From NCBI GenBank assembly GCA_014859105.1, contig JACUUX010000019.1, positions 1 to 44,361 of the forward strand: a stretch of 44,361 nt of DNA. The letters run 5' to 3'. The DNA is from Nitrospirota bacterium (GTDB lineage Bacteria > Nitrospirota > Thermodesulfovibrionia > Thermodesulfovibrionales > SM23-35). This document shows positions 1 to 44,361 of this stretch, one piece after another. Both the position numbers and the translations under genes were made by a program. The notes under the pieces are model-generated. The model was not told the DNA's origin, ran no database searches, and was given only the letters and a program-made list of their open reading frames with translations. Positions within the stretch are counted from its first letter, which is position 1; the number at the start of each line of letters is the position of its first letter.

Positions 1-267
1 GTTTATGTGGGAATAGACCCCCTAAAATCGGTATCGGATTGGTGGGACGTAACAAAAAAGCGAAGCAATTACGTAATTCACCAAATTTTGTCAATTTGCA
101 TGGTAAACCTGTTCAGTTCATGTTTACTTTTCCATCGAATCTAATAAGACTTTCCCCTTAAAATATATTCTCTCTGTTAGGAATCTTTGGTCATTACATA
201 TTTCTGATTGTATCTGCTTGTAGGTTAAGCAAATATCTCCCCTGCCAGACTATGCAAAAGTTTTCTG
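1..267. other. Left-edge intergenic stretch, no convincing gene
   Basis: Two frames on the plus strand stay open from the window edge to about 144 and 161. They are too short and lack recognisable motifs, so I call no gene. A tract at 239-272 (CCCTGCCAGACTATGCAAAA and following bases) recurs in altered form at 1863-1895 and more loosely at 33880-33907. It looks like a piece of a dispersed repeat. Confidence 0.4.
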
Positions 268-433
268 CTATGTTATTAATCTTCAAAGATATTAAAAGTT
301 GTTTAAGATCTTTGGTTTGTATTTTTGTCATGCTGGCTTGTCCAGCATCCTTCTTTACGATTCCGAACAAGTCGGAAAGATTCCCGACAAGCGGGAATGA
401 CATACAACCATTGGAACAGAGTTCGCTATGAAT
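268..433 (+). repeat. Dispersed palindromic repeat, copy A
   Basis: This about 165-base stretch has the same order of blocks as the reverse complement of 16714-16880. The blocks are a TATTAATC...AAAGAT segment, a TTGTTTAAG segment, a GTCAT..GGCTTGTCCAG half-palindrome, a GATTCCCGACAAGCGGGAAT half-palindrome, and a terminal CCATTGGAACAGAGTTCGCT. No coding potential is evident. The element ends only a few bases before the ATG at 439, so it has probably replaced the upstream region of the decayed phage gene. Confidence 0.7.
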
Positions 434-438
434 AACGT

Positions 439-1023
439 ATGGCAGAGGAAGACCTTAAAGAACAGGCAAAAACATTACATAAAGCATACCTGAAAAATCT
501 TGCCCTGAAAATCAAAGAGGGCAAGTCTTTAAGCGACAAAGACTTTAAAAGTTTGCAGCAGTTCATACAGGGCGAGACCTCACAGGGTGAGGTATCCGAA
601 GAAGATCCCGGTATACCTGAAAAACTTAAAATCAAGCGTCATTACACTATGTCGGAAAAGGCGCGGGAGCGGCGGCGCAAAGATTATCGAAAAAATACTT
701 CCCGCAATCGATGCCCGCGTTATCGCAGGTTCTAATCCAAGGCAGATTGCTTCAGTGCTCGAAAAACTTTTCGGTGACAAAAATTCCGACTGGGAGAGGC
801 TTGCACGTTCGGAGCTTTCGATGACAGCAGAGAGGGCAAAGCTCGATGAATGGAAGGAATGGAATATAACGCGTGTTGAGTTCTTGCCTGCACCAGATGC
901 ATGTCCGATCTGTATGGCGCTTGCCGGCGAATATGAAATAGAATAGACAAATGTCCACTGCCTGTGCAGGATACACATCCCCGCTGCAGGTGCAGTATCA
1001 GACCGGCAGAATCAGAAAGGTAG
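439..1023 (+). pseudogene. Decayed phage remnant: packaging-like N-terminus joined to a head-morphogenesis (SPP1 gp7/Mu F-like) C-terminus
   Basis: Three successive frames make up one broken coding tract. Residues from 439 to about 675 are lysine-rich and carry HYTMSEKARERRRK, which resembles the end of a phage packaging or DNA-binding protein. That assignment is weak. From about 690 to 943 a second frame reads like the C-terminal part of a Mu F/SPP1 gp7 minor head protein, with LARSELSMTAERAKLDEW and then PAPDACPICMALAGEYEI. The frame then stops, but a shift at about 943-949 restores KCPLPVQDTHPRCRCSIRPA up to a stop at 1021-1023. The PAPDACPIC and HPRCRC cysteine/histidine pattern is characteristic of the head-protein tail. 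There is no ribosome site before 439 and no other phage gene nearby, so this is a chimeric relic made by deletion, not a working gene. Confidence 0.75.
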
Positions 1024-1153
1024 CGTCGCGCAGTCCACCTACAAGCAAACGGTCTTTAGAAAGCTGAAAAGTAAAGATTTGTGATTGAAATTTTGATAAC
1101 GACGCAAATCAGCAACCGAGGTATGAGTTCGGTCGCGTTTGCCTTGTTAAATG

Positions 1154-1729
1154 TCATTTTCTTAAATATACTAAATCACCTGTGGTCCCAATCTCTTGTT
1201 CACTTTTTACTTCTTGTCCAACATTATTAAATACATACTCAGCGATATTTTTTGGTATGTTTGATATCCTATTTTTATCTTTCTCTAACTCTGTATATGG
1301 AAAAGATTTTGATAAATAGTGATGTATATAATCTGTTCTTTTTTTGTTTAAATATCTCAATTCATTTATTAGAGAAATATCAAATCCATTTTTCTCACAT
1401 AACGAAATGATTTGACCAAAGGTAATATCATCCTTTCCAAAAATAATATCTTCATCCTTTTTCTTCTTCTTTTTATATTTAGTTACTTTCTTTCCTTTTA
1501 AAAAAATTCTCAGATACACCTCAACGGTCATTAATAAAAGAGAAATATATTCTATATAGCAATTTTTATTATAACTCTCTATTGCTTTTTTTCGTATTGA
1601 TTCAAACTTTTGAAAAAAAGATTGAGAATCATTTAATCCCAACTCTGGTAAGCTGGGCAATTTAAAAACTCTCTTGTTTTGCCTTATAGCGTCTTCAAAA
1701 ATATCTTTTGTTGTATAATTCTCTTTCAT
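1154..1729 (-). CDS. HEPN-like hypothetical protein (191 aa)
   Basis: I do not recognise this protein by name. It is predicted to be largely helical and very rich in lysine, asparagine and isoleucine, with a KKKKKK run at about residues 86-91. Around residues 127-140 it has LNKKRTDYIHHYL, in which R131 and H136 form an R-x4-H pair like the catalytic motif of HEPN ribonucleases. The earlier segment MTVEVYLRIFLKG (about 67-79) fits a HEPN-type helix. Base composition is clearly more AT-rich than the neighbours, and the gene stands alone between a phage relic and repeats, so acquisition by transfer is likely. No nucleotidyltransferase partner is adjacent. It could be a solitary abortive-infection or RNA-binding protein, but the function is only inferred from the motif. 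Confidence 0.5.
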   Translation of the reverse strand: MKENYTTKDIFEDAIRQNKRVFKLPSLPELGLNDSQSFFQKFESIRKKAIESYNKNCYIEYISLLLMTVEVYLRIFLKGKKVTKYKKKKKKDEDIIFGKDDITFGQIISLCEKNGFDISLINELRYLNKKRTDYIHHYLSKSFPYTELEKDKNRISNIPKNIAEYVFNNVGQEVKSEQEIGTTGDLVYLRK

Positions 1730-2104
1730 TTAACATTCTTTTTTATGTTGGTTCTATATACGTCAAATATAAGTTTTTGTAAGGAGAACTGTCAATATTT
1801 GTTGTTAAATAAAAGACGCTTCAGAGAATGTTATATTCATCGCTCATCTCTAACCAACCAATTCCCTGCCAGACTACACAAAACTTTTCTGCTATAAAGA
1901 CCGTAATGGACTATTGAAACGTCTCATTTCGACCGAAGGGAGAAATCTAAAAGAAAGATTCCTCGCCCGATCCCGAAAGCATTCGGGACGGGATCGGAAT
2001 GACAGAGAGAGGGGCTCGGAATAACACATTGCTAAACTCTTCTTGTCGAGAAGATAACGTCTGCATTATCTGGGTTAAAGATTTGAGCATAAAAAGCGTT
2101 TCGA
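1730..2104. repeat. Intergenic repeat-rich stretch
   Basis: No gene is visible. 1863-1895 repeats the CCCTGCCAGACTA-type tract seen at 239-272. 1922-2016 is a GTC-ATTTCGACCGAAGGGAG ... CGGGATCGGAATGACAG palindromic repeat with an internal hairpin (CCCGATCCCGAAAGC / GGGACGGGATCGG). It is of the same general kind as other dispersed GTCATT...AATGAC elements in the window. Confidence 0.5.
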
Positions 2105-2128
2105 AAAGATCAGGGATACCTGATCTTT
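2105..2128 (-). terminator. Hairpin downstream of cimA
   Basis: AAAGATCAGG and CCTGATCTTT form a perfect 10-base-pair stem with a 4-base loop, about 20 bases after the cimA stop codon on the minus strand. On that strand the stem is followed by only a short T run, so it is either a weak intrinsic terminator or an mRNA 3' end stabiliser for the lysC-cimA transcript. Confidence 0.5.
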
Positions 2129-2149
2129 GAGTGATAGGAGTAGGATTAT

Positions 2150-3718
2150 TTACCGTTCCACTTTGAGGAGCTTATATTCTATACTGTCGACAAGTGCCTG
2201 ATATGATGCCTCGATAATATTTTCTGAAACGCCGACGGTACCCCATTTTTTATCATCATCACCTGATTCAACTAATACCCTTACCTTTGCAGATGTACCT
2301 TTGCCTGCTGTAAGGACACGGACCTTGTAGTCATGGAGCTTCACGTCTTTAAGCTCGGGGTAGAACTTATCGAGTGCCTTTCTCATGGCATTGTCAATTG
2401 CATTAACAGGGCCGTTGCCGGTTGCAGCAGTATGTTCAATGCGATCACCAACTTTCAACATTATCGTTGCCTCACTGATAGGTTCTTCTCCCTCTTTCCT
2501 TTTCTCAACTATAACCCTGAAGCCTATAAGGTCAAAGAATCTTTTATGGAGACCGAGAGACTTCTTCATCAGAAGTTCGAATGATGCCTCTGCAGCCTCA
2601 AACTGGAAACCCTCGTTTTCGAGATTCTTCAGAGTAGTGACTATATCCTGTACCTGAGGAGAGTCTGGGTCAAGGTGGATTCCGAACTCCTCTGCCTTTC
2701 GTAATATATTACTTTTACCTGCAAGGTCTGATATTAATATCCTCTGGGAATTACCAACAAACTCGGGCCTTATATGTTCATATGTTTCCGGTCTTTTCCT
2801 TACTGCGCTGACATGTATACCGGCTTTATGCGCAAAAGCGCTGTCTCCAACAAAAGGTTGCCTCTTGAAATGTCTTAGATTGGCTATCTCATTCACAAAC
2901 CTTGATACATCCCGCAGCCTTCTCAGTTGTTCATCGCTGACGCATCTCGTACCAAGTTTAACCTGAAGATTTGGAATCACCGAGCACAGGTTCGCATTCC
3001 CGCACCTCTCACCGAGTCCGTTGATAGTGCCCTGCACATGCAATGCACCGCTCTCAACTGCAATTACTGAATTTGCAACAGCACACTCTGAATCATTATG
3101 TGCGTGGATGCCGAGAGGTGTATGCACAACTTTTATTATTTCGCGTATGATATTTTTAACATCGTCAGGGAGTGTTCCTCCGTTTGTATCACATAATACA
3201 AGGCAGTCTGCGCCGGCATCCTCAGCTGCAATGAGGCACTTTACTGCAAACTGGGGATTATCCTTATATCCATCGAAGAAATGCTCAGCGTCAAAGAAAA
3301 CCTTCTCAACATTCTTCTTAAGATGGATAACTGAATTATGAATAATATCAATGTTCTCATCGAGCGCTATTTTCAATGCCTCTTTTACATGGAAATCCCA
3401 GGTCTTTCCAACGATGGTTATAATTCCTGCCTTCGAATCGAGAAGGACTTTCATAGTTGTGTCTTCATCCACCTTGTGTTTCGGCCTGTGCGTACTCCCG
3501 AAGGCGACAATCTTCGAATTTTTCAGTCTTACTTTCATTACCTTTTTAAAATATTCGATATCCTTGGGATTGGAACCAGGGTATCCGCCTTCTATGTAAT
3601 GCACCCCGAGCTCATCGAGCTTCTCCGTGATCCGAAGCTTATCCTCTACAGAAAATGAGACATCCTCTGCCTGAGCACCGTCTCTTAAAGTAGTATCATA
3701 GATTTCTATCTGTTGCAT
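2150..3718 (-). CDS. cimA: (R)-citramalate synthase
   Basis: This enzyme condenses pyruvate with acetyl-CoA to (R)-citramalate, the first step of the threonine-independent isoleucine route. At 522 residues it matches the CimA/LeuA2 type rather than the short homocitrate synthases. The DRE-TIM barrel begins with [18 protein letters not shown] (residues 4-21), where DTTLRDG carries metal and substrate ligands. [15 protein letters not shown] (about 200) supplies the second metal site and [15 protein letters not shown] the following loop. A C-terminal LeuA-type regulatory domain (about 385-520) suggests feedback control, as is usual for the family. It lies 24 bases downstream of lysC on the same strand, and ilvD later in the window acts in the same pathway. 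No strong Shine-Dalgarno sequence precedes the ATG. Confidence 0.95.
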
Positions 3719-3742
3719 TATTTATCAAGAAGTATATTCTTT

Positions 3743-5005
3743 TTAAATATGAAAATTCTTCTTTTTCTTCCTTTTCTGCTTTTTCTTTTTGCCCTCACCT
3801 AATTCAAAGGCATCGTGCAGCACTCTTACTGTAAGTTCCGTGTATTTTGAATCAATAACACTCGAGATTTTTATTTCGGAAGTGCTTATCATCATAATGT
3901 TTATGCCATGTTCTGCAAGTGTCTCAAACATCTTTGCTGCAACACCCGAATGAGTCCTCATGCCAACACCCACTATAGAGACTTTTGCTATATCTTCCCT
4001 GAGGTCAACACGTTTTGCCCCGAGTTCCGAAACGATCTCTTCGGTAATCTTAAGTGCCTTCCTGCCATCAGACCTGGGAACAGTGAAAGATATATCAGTC
4101 TCCTTGCCGTCACTACTTACATTCTGCACAATCATGTCGACAATAATATTTGCATCTGCGATTGCGTTAAAGAGTTTTGCTGCAATACCCGGTCTGTCAT
4201 GAACTGCTATTGCCGTTATCTTTGCCTGATTTTTATCATATGCTATGCCAGACACAACTACCTTTTCCATGTCCTCATCCTCCTTGACAACGAGTGTACC
4301 GGGGTTATTGTTAAAACTTGATCTGACAACAACGGGGACCTCATATTTTTTTGCAAATTCCACCGATCTCGTCTGCAGCACTTTTGCCCCGAGGCTTGCA
4401 AGTTCGAGCATCTCTTCATATGCAATCTTATCAAGTTTTTTAGCATCAGGTACTATATCCGGGTCTGTAGTATAAACCCCGTCCACGTCTGTATATATCT
4501 CACACAAATCAGCTTTTAGTGCTGCTGCGATTGCTACCGCTGTTAAATCACCCCCGCCTCTTCCGAGGGTTGTAACATCGGACGTCTCCGTTACTCCCTG
4601 AAAGCCGGCTATAACAGGTATAATCCCGTTTTCTAATGCCCTTTTTACCCTTTCTCCCGATATACGCTCTATCCTGGCTTTTGTATGGGCTTCGTCCGTA
4701 ACGATTCCAACCTGCCTGCCCGTAAAAGACATGGCTTTGAACCCCAGCTCATTTATTGCAATTGCAGTAAGTGCAGCACTTATACGTTCTCCCGAGGAAA
4801 GCAGGAGATCCATCTCACGGCCATCAGGATTTGATGATAATTTATTTGTAAGACCAATGAGCTTATCTGTTTCTCCGGACATTGCAGAGACAATCACAGC
4901 CACATCATTGTTCTGCTTTTTAGTCTGAACAACACGTTCTGCAACAGCCTTTATTCTCTCAACATTGCCAACAGACGTTCCCCCATATTTCTGAACAATC
5001 AGCAT
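3743..5005 (-). CDS. lysC: Aspartate kinase
   Basis: The enzyme phosphorylates aspartate, the committing step for lysine, threonine and methionine. The N-terminal kinase domain opens with [16 protein letters not shown] (residues 3-18), the signature nucleotide-binding motif. [19 protein letters not shown] follows near 150, and [19 protein letters not shown] near 195 is the aspartate-binding region. Two ACT domains fill about 265-400, including [20 protein letters not shown], and probably confer amino-acid feedback control. The family normally ends soon after [10 protein letters not shown]. Here the protein carries an extra tail of about 15 residues, mostly lysine (nine of fifteen), ending NFHI. 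It is the first gene of a two-gene unit with cimA and diverges from the gene at 5189. Confidence 0.95.
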
Positions 5006-5188
5006 GATTATTAAATCTTTATTTTCTTTAAATTTTATAAAATTATCCAGTTAAACATGTTTGAAATATAATTATATCAGAAATCCCAAATTTGCCGATA
5101 GAGATCCTGAAGCAATCCGTGAATCAAGTTCAGGGTATTTCAGCAAAATTACAGGACACAGAAAGCTTTTACTTATTATGATAAAATA

Positions 5189-7069
5189 ATGTCAGAAAAA
5201 ATGTTTATCAGATTGCCCACTGGAGAAACGCTCGAAGCCGTAAAAGGTGAAAATCTGCTGCATGCATTAAAAAGGCACGGTGTATACCTAGTTGCCTCAT
5301 GCGGCGGGAAAGGCTTATGCGGGAAATGCCGTGTGAATATTATTTCCGGAAAGTACAGCATCAAATCCAAGGGCAAACTTGAACCAGATGAGATAAGTTC
5401 GGGGATTGTTCTTGCTTGTCAGACATATCCAGAGGAAGAACTTATCATAGATATCCCCAAGGAATCTAAACTTGTTATAGGGGATATTATCGAGATATCG
5501 AGGGCAAAATACTTTTCTGATTTATTCAGGTCATTAAATGGAAAAATCTCTCCTCTTTTAAGATGGGTCACTCTGGAAATAACGCCTCCTACTTTAAATA
5601 ACAATATAGGTGACCTTGAAAGATTAAAGAAGGCTATCGAGGAAAAGGGGATAAAGGGCATGAGTTTCCCTCACGAATTTATAACAACATTGGCTGATTC
5701 ACTCAGAGATGCTGAATGGAAGGTTAATTTTGCATATACTGATGACCATAAAGCCATTTTTATATCTTCTATTAAAGATAAGAAAAGTTATGGGGTTGCT
5801 GTTGATATCGGGACAACTACTGTTGTTGTTTATCTTGTAGATATGAAAGACGGAAGTCTTGTGGATGTCGGTTCTACTTATAACTCACAGATTAGATATG
5901 GAGATGATGTGATAACCCGCATTATTTATGCCACAGAAAGCGGTGGCCTTGATGATTTAAGAGATAAAGTAGTAAACGATATTAATAACCTTCTGAGACC
6001 GATAATTGAGAGACATAGTATTGAACCTGAGGATATCGAGTCAGCCGTGATTTCCGGTAACACCACCATGTCCCATCTTTTCTGGGGACTTAATCCTGCT
6101 TACATAAGGGAAGAACCTTACACACCTGCACTTAATACCTTTCCTTTATGGGATGCTGAAACAGCAAAACTGGATATTAATTTACGGTCCCCTCTTTATA
6201 CCTTACCGTGTGTCTCGAGTTATGTCGGAGGCGATATCGTGGCAGGACTACTTGCCTCAAAAATGCACAGGAACGATGAAATATCACTCTTTATGGATAT
6301 AGGTACAAACGGCGAGATTGTTATTGGCAATAAAGAATGGCTTATTACCTCTGCATGTTCCGCAGGTCCGTGTTTTGAAGGTAGCGGGATAAGACACGGA
6401 ATGAGGGCTACAAACGGGGCCATAGAGGCTGTAAAGATAGATCAACGGACATTAGAGCCTGTTCTCAGCGTTATAGGCAATAGTAAACCTATCGGGATAT
6501 GCGGCTCAGGTATGATAGATGCTATAACAGAATTGTTCTTATCAGGTGTTATTGACCAGAAAGGAAAGTTTCTCATGGGACTTGATACAGAGAGGGTCAG
6601 GGGGGGGATTGAAGGGCCAGAATTTGTATTTTCCAGTGACGGACAGAGAGATATAGTTCTTACAGAAGTTGATATAGAAAATATTATAAGGGCAAAGGCG
6701 GCAATCTATGCTGGTATTTCGCTTCTGTTGAAGAAAGTAGGTTTTACCCATAGCGATGTTGAACGCATTTATATTGCCGGAGGATTCGGCAATTATCTTA
6801 ATATAGATAAAGCTGTCATTATCGGTATGCTGCCTGACCTTCCAAAAGAAAGGTTCATATTACTCGGAAATGCTTCTATTGTGGGAGCATACCTGTGTCT
6901 TATGTCAGAAAACATGAGAAAAGAGGCAGAGGAAATAGCACAAAAGATGACAAATATTGAACTCTCTGTGTCAAGAAGGTTTATGGATGAATATTTATCA
7001 GCCCTTTTCCTGCCGCATACTGACATAGGACTATTTCCGACTGTAGGGAAGCTGCTTCGGAATAAATAA
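5189..7069 (+). CDS. Ferredoxin/ASKHA corrinoid-activating protein (RACo-like, DUF4445)
   Basis: The 626-residue protein has the architecture of reductive activators of corrinoid proteins such as RACo and RamA-like enzymes. An N-terminal [2Fe-2S] ferredoxin domain has its four cysteines at C38, C44, C47 and C77 (SCGGKGLCGKC and LACQT). A linker domain follows (about 100-200). The C-terminal ASKHA ATPase fold includes GVAVDIGTTTVVVYLVD (about 204), FMDIGTNGEIVIG (about 370) and ACSAGPCFEGSGIRHGMR (about 392). In known relatives ATP hydrolysis drives reduction of Co(II) to Co(I) on a methyltransferase corrinoid protein. No corrinoid protein or methyltransferase lies in this window, so the partner must be elsewhere. 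No good Shine-Dalgarno site precedes ATG 5189; ATG 5201 is an alternative. It ends six bases before the converging gene at 7075. Confidence 0.85.
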   Translation: MSEKMFIRLPTGETLEAVKGENLLHALKRHGVYLVASCGGKGLCGKCRVNIISGKYSIKSKGKLEPDEISSGIVLACQTYPEEELIIDIPKESKLVIGDIIEISRAKYFSDLFRSLNGKISPLLRWVTLEITPPTLNNNIGDLERLKKAIEEKGIKGMSFPHEFITTLADSLRDAEWKVNFAYTDDHKAIFISSIKDKKSYGVAVDIGTTTVVVYLVDMKDGSLVDVGSTYNSQIRYGDDVITRIIYATESGGLDDLRDKVVNDINNLLRPIIERHSIEPEDIESAVISGNTTMSHLFWGLNPAYIREEPYTPALNTFPLWDAETAKLDINLRSPLYTLPCVSSYVGGDIVAGLLASKMHRNDEISLFMDIGTNGEIVIGNKEWLITSACSAGPCFEGSGIRHGMRATNGAIEAVKIDQRTLEPVLSVIGNSKPIGICGSGMIDAITELFLSGVIDQKGKFLMGLDTERVRGGIEGPEFVFSSDGQRDIVLTEVDIENIIRAKAAIYAGISLLLKKVGFTHSDVERIYIAGGFGNYLNIDKAVIIGMLPDLPKERFILLGNASIVGAYLCLMSENMRKEAEEIAQKMTNIELSVSRRFMDEYLSALFLPHTDIGLFPTVGKLLRNK

Positions 7070-7074
7070 AAATT

Positions 7075-7413
7075 TTAATGTATAGGCCCTGCAGAAAGAA
7101 GTTTTTCAACTTCTTTTCTGATTATCGAAGGGGGGATCCCACCGTGTATTCTTAATACTCCATTTATCAGTACTACAGGAGTGTTCACAGCACCGAGCCT
7201 TAAAAGTTCTCTTATATCATCAAATTCATCTTCGTCGTCCATGAATAAATCGACGTACTCGACAAAAACAACTGAAGGATAGAAATAATTCATCTCATTG
7301 GATAGTTCTTCTGTGAGTATCTTATTCGTTCCTGTTATTTCAGATGAATAATTCTCAAAGAGCAAACTTTCTGTAGGATTGTCGAGTATCTGAATATGTA
7401 TTCTCTGTAGCAT
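7075..7413 (-). CDS. Thioredoxin-fold protein without cysteines (112 aa)
   Basis: I cannot name this small protein. Its C-terminal half, TPVVLINGVLRIHGGIPP followed by an amphipathic helix, matches the cis-proline strand and last helix of thioredoxin/glutaredoxin folds. The first half has a beta strand, a helix and a strand with VVFVEYVDLF. There is no cysteine anywhere in the 112 residues, so it cannot be a dithiol oxidoreductase. It may be a binding or scaffold version of the fold, similar to YuzD/DUF1462-type proteins, but that comparison is only by pattern. It lies 16 bases downstream of panC on the same strand and is probably co-transcribed. The functional link is unclear. Confidence 0.6.
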   Translation of the reverse strand: MLQRIHIQILDNPTESLLFENYSSEITGTNKILTEELSNEMNYFYPSVVFVEYVDLFMDDEDEFDDIRELLRLGAVNTPVVLINGVLRIHGGIPPSIIRKEVEKLLSAGPIH

Positions 7414-7429
7414 TCAAGCCACCTTTTTT

Positions 7430-8278
7430 CTATGTTTTTACAAGCATATTATCTATAAGACGGGTATTTCCAATCCATATTGCTGCCGCAGGTAGTACCT
7501 CATCTTTAATCCCTGATAGTTCGTCAAGAGTAGAAGGGTCATATATGCCGACATAATCTATCCCCGAGACCACAGGCTCCTTTGAAATCCTCTCGTGCAT
7601 CACCTTTTTAATATGTCCAAAATCTATTATACCAGATTTTATCATCTCAGAGGCCTCTGTCAGACATCTGTAAATAACCGTTGAAGCTGCCCTCTGAGTA
7701 CTGTCAAGATATGCATTTCGTGAACTCATTGCGAGACCATCCTTTTCTCTTATAGTTGGACAAACTACAATATATATATCCATATCGAGGTCTTTAACTA
7801 ATTTTTTAATCACAACACACTGCTGATAGTCTTTCTGACCGAAGTATGCCCTTGTAGGCGTAACAATATTAAAAAGCTTTGCTACAACTGTAGTGACACC
7901 TTTAAAATGCCCGGGTCTGAATACACCACATAGCTTTTCCGAAATCTTTTCAACTTCTACATATGTCGAAAAATCCTCAGTATACATCGCTGTTATGTCA
8001 GGCATAAACAGGATATCTATATCTTCTTTAACAAGTTTTTCCGTATCTCCTTCTACGTCCCTCGGGTATCTGTTGAAATCCTCCGATGGTCCGAATTGTA
8101 CTGGATTCACAAAAATGCTAACTACTGCAATATCGTTTTCCTGTCTTGCACGCCTGACAAGGCTGAGATGTCCTTCATGGAGGGATCCCATTGTTGGAAC
8201 AAAACCTATGTTTTTTCCGCGCAGGATATGTCCCTTAGACGTATCCCGCATTATTCTTGGTGTGCGAATAATTTCCAT
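7430..8278 (-). CDS. panC: Pantothenate synthetase
   Basis: The enzyme joins pantoate and beta-alanine using ATP, the last step of pantothenate synthesis for coenzyme A. At 282 residues it is a normal length. GFVPTMGSLHEGHLSLVRRA (about 25-44) holds the class I synthetase HxGH-type ATP motif. IFVNPVQFGPSEDFNRYPR (about 55-73) binds pantoate and beta-alanine, and YFGQKDYQQ (about 145) precedes the adenylate pocket. MSSRNAYL supplies the conserved KMSKS-like loop (family SxRN). No panB or panD is adjacent. The upstream 690 bases carry repeats and no obvious partner gene. Confidence 0.95.
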   Translation of the reverse strand: MEIIRTPRIMRDTSKGHILRGKNIGFVPTMGSLHEGHLSLVRRARQENDIAVVSIFVNPVQFGPSEDFNRYPRDVEGDTEKLVKEDIDILFMPDITAMYTEDFSTYVEVEKISEKLCGVFRPGHFKGVTTVVAKLFNIVTPTRAYFGQKDYQQCVVIKKLVKDLDMDIYIVVCPTIREKDGLAMSSRNAYLDSTQRAASTVIYRCLTEASEMIKSGIIDFGHIKKVMHERISKEPVVSGIDYVGIYDPSTLDELSGIKDEVLPAAAIWIGNTRLIDNMLVKT

Positions 8279-8726
8279 CGGGTTTTATAGCTTATTTTTT
8301 ATAACCTATAAAAACGAAGATAATTTTGTCAAACACAATATAGAGATGATGGCGATTTCAGTGAATTTATTAGGCATTGGTATTCTTCACTTCGCTCGGA
8401 ATGATTATAGAGGGTTTCGTAATGTCATTCTGAAATAGCAGAGCGACTGAAGAATCTTAGAGATTTTTCTCCGAGAACTGCTATTGAGCAGATATAGGAA
8501 TTTTCGGGTCTTTATATGTTAAAATTCAGAACGTTGAAGAAACAGGTTTTATTAAGAGTACTGAAGGAATGGTCGCAACCGTTTTGGGAAAAAACAGAAT
8601 TGAAACCGGTGGTTGAAGAAATACTCAAAGATTGAAAATTCTAAATTCGAAGTCCTGAATTCTAAACAAATATCAAATGACTGAAATTCAAATTTATGTG
8701 TTAACACAAAAAAGCAATTGATATAA
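8279..8726. other. Gene-poor spacer with repeats and a possible gene scrap
   Basis: About 8385-8450 is a degenerate CACTTCGCTCGGAATGA / GTCATTCTGAAATAGCAGAG repeat. 8521-8616 on the plus strand reads VEETGFIKSTEGMVATVLG and then stops, resembling the start of an RseC/SoxR-reducing-type protein. An overlapping frame from ATG 8516 is also open for 39 codons, so either reading may be chance. 8632-8690 is a text-like tract of short imperfect AAATTC-type words. No intact gene is seen. Confidence 0.4.
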
Positions 8727-8868
8727 GGCATATGCACAGAAAAACCTTTCACAATCGCAATTTGGCAGTATATGTAATCTCTTTGTTTCGCATGAAAACG
8801 TGAAGGTGCTCTGGTATATTGATGTCTTACAAATGAGGCGATATGAAAGCTTTTTCTGCACATATGCC
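8727..8868. repeat. Small inverted-repeat element (MITE-like or cruciform)
   Basis: The left arm at 8727-8758 begins GGCATATGCACAGAAAAACC. The right arm at 8837-8868 is its inverted match, ending TTTTTCTGCACATATGCC. About 26 or more of 32 positions agree. The 78 bases between them have no coding signal. It could be a small non-autonomous transposable element or a structured leader, since it ends about 55 bases before the promoter of the EF-G gene. Confidence 0.55.
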
Positions 8869-8922
8869 ATCTCATTTTATTTGTAAATGCATTTTACGGT
8901 TTAAAGTTTTGAAAATTCTTTT

Positions 8923-8952
8923 TTGTACATTGTGTTGTTAGGATTTTATACT
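8923..8952 (+). promoter_or_regulatory. Candidate sigma-70 promoter for the EF-G2/ileS/lspA/lgt run
   Basis: TTGTAC at 8923-8928 and TATACT at 8947-8952 are spaced by 18 bases. This predicts a start of transcription near 8959, just before the GAGGGGGG ribosome site and ATG 8974. It argues against starting the protein at the in-frame ATG 8923, which lies in the -35 element. Confidence 0.5.
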
Positions 8953-8973
8953 TTAAAAATAGAGGGGGGTTTT

Positions 8974-11070
8974 ATGCTAAACTTTACAGTAGAAAAAATC
9001 CGTAATGTTGCTGTAATTGCTCACGGTGGTGCAGGAAAAACATCACTTGTCGAGGCTATGCTTTTTGATTCAGGTTCTATAGACAGACTCGGCAATGTTG
9101 ATGGCGGAACTGCAACTACTGATTTCGAGCCAGAGGAAATAGAACGGAAAATATCGATTAGTTCAGCTATTGCTTTCTGTGACTGGAAAGGCTACAGAAT
9201 TAACCTAATAGATACTCCGGGGTTTATTAATTTTCTCGAGGATACAAGGGGTTGTTTGCGGGCTGTAGACGGGGCGGTTGTTATAGTGAGTGCAATCTCG
9301 GGTGTCAAGGCAGAAACGCAAAAAATATGGCAATGTGCATCTGACTTTGAACTGCCAAGAATCGTCTTTATAAATAAGATGGATAAAGAAGCTGCAAATT
9401 TTTCAAGGGCATTTGGAGAAATAGAAAAAGCTTTCGGGATAGAAGCGTTAGCACTTCAGTTGCCTGTAGGTTCCGGTGATAGCTTTAGAGGTATTGTCAA
9501 TCTTATAAATATGAAGGCTTACAAATTCGCTAATGGAAAAGAAGAAGAGATGGACATACCTTCTGAGATGGCTCCTGAGGTTGAAGAATACAGAAAAATA
9601 CTTGTAGAGAAAATAGCTGAGGCTGACGACATCCTGCTGGAAAAATATCTTGAAGGAGGCTCTCTTTCTGGAGAGGAGATAGTCAGGGGAATTAAAGAGG
9701 GCTCCCTGACTAAAAGATTTGTTCCTGTTATATGCGGGACAGGAATAAAAAATTTTGGAATATACAGTCTCCTCGAAACAGTAATTCTCTGTCTTCCGTC
9801 TCCTGTTGAGACGGCAGGGATATCCCCAATCAAAGGTAAGAACCCAAAGGGTGGTTCAGTGATAGAGAGAAAGCCTTCAGAGGCAGATCCCTTTTCTGCT
9901 TATGTGTTCAAAACTATTGCAGATCCCTATGCAGGAAGGCTTTCTATATTCAGGGTTTATTCCGGTGTGTTAACAGCAGATTCGAGTACTCTGAATGCAA
10001 CAACAGGGGCAAAGGAAAGGATAGGTCAGGTTTTTTATATTATGGGCAAGAAACAGATACCGGCTCAGAAACTCGGTCCCGGCGAATTAGGTGTTGTTGC
10101 AAAGCTCAAGGAGACGTTTACGGGAGACACACTATCTGATGAGTCAAATCCGATCGTTTTCGAAAAGGTAAAATTTGCTGACCCCATTATTTCCTATGCG
10201 ATTGAACCTAAAAGTAAGGGTGATGAAGATAAAGTCAGCATGAGCCTTCACAGGATATTGGAAGAGGACCCTACGCTAAGATTCCACAGGGATGAAGAGA
10301 CCAAGGAGATGCTTCTTTCCGGTATGGGGCAGGTTCATCTTGAAGTCACAATCGAAAGATTGAAGAGGAAATTCGGTGTTGAAGTCCTGATGAAAACCCC
10401 CAAAGTTCCTTACAGAGAAACAGTCAAGGTTTCAGCAAAGGCACATGGAAAATATAAAAAACAATCAGGCGGACGAGGGCAATATGGAGATTGCCATATT
10501 GCAATAGAGCCCCTCCCAAGGGGTGGAGGTTATGAATTTGTTGACAAGATTGTCGGAGGCGCTATACCGAGACAGTATATACCTGCGGTAGAAAAGGGAG
10601 TTGTTGAGACAATGCATGAGGGAGTTATCGCAGGTTATCCACTTGTTGATTTAAAAGTGACACTTTTTGACGGTTCCTATCACAGTGTAGACTCCTCTGA
10701 AATGGCCTTTAAAATCGCCGGATCTATGGCTTTAAAAAAGGCAGTACAGGATGCAAAACCTATTTTATTAGAGCCGATAATGAAGGTGGAAGTAATAACC
10801 CCTGATGATACGCTCGGTACAGTAATTGGAGATCTGAACTCAAAACGTGGAAGGGTTCAGGGTGTTGAACCGCAGGCCGGAGGCAATCAGAAGATAACCG
10901 CCCTTGTCCCCATGTATGAAATGCTGACTTATGCAAACCAGCTTCATAGTCTTACTTCGGGCAGAGGGCTTTATTCAATGGAATTTTCACATTATGAAGA
11001 ATTGCCAAGTCATCTGACACATAAAATAATAGCCGAACGTGAGGCGCAGAAAAAAGATAAATCTGAATAA
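8974..11070 (+). CDS. Elongation factor G, EF-G2/FusA2-like
   Basis: This is a 698-residue translational GTPase with all EF-G domains. The start chosen is ATG 8974, preceded by AGAGGGGGG. The P-loop is AHGGAGKTS (16-24), not the GHIDAGKTT of the main EF-G. G2 holds T49 in TTDFEPEEIERK. G3 is DTPGFINF (80-87), so the catalytic histidine normally following DTPG is phenylalanine. G4 is NKMD and G5 is CGTGIKNFG. Domain IV contains SGGRGQYGDCHIAIEP, and domain V ends the protein. These changes place it with EF-G2-type paralogues whose GTPase chemistry and role (translocation or ribosome recycling) differ or are unsettled. It heads a plus-strand run with ileS 23 bases downstream. A standard fusA is presumably elsewhere. 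Confidence 0.85.
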   Translation: MLNFTVEKIRNVAVIAHGGAGKTSLVEAMLFDSGSIDRLGNVDGGTATTDFEPEEIERKISISSAIAFCDWKGYRINLIDTPGFINFLEDTRGCLRAVDGAVVIVSAISGVKAETQKIWQCASDFELPRIVFINKMDKEAANFSRAFGEIEKAFGIEALALQLPVGSGDSFRGIVNLINMKAYKFANGKEEEMDIPSEMAPEVEEYRKILVEKIAEADDILLEKYLEGGSLSGEEIVRGIKEGSLTKRFVPVICGTGIKNFGIYSLLETVILCLPSPVETAGISPIKGKNPKGGSVIERKPSEADPFSAYVFKTIADPYAGRLSIFRVYSGVLTADSSTLNATTGAKERIGQVFYIMGKKQIPAQKLGPGELGVVAKLKETFTGDTLSDESNPIVFEKVKFADPIISYAIEPKSKGDEDKVSMSLHRILEEDPTLRFHRDEETKEMLLSGMGQVHLEVTIERLKRKFGVEVLMKTPKVPYRETVKVSAKAHGKYKKQSGGRGQYGDCHIAIEPLPRGGGYEFVDKIVGGAIPRQYIPAVEKGVVETMHEGVIAGYPLVDLKVTLFDGSYHSVDSSEMAFKIAGSMALKKAVQDAKPILLEPIMKVEVITPDDTLGTVIGDLNSKRGRVQGVEPQAGGNQKITALVPMYEMLTYANQLHSLTSGRGLYSMEFSHYEELPSHLTHKIIAEREAQKKDKSE

Positions 11071-11093
11071 AACGAGATTCTGAGTTAACAGAT

Positions 11094-13958
11094 ATGCCAA
11101 AAGATTATAAAGATACACTCAATCTGCCCAGGACAGATTTCCCGATGAAGGCAAACCTTACACAGAATGAACCCCGTATTTTAAGGTTCTGGGAAACAAA
11201 ACATATTTATGAAGAGCTCCAGGAAAAAAACAGGAATAATAGACATTATATAGTTCATGACGGACCTCCGTATGCGAATGGCTACATACACATCGGCCAT
11301 GCATTAAATAAGGTACTTAAAGATATAATCGTCAAATATAAGACAATGAGAGGTTTTTATTCTCCCTTTGTGCCCGGATGGGACTGTCATGGATTGCCAA
11401 TAGAACTGCAGGTAGATAAAAGCCTGGGAGACAAAAAAGATAGGCTTAATATCCTCGAAAAGAGAAAACTCTGCAAAGAATATGCCGAAAAATTTGTCCA
11501 TATTCAAAAGGATGAATTCAAAAGGATAGGGGTTTTCGGTGACTGGAAGGAGCCTTATCTGACAATGCATAATCAATACGAAGCAACAATAGTAAGAGAA
11601 TTTTGCAAATTTGTACAGCTAGGTTATGTTTACAAAGGTAAAAAACCTGTTCACTGGTGTCCTTCATGTGTTACAGCCCTTGCCGAGGCTGAGGTTGAAT
11701 ATGGGGATAAAGAATCACCTTCAATATTTGTCAAGTTTAAGGTTAAAAATATCCCTGAAGAAAAAAAAGTCCATTTTGATGAGTTTCCTCAGATCGAACA
11801 TTATTTTGTCGCATGGACAACAACACCATGGACACTTGTAGCCAATATGGCTTTGTGCCTGCATCCTTCATTTAATTACAGTTTCGTAAAGGTGAATGTT
11901 GGACATGGTAGATACGAGATTTATATCATTGCAGAAGAGCTTAGAGAGCGCTGTATGGAAAAATTCGGCTTGAAGTTCTCAGAAGATGCAGCCAATATTG
12001 GAGAATATAAGCGTATCTATTTTACCTCAGGTAAGAACCTTGAAGGGATAATATGCAGACATCCATTTATTGATAGAGAATCCAGGGTAATTATAGGTGA
12101 ATATGTCACGATGGAAGATGGAACAGGAGTAGTACATACAGCCCCAGGGCACGGTGAGGAAGACTATGCAATAGGATTGAAATACGGGCTTGATGTGTAC
12201 GCACCAGTTGACGCAAAAGGTTGTTTTACAGGAGAGGTAAAAGACTTTGCAGGACAAAATGTCTTTAAGGCAAATCAGGGGATTATTGAGAAACTTAAGG
12301 GTAACAACACCCTTCTTGGCGCTCCTGAGAAAATAAGCCATTCGTATCCCCATTGCTGGCGATGTAAAAAGCCGGTTATTTTCCGGGCTACTGAACAGTG
12401 GTTTATTTCAATGGAAAAAAACAAATTGAGAGAAAGATGCCTCGCGGAGATAGATAATATTACATGGATCCCCGGATGGGGTAGAGACAGAATATATGGA
12501 ATGGTCGCAAACAGGCCTGACTGGTGCATATCAAGACAGCGGGCATGGGGGGTGCCCATCACACTTCTCAAATGTGACGGCTGCAAAGAATTTGTTACAG
12601 ACCCCGTTGTCCTGTCAGGCATTGTCAAACTGGTGGAAGAATATAGTGCTGACGTATGGTTTATAAAAAAGCCGGAGGACATTTTGCCGCCAGGATATAT
12701 ATGCAAAAAGTGCGGGGGAACATCTTTTTCAAAGGAAACAGACATACTCGATGTCTGGTTTGATTCAGGTGTAAGTCATGCTGCTGTGATGGAAGAAGAC
12801 ATGAGGCTTTACTGGCCTGCTGATATGTATCTCGAAGGAAGTGACCAGCACAGGGGCTGGTTTCAGAGTTCCTTACTCGCATCTGTGGGAACAAGGGGAA
12901 GGGCGCCCTACAGAACAGTTCTCACACACGGCTTTGTTGTTGATGGTCGGGGAAAGAAGATGTCCAAATCCCTCGGAAATGTCATAGCACCACAGGAGGT
13001 AATAAAAACAAACGGTGCCGAGATTTTGAGACTATGGGTCTCGGCAGAGGATTACAGGGAAGACATAAGGATATCAAAGGAAATAATCGACAGACTGACA
13101 GAGGCATACAGGAAGATAAGGAATACATGCAGGTTTTTACTCGGCAATATTTATGATTTTGATGTCAGAGACTACAGTAAAGACTTGCTTGAGATAGACA
13201 GATGGGCTATGAGCAGATTACAGACATTTACAAATAAGGTCATATCTGCTTATGAAAAATTTGATTTTTATGAAGTATTCCATAATATTTATAATTTCTG
13301 TGTTGTTGATATGAGTTCTTTCTATCTCGATGTGCTTAAAGACCGGCTTTATACATTCAAGTTTGACTCGGCAGAGAGGCGGGCATCGCAGTGGGTACTT
13401 TATAATATAGTTTCAACAATGACACGTTTAATGGCACCGATAGTTTCTTTTACTGCAGAGGAGGTCTGGCAGAATATGAGGCAGAGAGCAAAGAGCGTAG
13501 AGCACCGGACAGAAAATATGGAGGAATCCGTATTTCTCGCTCCATTACCAGAAGTCAATGAGGAATATCATGACCGGGAGCTTGAAAAAAAATGGGATGC
13601 GCTTTTTGTAATCAGAAACGAGGTGAATAAAGCCCTTGAGATAAAAAGGGCAGAAAGGTTTATCGGAAATTCGCTCGAGGCAAAGATAGTAATCTATATG
13701 CCGGAGGAATATAAAACTCTATCCGGACAATACAGGGATTTTCTGCCCGCATTTTTTATAGTCTCTGCTGTAGAGATTGCAGACGGGAACATTGAAGGGG
13801 CTTATAAAAGCACCGAACTGGAGGGGCTTGAAATTAAGGTAGAACATGCTCCGGGAGCAAAATGTCATAGGTGCTGGAACTGGAGTGAAAGTGTGGGTGA
13901 GTTTGCCGAAGCTCCCGACATCTGCAAAAGATGTCATAAGGTTCTTTTTGAAAAATGA
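11094..13958 (+). CDS. ileS: Isoleucyl-tRNA synthetase
   Basis: This class I synthetase charges tRNA-Ile. The 954-residue length is typical of the bacterial form. The HIGH motif is at 66-69 within PPYANGYIHIGHA. The connective-peptide editing domain follows (about 190-400), with WTTTPWTLVANMA and GTGVVHTAPGHGEEDY, which edit valine. DVWFDSGVSH is the conserved class signature, and KMSKS is at 622-626. The C-terminus carries a zinc module (CHRCWNW ... CKRC), typical of bacterial IleRS. The coding sequence overlaps the lspA start by four bases (ATGA), which indicates translational coupling. This ileS-lspA order is common in many bacteria. Confidence 0.98.
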   Translation: MPKDYKDTLNLPRTDFPMKANLTQNEPRILRFWETKHIYEELQEKNRNNRHYIVHDGPPYANGYIHIGHALNKVLKDIIVKYKTMRGFYSPFVPGWDCHGLPIELQVDKSLGDKKDRLNILEKRKLCKEYAEKFVHIQKDEFKRIGVFGDWKEPYLTMHNQYEATIVREFCKFVQLGYVYKGKKPVHWCPSCVTALAEAEVEYGDKESPSIFVKFKVKNIPEEKKVHFDEFPQIEHYFVAWTTTPWTLVANMALCLHPSFNYSFVKVNVGHGRYEIYIIAEELRERCMEKFGLKFSEDAANIGEYKRIYFTSGKNLEGIICRHPFIDRESRVIIGEYVTMEDGTGVVHTAPGHGEEDYAIGLKYGLDVYAPVDAKGCFTGEVKDFAGQNVFKANQGIIEKLKGNNTLLGAPEKISHSYPHCWRCKKPVIFRATEQWFISMEKNKLRERCLAEIDNITWIPGWGRDRIYGMVANRPDWCISRQRAWGVPITLLKCDGCKEFVTDPVVLSGIVKLVEEYSADVWFIKKPEDILPPGYICKKCGGTSFSKETDILDVWFDSGVSHAAVMEEDMRLYWPADMYLEGSDQHRGWFQSSLLASVGTRGRAPYRTVLTHGFVVDGRGKKMSKSLGNVIAPQEVIKTNGAEILRLWVSAEDYREDIRISKEIIDRLTEAYRKIRNTCRFLLGNIYDFDVRDYSKDLLEIDRWAMSRLQTFTNKVISAYEKFDFYEVFHNIYNFCVVDMSSFYLDVLKDRLYTFKFDSAERRASQWVLYNIVSTMTRLMAPIVSFTAEEVWQNMRQRAKSVEHRTENMEESVFLAPLPEVNEEYHDRELEKKWDALFVIRNEVNKALEIKRAERFIGNSLEAKIVIYMPEEYKTLSGQYRDFLPAFFIVSAVEIADGNIEGAYKSTELEGLEIKVEHAPGAKCHRCWNWSESVGEFAEAPDICKRCHKVLFEK

Positions 13959-14404
13959 GAAGGTTATTATATGCATTACTTATCGTCATATCCGTTGTAT
14001 TTTTTGACCAGATCACAAAACATCTCGTCATAAAGTATATAAGCCCTTTAGATTCCATCGAGATATTTCCCTTTCTTCATTTAGTAAATGTCAGGAATAC
14101 AGGGGCTGCATTCGGAATTTTGAGAGATCTCGGCAGTAACTTTTTTATTATTATCTCTATAGCAGCGATAATATTTGTAACCTATCTTATAATTAAAAAT
14201 GCTTACAATAACACAGGACTTTCCCTGTTGCTCGGAGGAGCGATCGGGAATCTCACCGATAGGCTCATTCACGGTCAGGTTATTGATTTCATAGATTTTT
14301 CAGTAGGTGATTTCCACTGGCCTGCTTTCAACATTGCCGATTCGGCCCTGACGATCGGAATTGGAATTATTCTCTTAATATCACTTTTTAAAAAAGGGCG
14401 CTAA
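13955..14404 (+). CDS. lspA: Lipoprotein signal peptidase
   Basis: LspA cleaves the signal peptide of diacylglyceryl-modified prolipoproteins in the inner membrane. The 149-residue protein has four predicted membrane segments (about 5-20, 62-80, 88-100, 128-146). The conserved VRNTGAAFGIL (46-56) and the two catalytic aspartates are present: D102 in GNLTDRL and D129 in FNIADS. It overlaps ileS by four bases and is followed after three bases by lgt, the enzyme acting just before it. The two lipoprotein-maturation steps are thus co-transcribed. Confidence 0.97.
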   Translation: MRRLLYALLIVISVVFFDQITKHLVIKYISPLDSIEIFPFLHLVNVRNTGAAFGILRDLGSNFFIIISIAAIIFVTYLIIKNAYNNTGLSLLLGGAIGNLTDRLIHGQVIDFIDFSVGDFHWPAFNIADSALTIGIGIILLISLFKKGR

Positions 14405-14407
14405 ATT

Positions 14408-15172
14408 TTGCATCCGGTACTATTCAGATTCGGGCCGATAACAATATATACTTACGGCTTCCTTGTGGCTGCAGGTTTCCTTCTCGGTCTTGCCCTTGCA
14501 ATAAGGCAGGCAAAGAAAGAAGGTATCCCGCATAATAAAATAGTCGACCTCGGTTTTTATATATTAATAGCAGCGCTTGTAGGCTCAAGGCTTTTTTTTA
14601 TTTTTATTAATACCGGGTATTACATTGAGAATCCCCTTGATATATTAAAAATATGGGAAGGAGGTCTTGTTTTTTACGGAGGAGTATTACTTGCTGTACC
14701 GACTGCTATATGGTATGCACGGAAAAATTTCCTCGGAATATGGAAGACTGCAGATATTTTCGCACCGTCGATTGCAATAGGTCATGCGATTGGAAGGCTG
14801 GGTTGTTTTTTTGCAGGATGCTGTTATGGAAAAACCGCTGAGACCCTACCATGGGGAATTATTTTTACTAATCCGGAAAGTTTAGCTCCGACAAATATCC
14901 CTCTTCATCCTACTCAACTCTACGAATCAGCCGGTGAGTTTTTAATTTTTTTCTTACTTATTACTTTGAGAAGATATAAGTCATTCAACGGCCAACTTTT
15001 TATGACCTATCTTATCCTCTATTCCATTCTGCGTTTCATCGTTGAATTTTTCAGAGGAGATGTTGAGAGAGGATTTATAATGTATAACCTTTCAGTTTCT
15101 CAAGGGGTCAGTATTTTGGTGTTATTTGCTGCAATTGCGGGCCTTTATTTTTTAAGAAAAAAAGAAAATTGA
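14408..15172 (+). CDS. lgt: Prolipoprotein diacylglyceryl transferase
   Basis: Lgt transfers diacylglycerol from phosphatidylglycerol to the lipobox cysteine of prolipoproteins. The protein has 254 residues and about seven membrane segments. Recognisable motifs are IWEGGLVFYGGVL (about 80-92), the family signature AIGHAIGRLGCFFAGCCYGK (about 123-142) and HPTQLYES (about 165). The start codon is TTG, three bases after the lspA stop, and gives the expected HPVLFRFGPITIYTYG N-terminus. Coupling to lspA is likely. It converges on rpoD with 25 bases between the stop codons. Confidence 0.96.
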   Translation: MHPVLFRFGPITIYTYGFLVAAGFLLGLALAIRQAKKEGIPHNKIVDLGFYILIAALVGSRLFFIFINTGYYIENPLDILKIWEGGLVFYGGVLLAVPTAIWYARKNFLGIWKTADIFAPSIAIGHAIGRLGCFFAGCCYGKTAETLPWGIIFTNPESLAPTNIPLHPTQLYESAGEFLIFFLLITLRRYKSFNGQLFMTYLILYSILRFIVEFFRGDVERGFIMYNLSVSQGVSILVLFAAIAGLYFLRKKEN

Positions 15173-15197
15173 ATAACAACCGAAAAATAAGATTTAT

Positions 15198-16529
15198 TTA
15201 AGACCTCAAGAACCTTAACCTGCTTGGGTGTTTGAGTTTTTTCATGGCCTTGAATTCTATCTGCCTTACTCTTTCGCGTGTAATAGAAAGATGCCTTCCT
15301 ATTTCCTCAAGGGTGTGATCTCTGTCTACTCCGATCCCGAATCTCATCCTTATGATCTTTTCCTCTCTCGGTGTCAGTGTCTGTAGGACCTTCAGTATCT
15401 GTGCAGTCATGCTGTTTTTCTCTGTATCATGGTATGGAGAAGGGCTATTTTTATCACTAATAAAGTCCTCAAGTTTTGTATCATCATCTCCTACAAATGA
15501 TTGAAGAGCTACAGGGTCCTGTATCGCCCTTACTATTTGTTCGACCTTCTTAAGAGGTACACCTAATCTTTTAGCGATTTCCTCATTCCTGGGTTCCCTT
15601 CCCAGATATTGGGCCAGTTCCTTTGAGGCTTTGATAACTTTATTGTAAAAGTCCATCATATGGACAGGAATCCTGATGGTTTTTGCATGATCCATCAATG
15701 CCCGCGTTATTGCCTGCTTTATCCACCATGTCGCATATGTGCTGAATTTAAATCCTTTTTCATATTTAAACTTATCCGCAGCCCTCATAAGGCCTATGTT
15801 ACCTTCCTGTATTAAATCAAGAAAAGGAAGCCCTCTTCCAATATATTTTTTAGCTATACTTATCACAAGTCTTAAATTACGGGTAATCAGTTCATTTCGG
15901 GCCTCTGTGACCATTGACATTGCATGAGTAATCCTTTTCCACTTATCCGTGAACTCCTCTATGGTCAGACCGATTTCCGATTCTATAAATTTATATTCAC
16001 TTTGTATCTCTTCCCGCGGCCTTGTTTTCAGAGAGTTTCTAACGGGGTTTACTCTATGCATCAGGTTATTAAGAGTTTCCAGACATACGTTAATTAATTT
16101 GTCCTGTTTTTCCTCTTCGTCTCCTTCGACTGATTCATATCGAGATTTCAGTTTGATGAATAAAGGCATTGCTGTGACCGTACTGTTTATGATCTCTTTT
16201 CCCTCCGCTAACCTTTTGGCAAGTTCTTTCTCCTCTTTTCTTTTGAGTACAGAAATATTTCCCATAGAATGAAAATATGCCTGAACAAAATCTTCTCTCT
16301 GAAAAGACTCTTCTTTTTCAATATCTTCAGAAATTATTTCCTCATCGGCACCATGATACTGATTATCTGTTATTTCGACTCCATTACTCTGCAGGATATC
16401 GATAAGGTCTTGTATTTCATCCGGCAGGAGGAGTTCTGACGAAAAAACACTATTAATTTCCTCCTGAGTAATTTCTCCACGCTTTTTACCTGTATCTATG
16501 AACTCTTCAAAAAAATCCCATTCTCTCAT
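15198..16529 (-). CDS. rpoD: RNA polymerase primary sigma factor RpoD-like
   Basis: The 443-residue sigma-70 has a short acidic region 1.1, region 1.2 with EDFVQAYFHSMGNISVL (about 78-94), and region 2 with NLRLVISIAKKYIGRGLPFL and IQEGNIGLMRAADKF. The -10-recognition segment is KGFKFSTYATWWIKQAITRA. Region 3 has IRIPVHMMDFYNKV. Region 4.2 has the helix-turn-helix TLEEIGRHLSITRERVRQIE. The spacer between regions 1.2 and 2 contains RVNPVRNSLKTRP (about residues 157-169), which looks derived from a palindromic repeat. No dnaG lies beside it, unlike many genomes. It is either the primary sigma factor or a close paralogue. A sigma-54-like site lies about 50 bases upstream. Confidence 0.9.
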   Translation of the reverse strand: MREWDFFEEFIDTGKKRGEITQEEINSVFSSELLLPDEIQDLIDILQSNGVEITDNQYHGADEEIISEDIEKEESFQREDFVQAYFHSMGNISVLKRKEEKELAKRLAEGKEIINSTVTAMPLFIKLKSRYESVEGDEEEKQDKLINVCLETLNNLMHRVNPVRNSLKTRPREEIQSEYKFIESEIGLTIEEFTDKWKRITHAMSMVTEARNELITRNLRLVISIAKKYIGRGLPFLDLIQEGNIGLMRAADKFKYEKGFKFSTYATWWIKQAITRALMDHAKTIRIPVHMMDFYNKVIKASKELAQYLGREPRNEEIAKRLGVPLKKVEQIVRAIQDPVALQSFVGDDDTKLEDFISDKNSPSPYHDTEKNSMTAQILKVLQTLTPREEKIIRMRFGIGVDRDHTLEEIGRHLSITRERVRQIEFKAMKKLKHPSRLRFLRS

Positions 16530-16578
16530 GACAAGTCAATATTCTCCAGAATTAATTGTTTCTTTTTATAAAACATAA

Positions 16579-16593
16579 GCATATCATGTGCCA
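16579..16593 (-). promoter_or_regulatory. Possible sigma-54 promoter upstream of rpoD
   Basis: Read on the minus strand this is TGGCACATGATATGC, close to the sigma-54 consensus TGGCAC-N5-TTGC with the diagnostic GG and GC at the right spacing. It would start transcription about 35-40 bases before the rpoD ATG. A single short match can arise by chance. Confidence 0.3.
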
Positions 16594-16663
16594 AAATATT
16601 ATTTTCATAACTTATTGATAATAAATAGAAAATCAGACATTAATTAATTGTAGTGGCAGATTT

Positions 16664-16680
16664 ATGACAAATTTTGTCAT
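16664..16680. promoter_or_regulatory. Perfect palindrome upstream of rpoD
   Basis: ATGACAAATTTTGTCAT is a perfect 17-base palindrome about 135 bases upstream of the rpoD start and just above the sigma-54-like site. It could be an operator or enhancer-type binding site. There is no direct evidence of a regulator. Confidence 0.3.
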
Positions 16681-16713
16681 CTGATGATTTTTCAGGCACT
16701 TCTTCTACCCCTT

Positions 16714-16880
16714 TCAATTCATAGCGAACTGTGTACCAATGGCAGTCATTCCCGCCTGTCGGGAATCCTTCTGTAAGCGAAGAAAGATTCTGGACAAGCC
16801 AGAATGACAGAATTGAAAAACTTAAACAATTTTTAAGATCTTTGTGGATTAATAGCATAGCTAACTATGTTCCAATGTTT
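16714..16880 (-). repeat. Dispersed palindromic repeat, copy B
   Basis: The reverse complement matches copy A block for block, from TAGCTATGCTATTAATCCAC through AAAGATCTTAAAA, the GTCATTCTGGCTTGTCCAGA half-palindrome and GATTCCCGACAGGCGGGAAT to CCATTGGTACACAGTTCGCT. It overlaps copy C at the shared TTCCAATG end. It contains no gene. Confidence 0.7.
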
Positions 16881-17040
16881 GATACGTTAAGCCGTCATTA
16901 CCTGGCTTGACGGGGGAATCCAGTATCGAAAGTTTTTAAATAAGAACCGGATCAGGAGCCTGTACCGTTCTTGCCTGTCCTCACGAAAGTGGGGAATACG
17001 GGAGTCAAGCCGGATAATGACAACCATTGGAACAGAGTTA
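16863..17040 (+). repeat. Dispersed palindromic repeat, copy C with inverted ends
   Basis: The ends are inverted copies: AACTATGTTCCAATG at 16863-16877 and CATTGGAACAGAGTTA at 17025-17040. Inside are paired half-palindromes, GTCATTACCTGGCTTGACGG near the left and GTCAAGCCGGATAATGAC near the right. The inverted ends give the family the look of a small mobile or REP-like element. Confidence 0.65.
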
Positions 17041-17231
17041 GCCCAGTTAATTCACAAATTTTCATGATCAAACATGGGATAGAGTATTTGAGCGGATTTT
17101 TTTGCCGATAGTCAAATACACTATGTAAAAATAAAGAGGCAAAAGCCTCGGAGGGCGATAGCCCGAGAATGAGCGAAAATACTCTATCCCATGTTACTAT
17201 GCACAAACTTTGTGAATAATCCGGGTTAGTT
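17037..17231. repeat. MITE-like element with long terminal inverted repeats
   Basis: The left end (GTTAGCCCAGTTAATTCACA) and right end (TGTGAATAATCCGGGTTAGT, the inverted match) continue inward to a perfect shared core, ACATGGGATAGAGTATTT, giving arms of about 60 bases with a few mismatches. Total length is about 195 bases. The centre holds two further hairpins, GAGGCAAAAGCCTC at about 17136-17149 and GGGCGATAGCCC at about 17153-17164. No open frame is credible. It abuts copy C of the other repeat. Confidence 0.7.
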
Positions 17232-17254
17232 GTAAAACTGTATTAATTCTTTGA

Positions 17255-18346
17255 TTAAAGTGGCATGTATGCCCGGGGATTCAAATCGAGACCTGCAATA
17301 TTGCCGGACACGAGATGTTGATAACCTGCTGCTGCGATCATAGCTGCATTGTCAGTACATAACGATATAGCGGGTATAAATATTTCGACTCCTCTCTCCT
17401 CTGCCATTTCCTTCATCATCTTCCTTAACTCACTGTTTGCTGCAACTCCGCCGGAGAGAACAACTCTCTTAATGTGTTCCTTCTTTATTGCCCATTCTGT
17501 TTTTCTGACAAGCACATCAACGATAGCAGCCTGAAATGATGCGGCTATATCTGAAAGTGAAAAGTAAGATTTGTCACCGGTCACCGGACACTGGTCACAG
17601 GGCTCTACCAATGACGAATGACTACTGACCAATGACTGCTTTGTTGACTGTTGACCCTTGACTCTTGACTCTTTTTTTGACTTTAAAAAATTCAGCACCG
17701 CTGTTTTAATACCGCTGAAACTGAAGTCTAAGGATTCAGGAAGGTATGCCCTCGGGAAATCTATGGCTTTCGGGTTCCCTTTCTGTGCAAGCTTATCAAT
17801 TACAGGTCCACCTGGGTAGCCGAGACCGAGTAATTTCGATACCTTATCATATGCCTCCCCTGCGGCGTCATCTCTTGTCCTGCCGAGTTCCCTGTATTTA
17901 CCAAAGCCGGCAATCATATAAAGGCATGTATGTCCTCCTGAGACAATAAGTGCAAGGAACGGAAAGGACGGACCTGGGTCTTCAAGGAATGAGGAAAATA
18001 TATGCCCCTCAAGATGATTAACTGCAACGAGCGGGATCCCCCTGCAATAGCATATTGCTTTTGCAAAAGAACATCCTACGAGCAAAGAACCAATCAGGCC
18101 AGGTCCATGGCATACAGCGATGCCGGATAGATCTTCGAGCTTAATACCTGCATTTGTCAATGCTTCATCAACCACAGGCCAGATCATTTCAATATGCCGG
18201 CGGGATGCAAGTTCAGGAACTATGCCACCGTATTTCTTATGTATTTCGATCTGGCTGGAGATAATATTTGAAAGGGTCTTTATGCCGTTTTCAACAACAG
18301 ATGCTGACGTATCATCGCATGACGTATCTATGCCAAGTACAAGCAT
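17255..18346 (-). CDS. tsaD: tRNA N6-adenosine threonylcarbamoyltransferase TsaD
   Basis: TsaD transfers threonylcarbamoyl to A37 of ANN-decoding tRNAs and is generally essential. Key parts are LGIDTSCDDTSASVVE (3-18), the metal ligands in VNHLEGHIFS (about 108-117), LIVSGGHTCL, and DDAAGEAYDKVSKLLGLGYP (about 158-177). Other conserved segments are FSGIKTAV and VVLSGGVAANSELR. It is 363 residues, longer than usual (about 330-345), because residues about 219-262 hold an insertion rich in serine, lysine and glutamine. The DNA there (about 17566-17684) is a run of TGACNNN heptamers. It lies behind moeA and a gene stump on the same strand. No tsaB or tsaE is nearby. Confidence 0.95.
   Translation of the reverse strand: MLVLGIDTSCDDTSASVVENGIKTLSNIISSQIEIHKKYGGIVPELASRRHIEMIWPVVDEALTNAGIKLEDLSGIAVCHGPGLIGSLLVGCSFAKAICYCRGIPLVAVNHLEGHIFSSFLEDPGPSFPFLALIVSGGHTCLYMIAGFGKYRELGRTRDDAAGEAYDKVSKLLGLGYPGGPVIDKLAQKGNPKAIDFPRAYLPESLDFSFSGIKTAVLNFLKSKKESRVKGQQSTKQSLVSSHSSLVEPCDQCPVTGDKSYFSLSDIAASFQAAIVDVLVRKTEWAIKKEHIKRVVLSGGVAANSELRKMMKEMAEERGVEIFIPAISLCTDNAAMIAAAGYQHLVSGNIAGLDLNPRAYMPL
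17566..17684. repeat. Heptamer TGACNNN tract inside tsaD
   Basis: Units such as TGACTGT, TGACCCT, TGACTCT and TGACTCT follow one another on the plus strand, with looser CACCGGT/CACTGGT units to the left. The tract is translated in frame as the inserted segment of TsaD. Related heptamers occur between pth and rplY (about 20380-20425). Confidence 0.7.
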
Positions 18347-18390
18347 TAAACATTATATAAAGTTACGAATAGCATTATCAAATAAGGGGT

Positions 18391-18546
18391 TTACTTTATA
18401 AGGAACTGTGTTACATACCTGAGAGCCAATGAAATGATAATAACTCCAGGCATCAGTTTTATAAACTTCTGCGGGACGAATTTCTGACACCGGGCGCCGG
18501 GGCATATCCCGATAAAACCTCCCGCTCCGAGTTGTATAGAGGAATA
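18391..18546 (-). pseudogene. C-terminal stump of a TauE/SafE-family membrane protein
   Basis: Read on the minus strand from about 18540 the frame gives IQLGAGGFIGICPGARCQKF, then PQKFIKLMPGVIIISLALRY and a stop at 18391-18393. This is the pattern of the last two helices of sulfite/anion exporters of the TauE/SafE family (G-x-x-x-G-A-R motif and final hydrophobic helix). An in-frame stop lies just upstream at 18547-18549 and moeA begins to its right, so the first 80% or so of the gene is gone. Confidence 0.65.
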
Positions 18547-18552
18547 TTAGCT

Positions 18553-19812
18553 CTAAGTTAACAGTCTGACTTCGACAATCTCGCCTTCCTGAACTCCAAG
18601 TTTTCTCAATGGTATTACAGCTGTACCGTCAGCTTTTGTCAGAGTTGTTATGAGACCCGATTTACCAAGTAATGGTACAGCCCATAGCTCTCCATTTCTT
18701 TCCTCGAGTGTCACTCCTATATGTTCTTCTCTGCCAGGGCCTGAGGAGATGTTTCTTGCAATCCTTGCCTGGATTGTTCTTTTTCCTCTGTCAAATCTTT
18801 TTTCATTCACTCCTGACTGGATTTCCAGAACAGGCCTGATAAAGATTTCAAAGCAGACATTGACGGCTGCCGGATGTCCCGGTAAACCAAAAATGGGTAT
18901 ATTGTCTACTACACCACCTATCATGGGTTTCCCGGGCTTCAAGGATACACCGTGAAACAGAACTCCGGGCTTTCCCATGTCATTTATAATTTTTGCTGTC
19001 AGATCTTTCGTCCCCACTGAACTTCCACCTGTAATAAGGACCATATAAGAATTTCTTAAAGAGTCTTCGACAACATCTTTTATAATTTCGTATTTATCAA
19101 TGAACAGACCTTTTTTTACCGGTATACCTCCTGCATTGAGGATTAAACCGGTTAAGGTATACGAGTTGATATCACGTACCTGACCAGGTCTGACAGGTTT
19201 ATCAGGTGGGACTATCTCATCACCTGTTGAGATAACAGAAACCAGAGGCTTTTTATAAACCCATGCATCTGTTATACCAAGCCCTGCAAGTGCTCCAGCA
19301 TCCTGTGGTCTTAATCTATGACCGCTTCTGATTATACATTCGCCCTTCATTGCATCCTCACCAATCTGTATTACATTCTCACCCGGAGATACAGGTTTGA
19401 GAACTTCTATCATTTTCTCGTCTACCCGCTGGGTATGTTCGAGCATCACGACTGAATCCGCACCCTCTGGCAGCATCCCCCCTGTCGCGATTTTTGCGAT
19501 CTCACCTTTTTCGAGTTTAAACTGAGGCTCCTCGCCCATTAATATTTCTGCTTTTATATTTAGATATGCTGGAAAACTTTCTGTCGCTCCGAATGTATCT
19601 GCAGAATTCACTGCGAATCCGTCCACCGTAGACCTGTTAAAAGAGGGAAGGTTTTCGGGTGAATTTATGTCTCTTGAAGTAATTAATCCATAAGAGTCAT
19701 TAATAGGAAGCAGTATTTCATCAGGCCTTTTTAAGAGAGGTGCATAGCTCAGGAGTATTTCTAATGCCTTTTCAACAGTTATCAGCTCTTCTCTGCCAAG
19801 CATGTCACGCAT
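18553..19812 (-). CDS. moeA: Molybdopterin molybdenumtransferase MoeA
   Basis: MoeA inserts molybdate into adenylylated molybdopterin to form molybdenum cofactor. The 419-residue protein has the usual four domains: N-terminal SFNRSTVDGFAV (about 57-68), MLPEGADSVVMLEHTQ, the MogA-like core with VISTGDEI and MVLITGGSSVGTKD, FHGVSLKPGKPM and FGLPGHPAAVNVCFE, and a C-terminal beta domain. The start follows AAGGAG six bases before ATG 19812, nine bases after pth stops, so the two are co-transcribed. The cofactor would serve oxidoreductases not present in this window. No other mo-genes are nearby. Confidence 0.95.
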   Translation of the reverse strand: MRDMLGREELITVEKALEILLSYAPLLKRPDEILLPINDSYGLITSRDINSPENLPSFNRSTVDGFAVNSADTFGATESFPAYLNIKAEILMGEEPQFKLEKGEIAKIATGGMLPEGADSVVMLEHTQRVDEKMIEVLKPVSPGENVIQIGEDAMKGECIIRSGHRLRPQDAGALAGLGITDAWVYKKPLVSVISTGDEIVPPDKPVRPGQVRDINSYTLTGLILNAGGIPVKKGLFIDKYEIIKDVVEDSLRNSYMVLITGGSSVGTKDLTAKIINDMGKPGVLFHGVSLKPGKPMIGGVVDNIPIFGLPGHPAAVNVCFEIFIRPVLEIQSGVNEKRFDRGKRTIQARIARNISSGPGREEHIGVTLEERNGELWAVPLLGKSGLITTLTKADGTAVIPLRKLGVQEGEIVEVRLLT

Positions 19813-19821
19813 ATACGCTCC

Positions 19822-20373
19822 TTAATTGAATCTATTCATCGCCTTGTCCACACCTTCTGAGACAATAGATTCAAGGGCATCCGCTGCTTTCTGTATTGTA
19901 TCCTTAATAACAGTCATCTCCTCACGTTTAAATTTTCTGAGGACATACTCTTCAGGCAGTATATCTTCTTCTCTTCCTATGCCAATTTTCAGTCTTATAA
20001 AATCCTTTGAACCAATGTTCTGAATTATCGATTCAATACCTTTATGCCCTCCTGATGAACCTGTTTTTTTTATCCTTAATTTCCCTTCTATCATATCAAG
20101 GTCATCATGTATGACTATAAGATTTTCAGGTTTAATATCGAATTTCATAAGTATGTTTTTAATAACATGGCCGCTCATATTCATATAAAGAAGGGGTTCT
20201 ACAAGCAGGATGTCATTACCTCCGATAGAGCCCCTTCCAATCCTGTATCCCTTTTTATCCTGAAAATCTATGTTATTTTTTATAGCAATCTTTTCGATTA
20301 CCATAAAACCGATATTGTGTCTGGTTCTTAAATATTTTCTGCCAGGATTCCCGAGTCCGGCTATGACCCACAT
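19822..20373 (-). CDS. pth: Peptidyl-tRNA hydrolase
   Basis: Pth cleaves peptidyl-tRNA released from stalled ribosomes. The 183-residue length is typical. The active-site residues are visible: N9 in AGLGNPG, H19 in TRHNIGF, and the aspartate in VIHDDLDM (about 90-97). The GSSGGHKGIESI loop (about 110) contacts the tRNA. It sits downstream of rplY and prs, an arrangement (prs-rplY-pth) conserved in many bacteria, and is followed closely by moeA. Confidence 0.97.
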   Translation of the reverse strand: MWVIAGLGNPGRKYLRTRHNIGFMVIEKIAIKNNIDFQDKKGYRIGRGSIGGNDILLVEPLLYMNMSGHVIKNILMKFDIKPENLIVIHDDLDMIEGKLRIKKTGSSGGHKGIESIIQNIGSKDFIRLKIGIGREEDILPEEYVLRKFKREEMTVIKDTIQKAADALESIVSEGVDKAMNRFN

Positions 20374-20377
20374 AAAA

Positions 20378-20436
20378 TAGTCAACGGTAATCAGTCAATA
20401 GTCATCAGTCAAAGAAGAATGAGAGCTAATAACTAA
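20378..20436. repeat. Heptamer repeat between pth and rplY
   Basis: Short units AGTCAAC, AGTCAAT, AGTCATC, AGTCAAA are strung together, followed by CTAATAACTAATAACTA. The units are of the same heptamer family as the tract within tsaD, on the opposite strand. Confidence 0.55.
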
Positions 20437-20439
20437 TAA

Positions 20440-21105
20440 CTATTTAGTTTCTCGCTCTCCTTCCCCCTCTTCTTCTTTTTTGCTTTTCTTAATCAACTCA
20501 GGCTCTGTAACTTCAGGAGCAGCTTCTACGACCGGCGCCACCTCTTCAACAGCAGGGGCGATTATATTCGCAATAACCTCGTCAGGGTCGGTAAGAATCT
20601 TAACATCTTCTCCGAGATCCAGATCTCTGACATAGAGAGAATCTCCGATTTCAAGTCTTGAGATATCCACCTTTATATGTCCGGGAATTTTATCAGGAAG
20701 GCACTCAACTTCTATTTCTCTCAACACGTTCTGTAAGATGCCCCCATCTCTTTTTACACCTACTGGTTCTCCGGCAGTGGTTATATGAACACTTACCCTT
20801 ACCTTTTCTGTGAGCGAAACTTCAAAAAAATCGGCATGGAGTAATTCTCTCTTTATCGGCTCAACCTGGAAATCTTTCATCAGGGCAAACTTATTTTCCC
20901 CGTCCGTAAATTGAAGGTTTACCATAACCTGCTCACCGGCAGTTGTATTGATGAAGCTGGTAAGCTCTTTCCCGGGAATTTTTATAGGAAGAGATTTCCC
21001 TTCTCTGTACAGAATTGCCGGAATAATTTTTCTCCTCCTGAGAGAACGGGCTGCTCCCTTTCCGGTCTCTTCCCTCTTTTCAACAGTAATAGTTATCGTG
21101 TCCAT
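20440..21105 (-). CDS. rplY: Ribosomal protein L25 (TL5/CTC form)
   Basis: This protein binds 5S rRNA in the large subunit. The N-terminal L25 domain (about 1-95) includes EKREETGKGAARSLRRRKII and KDFQVEPIKRELLHADFFEV. The C-terminal TL5 domain (about 96-190) includes GGILQNVLREIEVECLPDKI and HIKVDISRLEIGDSL. At 221 residues it is the long CTC-like version. The end is an acidic, proline/valine-rich tail with EEEGEGERE. GGAGGAG precedes ATG 21105. It is downstream of prs by 26 bases and upstream of pth. Confidence 0.96.
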   Translation of the reverse strand: MDTITITVEKREETGKGAARSLRRRKIIPAILYREGKSLPIKIPGKELTSFINTTAGEQVMVNLQFTDGENKFALMKDFQVEPIKRELLHADFFEVSLTEKVRVSVHITTAGEPVGVKRDGGILQNVLREIEVECLPDKIPGHIKVDISRLEIGDSLYVRDLDLGEDVKILTDPDEVIANIIAPAVEEVAPVVEAAPEVTEPELIKKSKKEEEGEGERETK

Positions 21106-21131
21106 TTCTCCTCCTGTAAATAAATTTCTGA

Positions 21132-22079
21132 CTATACAAAGAGTGAACTTATAGAGGATTCCTCATGAATCCTTCTGACAGCCTCTCCAATCAGAGATGC
21201 AATGCTCAAAACTGTAATCTTTTTGCACCTTTCTGTTTTGCTGTCAAGCGGTATTGTATTTGTTACAATAAGCTCTTCTATAACAGAATTATTCACTTTT
21301 TCAACTGCTGTACCTGAAAGTACTGCATGTGTACATGCAGTAATCACCTTTTTAGCACCTTTTTCCTTCAGGGCTGACGCAGCCTGAATGGTCGTACCAC
21401 CAGTATCAATCATATCATCGAGTATAATAGTATTTTTGTTTTCAACGTCGCCTATTACATTCATTATCTGTGAAATATTTGCAGCCTCACGTCTTTTGTC
21501 AATAATCGCTATTGAGGACTGTAATTTTTTTGCGAATGCCCTTGCCCTTTCGACTCCTCCAGCGTCAGGTGAGACAATAACAAGATCCTTATTTTTATTA
21601 TATTTTTTCTCTACATAATCCAGGAGAACAGGAGAGGCGTAAAGGTTATCAACAGGGATATTAAAGAAACCCTGTATCTGAGCTGCATGAAGGTCAATGG
21701 TAAGAATTCTGTTTGTACCCGCAGCGGTTATCAGGTCAGCAACGAGCTTTGCGGATATCGGGACCCTCGGTTGAACCTTCCTGTCCTGTCTTGCGTAGCC
21801 ATAATAGGGTATAACGGCTGTTATTCTACCCGCCGATGCCCTTTTGAGTGCATCTACCATCAGCAGGAGTTCCATAATATTACGGTTCACCGGCATACAG
21901 GTAGGTTGCAGAACAAATAAATCCGCGCCCCTGACATTCTCGTTTATTTGAACCATAATCTCACCATCACTGAAGTCTGTAACAGTGGCGTCTGCTAAAG
22001 GAATATCCAGATATTTTACAATTTCTTGTGCCAGTTTCTTATGTGCATTACCAGTAAAAAGTTTGACCCCCTCAGGCAT
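21132..22079 (-). CDS. prs: Ribose-phosphate pyrophosphokinase
   Basis: Prs makes PRPP from ribose 5-phosphate and ATP, feeding purine, pyrimidine, histidine and tryptophan synthesis. The 315-residue protein has IPYYGYARQDRKVQPRVPIS (about 94-113) with the ATP-binding RQD, TIDLHAAQIQGFF (about 128-140), VVSPDAGGVERARAFAKKL (about 169-187), and the PRPP loop ILDDMIDTGGTT (about 218-229). The ribosome site GGGGGAAAA precedes ATG. It is downstream of tRNA-Gln and upstream of rplY. Confidence 0.97.
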   Translation of the reverse strand: MPEGVKLFTGNAHKKLAQEIVKYLDIPLADATVTDFSDGEIMVQINENVRGADLFVLQPTCMPVNRNIMELLLMVDALKRASAGRITAVIPYYGYARQDRKVQPRVPISAKLVADLITAAGTNRILTIDLHAAQIQGFFNIPVDNLYASPVLLDYVEKKYNKNKDLVIVSPDAGGVERARAFAKKLQSSIAIIDKRREAANISQIMNVIGDVENKNTIILDDMIDTGGTTIQAASALKEKGAKKVITACTHAVLSGTAVEKVNNSVIEELIVTNTIPLDSKTERCKKITVLSIASLIGEAVRRIHEESSISSLFV

Positions 22080-22112
22080 TTTCCCCCCTTAAAATCAATG
22101 ATTAATTTCTGC

Positions 22113-22187
22113 TGGCTGGGGCGGGAGGATTCGAACCTCCAAATGGGAGATCCAAAGTCTCCTGACTTGCCGTTTGTCTACGCCCCA
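22113..22187 (-). tRNA. tRNA-Gln (anticodon TTG)
   Basis: The minus strand folds into a full cloverleaf. Acceptor TGGGGCG pairs with CGCCCCA, the anticodon arm is GGAGA-CTTTGGA-TCTCC with anticodon TTG, and the T arm is GGAGG-TTCGAAT-CCTCC. The discriminator is G and CCA is encoded. The T at position 1 and TTG anticodon identify glutamine. It lies between ispE and prs on the same strand, a frequently seen order, and may be processed from their common transcript. Confidence 0.95.
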
Positions 22188-22262
22188 AACATAACGAATT
22201 CCAATAAGCAAATTCCAATTTGCAAATTTTTATTAATACAAACGCATTTATTTTTTACATTT

Positions 22263-22328
22263 TTGTCATTCCCGCTTGTCGGGAATCTTTCTTTTTCAGA
22301 AGGATTGCGGGCAAGCCGCAATGACAGC
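22263..22328. repeat. GTCATTCCCG palindromic repeat between ispE and tRNA-Gln
   Basis: TGTCATTCCCGCTTGTCGGG is followed by AATCTTTCTTTTTCAGAAGG and the inverted GCGGGCAAGCCGCAATGACA. It is a simple two-arm copy of the family seen elsewhere in the window, without the long flanks of copies A-D. Confidence 0.6.
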
Positions 22329-22371
22329 ATAACAGCATTTAGTACGTTTATATTAATTATTAGTTATATAC

Positions 22372-23247
22372 CTAAATTATTGTCTGAACAACTGCTATCC
22401 AACAGTTTTTAAACCCCTTCGAAGAACTCTTAGCTGCCTCCATAGAGTCAAATACTCCAAACACTGTTGGTCCGCTTCCGCTCATTGCCGCAATTACAGC
22501 GCCCGATTCACGCATTCTGCTCTTTATCTCACCGATAACAGGGTACTTTTCAATAACTACCTTTTCAAGATCATTATCCAATAAAGTTTCGACAGAACCA
22601 AAAGCCTTATTATTAAAAGCCCGGAGAAAAAGTTTAATATCAACAGGTTTTTTTGTCAACTCAGATTTATTATTATCGTAACATGAGTATGCCCATGCTG
22701 TCGAAACAGATAGGGGGGGTTTTACGAGAAGAAGAAAGATAGAGAAGCTGGCTTTAAACGGAGTTGCCCTGTCACCTTTGCCTTCTATCAGTGCAAGCGG
22801 TCCGCCCAGAAAGAATGGAACATCTGAACCTATTTCAGCAGCAATAGAATTTAATTCTGTCTTATTCAAATTAATTCCCCATAGCTTGTTCAGACCCGAG
22901 AGTGTAAATGCAGCATCGCTGCTCCCCCCTCCAAGGCCGGCACTTACCGGTATATTTTTTTTTAAGATTATTCTTGCCCCTTTCCTGTAAGATGAGTATT
23001 TTTTAAGAAGGGATGCAGCCTTATACACGATATTATTATTAAATGGTATATCCAGATCACATATTATTTCCAGATTGTCGGCATGTTTGAATACCAGGTT
23101 ATCATACAAATTAATACACTGCATCAGTGTAATAATATTATGGTAGCCGTCATCCCGTTTCCCTGTTATTTTGAGAAACCAGTTTATCTTTGCAGGGGCA
23201 GTTAAAGAGACTGATGTGCCGTGGACAGATATTGACTGGATATTCAT
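22372..23247 (-). CDS. ispE: 4-diphosphocytidyl-2-C-methyl-D-erythritol kinase
   Basis: IspE phosphorylates CDP-methylerythritol in the MEP pathway of isoprenoid synthesis. The 291-residue protein is a GHMP kinase. APAKINWFLKITGKRDDGYH (about 18-37) is the substrate loop, with K20 and N22. IPVSAGLGGGSSDAAF (about 100-115) is the ATP-binding glycine-rich motif, and MSGSGPTVFGVF (about 256-267) is the C-terminal GHMP motif. Its ATG overlaps the stop codon of the TPR gene (ATGA), indicating coupling. Confidence 0.96.
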   Translation of the reverse strand: MNIQSISVHGTSVSLTAPAKINWFLKITGKRDDGYHNIITLMQCINLYDNLVFKHADNLEIICDLDIPFNNNIVYKAASLLKKYSSYRKGARIILKKNIPVSAGLGGGSSDAAFTLSGLNKLWGINLNKTELNSIAAEIGSDVPFFLGGPLALIEGKGDRATPFKASFSIFLLLVKPPLSVSTAWAYSCYDNNKSELTKKPVDIKLFLRAFNNKAFGSVETLLDNDLEKVVIEKYPVIGEIKSRMRESGAVIAAMSGSGPTVFGVFDSMEAAKSSSKGFKNCWIAVVQTII

Positions 23248-24935
23248 TCTAATTCTTGAATCTTCTCTTCCACCCTCTCTTTCAGTTTTTCGTCCTCGCC
23301 TTTTTCGTGCAGTTCTATGGCCTTTTCCCAGAATTTCTTTGCCTTCTCCTTGAGACCCATGGATTCATAAACATCTCCTAAATGCTCAAAAACGACCGGG
23401 TCGTCTTCTACCATTTCAACGGCTCTTTTTAAAATCTCGAGTGCCTTGTCATATCTTCCCTGTTTAAAATATACCCATCCGAGGCTGTCCATAATATAGC
23501 CATTGTCGGGTTTAAGCTCCAGTGCTTTTTTTATTAGAGAATAAGCTTCTTCAAGGTTTATACCTTTTTCGGCATAGCTGTATCCAAGGTAATTCAGCGC
23601 ATCTGCATGATCCGGATTAATGTTGATCGTCTTCTTCAAATACTTTACCATCTCCTCGAATCTGCTTGTTTTTTCATAAATGACTGCAAGATTGAAGTTT
23701 AATTCATCGTTGTCCTCAAAACGGCCGAGTGCATCCTTTAAAATATTTTCAGCCTTTTCGAATTCTTTTTTACGGAGGTAATTTATGGCAAGATACAGAT
23801 AAACCTCAGGGCTTCCCTTTTCAAAGCTCAGTATTTCTTCGTAGACCAAGATTGCGTCATCGTCCCTGTCAATCTTTGAATATAAATATCCGAGATAAAG
23901 GAAGGCACCCAGATTTTTTGGATCGTGTGAAATTATTTCTTTAAGCTCCGAGATGGCTTCTTCATTCCTGTCTATCTCTGAAAGTGACAGAGCAAGATAA
24001 TACCGTATTGATATATTTTCAGGTCGTGATTCGAGTACAATCCTGAACTCATCTACAGCCTTATCAAACTGCCTGCCTTCAAAATAAAGTATGCCAAGAT
24101 TTGTGTGTACATCAATATTGACGGGTATATGAGTGCTTATTTTTTCATACTGCTCAATTGCCTTGCCTGTTTCTTTCTGCTTGAAATATATCTGTGCAAG
24201 TCTCTCCCTTGCCTGAAGGTTATGGGGGTTTGAAGCTATTGCCTTATTGTAATATTCTTCTGCTTCACCGATTTTATCCCGCATCTCACTAATGAGACCT
24301 AAGTTAAAGTATGCCGCATCAAAATTAGGTCTCTGAACCAGTGCCTTTTCAAAATATTCTGAAGCCTTTTCAATCTCTCCCTTTTCTAAGCATATTGAGC
24401 CGAGATAATAAATTGCCATCACATTAGTTGAATGGGTTTTGACGAGTTTTTCAAGGATTTCTGTAGCATTTTCATATTCCTGCCTGGAGGCATAAATGAG
24501 GCTCAAAATCAAGGCAGCATCCTGATTGTCAGGTTCTATCCTGAGGATTTTCTCGTATATTTTTATTGATTCATCATGTCTTTTCCTACTGTTGTATAGC
24601 TCACCGAGGAGTATAAGCGCCGGCATATAATCCGGATTTGTCTGAATAATATCTTCAGCGATTGATATTGCTTCATTTATGTTTCCTGTTCTGAAAAGCA
24701 TATGACTGACCCGGGTCTTAAGATAATCAGAAGAAGGATCCTGATTCGATGCTTTTTTATAATAATCAATAGCATCTTCCCACCTTCCCTCTTTTTCTGC
24801 CATATAGCCGAGCATGTAAAAATAATACGCTTCATGGGAAACAGGAGGACTGGTATCGGACACTTTTATCTGTTTTGCAGTGCACGATAAAGCAAAAATG
24901 AACGTTAAAAGTATAGAAATAATTTTCACCAACAT
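23244..24935 (-). CDS. TPR-repeat lipoprotein (563 aa)
   Basis: The N-terminus is a short signal peptide ending FALSC, with C18 as the likely lipidated residue, so the protein is probably anchored facing the periplasm or outer membrane. The rest is about fourteen or fifteen tetratricopeptide repeats. Recurring cores include YYFYMLGYMAEKEGRWEDAI, AIYYLGSICLEKGEIEKASE and DALNYLGYSYAEKGINLEEA. TPR arrays act as protein-binding scaffolds, and no enzymatic domain is present. It starts the long minus-strand block and is coupled to ispE by a four-base overlap. Genes of this kind next to ispE occur in related bacteria. The specific partner is unknown, with cell-envelope assembly a guess. Confidence 0.85.
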   Translation of the reverse strand: MLVKIISILLTFIFALSCTAKQIKVSDTSPPVSHEAYYFYMLGYMAEKEGRWEDAIDYYKKASNQDPSSDYLKTRVSHMLFRTGNINEAISIAEDIIQTNPDYMPALILLGELYNSRKRHDESIKIYEKILRIEPDNQDAALILSLIYASRQEYENATEILEKLVKTHSTNVMAIYYLGSICLEKGEIEKASEYFEKALVQRPNFDAAYFNLGLISEMRDKIGEAEEYYNKAIASNPHNLQARERLAQIYFKQKETGKAIEQYEKISTHIPVNIDVHTNLGILYFEGRQFDKAVDEFRIVLESRPENISIRYYLALSLSEIDRNEEAISELKEIISHDPKNLGAFLYLGYLYSKIDRDDDAILVYEEILSFEKGSPEVYLYLAINYLRKKEFEKAENILKDALGRFEDNDELNFNLAVIYEKTSRFEEMVKYLKKTININPDHADALNYLGYSYAEKGINLEEAYSLIKKALELKPDNGYIMDSLGWVYFKQGRYDKALEILKRAVEMVEDDPVVFEHLGDVYESMGLKEKAKKFWEKAIELHEKGEDEKLKERVEEKIQELE

Positions 24936-24971
24936 ATTTAATTATGACACAAAAATAATATCGATAACAAT

Positions 24972-26900
24972 GTGATAAAATCTTATATGAATTTTGTTGA
25001 CGTTCTTTTCCCTGTAAACCTCGGACCTTTAACTTATAGATACAAGGATACACTTTCGGGCAGCATCAGGCCGGGGGTGGTTGTTGCAGCACCCCTTAAA
25101 AACACTATTGCTAAAGGTATTGTCATTGAAAAATCTGCAACAATTCCTTCCGGACAGGCTAAAGAGATTAAGGAAGTTCAGGGTTATGCCCCGTTATTGA
25201 GCATTAATATGATTGAACTCCTGAAATGGATGTCTGAATATTACGCGGCTGAACAGGGGCTTGTCTTAAAGAGCATGCTTCCGATGGAGGCATTTAAGCA
25301 AGTGAAAAAAAGGCCTGGGAAGAACAGGAAAATAATGGGTTACAGTGTGGATATATGTGATGTCGACAGCAGTATCTCGGATGCTGTAATAGACTCGATA
25401 AATAAAAATAAATACAGGGCATTCCTTCTTCATGTCCCATCTTCTGTTTATGAATACTCCTTTATTATCAGGTTACTTGCTGAAATCAAGAATGTAATAA
25501 TCGTTTTGCCAGAACTCTTTCTCATCAATAATCTCTATCCACTTTTAAACGAGATGTTTGGAGAGAGGGTCTGTCTTTACCACAGTGAATTGAGCAGCGG
25601 GACCAGATGCGAATCAATAGAAAGGATTCTGAAAGGTCATGCTGATATTGTACTCGGTACAAGATCTGCTGTTTTTGCTCCTTTGAGAGAAGTCTCCCTG
25701 ATTGCTGTGCTCCATGAACATAGTGATTCATACAAGCAGGAGAGTACGCCATGCTACAGCGGAAGGGACGTAGCGGTAATGAGAGCCTTTTTTGAAAAAA
25801 CAACCGTGTTACTCTCATCTTTCTGCCCATCAGTTAATTCTCTCTTCAATTGTCAGTGGGGCAAATATACTTTATTAAAACCAGCAGACACTGCTGAGAA
25901 GCCGAAAATAAGGATAATAGATATGAGGCATGAAAAACTATCCAGACCTTATCTGTCAAAAACAGTTACAGATAATTCTTTGAAGTATATCAGTAATGAT
26001 AAAAAGGCAATGTTTGTGATAAACAGGAGGGGATATTCAACATTACTCCAATGTATGGATTGCAATTATATAGAAGAATGCCCGAATTGCAGGATTCCGT
26101 TAGTATTCCATAAACATGACATGATAATGAAATGCCATTACTGTGATTACACTTTAAAAAATATTCCGGACAGATGTGGAAGATGCTATGGTTACAATCT
26201 AAAATTGCTCGGCGCAGGGACTCAGAGAATTCAGGAGGATATTGAAGAACTTATGGGAATAAAGACTTTGAGATTCGATAGTGACATGGCACGTAAAAAG
26301 TCAGATTTAAAAGAGATGATGGGCGATATTTTTAATGATGACAGGAAGATTGTTATCGGAACAAAGATCATGACGGGAAAAATAGGGCGGGGCAGGGGGT
26401 TTTCCATGGCTGCTATACTGAATACAGATATTTCTCTTAATATGCCTGATTTCAGGTCTGCAGAGAGGATTTTTCAGGAAATCCTGTCTTTAGCAGACAG
26501 AATAGACCCTGATGGCACGATTTTTATCCAGACAAGAATGCCGCAACATTATCTTTATAAATATCTGAAGAATTATGATTATACTTCGTTTATCAGGGAA
26601 GAATTAAAAAGGCGCAGATCTCTCCGCTATCCTCCGTATTCAAGGCTTATACTGATGAAAATTACAGCTAAAAGGAATTTATCAAAAGACCTTTCAGAGA
26701 TTGTGAAAAGAACAGATAAGACTATTGAAGCCCTCGGTCCGTATTTATCGAGATGTATTAAGGATAAATTAGAATTCAAGATCCTCTTAAAATCACTATC
26801 CCGTGAAAAACTCCATTCAGCAGCAAGAATATTTATTGAAGAGTTCAAGAATGTAAAGGATGTGAAGATAAGAGTTGACGTTGATCCCGTAAAGATTTAA
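24972..26900 (+). CDS. priA: PriA-like primosomal protein with degraded helicase motifs
   Basis: This has the layout of PriA (642 residues, family about 650-730): an N-terminal 3'-DNA-end-binding domain (FVDVLFPVNLGPLTYRY), a helicase-like core, an eight-cysteine zinc region (CMDCNYIEECPNC ... CHYCDYTLKNIPDRCGRC) and a C-terminal domain. Several ATPase motifs are lost. The Walker A GVTGSGKTE of the family is HVPSSVYEY (about 154-162). The DEEH box is LHEH (about 247-250), although SDSYKQ still follows. The motif VI QVAGRAGR region reads SLADRID (about 505-511). GTRSAVFAPL and GTQRIQED remain. The frame is intact, so the protein is probably made but should not hydrolyse ATP. GTG 24972 and ATG 24987 are both possible starts; neither has a clear ribosome site. 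Confidence 0.85.
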   Translation: MIKSYMNFVDVLFPVNLGPLTYRYKDTLSGSIRPGVVVAAPLKNTIAKGIVIEKSATIPSGQAKEIKEVQGYAPLLSINMIELLKWMSEYYAAEQGLVLKSMLPMEAFKQVKKRPGKNRKIMGYSVDICDVDSSISDAVIDSINKNKYRAFLLHVPSSVYEYSFIIRLLAEIKNVIIVLPELFLINNLYPLLNEMFGERVCLYHSELSSGTRCESIERILKGHADIVLGTRSAVFAPLREVSLIAVLHEHSDSYKQESTPCYSGRDVAVMRAFFEKTTVLLSSFCPSVNSLFNCQWGKYTLLKPADTAEKPKIRIIDMRHEKLSRPYLSKTVTDNSLKYISNDKKAMFVINRRGYSTLLQCMDCNYIEECPNCRIPLVFHKHDMIMKCHYCDYTLKNIPDRCGRCYGYNLKLLGAGTQRIQEDIEELMGIKTLRFDSDMARKKSDLKEMMGDIFNDDRKIVIGTKIMTGKIGRGRGFSMAAILNTDISLNMPDFRSAERIFQEILSLADRIDPDGTIFIQTRMPQHYLYKYLKNYDYTSFIREELKRRRSLRYPPYSRLILMKITAKRNLSKDLSEIVKRTDKTIEALGPYLSRCIKDKLEFKILLKSLSREKLHSAARIFIEEFKNVKDVKIRVDVDPVKI

Positions 26901-27048
26901 AGAAATTTATATTTTTCATTATAAAAGAGATATACAATAAAAAAAAGCTCTGATACTGTGTTCCACTGATAAAAATCATTCTTATCACTGGCTTTAAGAC
27001 CCGGAAATGAAATCTTCCCGTAATTTATGCTAAGATTTAAATGATAAA

Positions 27049-28410
27049 ATGAGACTTGTAATCATCGGAGGGGGTATCTCTGGCCTTTCACTCGCTTATT
27101 TTCTCCTCGAGAGAAAACCTTCTTTAGATATTGTTATCCTTGAAGCCGGGAAGAAAGCAGGCGGTAAGATATGGACTGACAAGGCAGAAGGTTTTCTTTG
27201 CGAAGGCGGGGTTAACGGATTTTTGGATAACAGGCCAAAAACACTTGAACTCTTGGCAAAATTAGGGCTTATCCCTTTAAGAAGCAATGATAATGCCAGG
27301 AAAAGATACATATTCTCTGATGGCAAACTGCATCGTTTGCCAGAATCTCCTGTTTCATTTTTTTCTTCAGACCTTCTCAGCTTTTATGGCCGGCTCAGGA
27401 TTTTATGGGAGATTTTTGTCCCGAAATCCACACCAGATGATGAGACCCTTGCTGACTTTGCAAGAAGAAGACTCGGAAAAGAGGCATATGAGAAATTAAT
27501 AGACCCCATGGCATCAGGTATATACGCCGGTGACCCGGAGAATATGAGCCTTAAGAGTTGTTTCCGCAGGATATACGAACTTGAGCAAAAATACGGTAGC
27601 CTTATTAAGGCAATGATGAAGCTTCAGAAAGAGGCTAAAAAAACCGGTAATAAGGTAGGTCCGGGACCAGGAGGGGTTCTCACCTCTTTCTATGATGGTA
27701 TGGAGTTGATCATAAGCTTACTGAAGAATTTTCTTGGCGAAAGATTGAAGACAAATGCCAGGGTTGTCTCGGTTGACAAAGAAGGAGAAGATTATGTTAT
27801 TTATATATCAGACGGTAAAAGCATTAAATCAGAGGCACTTGTACTTGCAATACCTGCATATGAGGCTTCAGAAATGGTAAAGATTCTGGACAATAACCTC
27901 TCTGCAACACTGAATGAAATATTTTATCCCGCTGTTTCTGTTGTATGTCTGGGTTATAAACGTAGTAAAATCAGGCATCCTCTTGATGGTTTTGGTTTTC
28001 TAATCCCTAACAGAGAAGGAAAAAAGATACTCGGAACATTGTGGGATTCCAGTGTATTTCCGAACAGGGCACCTGATGGTTATGTTTTGCTCCGGACCAT
28101 GCTTGGCGGAGCAAGAATGTCGGGGCTTGCACTTCAGGATGAGGACAAGCAGATAAATATGGTTATGAATGAGTTGAAAGGGATAATGAAAATAGATGCG
28201 CAGCCGGATTTTACTAAAGTTTACATTCATCAGAAGGGCATACCTCAATATTCATCAGGGCATGAAAGGAGACTCGGGGCAATCGATAAATCTACCGATA
28301 AATTTAAAAAGTTTTATATTACGGGAAATGCTTATCGCGGCATAGGAGTCAATGATTGTATAGAAAATTCCTTTAAATTAGCAGAAAGAATTATCGAGGA
28401 AAACCCATGA
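27049..28410 (+). CDS. hemY: Protoporphyrinogen oxidase, HemY type
   Basis: This FAD enzyme oxidises protoporphyrinogen IX (or coproporphyrinogen III in some lineages) in haem synthesis. The 453-residue protein begins with RLVIIGGGISGLSLAYFL (2-19), the dinucleotide-binding fold, then ILEAGKKAGGKIWTD and FLCEGGVNGFLDNRP. The mid part has DPMASGIYAGDPENMSLKSC, usual in HemG/HemY. The end has FYITGNAYRGIGVNDCIENS, the C-terminal FAD motif. It follows priA by 148 bases, with only AT-rich spacer and no clear ribosome site. No other haem gene is in the window. Confidence 0.9.
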   Translation: MRLVIIGGGISGLSLAYFLLERKPSLDIVILEAGKKAGGKIWTDKAEGFLCEGGVNGFLDNRPKTLELLAKLGLIPLRSNDNARKRYIFSDGKLHRLPESPVSFFSSDLLSFYGRLRILWEIFVPKSTPDDETLADFARRRLGKEAYEKLIDPMASGIYAGDPENMSLKSCFRRIYELEQKYGSLIKAMMKLQKEAKKTGNKVGPGPGGVLTSFYDGMELIISLLKNFLGERLKTNARVVSVDKEGEDYVIYISDGKSIKSEALVLAIPAYEASEMVKILDNNLSATLNEIFYPAVSVVCLGYKRSKIRHPLDGFGFLIPNREGKKILGTLWDSSVFPNRAPDGYVLLRTMLGGARMSGLALQDEDKQINMVMNELKGIMKIDAQPDFTKVYIHQKGIPQYSSGHERRLGAIDKSTDKFKKFYITGNAYRGIGVNDCIENSFKLAERIIEENP

Positions 28411-28439
28411 GTAATTTTAAGCATTTGTGGCATATAATC

Positions 28440-28495
28440 TGTACGCCGAGAGTTCAGCATATCTCATGCTGAACTCGGTTCAGGGTGACAGGAAA
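28440..28495. repeat. Small palindromic repeat after hemY
   Basis: GAGTTCAGCAT and ATGCTGAACTC form an 11-base-pair hairpin (28450-28476 approximately), followed by GGTTCAGGGTGACAG. This type of hairpin may also serve as a terminator of the hemY transcript, though no T run follows directly. Confidence 0.45.
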
Positions 28496-28564
28496 ACTTA
28501 TTAATATCAGAAACTAATGCTATATGTTTTTTTTGATAAAATTATTCTCAAAAAGGAGGGTGCC

Positions 28565-28795
28565 TTGAAAGAAAATGAGATCATTGAACTTTTAAAAAAA
28601 GAAAACGAAGAGTTTAGAAGACTTAGTGAAGAACATAGAAATTTAGACATGCTTCTTTCAGAGATTGACAACAGGCGCTATCTGACTCCGGATGAGGAGA
28701 TCGAAAGAAAGAAGATGCAGAAACAGAAACTACTTAAAAAGGACAGAATGGCAGCATTTGTTAGAGAATATAAAAAGAACCATTCTGTGAATTAG
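28565..28795 (+). CDS. YdcH/DUF465-like small coiled-coil protein
   Basis: The start chosen is TTG 28565, six bases after a strong AGGAGGG, giving 76 residues. The longer in-frame ATG at 28517 gives a poor extension. The protein is two charged helices. EIIELLKKENEEFRRLSEEH is followed by RNLDMLLSEID, then RYLTPDEEIERKKMQKQKLL KKDRMA, which matches the DUF465/YdcH pattern (H-R-x-L-D near the centre and RRLKKEKLxLKD near the end). The family is small, cytoplasmic and of unknown function. No partner is evident. A repeat follows it. Confidence 0.75.
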   Translation: MKENEIIELLKKENEEFRRLSEEHRNLDMLLSEIDNRRYLTPDEEIERKKMQKQKLLKKDRMAAFVREYKKNHSVN

Positions 28796-28820
28796 TAACA
28801 AAACCTTAAATGTTGCAAAA

Positions 28821-28957
28821 AGTTAATGCTATTATACAGTCATTTCGGCTTGCCCGAAATCCTTCTGACTTGTTCGGAATCGCAAAGAAGGATTCCCGAC
28901 AAGCCGAAATGACAACCTAATGAATCAACCATTGGAACAGAGGTTGCTGTGAATTAA
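28821..28957 (+). repeat. Dispersed palindromic repeat, copy D
   Basis: GTTAATGCTATTATACAGTC is followed by ATTTCGGCTTGCCCGAAATC, then the inverted GATTCCCGACAAGCCGAAAT and the terminal CCATTGGAACAGAGGTTGCT. The order is the same as in copies A and B, with a slightly longer centre end. It lies in the 240-base gap before ilvD. Confidence 0.65.
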
Positions 28958-29038
28958 AAGGGTTATGGAGTCACCCTTCGGTGAAATTTAGTTCTGTATA
29001 GATTTGCCGCAGAAATTATTAATTTAAAGGAGCAGATT

Positions 29039-30691
29039 ATGAGAAGCAAGAAAATAAAGGAAGGGATTGAACGTGTTCCACACAGGGCTCTCCTTTATGC
29101 AACAGGAATTCCTAAAAGTGAAATGAAAAAACCATTTATTGGCGTAGCAACAGGTTTTACTGATATTATCCCGGGTCATATAGGAATGCACGACCTCGAA
29201 AGATTTATTGAAAAAGGTATTCATACGGGCGGCGGCTATCCGTTCTTTTTCGGGATACCGGGAATTTGCGATGGCATTGCAATGGGACATACAGGCATGC
29301 ATTATTCCCTTCCATCAAGGGAGCTTATAGCAGATATGGTAGAGACGATTGCCGAAGCCCATCAACTGGATGGTCTTGTACTTCTCACCAATTGTGACAA
29401 AATTACACCCGGAATGCTTATGGCTTCTGCAAGAATTAATATACCTTCAATAGTTGTTACCGCAGGTCCGATGCTTTCAGGCCGTTTAAGGGGAAAGAGA
29501 TTATCACTCGTCAATGATGCATTTGAAGCTGTAGGAAAGTATAAAAAAGGTTTGATAAAAGACGAAGAACTCGAAGCCCTTGAGATGTGTGCATGTCCGG
29601 GTGTTGGTTCATGTCAGGGAATGTATACTGCAAACACTATGGCGTGTGTTACGGAAGCAATCGGGATGAGCCTTTCAAGGTGTGCTACTTCTCTTGCAGT
29701 ATCAGCCGATAAAAGAAGGATTGCTTTCGAAAGCGGAAAAAGAATTGTTGAATTAGTAAAGAAGAATGTTACCCCGAGAAAAATAATGACAGAGAAGGCA
29801 TTCGAGAACGCGATAATGGTTGATCTTGCACTTGGGGGGTCAACTAATACTGTACTTCATATCGCCGCAATTGCATATGAAGCTGGTGTTGAACTCCCGC
29901 TTGAGACTTTTGATATTCTGGCAAGGAAAACACCGCACCTTGCTAATATGCTGCCCGGTGGAGAGCATTTCCTCGAAGACCTCGAATGGGCAGGCGGAAT
30001 ACCTGCACTCATGAAAAGGCTGCGTAATAATTTACATGACGCTATAACGGTCAGCGGAAAACGGATTTTCGAGATTGCAGACTCCGCAGAAATAGTGGAT
30101 ACAAATGTCATAAGACCCCTTGATAAGTCTTATCACAAGGAAGGCGGCATTGCGATAATTAGAGGCAATATTGCACCTGACGGAGCGGTTGTTAAACAGT
30201 CCGCTGTAAGTAAAAATACAATGAAGTTCGAAGGTGTAGCAAAGGTCTTTAATTCAGAAGAAGATGGAATGAAGGCGATCATGAACGGGAAGATAAAGCA
30301 GGGCGATGTTGTTGTTATAAGATATGAAGGACCTAAAGGAGGCCCAGGTATGCGGGAGATGCTGTCTCCTACAGCAGCGATTGCCGGGATGGGATTGAGT
30401 GAGTCCGTAGCATTGATAACAGACGGAAGGTTTTCAGGAGGTACACGCGGACCCTGTATAGGACACATATCTCCTGAGGCAATGGAAGGCGGTGTGATAG
30501 CAATTCTTAAGGATGGTGACAGGATCAGAATTGATATACCTGGCAGGAGATTAGACGTTATCCTGACCGATGAGGAGATAAAAGAGAGGCTCAGTAAATG
30601 GAAGTTGCCAAAACCGAAGATAAACAGAGGATATCTTGAGAGGTATGCAAGGATGGTAAGTTCTGCCGGAAGCGGGGCGGTGATGAAGTGA
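29039..30691 (+). CDS. ilvD: Dihydroxy-acid dehydratase
   Basis: IlvD converts dihydroxyisovalerate and dihydroxymethylvalerate to the keto acids of valine and isoleucine, using an iron-sulfur cluster. The 550-residue length fits. Cluster cysteines are in [11 protein letters not shown] (about 121-131) and [20 protein letters not shown] (about 185-204), and the third expected ligand is in [17 protein letters not shown] (about 70-86). [14 protein letters not shown] and [14 protein letters not shown] (about 457-470) are also signature stretches. GGAGC lies before the ATG. Together with cimA it gives two steps of isoleucine synthesis here. No ilvBC is present. Confidence 0.97.
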
Positions 30692-30698
30692 ATAACGA

Positions 30699-31178
30699 TT
30701 AAAGTTCAATAATTTCTGCTTCCATTTTTTCCAGATCTGCTAAAGCTACAGTTGATTTACCATATAGCCACGTACCGACTTCTCCAGGGTTAACGATCAA
30801 GGTATTCTTTACTTTCCTTATATCAAGCATATGTGTATGTCCGTAAATTATCATGTCAAAGTGGCCGCTGTCTGCCAGTGCGTCAATGATATGATGTTCG
30901 TGCATCACGATGATTTTCTTATTGTTCAGGGTGAAAATATAGGGCTGACAGTAAATGTTCCCCTCCGCCCTCTCCGATAGCAGAAGTTTATCTCCGTCAT
31001 TATTCCCGAATATGCCCGTATATTCACAGTTCAGGTCCTTAAAGAGTTTTAACGTGAATGGCGATGTATAGTCTCCTGCGTGGATTACATGTCCTACGCC
31101 CTTTGCATTAAACAGTTCGATAGCTTTTCTTACCAAAGGTAAATTATCATGCGTGTCAGACATAATTCCGATTAGCAT
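30699..31178 (-). CDS. YfcE-like metallophosphoesterase
   Basis: This 159-residue protein is a minimal calcineurin-like phosphodiesterase. The metal ligands are all visible: GIMSDTHDNL (4-13), VIHAGDYTS (about 34-42), GIFGNNDGDK (about 56-65), VMHEHHIID (about 91-99) and IYGHTHMLD (about 110-118). NPGEVGTW follows as in YfcE/MJ0936. Such enzymes hydrolyse phosphodiesters in vitro, and their physiological substrate is usually unknown. It converges on ilvD and is followed upstream by marC on the same strand. The gap of 152 bases between them contains a degenerate repeat. Confidence 0.9.
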   Translation of the reverse strand: MLIGIMSDTHDNLPLVRKAIELFNAKGVGHVIHAGDYTSPFTLKLFKDLNCEYTGIFGNNDGDKLLLSERAEGNIYCQPYIFTLNNKKIIVMHEHHIIDALADSGHFDMIIYGHTHMLDIRKVKNTLIVNPGEVGTWLYGKSTVALADLEKMEAEIIEL

Positions 31179-31254
31179 ATGATATTCTCCTTATTCTGAA
31201 AAATTTAATCAAAGATTTCCTCAAAGCTAATCTTCGAGGCAAATAAGATAAAAA

Positions 31255-31315
31255 AATGTCATTCCGCACTTGCCTGCCCGCCAAACCTCCCAACTCTGCT
31301 GCAGGGCAGTTCATT
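31255..31315. repeat. Degenerate GTCATTCCGC repeat upstream of the phosphoesterase gene
   Basis: ATGTCATTCCGCACTTGCCTG is followed by GCCCGCC and a GCTGCAGGGCAG arm. Only one clear half-palindrome remains. It appears to be an eroded copy of the dispersed family. Confidence 0.35.
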
Positions 31316-31330
31316 TTCTGCATCTAAACC

Positions 31331-31927
31331 TTATATATTTTGTTTAATAATATTTTCAACCCCGAGTCGTATCATCATTATGGCGATTGATGCGAGCAGT
31401 AGTGCCATAACCTTTGATATACCGATGATGCCGCCTTTGCCGAAAATTTTTATAATCCGCTCGGCATTGATTAGCGAGACCCAGACAATGAATAAATTGA
31501 TCGTCAGAGAGATAATCGTTGGAATAATACCATAATGGTCTACCAGTACCAGAGTAGTAGTAAGGACAGCGGGGCCAACAATAAGAGGAACTCCGATAGG
31601 CACTACCCCCATTTTTATATCAGGCTTCCTTCTCTCTTCCGTTTGTTGTGTCAGGTCGAGGATTGCAAATACAAGGAGTACGAGGCCGCCACCTATCTTG
31701 AAGTCATCCCCTGTGATTCCCAGGATTCTGAAAATTGCCTCTCCCAATGCAATGAAGGCAAGGCTTACAATTATAGCCGTCAGTATTGAATCCCTCACGA
31801 CAGCCTGTCTTCTTTTTGAAGGCATCCCGGCTGTCATAGAGATAAAGATCGGAATAAGCAGAAACACATCTATTGCAACAAAGAGTGGTATGAAAGTATT
31901 TGGCAGTATTTTTATAATATCCAGCAT
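31331..31927 (-). CDS. MarC-family integral membrane protein
   Basis: The 198-residue protein has six predicted membrane segments and the MarC/UPF0056 pattern. NTFIPLFVAIDVFLLIPIFI is followed by a DSILTAIIVSLAFIALGEAI segment, GDDFKIGGGLVLLVFAI, and VVPIGVPLIVGPAVLTTTLV, the characteristic P-L-x-x-G-P segment. The helices near 133-150 and 170-190 complete the bundle. The physiological role of the family is not established; the old link to multiple antibiotic resistance was not upheld. It is divergent from the release-factor-like gene at 31982. Confidence 0.88.
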   Translation of the reverse strand: MLDIIKILPNTFIPLFVAIDVFLLIPIFISMTAGMPSKRRQAVVRDSILTAIIVSLAFIALGEAIFRILGITGDDFKIGGGLVLLVFAILDLTQQTEERRKPDIKMGVVPIGVPLIVGPAVLTTTLVLVDHYGIIPTIISLTINLFIVWVSLINAERIIKIFGKGGIIGISKVMALLLASIAIMMIRLGVENIIKQNI

Positions 31928-31981
31928 TTTCTAATTATAATACAATAACTTTTTTTATAATAATTTTAAGGCAGGAATGAA

Positions 31982-32332
31982 ATGCTTGCTTTTTCAGTAA
32001 GTGAAGAAAAGAACAGGTGGCTGAGGGAACGGATGGAGGCACTCGGCATTCAGGAAAAAGATATTGAGGAGAAATTTATACGTTCATCAGGAAAAGGCGG
32101 GCAGAAGGTTAATAAGACAGCGACCTGTGTCTATCTGAAACACCTGCCTACCGGTATAGAGATAAAGTGCATGAAAGACAGGAGCCAGTCCATAAACAGA
32201 TTCCTGGCGCGTCGTGAGCTTGTTAAAAGGATCGAACAATTATCAGGGCAATCATCTGAAGAACTCAAAAGAGAGAAGATAAGGAAACAGAAATCGAAGA
32301 GAAAAAAACGAGCAGCACAGAAATACGGATAA
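31982..32332 (+). CDS. Stand-alone peptide-chain-release-factor domain protein
   Basis: This 116-residue protein is the GGQ catalytic domain of class I release factors without stop-codon recognition domains. The key motif is SSGKGGQKVNKTATCVYLKH (about 38-57), in which GGQ triggers peptidyl-tRNA hydrolysis. TGIEIKCMKDRSQSINRFLA follows. The C-terminus is strongly basic (about 98-116, with KIRKQKSKRKKRAAQKYG), suited to binding the ribosome in the way ArfB/YaeJ-type rescue factors do. It may rescue stalled ribosomes, though RF-domain proteins of this subtype are poorly studied. GGCAGG precedes the ATG. Confidence 0.85.
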   Translation: MLAFSVSEEKNRWLRERMEALGIQEKDIEEKFIRSSGKGGQKVNKTATCVYLKHLPTGIEIKCMKDRSQSINRFLARRELVKRIEQLSGQSSEELKREKIRKQKSKRKKRAAQKYG

Positions 32333-32388
32333 TTGAGTCTTCTTGCAAAGCCCATTTTTTATGATGAATTTCGGCCGTGGGGAAAAGG

Positions 32389-33837
32389 ATGATGACTCCT
32401 AAACAGAAAAGGATCCTTTTAGTTTCAGGCTCTGTCGCCGTACTTCTGGTTGTTGTAGTATCCGCCCTTGTTCTTTTTGTCAATATCAGTGTTTATAAGC
32501 CCCGGATTGAAGCCGCTGCATCGGATGCCATCGGGATGGATTTCAGGATTGGCGGCACAATGAGGATTGTTCTCTTTCCCCGGGTTGGTGTTTCTTTAGA
32601 GAACGTGCTTATTAAGAAGGGGGCACTGGATTTCTTCTCTGCGCAGAGGGTGAGGATAGGTCTTAAGCTTCTTCCTCTTATAAAGCGTGAAGCAAGAATA
32701 AGTGAATTCACCATCATCAAACCGAAAATCACCATTGAGCGCGATAAAAATGGAAGGTTCAATTTCGAAAGGTCAATACAAGAACCTGACAGAGAAGAAA
32801 GATTCCCGGCTGCCCTCCTTACGATGGGAAGCTTCGTAATCTCAAAGGGGGAACTTCTCTTTTTGGATAGGATAGCCAACGTCAGAACAGGACTGAACGG
32901 TATTGACCTGAAGATCACGGATCTCTTATTCAGTCCGGAGAGAAGTCATAGCCTCTTGCGGAACATTTCCTTCTCGGGAAATTTTCGATGCAAGATACTC
33001 AAAACAAAAGATGTCGAAGTGAAAAACATAAGGTTCGACATGAAAGGGAAAGACGGGATATTCGACATAGATCCCATCGCGATGAACTTCTTCGGTGGGG
33101 GAGAGAAAGGGGCCATTAAAGCAGACCTGACGGGAGGCAGTGCTCTTGTCAAAATACAATTTGCCGCCGCAAATTTCGATTTTGAGAAGTTTGTAGAGGC
33201 CTTTTCGAAAAAAAAGATTATGAAAGGGCAGATGGACTTTTCTCTGAATATCGTGACAGAAGGGAAGAGTCTTGAGGAGATGAAAAAGAGAATGAACGGT
33301 GAGGCCTCCTTAAAGGGTGAAAATCTTCTGCTCTATGGTAAAGATCTTGACAGTCTTCTTTCGAAGATTGAAGAAAGCCAGAATTTTTCCCTTGTGGATG
33401 TGGGGGCTTTTTTTCTTGCAGGCCCTCTCGGCACTGTATTGACCAAAGGATATGATTTTGCGGGTGTCTATAAAGAAACAAAGGGAGGGCAAGGAATCAT
33501 CGAGAAGCTCGTCTCCGATTGGAAAATAAGGAACGGCAGCGCAGAGGCTGAGGACGTCGCCCTTTCTACAAAAAGAAACAGGATCGCCATGAAGGGAAGA
33601 CTGGACTTTGTAAACAGCCGGTTTGATGATGTGACAGTAGCAGCGCTCGATAAAAATGGATGTGCGAAATTCAGCCAGAAAATGCAAGGTCCTTTCCGGA
33701 ACCCCCAAATCGAAAAAATTAGCACCTTGAAGTCCATTGTCGGGCCTGCAGTAAAGCTTTTTGAGAAGGCACAGAAGTTTATAGGATTGGGAAAGTGTGA
33801 GGTGTTCTATAAAGGGTCAATCAAGCATCCCGTTTAA
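32389..33837 (+). CDS. AsmA-like membrane-anchored protein
   Basis: A single N-terminal membrane helix (ILLVSGSVAVLLVVVVSALV) anchors a long beta-rich domain facing the periplasm. The sequence has AsmA/DUF748-type features: GMDFRIGGTMRIVLFPRVGV, LKLLPLIKREARISEFTIIK and PKITIERDKNGRFNFERS. The C-terminal part has the AsmA-2 pattern (ALDKNGCAKFSQKMQGPFRN, then the tail). AsmA-family proteins are implicated in lipid transfer to the outer membrane. Start choice is uncertain: GTG 32377, ATG 32389 and ATG 32392 are all in frame. ATG 32389 gives 482 residues and follows the GGGGAAAAGG stretch. Confidence 0.8.
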   Translation: MMTPKQKRILLVSGSVAVLLVVVVSALVLFVNISVYKPRIEAAASDAIGMDFRIGGTMRIVLFPRVGVSLENVLIKKGALDFFSAQRVRIGLKLLPLIKREARISEFTIIKPKITIERDKNGRFNFERSIQEPDREERFPAALLTMGSFVISKGELLFLDRIANVRTGLNGIDLKITDLLFSPERSHSLLRNISFSGNFRCKILKTKDVEVKNIRFDMKGKDGIFDIDPIAMNFFGGGEKGAIKADLTGGSALVKIQFAAANFDFEKFVEAFSKKKIMKGQMDFSLNIVTEGKSLEEMKKRMNGEASLKGENLLLYGKDLDSLLSKIEESQNFSLVDVGAFFLAGPLGTVLTKGYDFAGVYKETKGGQGIIEKLVSDWKIRNGSAEAEDVALSTKRNRIAMKGRLDFVNSRFDDVTVAALDKNGCAKFSQKMQGPFRNPQIEKISTLKSIVGPAVKLFEKAQKFIGLGKCEVFYKGSIKHPV

Positions 33838-34245
33838 GCAAGGATTTTATTGCGGGAGTCTTTGGGGTAATCCCGAATTATCAGATTATGCAAAAACGTT
33901 TGCTTCTGTGAGAACTCAGCGGAATCGGTAACTTCGTAACATGCACAATTCTATACAAAGTTTCAATATTGAGTGGGTCTGGAGAAAATTAATACTGGTT
34001 GAAAGAGAGCATTGGAAGAATATGATGGGAATTAATTGAGACCTTTTCAGGAATGAGATTAAACTCCCTGATGAAATGAAGATATTGAACGTGAATGATA
34101 AATGGTAAATATTAGAAGAACTTTATCATGAAATATATGAAGGAACTCTTTTTCAGCAGACTGTCAAAAGGTAATTGTCGCGTAGGAAGATCATATCTCA
34201 GGTCTTTATTCAAATAAACATACCGGTAACAAAATAACTTTAATT
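33838..34245. other. Gap with decayed sequence
   Basis: No intact gene. A fragment near 33880-33907 (TCAGATTATGCAAAAACGTT) resembles the repeated tract at 239-272. Between 34090 and 34170 one plus-strand frame reads ILEELYHEIYEGTLFQQTVK after stops, possibly the remains of a gene I cannot identify. Confidence 0.35.
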
Positions 34246-34275
34246 TGTTTGTATTCAATGCGTTTCTGGTATAAT
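34246..34275 (+). promoter_or_regulatory. Sigma-70 promoter for the small coiled-coil gene
   Basis: TTGTTT at 34246-34251 and a perfect TATAAT at 34270-34275 are separated by 18 bases. They predict a start near 34282, about 37 bases before the TTG start codon of the next gene. Confidence 0.6.
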
Positions 34276-34318
34276 AGATACTATCTAAAAGGTATATATC
34301 AGTGAATAGGAGGAGATA

Positions 34319-34537
34319 TTGAAGGAAGAAATAAAATTAAAAGACAGGCTCAAACTTCTCGAGAAAGAAATTGAAACCTTGACAGATAGGTTAGAGACAT
34401 TGAATGATGCCCTGAAAGGGATGGATGATTTAAAACCGGAAATTAAAGGTTTAAAGCTTTTTCTCGGAAGGGTATACCCGGATTTTAAAAATAAATTTCC
34501 TGAAATCATGCAGAAAATTTATAAGAATAAAAAATAG
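34319..34537 (+). CDS. Small coiled-coil protein (72 aa)
   Basis: The start is TTG 34319, six bases after AGGAGGAG, and a good promoter precedes it. The protein has a heptad-patterned first half (KLLEKEIETLTDRLETLNDA), followed by a mixed helix with LKLFLGRVYPDFKNKFPEIM. I do not recognise the family. The clear expression signals suggest a real gene despite the size. It is alone, converging on the DUF2207 gene 13 bases away. Confidence 0.65.
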   Translation: MKEEIKLKDRLKLLEKEIETLTDRLETLNDALKGMDDLKPEIKGLKLFLGRVYPDFKNKFPEIMQKIYKNKK

Positions 34538-34550
34538 AAGAATAGCCATT

Positions 34551-36341
34551 CTACCAGCTTCCTCCTCCGCCTCCACCGAATCCGCCTCCTGAAAAGCCAC
34601 CGCCGGAACTTCCGCCTCCACCACCACTGATGCCGCTTCCTCTCGGTGCAGAAAATATCGCGGATGAAAGGCTTGAAGTCACAGCACTTATAGAGCGTGA
34701 GAAACTATAAGGACTGAATGTTCTGAAACCTCCGTGTGATACATACCATTCAGGCGGGTTCTGATATATTCCTTCAAATGCCTTTGCCCAGTTATCAACT
34801 ACATTAAGAGCAATAGCATATGGAAGAAATTTAGAGAAAAGATCTTTATCACCCATCCTTTCAAGCCTGTCCTTTTCTGCGCGGCTCATGAATTCCTGAA
34901 AACCCAGGATGTCCATGTAGACAGCAGCTCCGGCTTTTGTTTTTGAAGGCATAAATCTTGACAACGCGAGTACAGGTAGGGCAGATAAAATCCCTGCAAA
35001 TATGCTTTTTCCCGTGGAAGACGGAGATAGAAAAGATGCCAGGAAAAAGCCAATTATGGCAACTATTATCCCTGCTATAACATAGAATCTCCTGACTTTT
35101 TCAGGGCTGACAAGGAAATATTTCTTGCTGACTAACTCACCATAGAGGGTATTTTTTAGTAATTCTAATTCTTTATAAAATTTATTCTTCATATCAGATA
35201 CAATTATGCCTCGAATTTCACCAGTGAAAATTCTTTTCATGAGGACTTTCTCGAATGGATTAAGGTTTTCATCTGGTTCTTTTACCTTTGCAAGATAATA
35301 ATCGGTGGAATCAAAAATTAAACCTTCTTTTTTTGCTTCTTCAATCTTTATATATCCCTTAACAGCAAGACCGACAATTGTTGATGTGATATCTCTTGAA
35401 TCAAGTTTTTCGTCGAGCAGTGTTCCAACCTCTGCAGAGGTAAGGGTTCTATCGCCGCGTTTCGGAGGTTCATATTTTACTATGACAGATTCCCTGACCT
35501 TTGGGTCTCTTCCTTTCCTATTCCATAGATTTAACATAAATATCAGCGAAATGACGGGAAGCATAAATATCCAGTTTTCCTTGATATCCATTGCCCATAA
35601 AAATTTTTTCCATGAAGGCGGAGGAGAAATCAGCCCTTTGTCCCATCCGAATGCTATTGTGAAGCCTTCCCCGTCTTTTAGATTTTTTTTTGCGAAAAAT
35701 TCAGCACTATTGTCAAAAGTTTCAAAAGTACAGTCAGATATCCTTGAACCGAAGGTGCCTGTATAACATGCAGCCCACAGGTTTTTACTCTTCTCACTGA
35801 TTGTGAGGATGACATTTGCCGATGCATTTTTTATGGGTGCCAGCCAGTAATTACCTGTAACATTCCAGTAAAGTTCATCGTGGTCATCGAAAAAGAGAAT
35901 CGCATTTTCAACATTATACGTAACTACATATGTCTGATGTCCGTAAACATATCTGTCAGGGTCACCAATTCTTATATTTATGACATTTCCCTTTTTATTA
36001 ACCCTGTATTTCCAGTCTTTTCCTGATTTATCGGTTACAGATAAAACTTTTAATGGCGTTTTCAGTGTCTTATCAAAATCGTCTGTATACTTATAAGGTA
36101 TTTCTCTATAGATCCCGTGTTTCTGTCTATGGAATTCGACATTTATATGTTCTTTTACTCTAAAGGAAGAATCTTCATTGATGGTTATGTCAGCATGAAA
36201 ACTGTTAATAGTAAAATCCTGGGCAAATGCTGTGCTTATAAAGAAGCAGAACAAGATACATGATGCAAGAAGGTAGAGGTTTAAAAAAGGGAGGTACGGG
36301 GGGGGGATTTTACTTTTGTCCGGCATCGTGTATCCCGTCAT
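34551..36341 (-). CDS. DUF2207 membrane protein with Gly/Ser-rich tail
   Basis: The 596-residue protein starts with a signal-like helix (LLASCILFCFFISTAFAQDF), then an extracytoplasmic beta domain with ITINEDSSFRVKEHINVEF and HGIYREIPYKYTDDFDKT, typical of DUF2207. A membrane helix lies near 255-272 (WIFMLPVISLIFMLNLW), a cytoplasmic part with TLTSAEVGTLLDEKLDSRDI follows, and two more helices lie near 417-460. The end is a low-complexity run of glycine and serine finishing GGGGGGSW, as in many TPM/DUF2207 proteins. It lies 13 bases downstream of a lemA gene, the usual partner. The function of the pair is not settled, with membrane quality control or assembly suspected. An alternative start is ATG 36326. 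Confidence 0.88.
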   Translation of the reverse strand: MTGYTMPDKSKIPPPYLPFLNLYLLASCILFCFFISTAFAQDFTINSFHADITINEDSSFRVKEHINVEFHRQKHGIYREIPYKYTDDFDKTLKTPLKVLSVTDKSGKDWKYRVNKKGNVINIRIGDPDRYVYGHQTYVVTYNVENAILFFDDHDELYWNVTGNYWLAPIKNASANVILTISEKSKNLWAACYTGTFGSRISDCTFETFDNSAEFFAKKNLKDGEGFTIAFGWDKGLISPPPSWKKFLWAMDIKENWIFMLPVISLIFMLNLWNRKGRDPKVRESVIVKYEPPKRGDRTLTSAEVGTLLDEKLDSRDITSTIVGLAVKGYIKIEEAKKEGLIFDSTDYYLAKVKEPDENLNPFEKVLMKRIFTGEIRGIIVSDMKNKFYKELELLKNTLYGELVSKKYFLVSPEKVRRFYVIAGIIVAIIGFFLASFLSPSSTGKSIFAGILSALPVLALSRFMPSKTKAGAAVYMDILGFQEFMSRAEKDRLERMGDKDLFSKFLPYAIALNVVDNWAKAFEGIYQNPPEWYVSHGGFRTFSPYSFSRSISAVTSSLSSAIFSAPRGSGISGGGGGSSGGGFSGGGFGGGGGGSW

Positions 36342-36354
36342 GCACCTTGCATTC

Positions 36355-36915
36355 TTAAGAGAAACTGACTTTGACAGGCTTTTTTTCTATCTCAGGGGCT
36401 TCCAGTTCAAAGAATTCTTCCTGTTTGAATGCAAACATTGACGCAATTATATTCGATGGGAAGGATTCTATTAAGATATTGAAATCACGTACAACAGCAT
36501 TATAATATCTTCTTGAATATTCAATATTGTCCTCTAATTCCTTCAGTTGTGATTGAAGTTGCATGAAGTTGGCATTAGCTTTCAGCTCAGGATATGCCTC
36601 TGCAACAGCAAAGAGGGTTTTTAAAGTTTCTCTCAACATGTTTTCGGTTTGGGTCTTTTCTGCAGGAGATGATGCTCTCATGGCAAAAGACCTTGCTTCT
36701 GTAACTTTTTCAAAGACTGACTTTTCATGAGATGCATACCCTCTAACCGTTTCGACAAGATTCGGTACGAGGTCATATCTCTTTTTAAGCTGGACATCAA
36801 TATCTGACCATGATGACTTTACTGTATTCCTCAGCCGTATGAGCTTGTTATAGATGACAACGGCAAAGAATATGACAGCTAAAAAAATTCCAAGGATTAG
36901 AAGCATAGCTATCAT
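36355..36915 (-). CDS. lemA: LemA-family protein
   Basis: This 186-residue protein has an N-terminal membrane helix (LLILGIFLAVIFFAVVIYNK) and a long helical bundle. LemA motifs are visible: VKSSWSDIDVQLKKRYDLVP (33-52), NLVETVRGYASHE, and NIEYSRRYYNAVVRDFNILI (about 132-151) with FPSNIIASMF. AAGGAG precedes ATG 36915 by six bases. It is transcribed together with the DUF2207 gene. The family's role is unknown, and the pair is common in bacteria. Confidence 0.93.
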   Translation of the reverse strand: MIAMLLILGIFLAVIFFAVVIYNKLIRLRNTVKSSWSDIDVQLKKRYDLVPNLVETVRGYASHEKSVFEKVTEARSFAMRASSPAEKTQTENMLRETLKTLFAVAEAYPELKANANFMQLQSQLKELEDNIEYSRRYYNAVVRDFNILIESFPSNIIASMFAFKQEEFFELEAPEIEKKPVKVSFS

Positions 36916-36949
36916 ACTGAACTCCTTTTCTGTTATTTTTAAAACAATT

Positions 36950-38617
36950 TTAGCACAATAACTTTACAACCTCATCAACTTTAACCTTTTTGACCTCTTT
37001 TGTTTTTCTGTTTTTTGTCTCCACGAGACCTTCTTTGAGATTCTTTTCACCGATTATTATGTGAGTAGGGATTCCGATCAAATCAGCATCTTTGAATTTT
37101 ACCCCGGCTCTCTCATCCCGGTCATCTATCAAAACATCCATTCCCTTTTCTGTGAGATCACGGTAAAGGTTTTCCGCTATCTCTACTGTATTCCTGTCAT
37201 TGATATTCAGGGGCAATATCTCGATATCAAAAGGTGCGATGCTTTTTGGCCATATTATGCCGTCTCTATCATGGTTCTGTTCTATTGCTGCGGCAGCTAT
37301 TCTGGCAGTCCCTATTCCATAACTGCCCATAATTATAGGTTTCTCCAGACCTTTTTCGTCGAGATAGAAAGCTTTCAGTGGAATTGAATATTTTGTTCCC
37401 AGTTTAAAAATATTCCCTATTTCAATAACCTTCTCGATCCTCAAAGGCGCATTACATTTATGGCAGAACTCTCCTTCCTTTGCAATATGTATATCATGCC
37501 ACTCTGCAACAAAATCACTTCCGGGTCTTATACCCTTTGCATGATATTGCTCCTTATTGGCACCGCTGACATAAACCCCTTTCTGAAGACATGTGTCAGC
37601 GATAATTCTTATCTTGTGATTCATCGGTCCTATGAACCCGGCTTCCACTCCGAGGATCTCCTTAACCTCTCCTTTCTGTGCAGGTCTGTATTCCCCGATT
37701 ATTCTGTTTATCTTTTTTTCCTGCAATTCCTGATCTCCCCTGACAAGAGCAAGTACGGGGCCATTATTGCTTATAAGGAGAATGCTCTTTATAAAATATT
37801 CATGAGCGATTTTTAAAAAGTTTGAGACCTCTTCAACAGTCCTCTTTTCAGGAGTATGAACCTCTTCAAAATTCCAGTCCCTGATTTCTATCTTTCCTGG
37901 TTGTGATATGGCAAGCTCAATATTTGCAGCATAACCACATGAACTGCAGAGAACAACCTCGTCTTCTCCTGCAGGGCTTGGCGCCATGAATTCATGGGAA
38001 GTTGCACCTCCCATCATGCCAGGATCTGATTCAACCATATAAAACTTTAGTTCACACCTTGTGAAGATCCTGTTGTAAGCGCTGGCATGGAGCTGGTAAC
38101 TCCTTTCAAGCCCTTCTTCATCAGCGTCAAAACTGTAACTGTCTTTCATTAAAAATTCCCTTGTCCTGAGCACCCCACTTTTTGGCCTTGCTTCATCTCT
38201 TAGCTTTGTTTGAATCTGATACCAGATATGGGGTAATTCCCTGTATGAGCGGATCTCCCTTGATGCAAGCCATGTCATTATTTCCTCATGCGTCATGCCG
38301 AGACACATATCACGGCCTGTCCTGTCTTTTAACCTGAACATCTCATCACCTATTTCATACCATCTGCCGGTAGCCTGCCAGACTTCTGCCGGGTGCAGGA
38401 CCGGCATTGATATTTCCTGACCGTCTATCGCATTAATTTCTTCACGGATGATTTTATTTATTTTCTCTATCACTCTTAGGCCTAAGGGAAGATAAATATA
38501 CAGGCCTGCTGCAAGCTGTCTTATATACCCGGCCCTTAACATCAGTATATGACTTGCTGACTCAGCATCAGCCGGGGTTTCTCTTAATGTCGGTATGAGC
38601 GTTTTAGAAAAACGCAT
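36950..38617 (-). CDS. proS: Prolyl-tRNA synthetase
   Basis: This class II synthetase charges tRNA-Pro. The 555-residue bacterial-type protein has AGYIRQLAAGLYIYLPLGLR (about 29-48, motif 1 region) and a motif 2 with WYQIQTKLRDEARPKSGVLR and REFLMKDSYSFD. An inserted editing domain of YbaK type follows (about 230-385), with LLISNNGPVLALVRGDQELQ. Motif 3 is IIMGSYGIGTARIAAA (about 430-445), and an anticodon-binding domain ends the chain. GGGAG precedes the ATG. It is divergent from greA and followed by lemA. Confidence 0.97.
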   Translation of the reverse strand: MRFSKTLIPTLRETPADAESASHILMLRAGYIRQLAAGLYIYLPLGLRVIEKINKIIREEINAIDGQEISMPVLHPAEVWQATGRWYEIGDEMFRLKDRTGRDMCLGMTHEEIMTWLASREIRSYRELPHIWYQIQTKLRDEARPKSGVLRTREFLMKDSYSFDADEEGLERSYQLHASAYNRIFTRCELKFYMVESDPGMMGGATSHEFMAPSPAGEDEVVLCSSCGYAANIELAISQPGKIEIRDWNFEEVHTPEKRTVEEVSNFLKIAHEYFIKSILLISNNGPVLALVRGDQELQEKKINRIIGEYRPAQKGEVKEILGVEAGFIGPMNHKIRIIADTCLQKGVYVSGANKEQYHAKGIRPGSDFVAEWHDIHIAKEGEFCHKCNAPLRIEKVIEIGNIFKLGTKYSIPLKAFYLDEKGLEKPIIMGSYGIGTARIAAAAIEQNHDRDGIIWPKSIAPFDIEILPLNINDRNTVEIAENLYRDLTEKGMDVLIDDRDERAGVKFKDADLIGIPTHIIIGEKNLKEGLVETKNRKTKEVKKVKVDEVVKLLC

Positions 38618-38713
38618 AGCTTAATCTCCCTAATTCACAATAATTTAAATATATCTAATATAGAAAAATTTAGCAGAAAAGTGTTAAATTAATGCATTCG
38701 GGAGGTGAATACT

Positions 38714-39190
38714 TTGCTCAGAAGAATACCAATTACCCCTCAAGGTTACCAGAAGCTTCAGGAGAAACTTGAAAGACTTCTGAAAATTGACAGGCCAAGA
38801 AATATAAAAGAAATTTCAGAAGCGAGGGCACATGGTGATCTTTCGGAAAACGCAGAATATCATGCTGCAAAGGAAAGGCAGTCTTTTTTAGAGGGGAAGA
38901 TACAGGAATTAAAAACCAAACTCGCCCTTGCCGATGTTATAAACCCTGCAAATATTTCTCAGGATAAGGTTGCATTCGGTGCTAAGGTAAAAGTACTTGA
39001 TCTTGATACAGATGAAGAAAAGACTTTTATGCTCGTTGGGCCTGAAGAGGCAGACGTAAAAAGTGGCAGGATATCTATAATCTCTCCTGTAGGTAAAGCA
39101 TTGCTTAATAAACAAGCTGGTGATGTGGTAAATATTAAGGTACCTGCAAAGACCCTTGAATATGAAATAATAGAGATAAGCTTTGAGTAG
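38714..39190 (+). CDS. greA: Transcription elongation factor GreA
   Basis: GreA rescues backtracked RNA polymerase by stimulating transcript cleavage. TTG 38714 is chosen as the start: GGAGGTGA at 38701-38708 is then well placed, and the product has 158 residues, as in most GreA proteins. The GTG at 38705 sits inside the ribosome site. The N-terminal coiled coil includes DLSENAEYHAAKERQSFLEG (about 40-59), with the acidic tip residues D and E. The C-terminal FKBP-like domain has GPEEADVKSGRISIISPVGK and LLNKQAGDVVNIKVP. The last codons overlap the pyrK start. Confidence 0.95.
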   Translation: MLRRIPITPQGYQKLQEKLERLLKIDRPRNIKEISEARAHGDLSENAEYHAAKERQSFLEGKIQELKTKLALADVINPANISQDKVAFGAKVKVLDLDTDEEKTFMLVGPEEADVKSGRISIISPVGKALLNKQAGDVVNIKVPAKTLEYEIIEISFE

Positions 39191-39953
39191 GTACTTCAGG
39201 GCAAAAGTAGTAAGTAACCTCCCTTTAAATAAAAAAAGCAACCTTCTAACGCTAAGGCCTCTGGAAAGAGCGAAAAACCCGGAGCCCGGCCAATTTTATA
39301 TGATAGAAGTTGGCAATTCTTATGACCCATTATTAAAGAGACCTTTCAGTTATTTCAGAAAAACATCCGAGGATATACAATTTTTATATGCAGTAAGGGG
39401 TAAGGGAACTTTATTGATGAAGGATTTCATGGAGGGAGAAATTATTAATATAATCGGACCCCTCGGGACCGGATATCCAAAACCATCCAGAGGTTATATT
39501 GCCGTGCTTATAGGAGGCGGTACAGGAATTGCCTCTATTTTTTCTCTCGCAGAAAGACTTACGAAAAACGCATATATACTTCATGGCGCAAAATGTAGAG
39601 AAGAACTTCTGGCGGTGAATGAATTGAAAAGCTTAAAGGGGGAATCTTTTATTTGTACTGATGATGGATCATTCGGAGAGAAAGGTACAACAGTGGAAAT
39701 TTTAGAAGAGATTTTGACTCAAAACTCAAGACTCAAAACTCAAAACTTGATTTACGCCTGTGGCCCAAGGGCAATGCTTGAGGCGGTATCTAAGCTTGCT
39801 GCTGATAAGGGGATAAAGGGATACTTTTCACTTGTAGAATATATGGCATGTGGATTTGGTGCATGCCTTGGATGCGCCGTTAAGACAGTTCATGGATACA
39901 AAAGGGTATGCAAGGAAGGCCCTGTATTTCCGATAGAGGAAATTGTATGGTAA
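39183..39953 (+). CDS. pyrK: Dihydroorotate dehydrogenase B electron-transfer subunit
   Basis: PyrK carries electrons from PyrD to NAD+ through FAD and a [2Fe-2S] cluster. The start is a TTG overlapping the end of greA by eight bases. Features are the FAD-binding LLKRPFSYFRK (about 50-60), the NAD-binding GGGTGIASIFSLAERL (about 112-127), and the cluster cysteines in ACGFGACLGC with the fourth in RVCKEGPVF. Near residues 178-188 (about 39714-39750) the DNA is a run of ACTCAAA-type units, giving LTQNSRLKTQN in place of a shorter family loop. pyrD follows after about 110 bases. Confidence 0.92.
   Translation: MSRYFRAKVVSNLPLNKKSNLLTLRPLERAKNPEPGQFYMIEVGNSYDPLLKRPFSYFRKTSEDIQFLYAVRGKGTLLMKDFMEGEIINIIGPLGTGYPKPSRGYIAVLIGGGTGIASIFSLAERLTKNAYILHGAKCREELLAVNELKSLKGESFICTDDGSFGEKGTTVEILEEILTQNSRLKTQNLIYACGPRAMLEAVSKLAADKGIKGYFSLVEYMACGFGACLGCAVKTVHGYKRVCKEGPVFPIEEIVW
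39714..39750. repeat. ACTCAAA-type short tandem repeat inside pyrK
   Basis: GACTCAAAACTCAAGACTC followed by AAAACTCAAAACTTGA is built of imperfect 7-8 base units. It is translated in frame in PyrK. Confidence 0.6.
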
Positions 39954-39967
39954 CAGAATATATATTT

Positions 39968-40045
39968 AGTTGTCATTCCGTGCTTGACAAGGAATCCAGT
40001 CAGTTTTTTTACCCCTGGATTCCTGCTTTCGCAGGAATGACGACA
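39968..40045. repeat. GTCATTCCG palindromic repeat between pyrK and pyrD
   Basis: TTGTCATTCCGTGCTTGACA followed by AGGAATCCAGTC and the inverted CTGGATTCC...GGAATGACGACA form a stem-loop. It splits the pyrK-pyrD pair and may act as an mRNA hairpin. Confidence 0.6.
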
Positions 40046-40062
40046 TTAAAGAGGTATTTTAG

Positions 40063-40974
40063 GTGGATTTAACTGTTCACATAGGCAATTTAAAACTCAA
40101 AAACCCTGTCATGACTGCTTCCGGAACCTTCGGATACGGCGAGGAATATTCTGAGTTTATTAACCTTAACAGGCTCGGGGCTATTGTTGTTAAAGGGATA
40201 TCCCTGGAACCAATGGAAGGAAATCCTCCTCCCAGGATATGTGAAACTCCGTGTGGAATGCTGAACGCAATTGGACTCCAGAATATCGGGTTAAAAAGAT
40301 TTCTGGGAGAAAAGTTACCCTATCTCAGAAAATTCAATACTAAAGTTATTGTAAACATCCTCGGGAATACCATCCGGGATTATATAAGGCTTGCGCAGGC
40401 ACTTGAAGATGAAAGGGTCGATGGAATTGAACTGAATGTTTCCTGTCCTAATGTTAAAAAGGGAGGAATTATTTTCGGAACTGATAAAAAGATGCTCGGT
40501 AGACTTATATCCGGGGTAAGAAAATCCATAAAAAAGACGCTTCTGATTACAAAGCTTTTTCCTAACACATCGAATATTCATGAATTCGCAAAGATAGCGG
40601 AAGACTCCGGCAGTGATGCAATATCATTAATCAATACAATACCGGCTATGGCTATTGATATCGAGATATGGAGACCCAAGCTCGCAAATATAACAGGCGG
40701 GTTATCCGGCCCTGCAATTAGACCTGTAGCAGTGAGAATGGTATGGGAGGCTTCAAGGGCGGTGAAGATCCCGGTTATTGGTATAGGTGGAACCATGAAT
40801 TCTGACGATGCAATAGAGTTTATGCTGGCTGGAGCTACAGCTATTCAAGTTGGAACAGCTAATTTTCTGAACCCGAAATCGACAGTTGAGATTATTGATG
40901 GAATAGAGAAATATCTAAAGAAGAAAGGTATAAATAACATAGTTGATATCATCGGCGCTCTCTGTTATGCCTGA
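40063..40974 (+). CDS. pyrD: Dihydroorotate dehydrogenase catalytic subunit (class 1B)
   Basis: PyrD oxidises dihydroorotate to orotate with FMN. The 303-residue protein has MTASGTFGYGEEY (about 17-29), NAIGLQNIGLKRF (about 67-79), and the catalytic-loop ELNVSCPNVKKGG (about 125-137), whose cysteine marks class 1. TKLFPNTSNI, AISLINTIPAMA, GGLSGPAIRPVA and IPVIGIGGTMNSDDAIEF follow. It forms the class 1B complex with PyrK, next to it. The start is GTG 40063, with AGAGG about 10 bases earlier. It overlaps the next gene's ATG by eight bases. Confidence 0.96.
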   Translation: MDLTVHIGNLKLKNPVMTASGTFGYGEEYSEFINLNRLGAIVVKGISLEPMEGNPPPRICETPCGMLNAIGLQNIGLKRFLGEKLPYLRKFNTKVIVNILGNTIRDYIRLAQALEDERVDGIELNVSCPNVKKGGIIFGTDKKMLGRLISGVRKSIKKTLLITKLFPNTSNIHEFAKIAEDSGSDAISLINTIPAMAIDIEIWRPKLANITGGLSGPAIRPVAVRMVWEASRAVKIPVIGIGGTMNSDDAIEFMLAGATAIQVGTANFLNPKSTVEIIDGIEKYLKKKGINNIVDIIGALCYA

Positions 40975-41767
40975 TTCCATAATAACCTTAACAACAGATT
41001 TCGGATATAAAGACCCCTTCGTCGGAATTATGAAGGGGGTAATACTCAGTATAAAACACTCTGTTAATATTGTTGATATTACCCACTTAATAACCCCGCA
41101 GAATATTTTGGAAGCATCCTTTGTGATAGAGAATAGTTTTTCGTTTTTCCCCCGCAAAACAATACATGTGGTTGTAGTAGATCCGGGTGTCGGGTCAGTC
41201 CGCAGGCCGATAATTGTTGCTGACGAAAATTATTTTTTTGTCGGACCTGACAATGGTGTTTTTTCATGTATCTACAGATTAATTGAAAATCCTGTAGTAG
41301 TTCACATTACATCAGAACAATATTTTTTGTCATGGAGAGGCCCGACATTTCATGGCAGGGACATATTTGCACCTGTTGCAGCGTGGCTTTCAAAAGGGAT
41401 AGAAATATCAAATTTCGGCGTACAGATTTATGATTATGTGACTGTTCAGCTGCCGGACTTAAGAAAACCAGCAGAAAATATCATTGATGGTGAGGTGATT
41501 TACATAGACAGTTTCGGCAACCTGATAACAAATATATCTGCCAGGGAAATAGAAGATCTGTCCCGGGTTAATCCTGACAGGAAACCTGAGGTCGTCGTTA
41601 AAGGTCAGGAAGCACCCTTAAAGAACTACTATTTACAGGCCACAGACGACAGACTCTATTCAATAATCAACAGTTTCAGATATCTTGAGCTTTTTGTAAA
41701 CAAAGGGAATGCCTCAGCGGCCTCCGGCATAACAGTGGGTGAGAAGGTGAGTGTTATTTTGAGTTAA
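40967..41767 (+). CDS. S-adenosyl-L-methionine hydroxide adenosyltransferase (DUF62)
   Basis: These proteins, homologues of the SAM-dependent chlorinase and fluorinase, split SAM with water to adenosine and methionine. The start is ATG 40967, overlapping the pyrD stop; a longer reading from 40943 would extend into pyrD. The N-terminus is SIITLTTDFGYKDPFVGIM, then VNIVDITHLITPQNILEAS (about 32-50), VVVVDPGVGSVRRPIIV (about 65-81) and YFFVGPDNGVFS (about 86-97). GRDIFAPVAAWLSKG is next and IDSFGNLITNI near 178-188 completes the pattern. The physiological role is uncertain. Its product is 266 residues. It is coupled to the pyrimidine genes by overlap only. Confidence 0.9.
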   Translation: MPDSIITLTTDFGYKDPFVGIMKGVILSIKHSVNIVDITHLITPQNILEASFVIENSFSFFPRKTIHVVVVDPGVGSVRRPIIVADENYFFVGPDNGVFSCIYRLIENPVVVHITSEQYFLSWRGPTFHGRDIFAPVAAWLSKGIEISNFGVQIYDYVTVQLPDLRKPAENIIDGEVIYIDSFGNLITNISAREIEDLSRVNPDRKPEVVVKGQEAPLKNYYLQATDDRLYSIINSFRYLELFVNKGNASAASGITVGEKVSVILS

Positions 41768-42336
41768 ACCCTCGGTTTGGCAAGGATTTCAAGAACCCTC
41801 AAGTCAAGAAACCTCTTTGATGCAGATGATTTTAGAATCAGCACAGTATCAGCACCTCTTGCTGTACCTGCCACAGCAAGAACTTCTTCACCTTCGGGTA
41901 TGAGTCCCGCATCAACAGCCATCATAACAATCTCGCAGCATACCTTTGATCCTTCACCAAACCTTCTCAGGGTGTTGGCAACAATAAGTGTTGGATAAAG
42001 GCCACTAAATTTTGTTGTGAAGGCGGTCTCTATGGAGTGAGTAAGCATCGTACCTGTAAAGACCTTTGCCCCATGTGCCTCAATATTTTTTCTCACATTA
42101 TCAGGCATCTCATGAGTATTCGGCTCTTTAAAACCGGACGAGTGAGTTACCACAACCATATTAATCGAGAACCCCTTTAATGCCTTCGAAAATAAAAGGC
42201 CGGTTTCACCTGTTGTTGAGGCTATAACTATATGTTTGTATCCTGTATTAATAGCATCCCTGACTATCTCTAAGCAGGCTGCTGTATTCTCACCGCCTGT
42301 CTTTTCAAAATATATAACCTTTTTTTCGATTTTCAA
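41764..42336 (-). CDS. Free-standing pyruvate-kinase C-terminal (alpha/beta) domain protein
   Basis: The 190-residue protein matches the C-terminal regulatory domain of pyruvate kinase without the catalytic barrel. TGYKHIVIASTTGETGLLFS (about 31-50) is the PK_C strand-helix with the T-G-x-T-G-like loop, and VVVTHSSGFKEPNTHEM (about 60-76) follows. GTMLTHSIETAFTTKF, then EGSKVCCEIVMMAVDAGLIP and VLAVAGTARGADTVLILKSS, complete the fold. Such orphan domains are found in anaerobes and archaea, with unknown ligand and function. Its stop overlaps the converging gene's stop by four bases. Confidence 0.85.
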   Translation of the reverse strand: MKIEKKVIYFEKTGGENTAACLEIVRDAINTGYKHIVIASTTGETGLLFSKALKGFSINMVVVTHSSGFKEPNTHEMPDNVRKNIEAHGAKVFTGTMLTHSIETAFTTKFSGLYPTLIVANTLRRFGEGSKVCCEIVMMAVDAGLIPEGEEVLAVAGTARGADTVLILKSSASKRFLDLRVLEILAKPRV

Positions 42337-42413
42337 TTAATGATCTCCTTCTGCCTCGAATTAATTGAGCTGACCTTCTTCATAAAGTCCTTGTATCTTC
42401 GCTTTTTAGACAT
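42333..42413 (-). pseudogene. Short open frame after the solitary MNT gene, possible HEPN stub
   Basis: A 26-residue frame starts ATG TCT AAA at 42411-42413, overlapping the end of the MNT gene by eight bases, as HEPN genes normally do with MNT partners. It begins MSKKRRYKDFMKKVSSINSR and stops at once. I suggest it is the remaining head of a lost HEPN partner, but the sequence is too short to be sure. Confidence 0.3.
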
Positions 42414-42678
42414 AGATCATGCTCTCCTTGATATCTTCAGCGATGTGTTTATATCTGGGATTATGAAAGCTCCTTTTATAGTGGTCGTAAGTCGCAATAT
42501 CAACCTTTCTGCCTAAAATCTCTTCAAGTCTGTCGGCAAGAGAGACAAATTCGAGACCTAATGGTTTCCTGAGATCAACAAGAATGTCTATGTCGCTTTT
42601 TTTCTTCTGGACCCCTTTTGCAAATGAGCCGAACAGGATTATTCTTTCAACACCGAAATTTTCTCTCAAGGAAGGCAA
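42406..42678 (-). CDS. MNT-type minimal nucleotidyltransferase (possibly 5'-truncated)
   Basis: The 90-residue protein has the nucleotidyltransferase motif FGSFAKGVQKKKSDIDIL, with G17-S18 and the paired aspartates D29 and D31. In MNT-HEPN modules such proteins AMPylate or otherwise inactivate the partner HEPN ribonuclease. No HEPN gene follows, only a 26-codon stub. The start is a TTG without a clear ribosome site. The frame remains open upstream for about 25 codons (with SREQVISVPKKELPSL) and lacks a good start, so the true 5' end may have been lost. The third expected acidic residue is not obvious. Confidence 0.75.
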   Translation of the reverse strand: MPSLRENFGVERIILFGSFAKGVQKKKSDIDILVDLRKPLGLEFVSLADRLEEILGRKVDIATYDHYKRSFHNPRYKHIAEDIKESMIYV

Positions 42679-42799
42679 CTCTTTCTTCGGGACAGAAATT
42701 ACTTGTTCACGGGACAGTATATTTTTTTGAGATTCTTTCTTAATTTTCCTGGTTTCACCTCATATAGAATCTTTTTATTTTTCCCTGATTTACAAAAAC

Positions 42800-42905
42800 T
42801 CAACATCCCTTTCTATTATATATCATATACCCGTTTGGGCGCCTTCCCGACATCTTTTTCGGTTGTCCTTCTTCGTAAACCCAGTATTCCTTACAAACTT
42901 TCTCA
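42800..42905 (-). pseudogene. Fragment of a restriction/helicase-like gene head, copy 1
   Basis: Read on the minus strand the frame gives LIEKVCKEYWVYEEGQPKKM then SGRRPNGYMIYN and a stop at 42800-42802. EYWVYEEGQPK and GRRPxGY are the hallmark of the early part of type III restriction (Res)-like DEAD-box proteins. A paralogous stretch that includes the preceding residues occurs at 44213-44308. There is no start codon; the segment is only the middle of the N-terminal region. Confidence 0.6.
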
Positions 42906-42906
42906 A

Positions 42907-42972
42907 TCAAACTGAAAAGCCGCAAAACTCTTCTTTAAACTCAGGCTCAGGCAGTTTGGCTTTTTTACATTC
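42907..42972 (-). pseudogene. C-terminal scrap of an AlbA_2/Schlafen-type ATP-binding protein
   Basis: The frame on the minus strand reads KKAKLPEPEFKEEFCGFSV and stops at 42907-42909. AGLPEPEFxExxGGFxVxF is a common end of putative ATP-binding AlbA_2 (Schlafen-like) proteins. It directly precedes the restriction-like fragment. Confidence 0.5.
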
Positions 42973-43032
42973 ATTTATAAATCCTCCATAAGCTTATGTT
43001 TTGTAATAGCCAATACTTGTCGCAGTAAAATG

Positions 43033-43191
43033 TCACAGCATGTCACAGCAACTTGTCAGCGCCTTTTTCTGTATGTCGGCAATCCAGTCGTCCTTGAGTT
43101 TGACAGCATCAAGAAACCCGCGAACGCGCTCGATTTCAACAAGTGCCTTATTGATCTTTGGCGTTATAGTGAATTCCGGATTAAACGGCAT
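43033..43191 (-). pseudogene. N-terminal fragment of a Fic-family protein
   Basis: A 52-residue frame begins MPFNPEFTITPKINKALVEI and continues ERVRGFLDAVKLKDDWIADI, which is the usual start of Fic proteins (the helices before the S-x-x-IEG inhibitory motif). It then breaks into KKALTSCCDML and stops at a direct repeat TGTCACAGCA at 43031-43050. The AMP-transfer domain with HPFxxGNGR is absent, so the gene is dead. Its ATG overlaps the HEPN gene's end. Confidence 0.7.
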
Positions 43192-43276
43192 TATTAGTCT
43201 CTCTACATTTGGATTTAAATTCCACCGGTTCTTCGGAGGGGTTGTTCAGGATCGGGTTGTCAACGGCAAGTGACAT
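43181..43276 (-). other. Restriction/helicase-like gene head, copy 2, fused into HEPN
   Basis: The segment encodes 31 residues from MSLAVDNPILNNPSEEP. It matches copy 3 at 44213-44308 at 12 of the first 13 residues, then diverges after SEEP into EFKSKCRETNN. It lacks its own start function because it is read as the tail of the HEPN gene. Confidence 0.65.
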
Positions 43277-43678
43277 GGTTATTTCCCGCTGAGAAGGTAT
43301 TGTCTTATCTTTTTTTACAAAATCCACGACCTTCGGAAATGTTTCGTCAATGTTTTCTTTCTTTACACCCGGTTGCTCCATGTAGTCACCCTTCTGTCTG
43401 AGTTCAAAGGCACGGTGCAAGGTTTTGGACATATCCTGATCAAATACGCCGCTTTTAATAAATTCCCTATCAAACAATGATATTGCTCCGTAATGTTTTG
43501 AGGTGCCAAGTTGTTTCTCCTGAAGTAGGGCAAGGACTGCGTAAAACATGGCATAATAAAGACGGTTCATAACAGACCGCAAACTCATTCCCTCTTTCAA
43601 GAGTACCTCGGCCTCTCTAATCGAATCTTCAGCCTGTTCGAGCCGGTATTGAATAAGAGCAAAAAGGTCTTCTTTCAT
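43181..43678 (-). CDS. HEPN toxin of an MNT-HEPN module, with a fused foreign tail
   Basis: The 165-residue protein is a HEPN ribonuclease-type protein. Residues 1-122 are normal, with LEQAEDSIREAEVLLKEG, NRLYYAMFYAVLALLQ (38-53) and FELRQKGDYM (91-100), the R-x4-6-D/H region of this MNT-paired class. The last 31 residues (135-165) begin MSLAVDNPILNNPSEEP, which matches the start of a restriction/helicase-like gene seen again at 44213-44308. The HEPN frame thus runs directly into the head of another gene. Its start codon overlaps the stop of the MNT gene by four bases, so expression is coupled. The native C-terminus is presumably lost, but the HEPN core is complete. Confidence 0.85.
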   Translation of the reverse strand: MKEDLFALIQYRLEQAEDSIREAEVLLKEGMSLRSVMNRLYYAMFYAVLALLQEKQLGTSKHYGAISLFDREFIKSGVFDQDMSKTLHRAFELRQKGDYMEQPGVKKENIDETFPKVVDFVKKDKTIPSQREITMSLAVDNPILNNPSEEPVEFKSKCRETNNAV

Positions 43679-43992
43679 ACGGCAACGCCCTCGCGGTATA
43701 TATTCTTTATGAAGGCAGATTCCCGTATCGGGCTGTTCGTTAACGTATCAATTCCGATTGACACAGGAATAACAATTATATCTTCCGGAAATCCGGCTTC
43801 CCATGCGCATTCGCTTATGTATTTCTCTAAAGCATCGTCGAGATTATCCACAACAACAAGCACATCCAGATCCGAATATTCAGCAGCGTCTCCCCTCGCC
43901 CTTGAGCCGAAAGCCCTGATTTCACGCACTTTTGTTTTCTGTGAAACAAGAGATTTGAATTTTTCCAAAACTTTTAGTTCTTTATCCTGCAT
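43675..43992 (-). CDS. MNT nucleotidyltransferase antitoxin
   Basis: The 105-residue protein has FGSRARGDAAEYSDLDVLVV, with G29-S30 and the metal-binding D41 and D43. It belongs to the minimal nucleotidyltransferases that pair with HEPN toxins. GAGGAG lies before ATG 43992. The stop overlaps the HEPN start by four bases, the standard arrangement of MNT-HEPN toxin-antitoxin modules. In characterised modules the MNT protein modifies a tyrosine or hydroxyl of the HEPN partner with AMP. Confidence 0.88.
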   Translation of the reverse strand: MQDKELKVLEKFKSLVSQKTKVREIRAFGSRARGDAAEYSDLDVLVVVDNLDDALEKYISECAWEAGFPEDIIVIPVSIGIDTLTNSPIRESAFIKNIYREGVAV

Positions 43993-44120
43993 ATTCTTGT
44001 CTCCTCTTAATGTTTATTCCCTAAATTCTTGCAAAATCTTTTCAAATATTCAAATGCCCTGCAATACTCCTATCCGGCGCTGACTGACTCTGTTTCATAA
44101 CAAAGCCCTCACTGCGCCTT

Positions 44121-44195
44121 TCATGCGTCTTTATTGCGGCATAATAAGTATAATTTAAATTCCACGTTCTGGGATTCAACTGATTTTAAAGCCAT
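44121..44195 (-). pseudogene. N-terminal scrap of an AlbA_2/Schlafen-type ATP-binding protein
   Basis: A 24-codon frame begins MALKSVESQNVEFKL, preceded by GGAGAGAAAGGAA. ESQNVEFK is the opening of the AlbA_2 domain in Schlafen-like proteins (ESQNxEFKxSW). The sequence diverges immediately and stops at 44121-44123. The other end of such a gene lies at 42907-42972. Confidence 0.55.
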
Positions 44196-44212
44196 ATTTC
44201 CTTTCTCTCCTT

Positions 44213-44308
44213 TTATAATCTTTTCGGCTGTCCTTCTTCATGAATCCGGTATTTCCTCGGCTCTTTAAAGGGATTGTTTAATATTGGTTCATCAACTGCA
44301 AGAGACAT
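44213..44308 (-). pseudogene. Restriction/helicase-like gene head, copy 3
   Basis: A 31-codon frame begins MSLAVDEPILNNPFKEP and continues RKYRIHEEGQPKRL to a stop. ILNNPFKEP and EEGQPKR are the early residues of type III Res-like proteins. It matches copy 2 at its start and copy 1 at its end. It stops exactly where copy 1 continues (GQPKKMSGRRP). The window ends 53 bases to its right, so anything upstream is unseen. Confidence 0.7.
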
Positions 44309-44361
44309 GTCAGTTCGATTTCAGGCTTTTCAAAATTTCCTGAATTGCAGGTTTCACTTGA
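44309..44361 (-). other. Possible C-terminal end of another gene, cut by the window
   Basis: One frame on the minus strand, entering from the right edge, reads VKPAIQEILKSLKSN and stops just before copy 3. It could be the tail of a further toxin-antitoxin or defence gene, but 15 residues cannot identify it. Confidence 0.25.

Follow-up and report, generated by a model that had tools for sequence, protein, structure and literature searches.

The window analysed here, a stretch of 44,361 nucleotides from a Nitrospirota genome, carries an open reading frame at 24972-26900 on the forward strand, which encodes 642 residues without a stop or frameshift. It matches the profile TIGR00595 from the helicase core to the C-terminus with 367.7 bits (cut-off 230.35), which identifies it as PriA. 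The Pfam domains PriA_3primeBD, Zn_ribbon_PriA and PriA_C are found in it, and in a PDB sequence search the PriA structures are its sole significant relatives. The first-pass annotation began the gene at 24972. The frame is indeed open from a GTG there, but the ATG at 24987 is the likelier start, with M6 corresponding to the initial Met conserved in the family. Elsewhere in the window, a tRNA-Gln(ttg) gene is located between ispE and prs (22113-22187, reverse strand), and an overlapping ORF of 128 residues (22026-22412, forward strand) is probably spurious. The features of the gene are the following:

24987..26900, + strand: priA gene without ATPase motifs (ORF and profile matches; also open from GTG 24972)
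25002..25283, + strand (residues 11-104): 3' DNA-binding domain, kept (Pfam PF17764, 57.4 bits)
25287..25409, + strand (residues 106-146): short variable linker replacing the absent winged-helix domain
25431..25460, + strand (residues 154-163): former Walker A loop HVPSSVYEYS (alignment)
25656..25685, + strand (residues 229-238): GTRSAVFAPL, kept
25710..25721, + strand (residues 247-250): former DEEH box, LHEH (alignment)
26052..26186, + strand (residues 361-405): cysteine-rich region with eight zinc-ligand cysteines, invariant in the order
26475..26507, + strand (residues 502-512): former motif VI, replaced, with a 3-residue gap relative to E. coli just before it
26634..26888, + strand (residues 555-639): PriA C-terminal domain, kept (Pfam PF18074)

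The motifs were compared in an alignment of the window protein with E. coli PriA and 60 relatives. At Walker A, FLLHVPSSVYEYSF of the window protein aligns to WLLAGVTGSGKTEV of E. coli, gap-free on both sides, and GVTGSGKT is changed to HVPSSVYE. At the DEEH box, VLHEHSDSYKQE aligns to IDEEHDSSYKQQ and DEEH becomes LHEH. In motif VI, QVAGRAGRAG is changed to EILSLADRID, with three residues missing nearby. All three signatures of an active SF2 helicase (Walker A, DExH and motif VI) are thus replaced (3/3), and the alignment bears out the first-pass annotation, which had read HVPSSVYEY, LHEH and SLADRID (for VAGRAGR) at these sites in a gene that keeps its frame. Its further statement that the eight-cysteine zinc module, GTRSAVFAPL and the C-terminal core are kept agrees with the alignment and the Pfam matches. 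The cysteines C361, C364, C370, C373, C388, C391, C402 and C405 are all present and are invariant in 61/61 genomes of the order. The DNA-binding region, also described as kept, is so only in part. The 3' binding domain (PF17764) is retained, but the winged-helix domain (E. coli residues 106-178) is absent, with 17 residues in place of the 73 of E. coli.

The loss is common to the whole order Thermodesulfovibrionales, sampled here with 61 genomes (the window genome and 60 relatives) from 13 families and 44 genera. Each genome encodes one full-length PriA with an open frame (61/61). No Walker A or DExH pattern is found in any of these PriAs (0/61), and all 61 show a replaced motif VI when aligned. 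Motif VI pattern matches in L027 and L032 are regarded as chance hits at other sites of the protein, the aligned motif VI being non-canonical in both. A search for a second, intact priA found none in the window genome, which is rated 100% complete; the weaker matches are helicases of the Mfd, RecG and UvrB type, the last name resting on length and profile region. In the sister orders of the same class, Walker A and DEEH or DEEQ are kept in 10/10 PriAs and motif VI in 9/10, and most other sampled families of the phylum keep the ATPase motifs as well. Sequencing error, which had been named as a possible source of spurious substitutions, as well as chimera and chance, are ruled out because the same motif-less state is conserved in 61 genomes across the order. 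One sister-order PriA (L105, genome G061) has an intact Walker A and DEEQ and a motif VI that reads AEKVGTGE; it may represent an inactive enzyme or a first step towards loss of the motor.

The residues that replace the motifs are themselves conserved. The column of the catalytic Lys of Walker A holds Glu (E161) in 52/61 genomes of the order, H154 is kept in 47/61 and P156 in 46/61, so that these sites appear to be still constrained order-wide. In the former DEEH box only the second Glu (E249) is invariant (61/61); near it, Y254 is kept in 60/61 and K255 is also retained. The AlphaFold model of the window protein (pLDDT 91.1, pTM 0.90) shows a full PriA fold, and its top structure matches are all PriA structures. 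By coverage, the structure that fits best is that of E. coli PriA bound to a fork (8fak_H, Z 34.7, 2.6 Å over 613 residues). A model of an intact PriA used as control also fits 8fak_H best (Z 34.7, 2.7 Å). The idea that the window protein is locked in the fork-bound shape was therefore rejected, and the conformation of the model is uninformative.

Conservation of the replacement stretch could be taken to mean that HAPSxxYE is a new P-loop and that PriA is still an active ATPase with a diverged, non-canonical site. We consider this very unlikely. The glycine-rich loop and its Lys/Thr are absent, the Lys column holds a conserved Glu instead, and both the first Asp of DEEH and the two arginines of motif VI are gone. 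In addition, the helix in the model starts 3 residues after the strand at the former P-loop compared with 5 in the intact control L150. Residual nucleotide binding through a non-canonical site may nevertheless occur. The same conservation, with H154, P156 and E161 in place of the P-loop throughout the order and the invariant second Glu of DEEH, would also fit a neofunctionalised PriA, in which the former ATP pocket serves as a partner site (e.g. for DciA, DnaB or SSB) and provides a novel PriA activity. This appears unlikely, though, as the few conserved residues may merely maintain the fold of the lobe, and the predicted fold is that of an ordinary PriA, the intact control matching the same structure equally well.

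Selection on the protein was estimated from dN/dS with Nei-Gojobori counts; the figures are indicative, the pairs being non-independent and the intact pairs coming from other lineages. For the whole protein, dN/dS is 0.13-0.24 in 8 close motif-less pairs of the order and 0.07-0.22 in pairs of intact PriAs, and the pooled values are 0.18 and 0.16, respectively. Selection is thus not relaxed over the whole protein, and the alignment and dN/dS check suggested by the first-pass annotation favours its reading. Locally the picture is different. The former ATP loop has a dN/dS of 0.278 in the motif-less PriAs versus 0.027 in the intact ones, an about tenfold weaker constraint, and motifs V-VI have 0.137 versus 0.052, an about 2.6-fold relaxation. 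The 3' binding domain (0.132 versus 0.141) and lobe 2a (0.149 versus 0.151) are unchanged. Such a contrast would be expected of a protein that was freed from its catalytic constraint and otherwise retained.

The relaxed ATP loop, together with a C-terminal domain that is less conserved in the order, could also be a sign of decay, i.e. of an unneeded PriA that drifts and is still in frame only fortuitously or because little time has passed since the loss. Such decay is extremely improbable. The full-length frame is open in 61 genomes of 13 families, there is no second copy, the dN/dS of the whole protein is 0.18, the cysteines are invariant, and the fold is predicted with high confidence. The view of the first-pass annotation, that this is a selected non-helicase protein and not a decaying one, is well supported, since the state is fixed in the order, the replacement positions are conserved and the fold is predicted to be intact; copy number and dN/dS point the same way. 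As the cell's only PriA, with the motif I and II residues lost and purifying selection acting on it, the protein has the sequence features of a pseudohelicase.

PriA proteins that work without a motor have been described before. The PriA of D. radiodurans interacts with ssDNA, forks and DnaB although it has neither ATPase nor helicase activity (PMC4504706). The PriAs of D. radiodurans and Deinococcus-Thermus have lost the catalytic residues of motifs I and II, as has the window PriA, and they share with the window genome the lack of a clear priB or dnaT. They differ in extent and context. In Deinococcus the P-loop is degenerate with a Lys to Arg change, whereas in the window PriA the whole P-loop is replaced and the Lys column is mostly Glu; furthermore, motif VI is replaced with the nearby 3-residue gap, the winged helix is missing, and the protein belongs to another phylum in which the sister orders are intact. 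An engineered counterpart exists in the E. coli K230 mutants, which are ATPase-dead with primosome function kept (PMC4752480, PMC10175261). The helicase-dead allele priA300 (K230R) has been used in vivo (PMC4752480), and K230A PriA was used to assay DnaB reloading in vitro (PMC10175261); according to Zavitz and Marians (1992), as cited in PMC4752480, ATPase-deficient PriA mutants assemble active primosomes. These mutants, however, carry one substitution in an otherwise intact enzyme and work with PriB, DnaT and DnaC. Compared with the E. coli and Klebsiella PriA structures (4nl4, 6dcr, 6dgd, 8fak), the window PriA shares the 3' binding domain, the two RecA-like lobes, the eight-cysteine region, the C-terminal domain and the predicted fold, but it lacks Walker A, the Asp of DEEH, motif VI and the winged helix, and it has 642 residues instead of 732.

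Of the partners that a restart factor would need, DnaB is present in the window genome, and so is the loader DciA, which is found in 39/41 genomes of the order. A DciA-PriA link at forks was suggested for Caulobacter (PMC9825169). PriC is above cut-off in 0/41 genomes of the order, and for PriB these 41 genomes give hits below the cut-off only, which are probably ordinary SSB. Based on the presence of DnaB and DciA and on the precedents in E. coli and D. radiodurans, we propose that the protein recognises forks and recruits DnaB without unwinding. It is highly probable, judging from the sequence data, that the sole PriA is a pseudohelicase which would act in fork recognition and DnaB reloading, probably with DciA; the fork-recognition and DnaB-loading role we infer from homologous proteins and from the literature. 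Rather than a new function, it would most plausibly be the restart function of the ancestral PriA minus the motor, for which there is published precedent (PMC4504706). ATP binding and hydrolysis would have been lost early in the order, and purifying selection would since have preserved the protein for a structural part in restart. Its 3' binding domain, motor-less RecA-like lobes and zinc module would recognise an abandoned fork or D-loop, and PriA would then help to recruit DnaB, either by direct contact, as in the published work on D. radiodurans, or by way of DciA. A nascent lagging strand that blocks loading would be cleared by another helicase. Two points speak against this mechanism. The winged helix is missing, so that the fork contacts would be unlike those of E. 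coli, and there is no evident counterpart of PriB and PriC, the helpers in the E. coli model.

In E. coli, priA helicase mutations suppress recG (PMC4752480). Loss of RecG as the driver of motor loss in PriA was considered and found no support, as RecG scores over the cut-off in most motif-less genomes; it is missing in some of them and also in the intact sister family f15. The apparent absences, where only Mfd-level matches are found, concern most of family f3 and part of family f4 within the order, and the sister family f15, all in near-complete genomes.

Most bacteria conserve the PriA helicase, yet E. coli in the laboratory can do without it. That an entire order manages without the PriA helicase motifs bears on the question of why the helicase stays conserved elsewhere, and the intact sister orders, plus a second motif-less group in the phylum, provide natural controls. 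Their comparison could show which fork structures, partners or helicases differ between lineages with and without the PriA motor. Actinobacterial PriA is also described as lacking the helicase motifs. In NCBIfam, the window PriA scores best at 141 bits with the PRK14873 models, which we take to be the actinobacterial PriA set, versus 442 bits with the PRK05580 PriA models; because of this far lower score it is placed outside the PRK14873 branch. Our limited literature search found no on-point paper on a motif-less PriA in Nitrospirota or Actinobacteria. A PriA of this kind is already known, and what is new is the extent of the motif loss, its fixation in an order, the conserved HAPSxxYE and the breadth of its recurrence.

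The second motif-less group is formed by families f29 and f32 of the same phylum (L109-L123, L131), whose PriAs keep the winged helix. Since this domain is kept there and is missing in most intact PriAs of the sister orders, its loss finds no support as a cause or mark of motor loss. The Lys column holds Arg in 9/15 PriAs of the f29/f32 group, compared with Glu in 52/61 in Thermodesulfovibrionales. In a gene tree of 70 sequences, the two motif-less groups fall apart from one another and form a clade each (SH-aLRT 100 for both), which needs two changes; a single joint motif-less clade is not rejected by the AU test (p 0.48). Two losses in Nitrospirota would be the better reading over one, given the intact sister orders and the differences in domain layout and replacement residues; horizontal transfer is possible.

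Motor loss extends beyond Nitrospirota. In the phylum WOR-3, the PriA match begins after the start of Walker A in about half of the sampled genomes. Among 30 WOR-3 PriAs that were fetched, a non-random set with 20 picked for a late profile start and 10 for the best score, 20 lack Walker A and all 30 have the eight cysteines. By comparison, Walker A is present in all of 74 further GTDB PriAs, which were selected with unrelated sequence patterns. The window PriA belongs to a broader trend in which PriA has repeatedly lost its motor, and in many lineages a gene annotated as 'replication restart helicase PriA' is unlikely to encode a helicase. More speculatively, and with low confidence, the PriA motor may have been discarded repeatedly (on two occasions in Nitrospirota, probably on more than one in WOR-3, and in Deinococcus-Thermus), and in Thermodesulfovibrionales the emptied ATP pocket may have become a new conserved surface, formed by HAPSxxYE and the invariant E249, which passes the fork on to DnaB by way of DciA. 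If so, fork restart in this order would be wholly ATP-independent at the PriA step. Among the WOR-3 PriAs (L232-L251 and L138, from genomes G232-G311), Walker A is lost in several distinct forms, and in one of them three P-loop residues and motif VI are deleted and DEE is kept.
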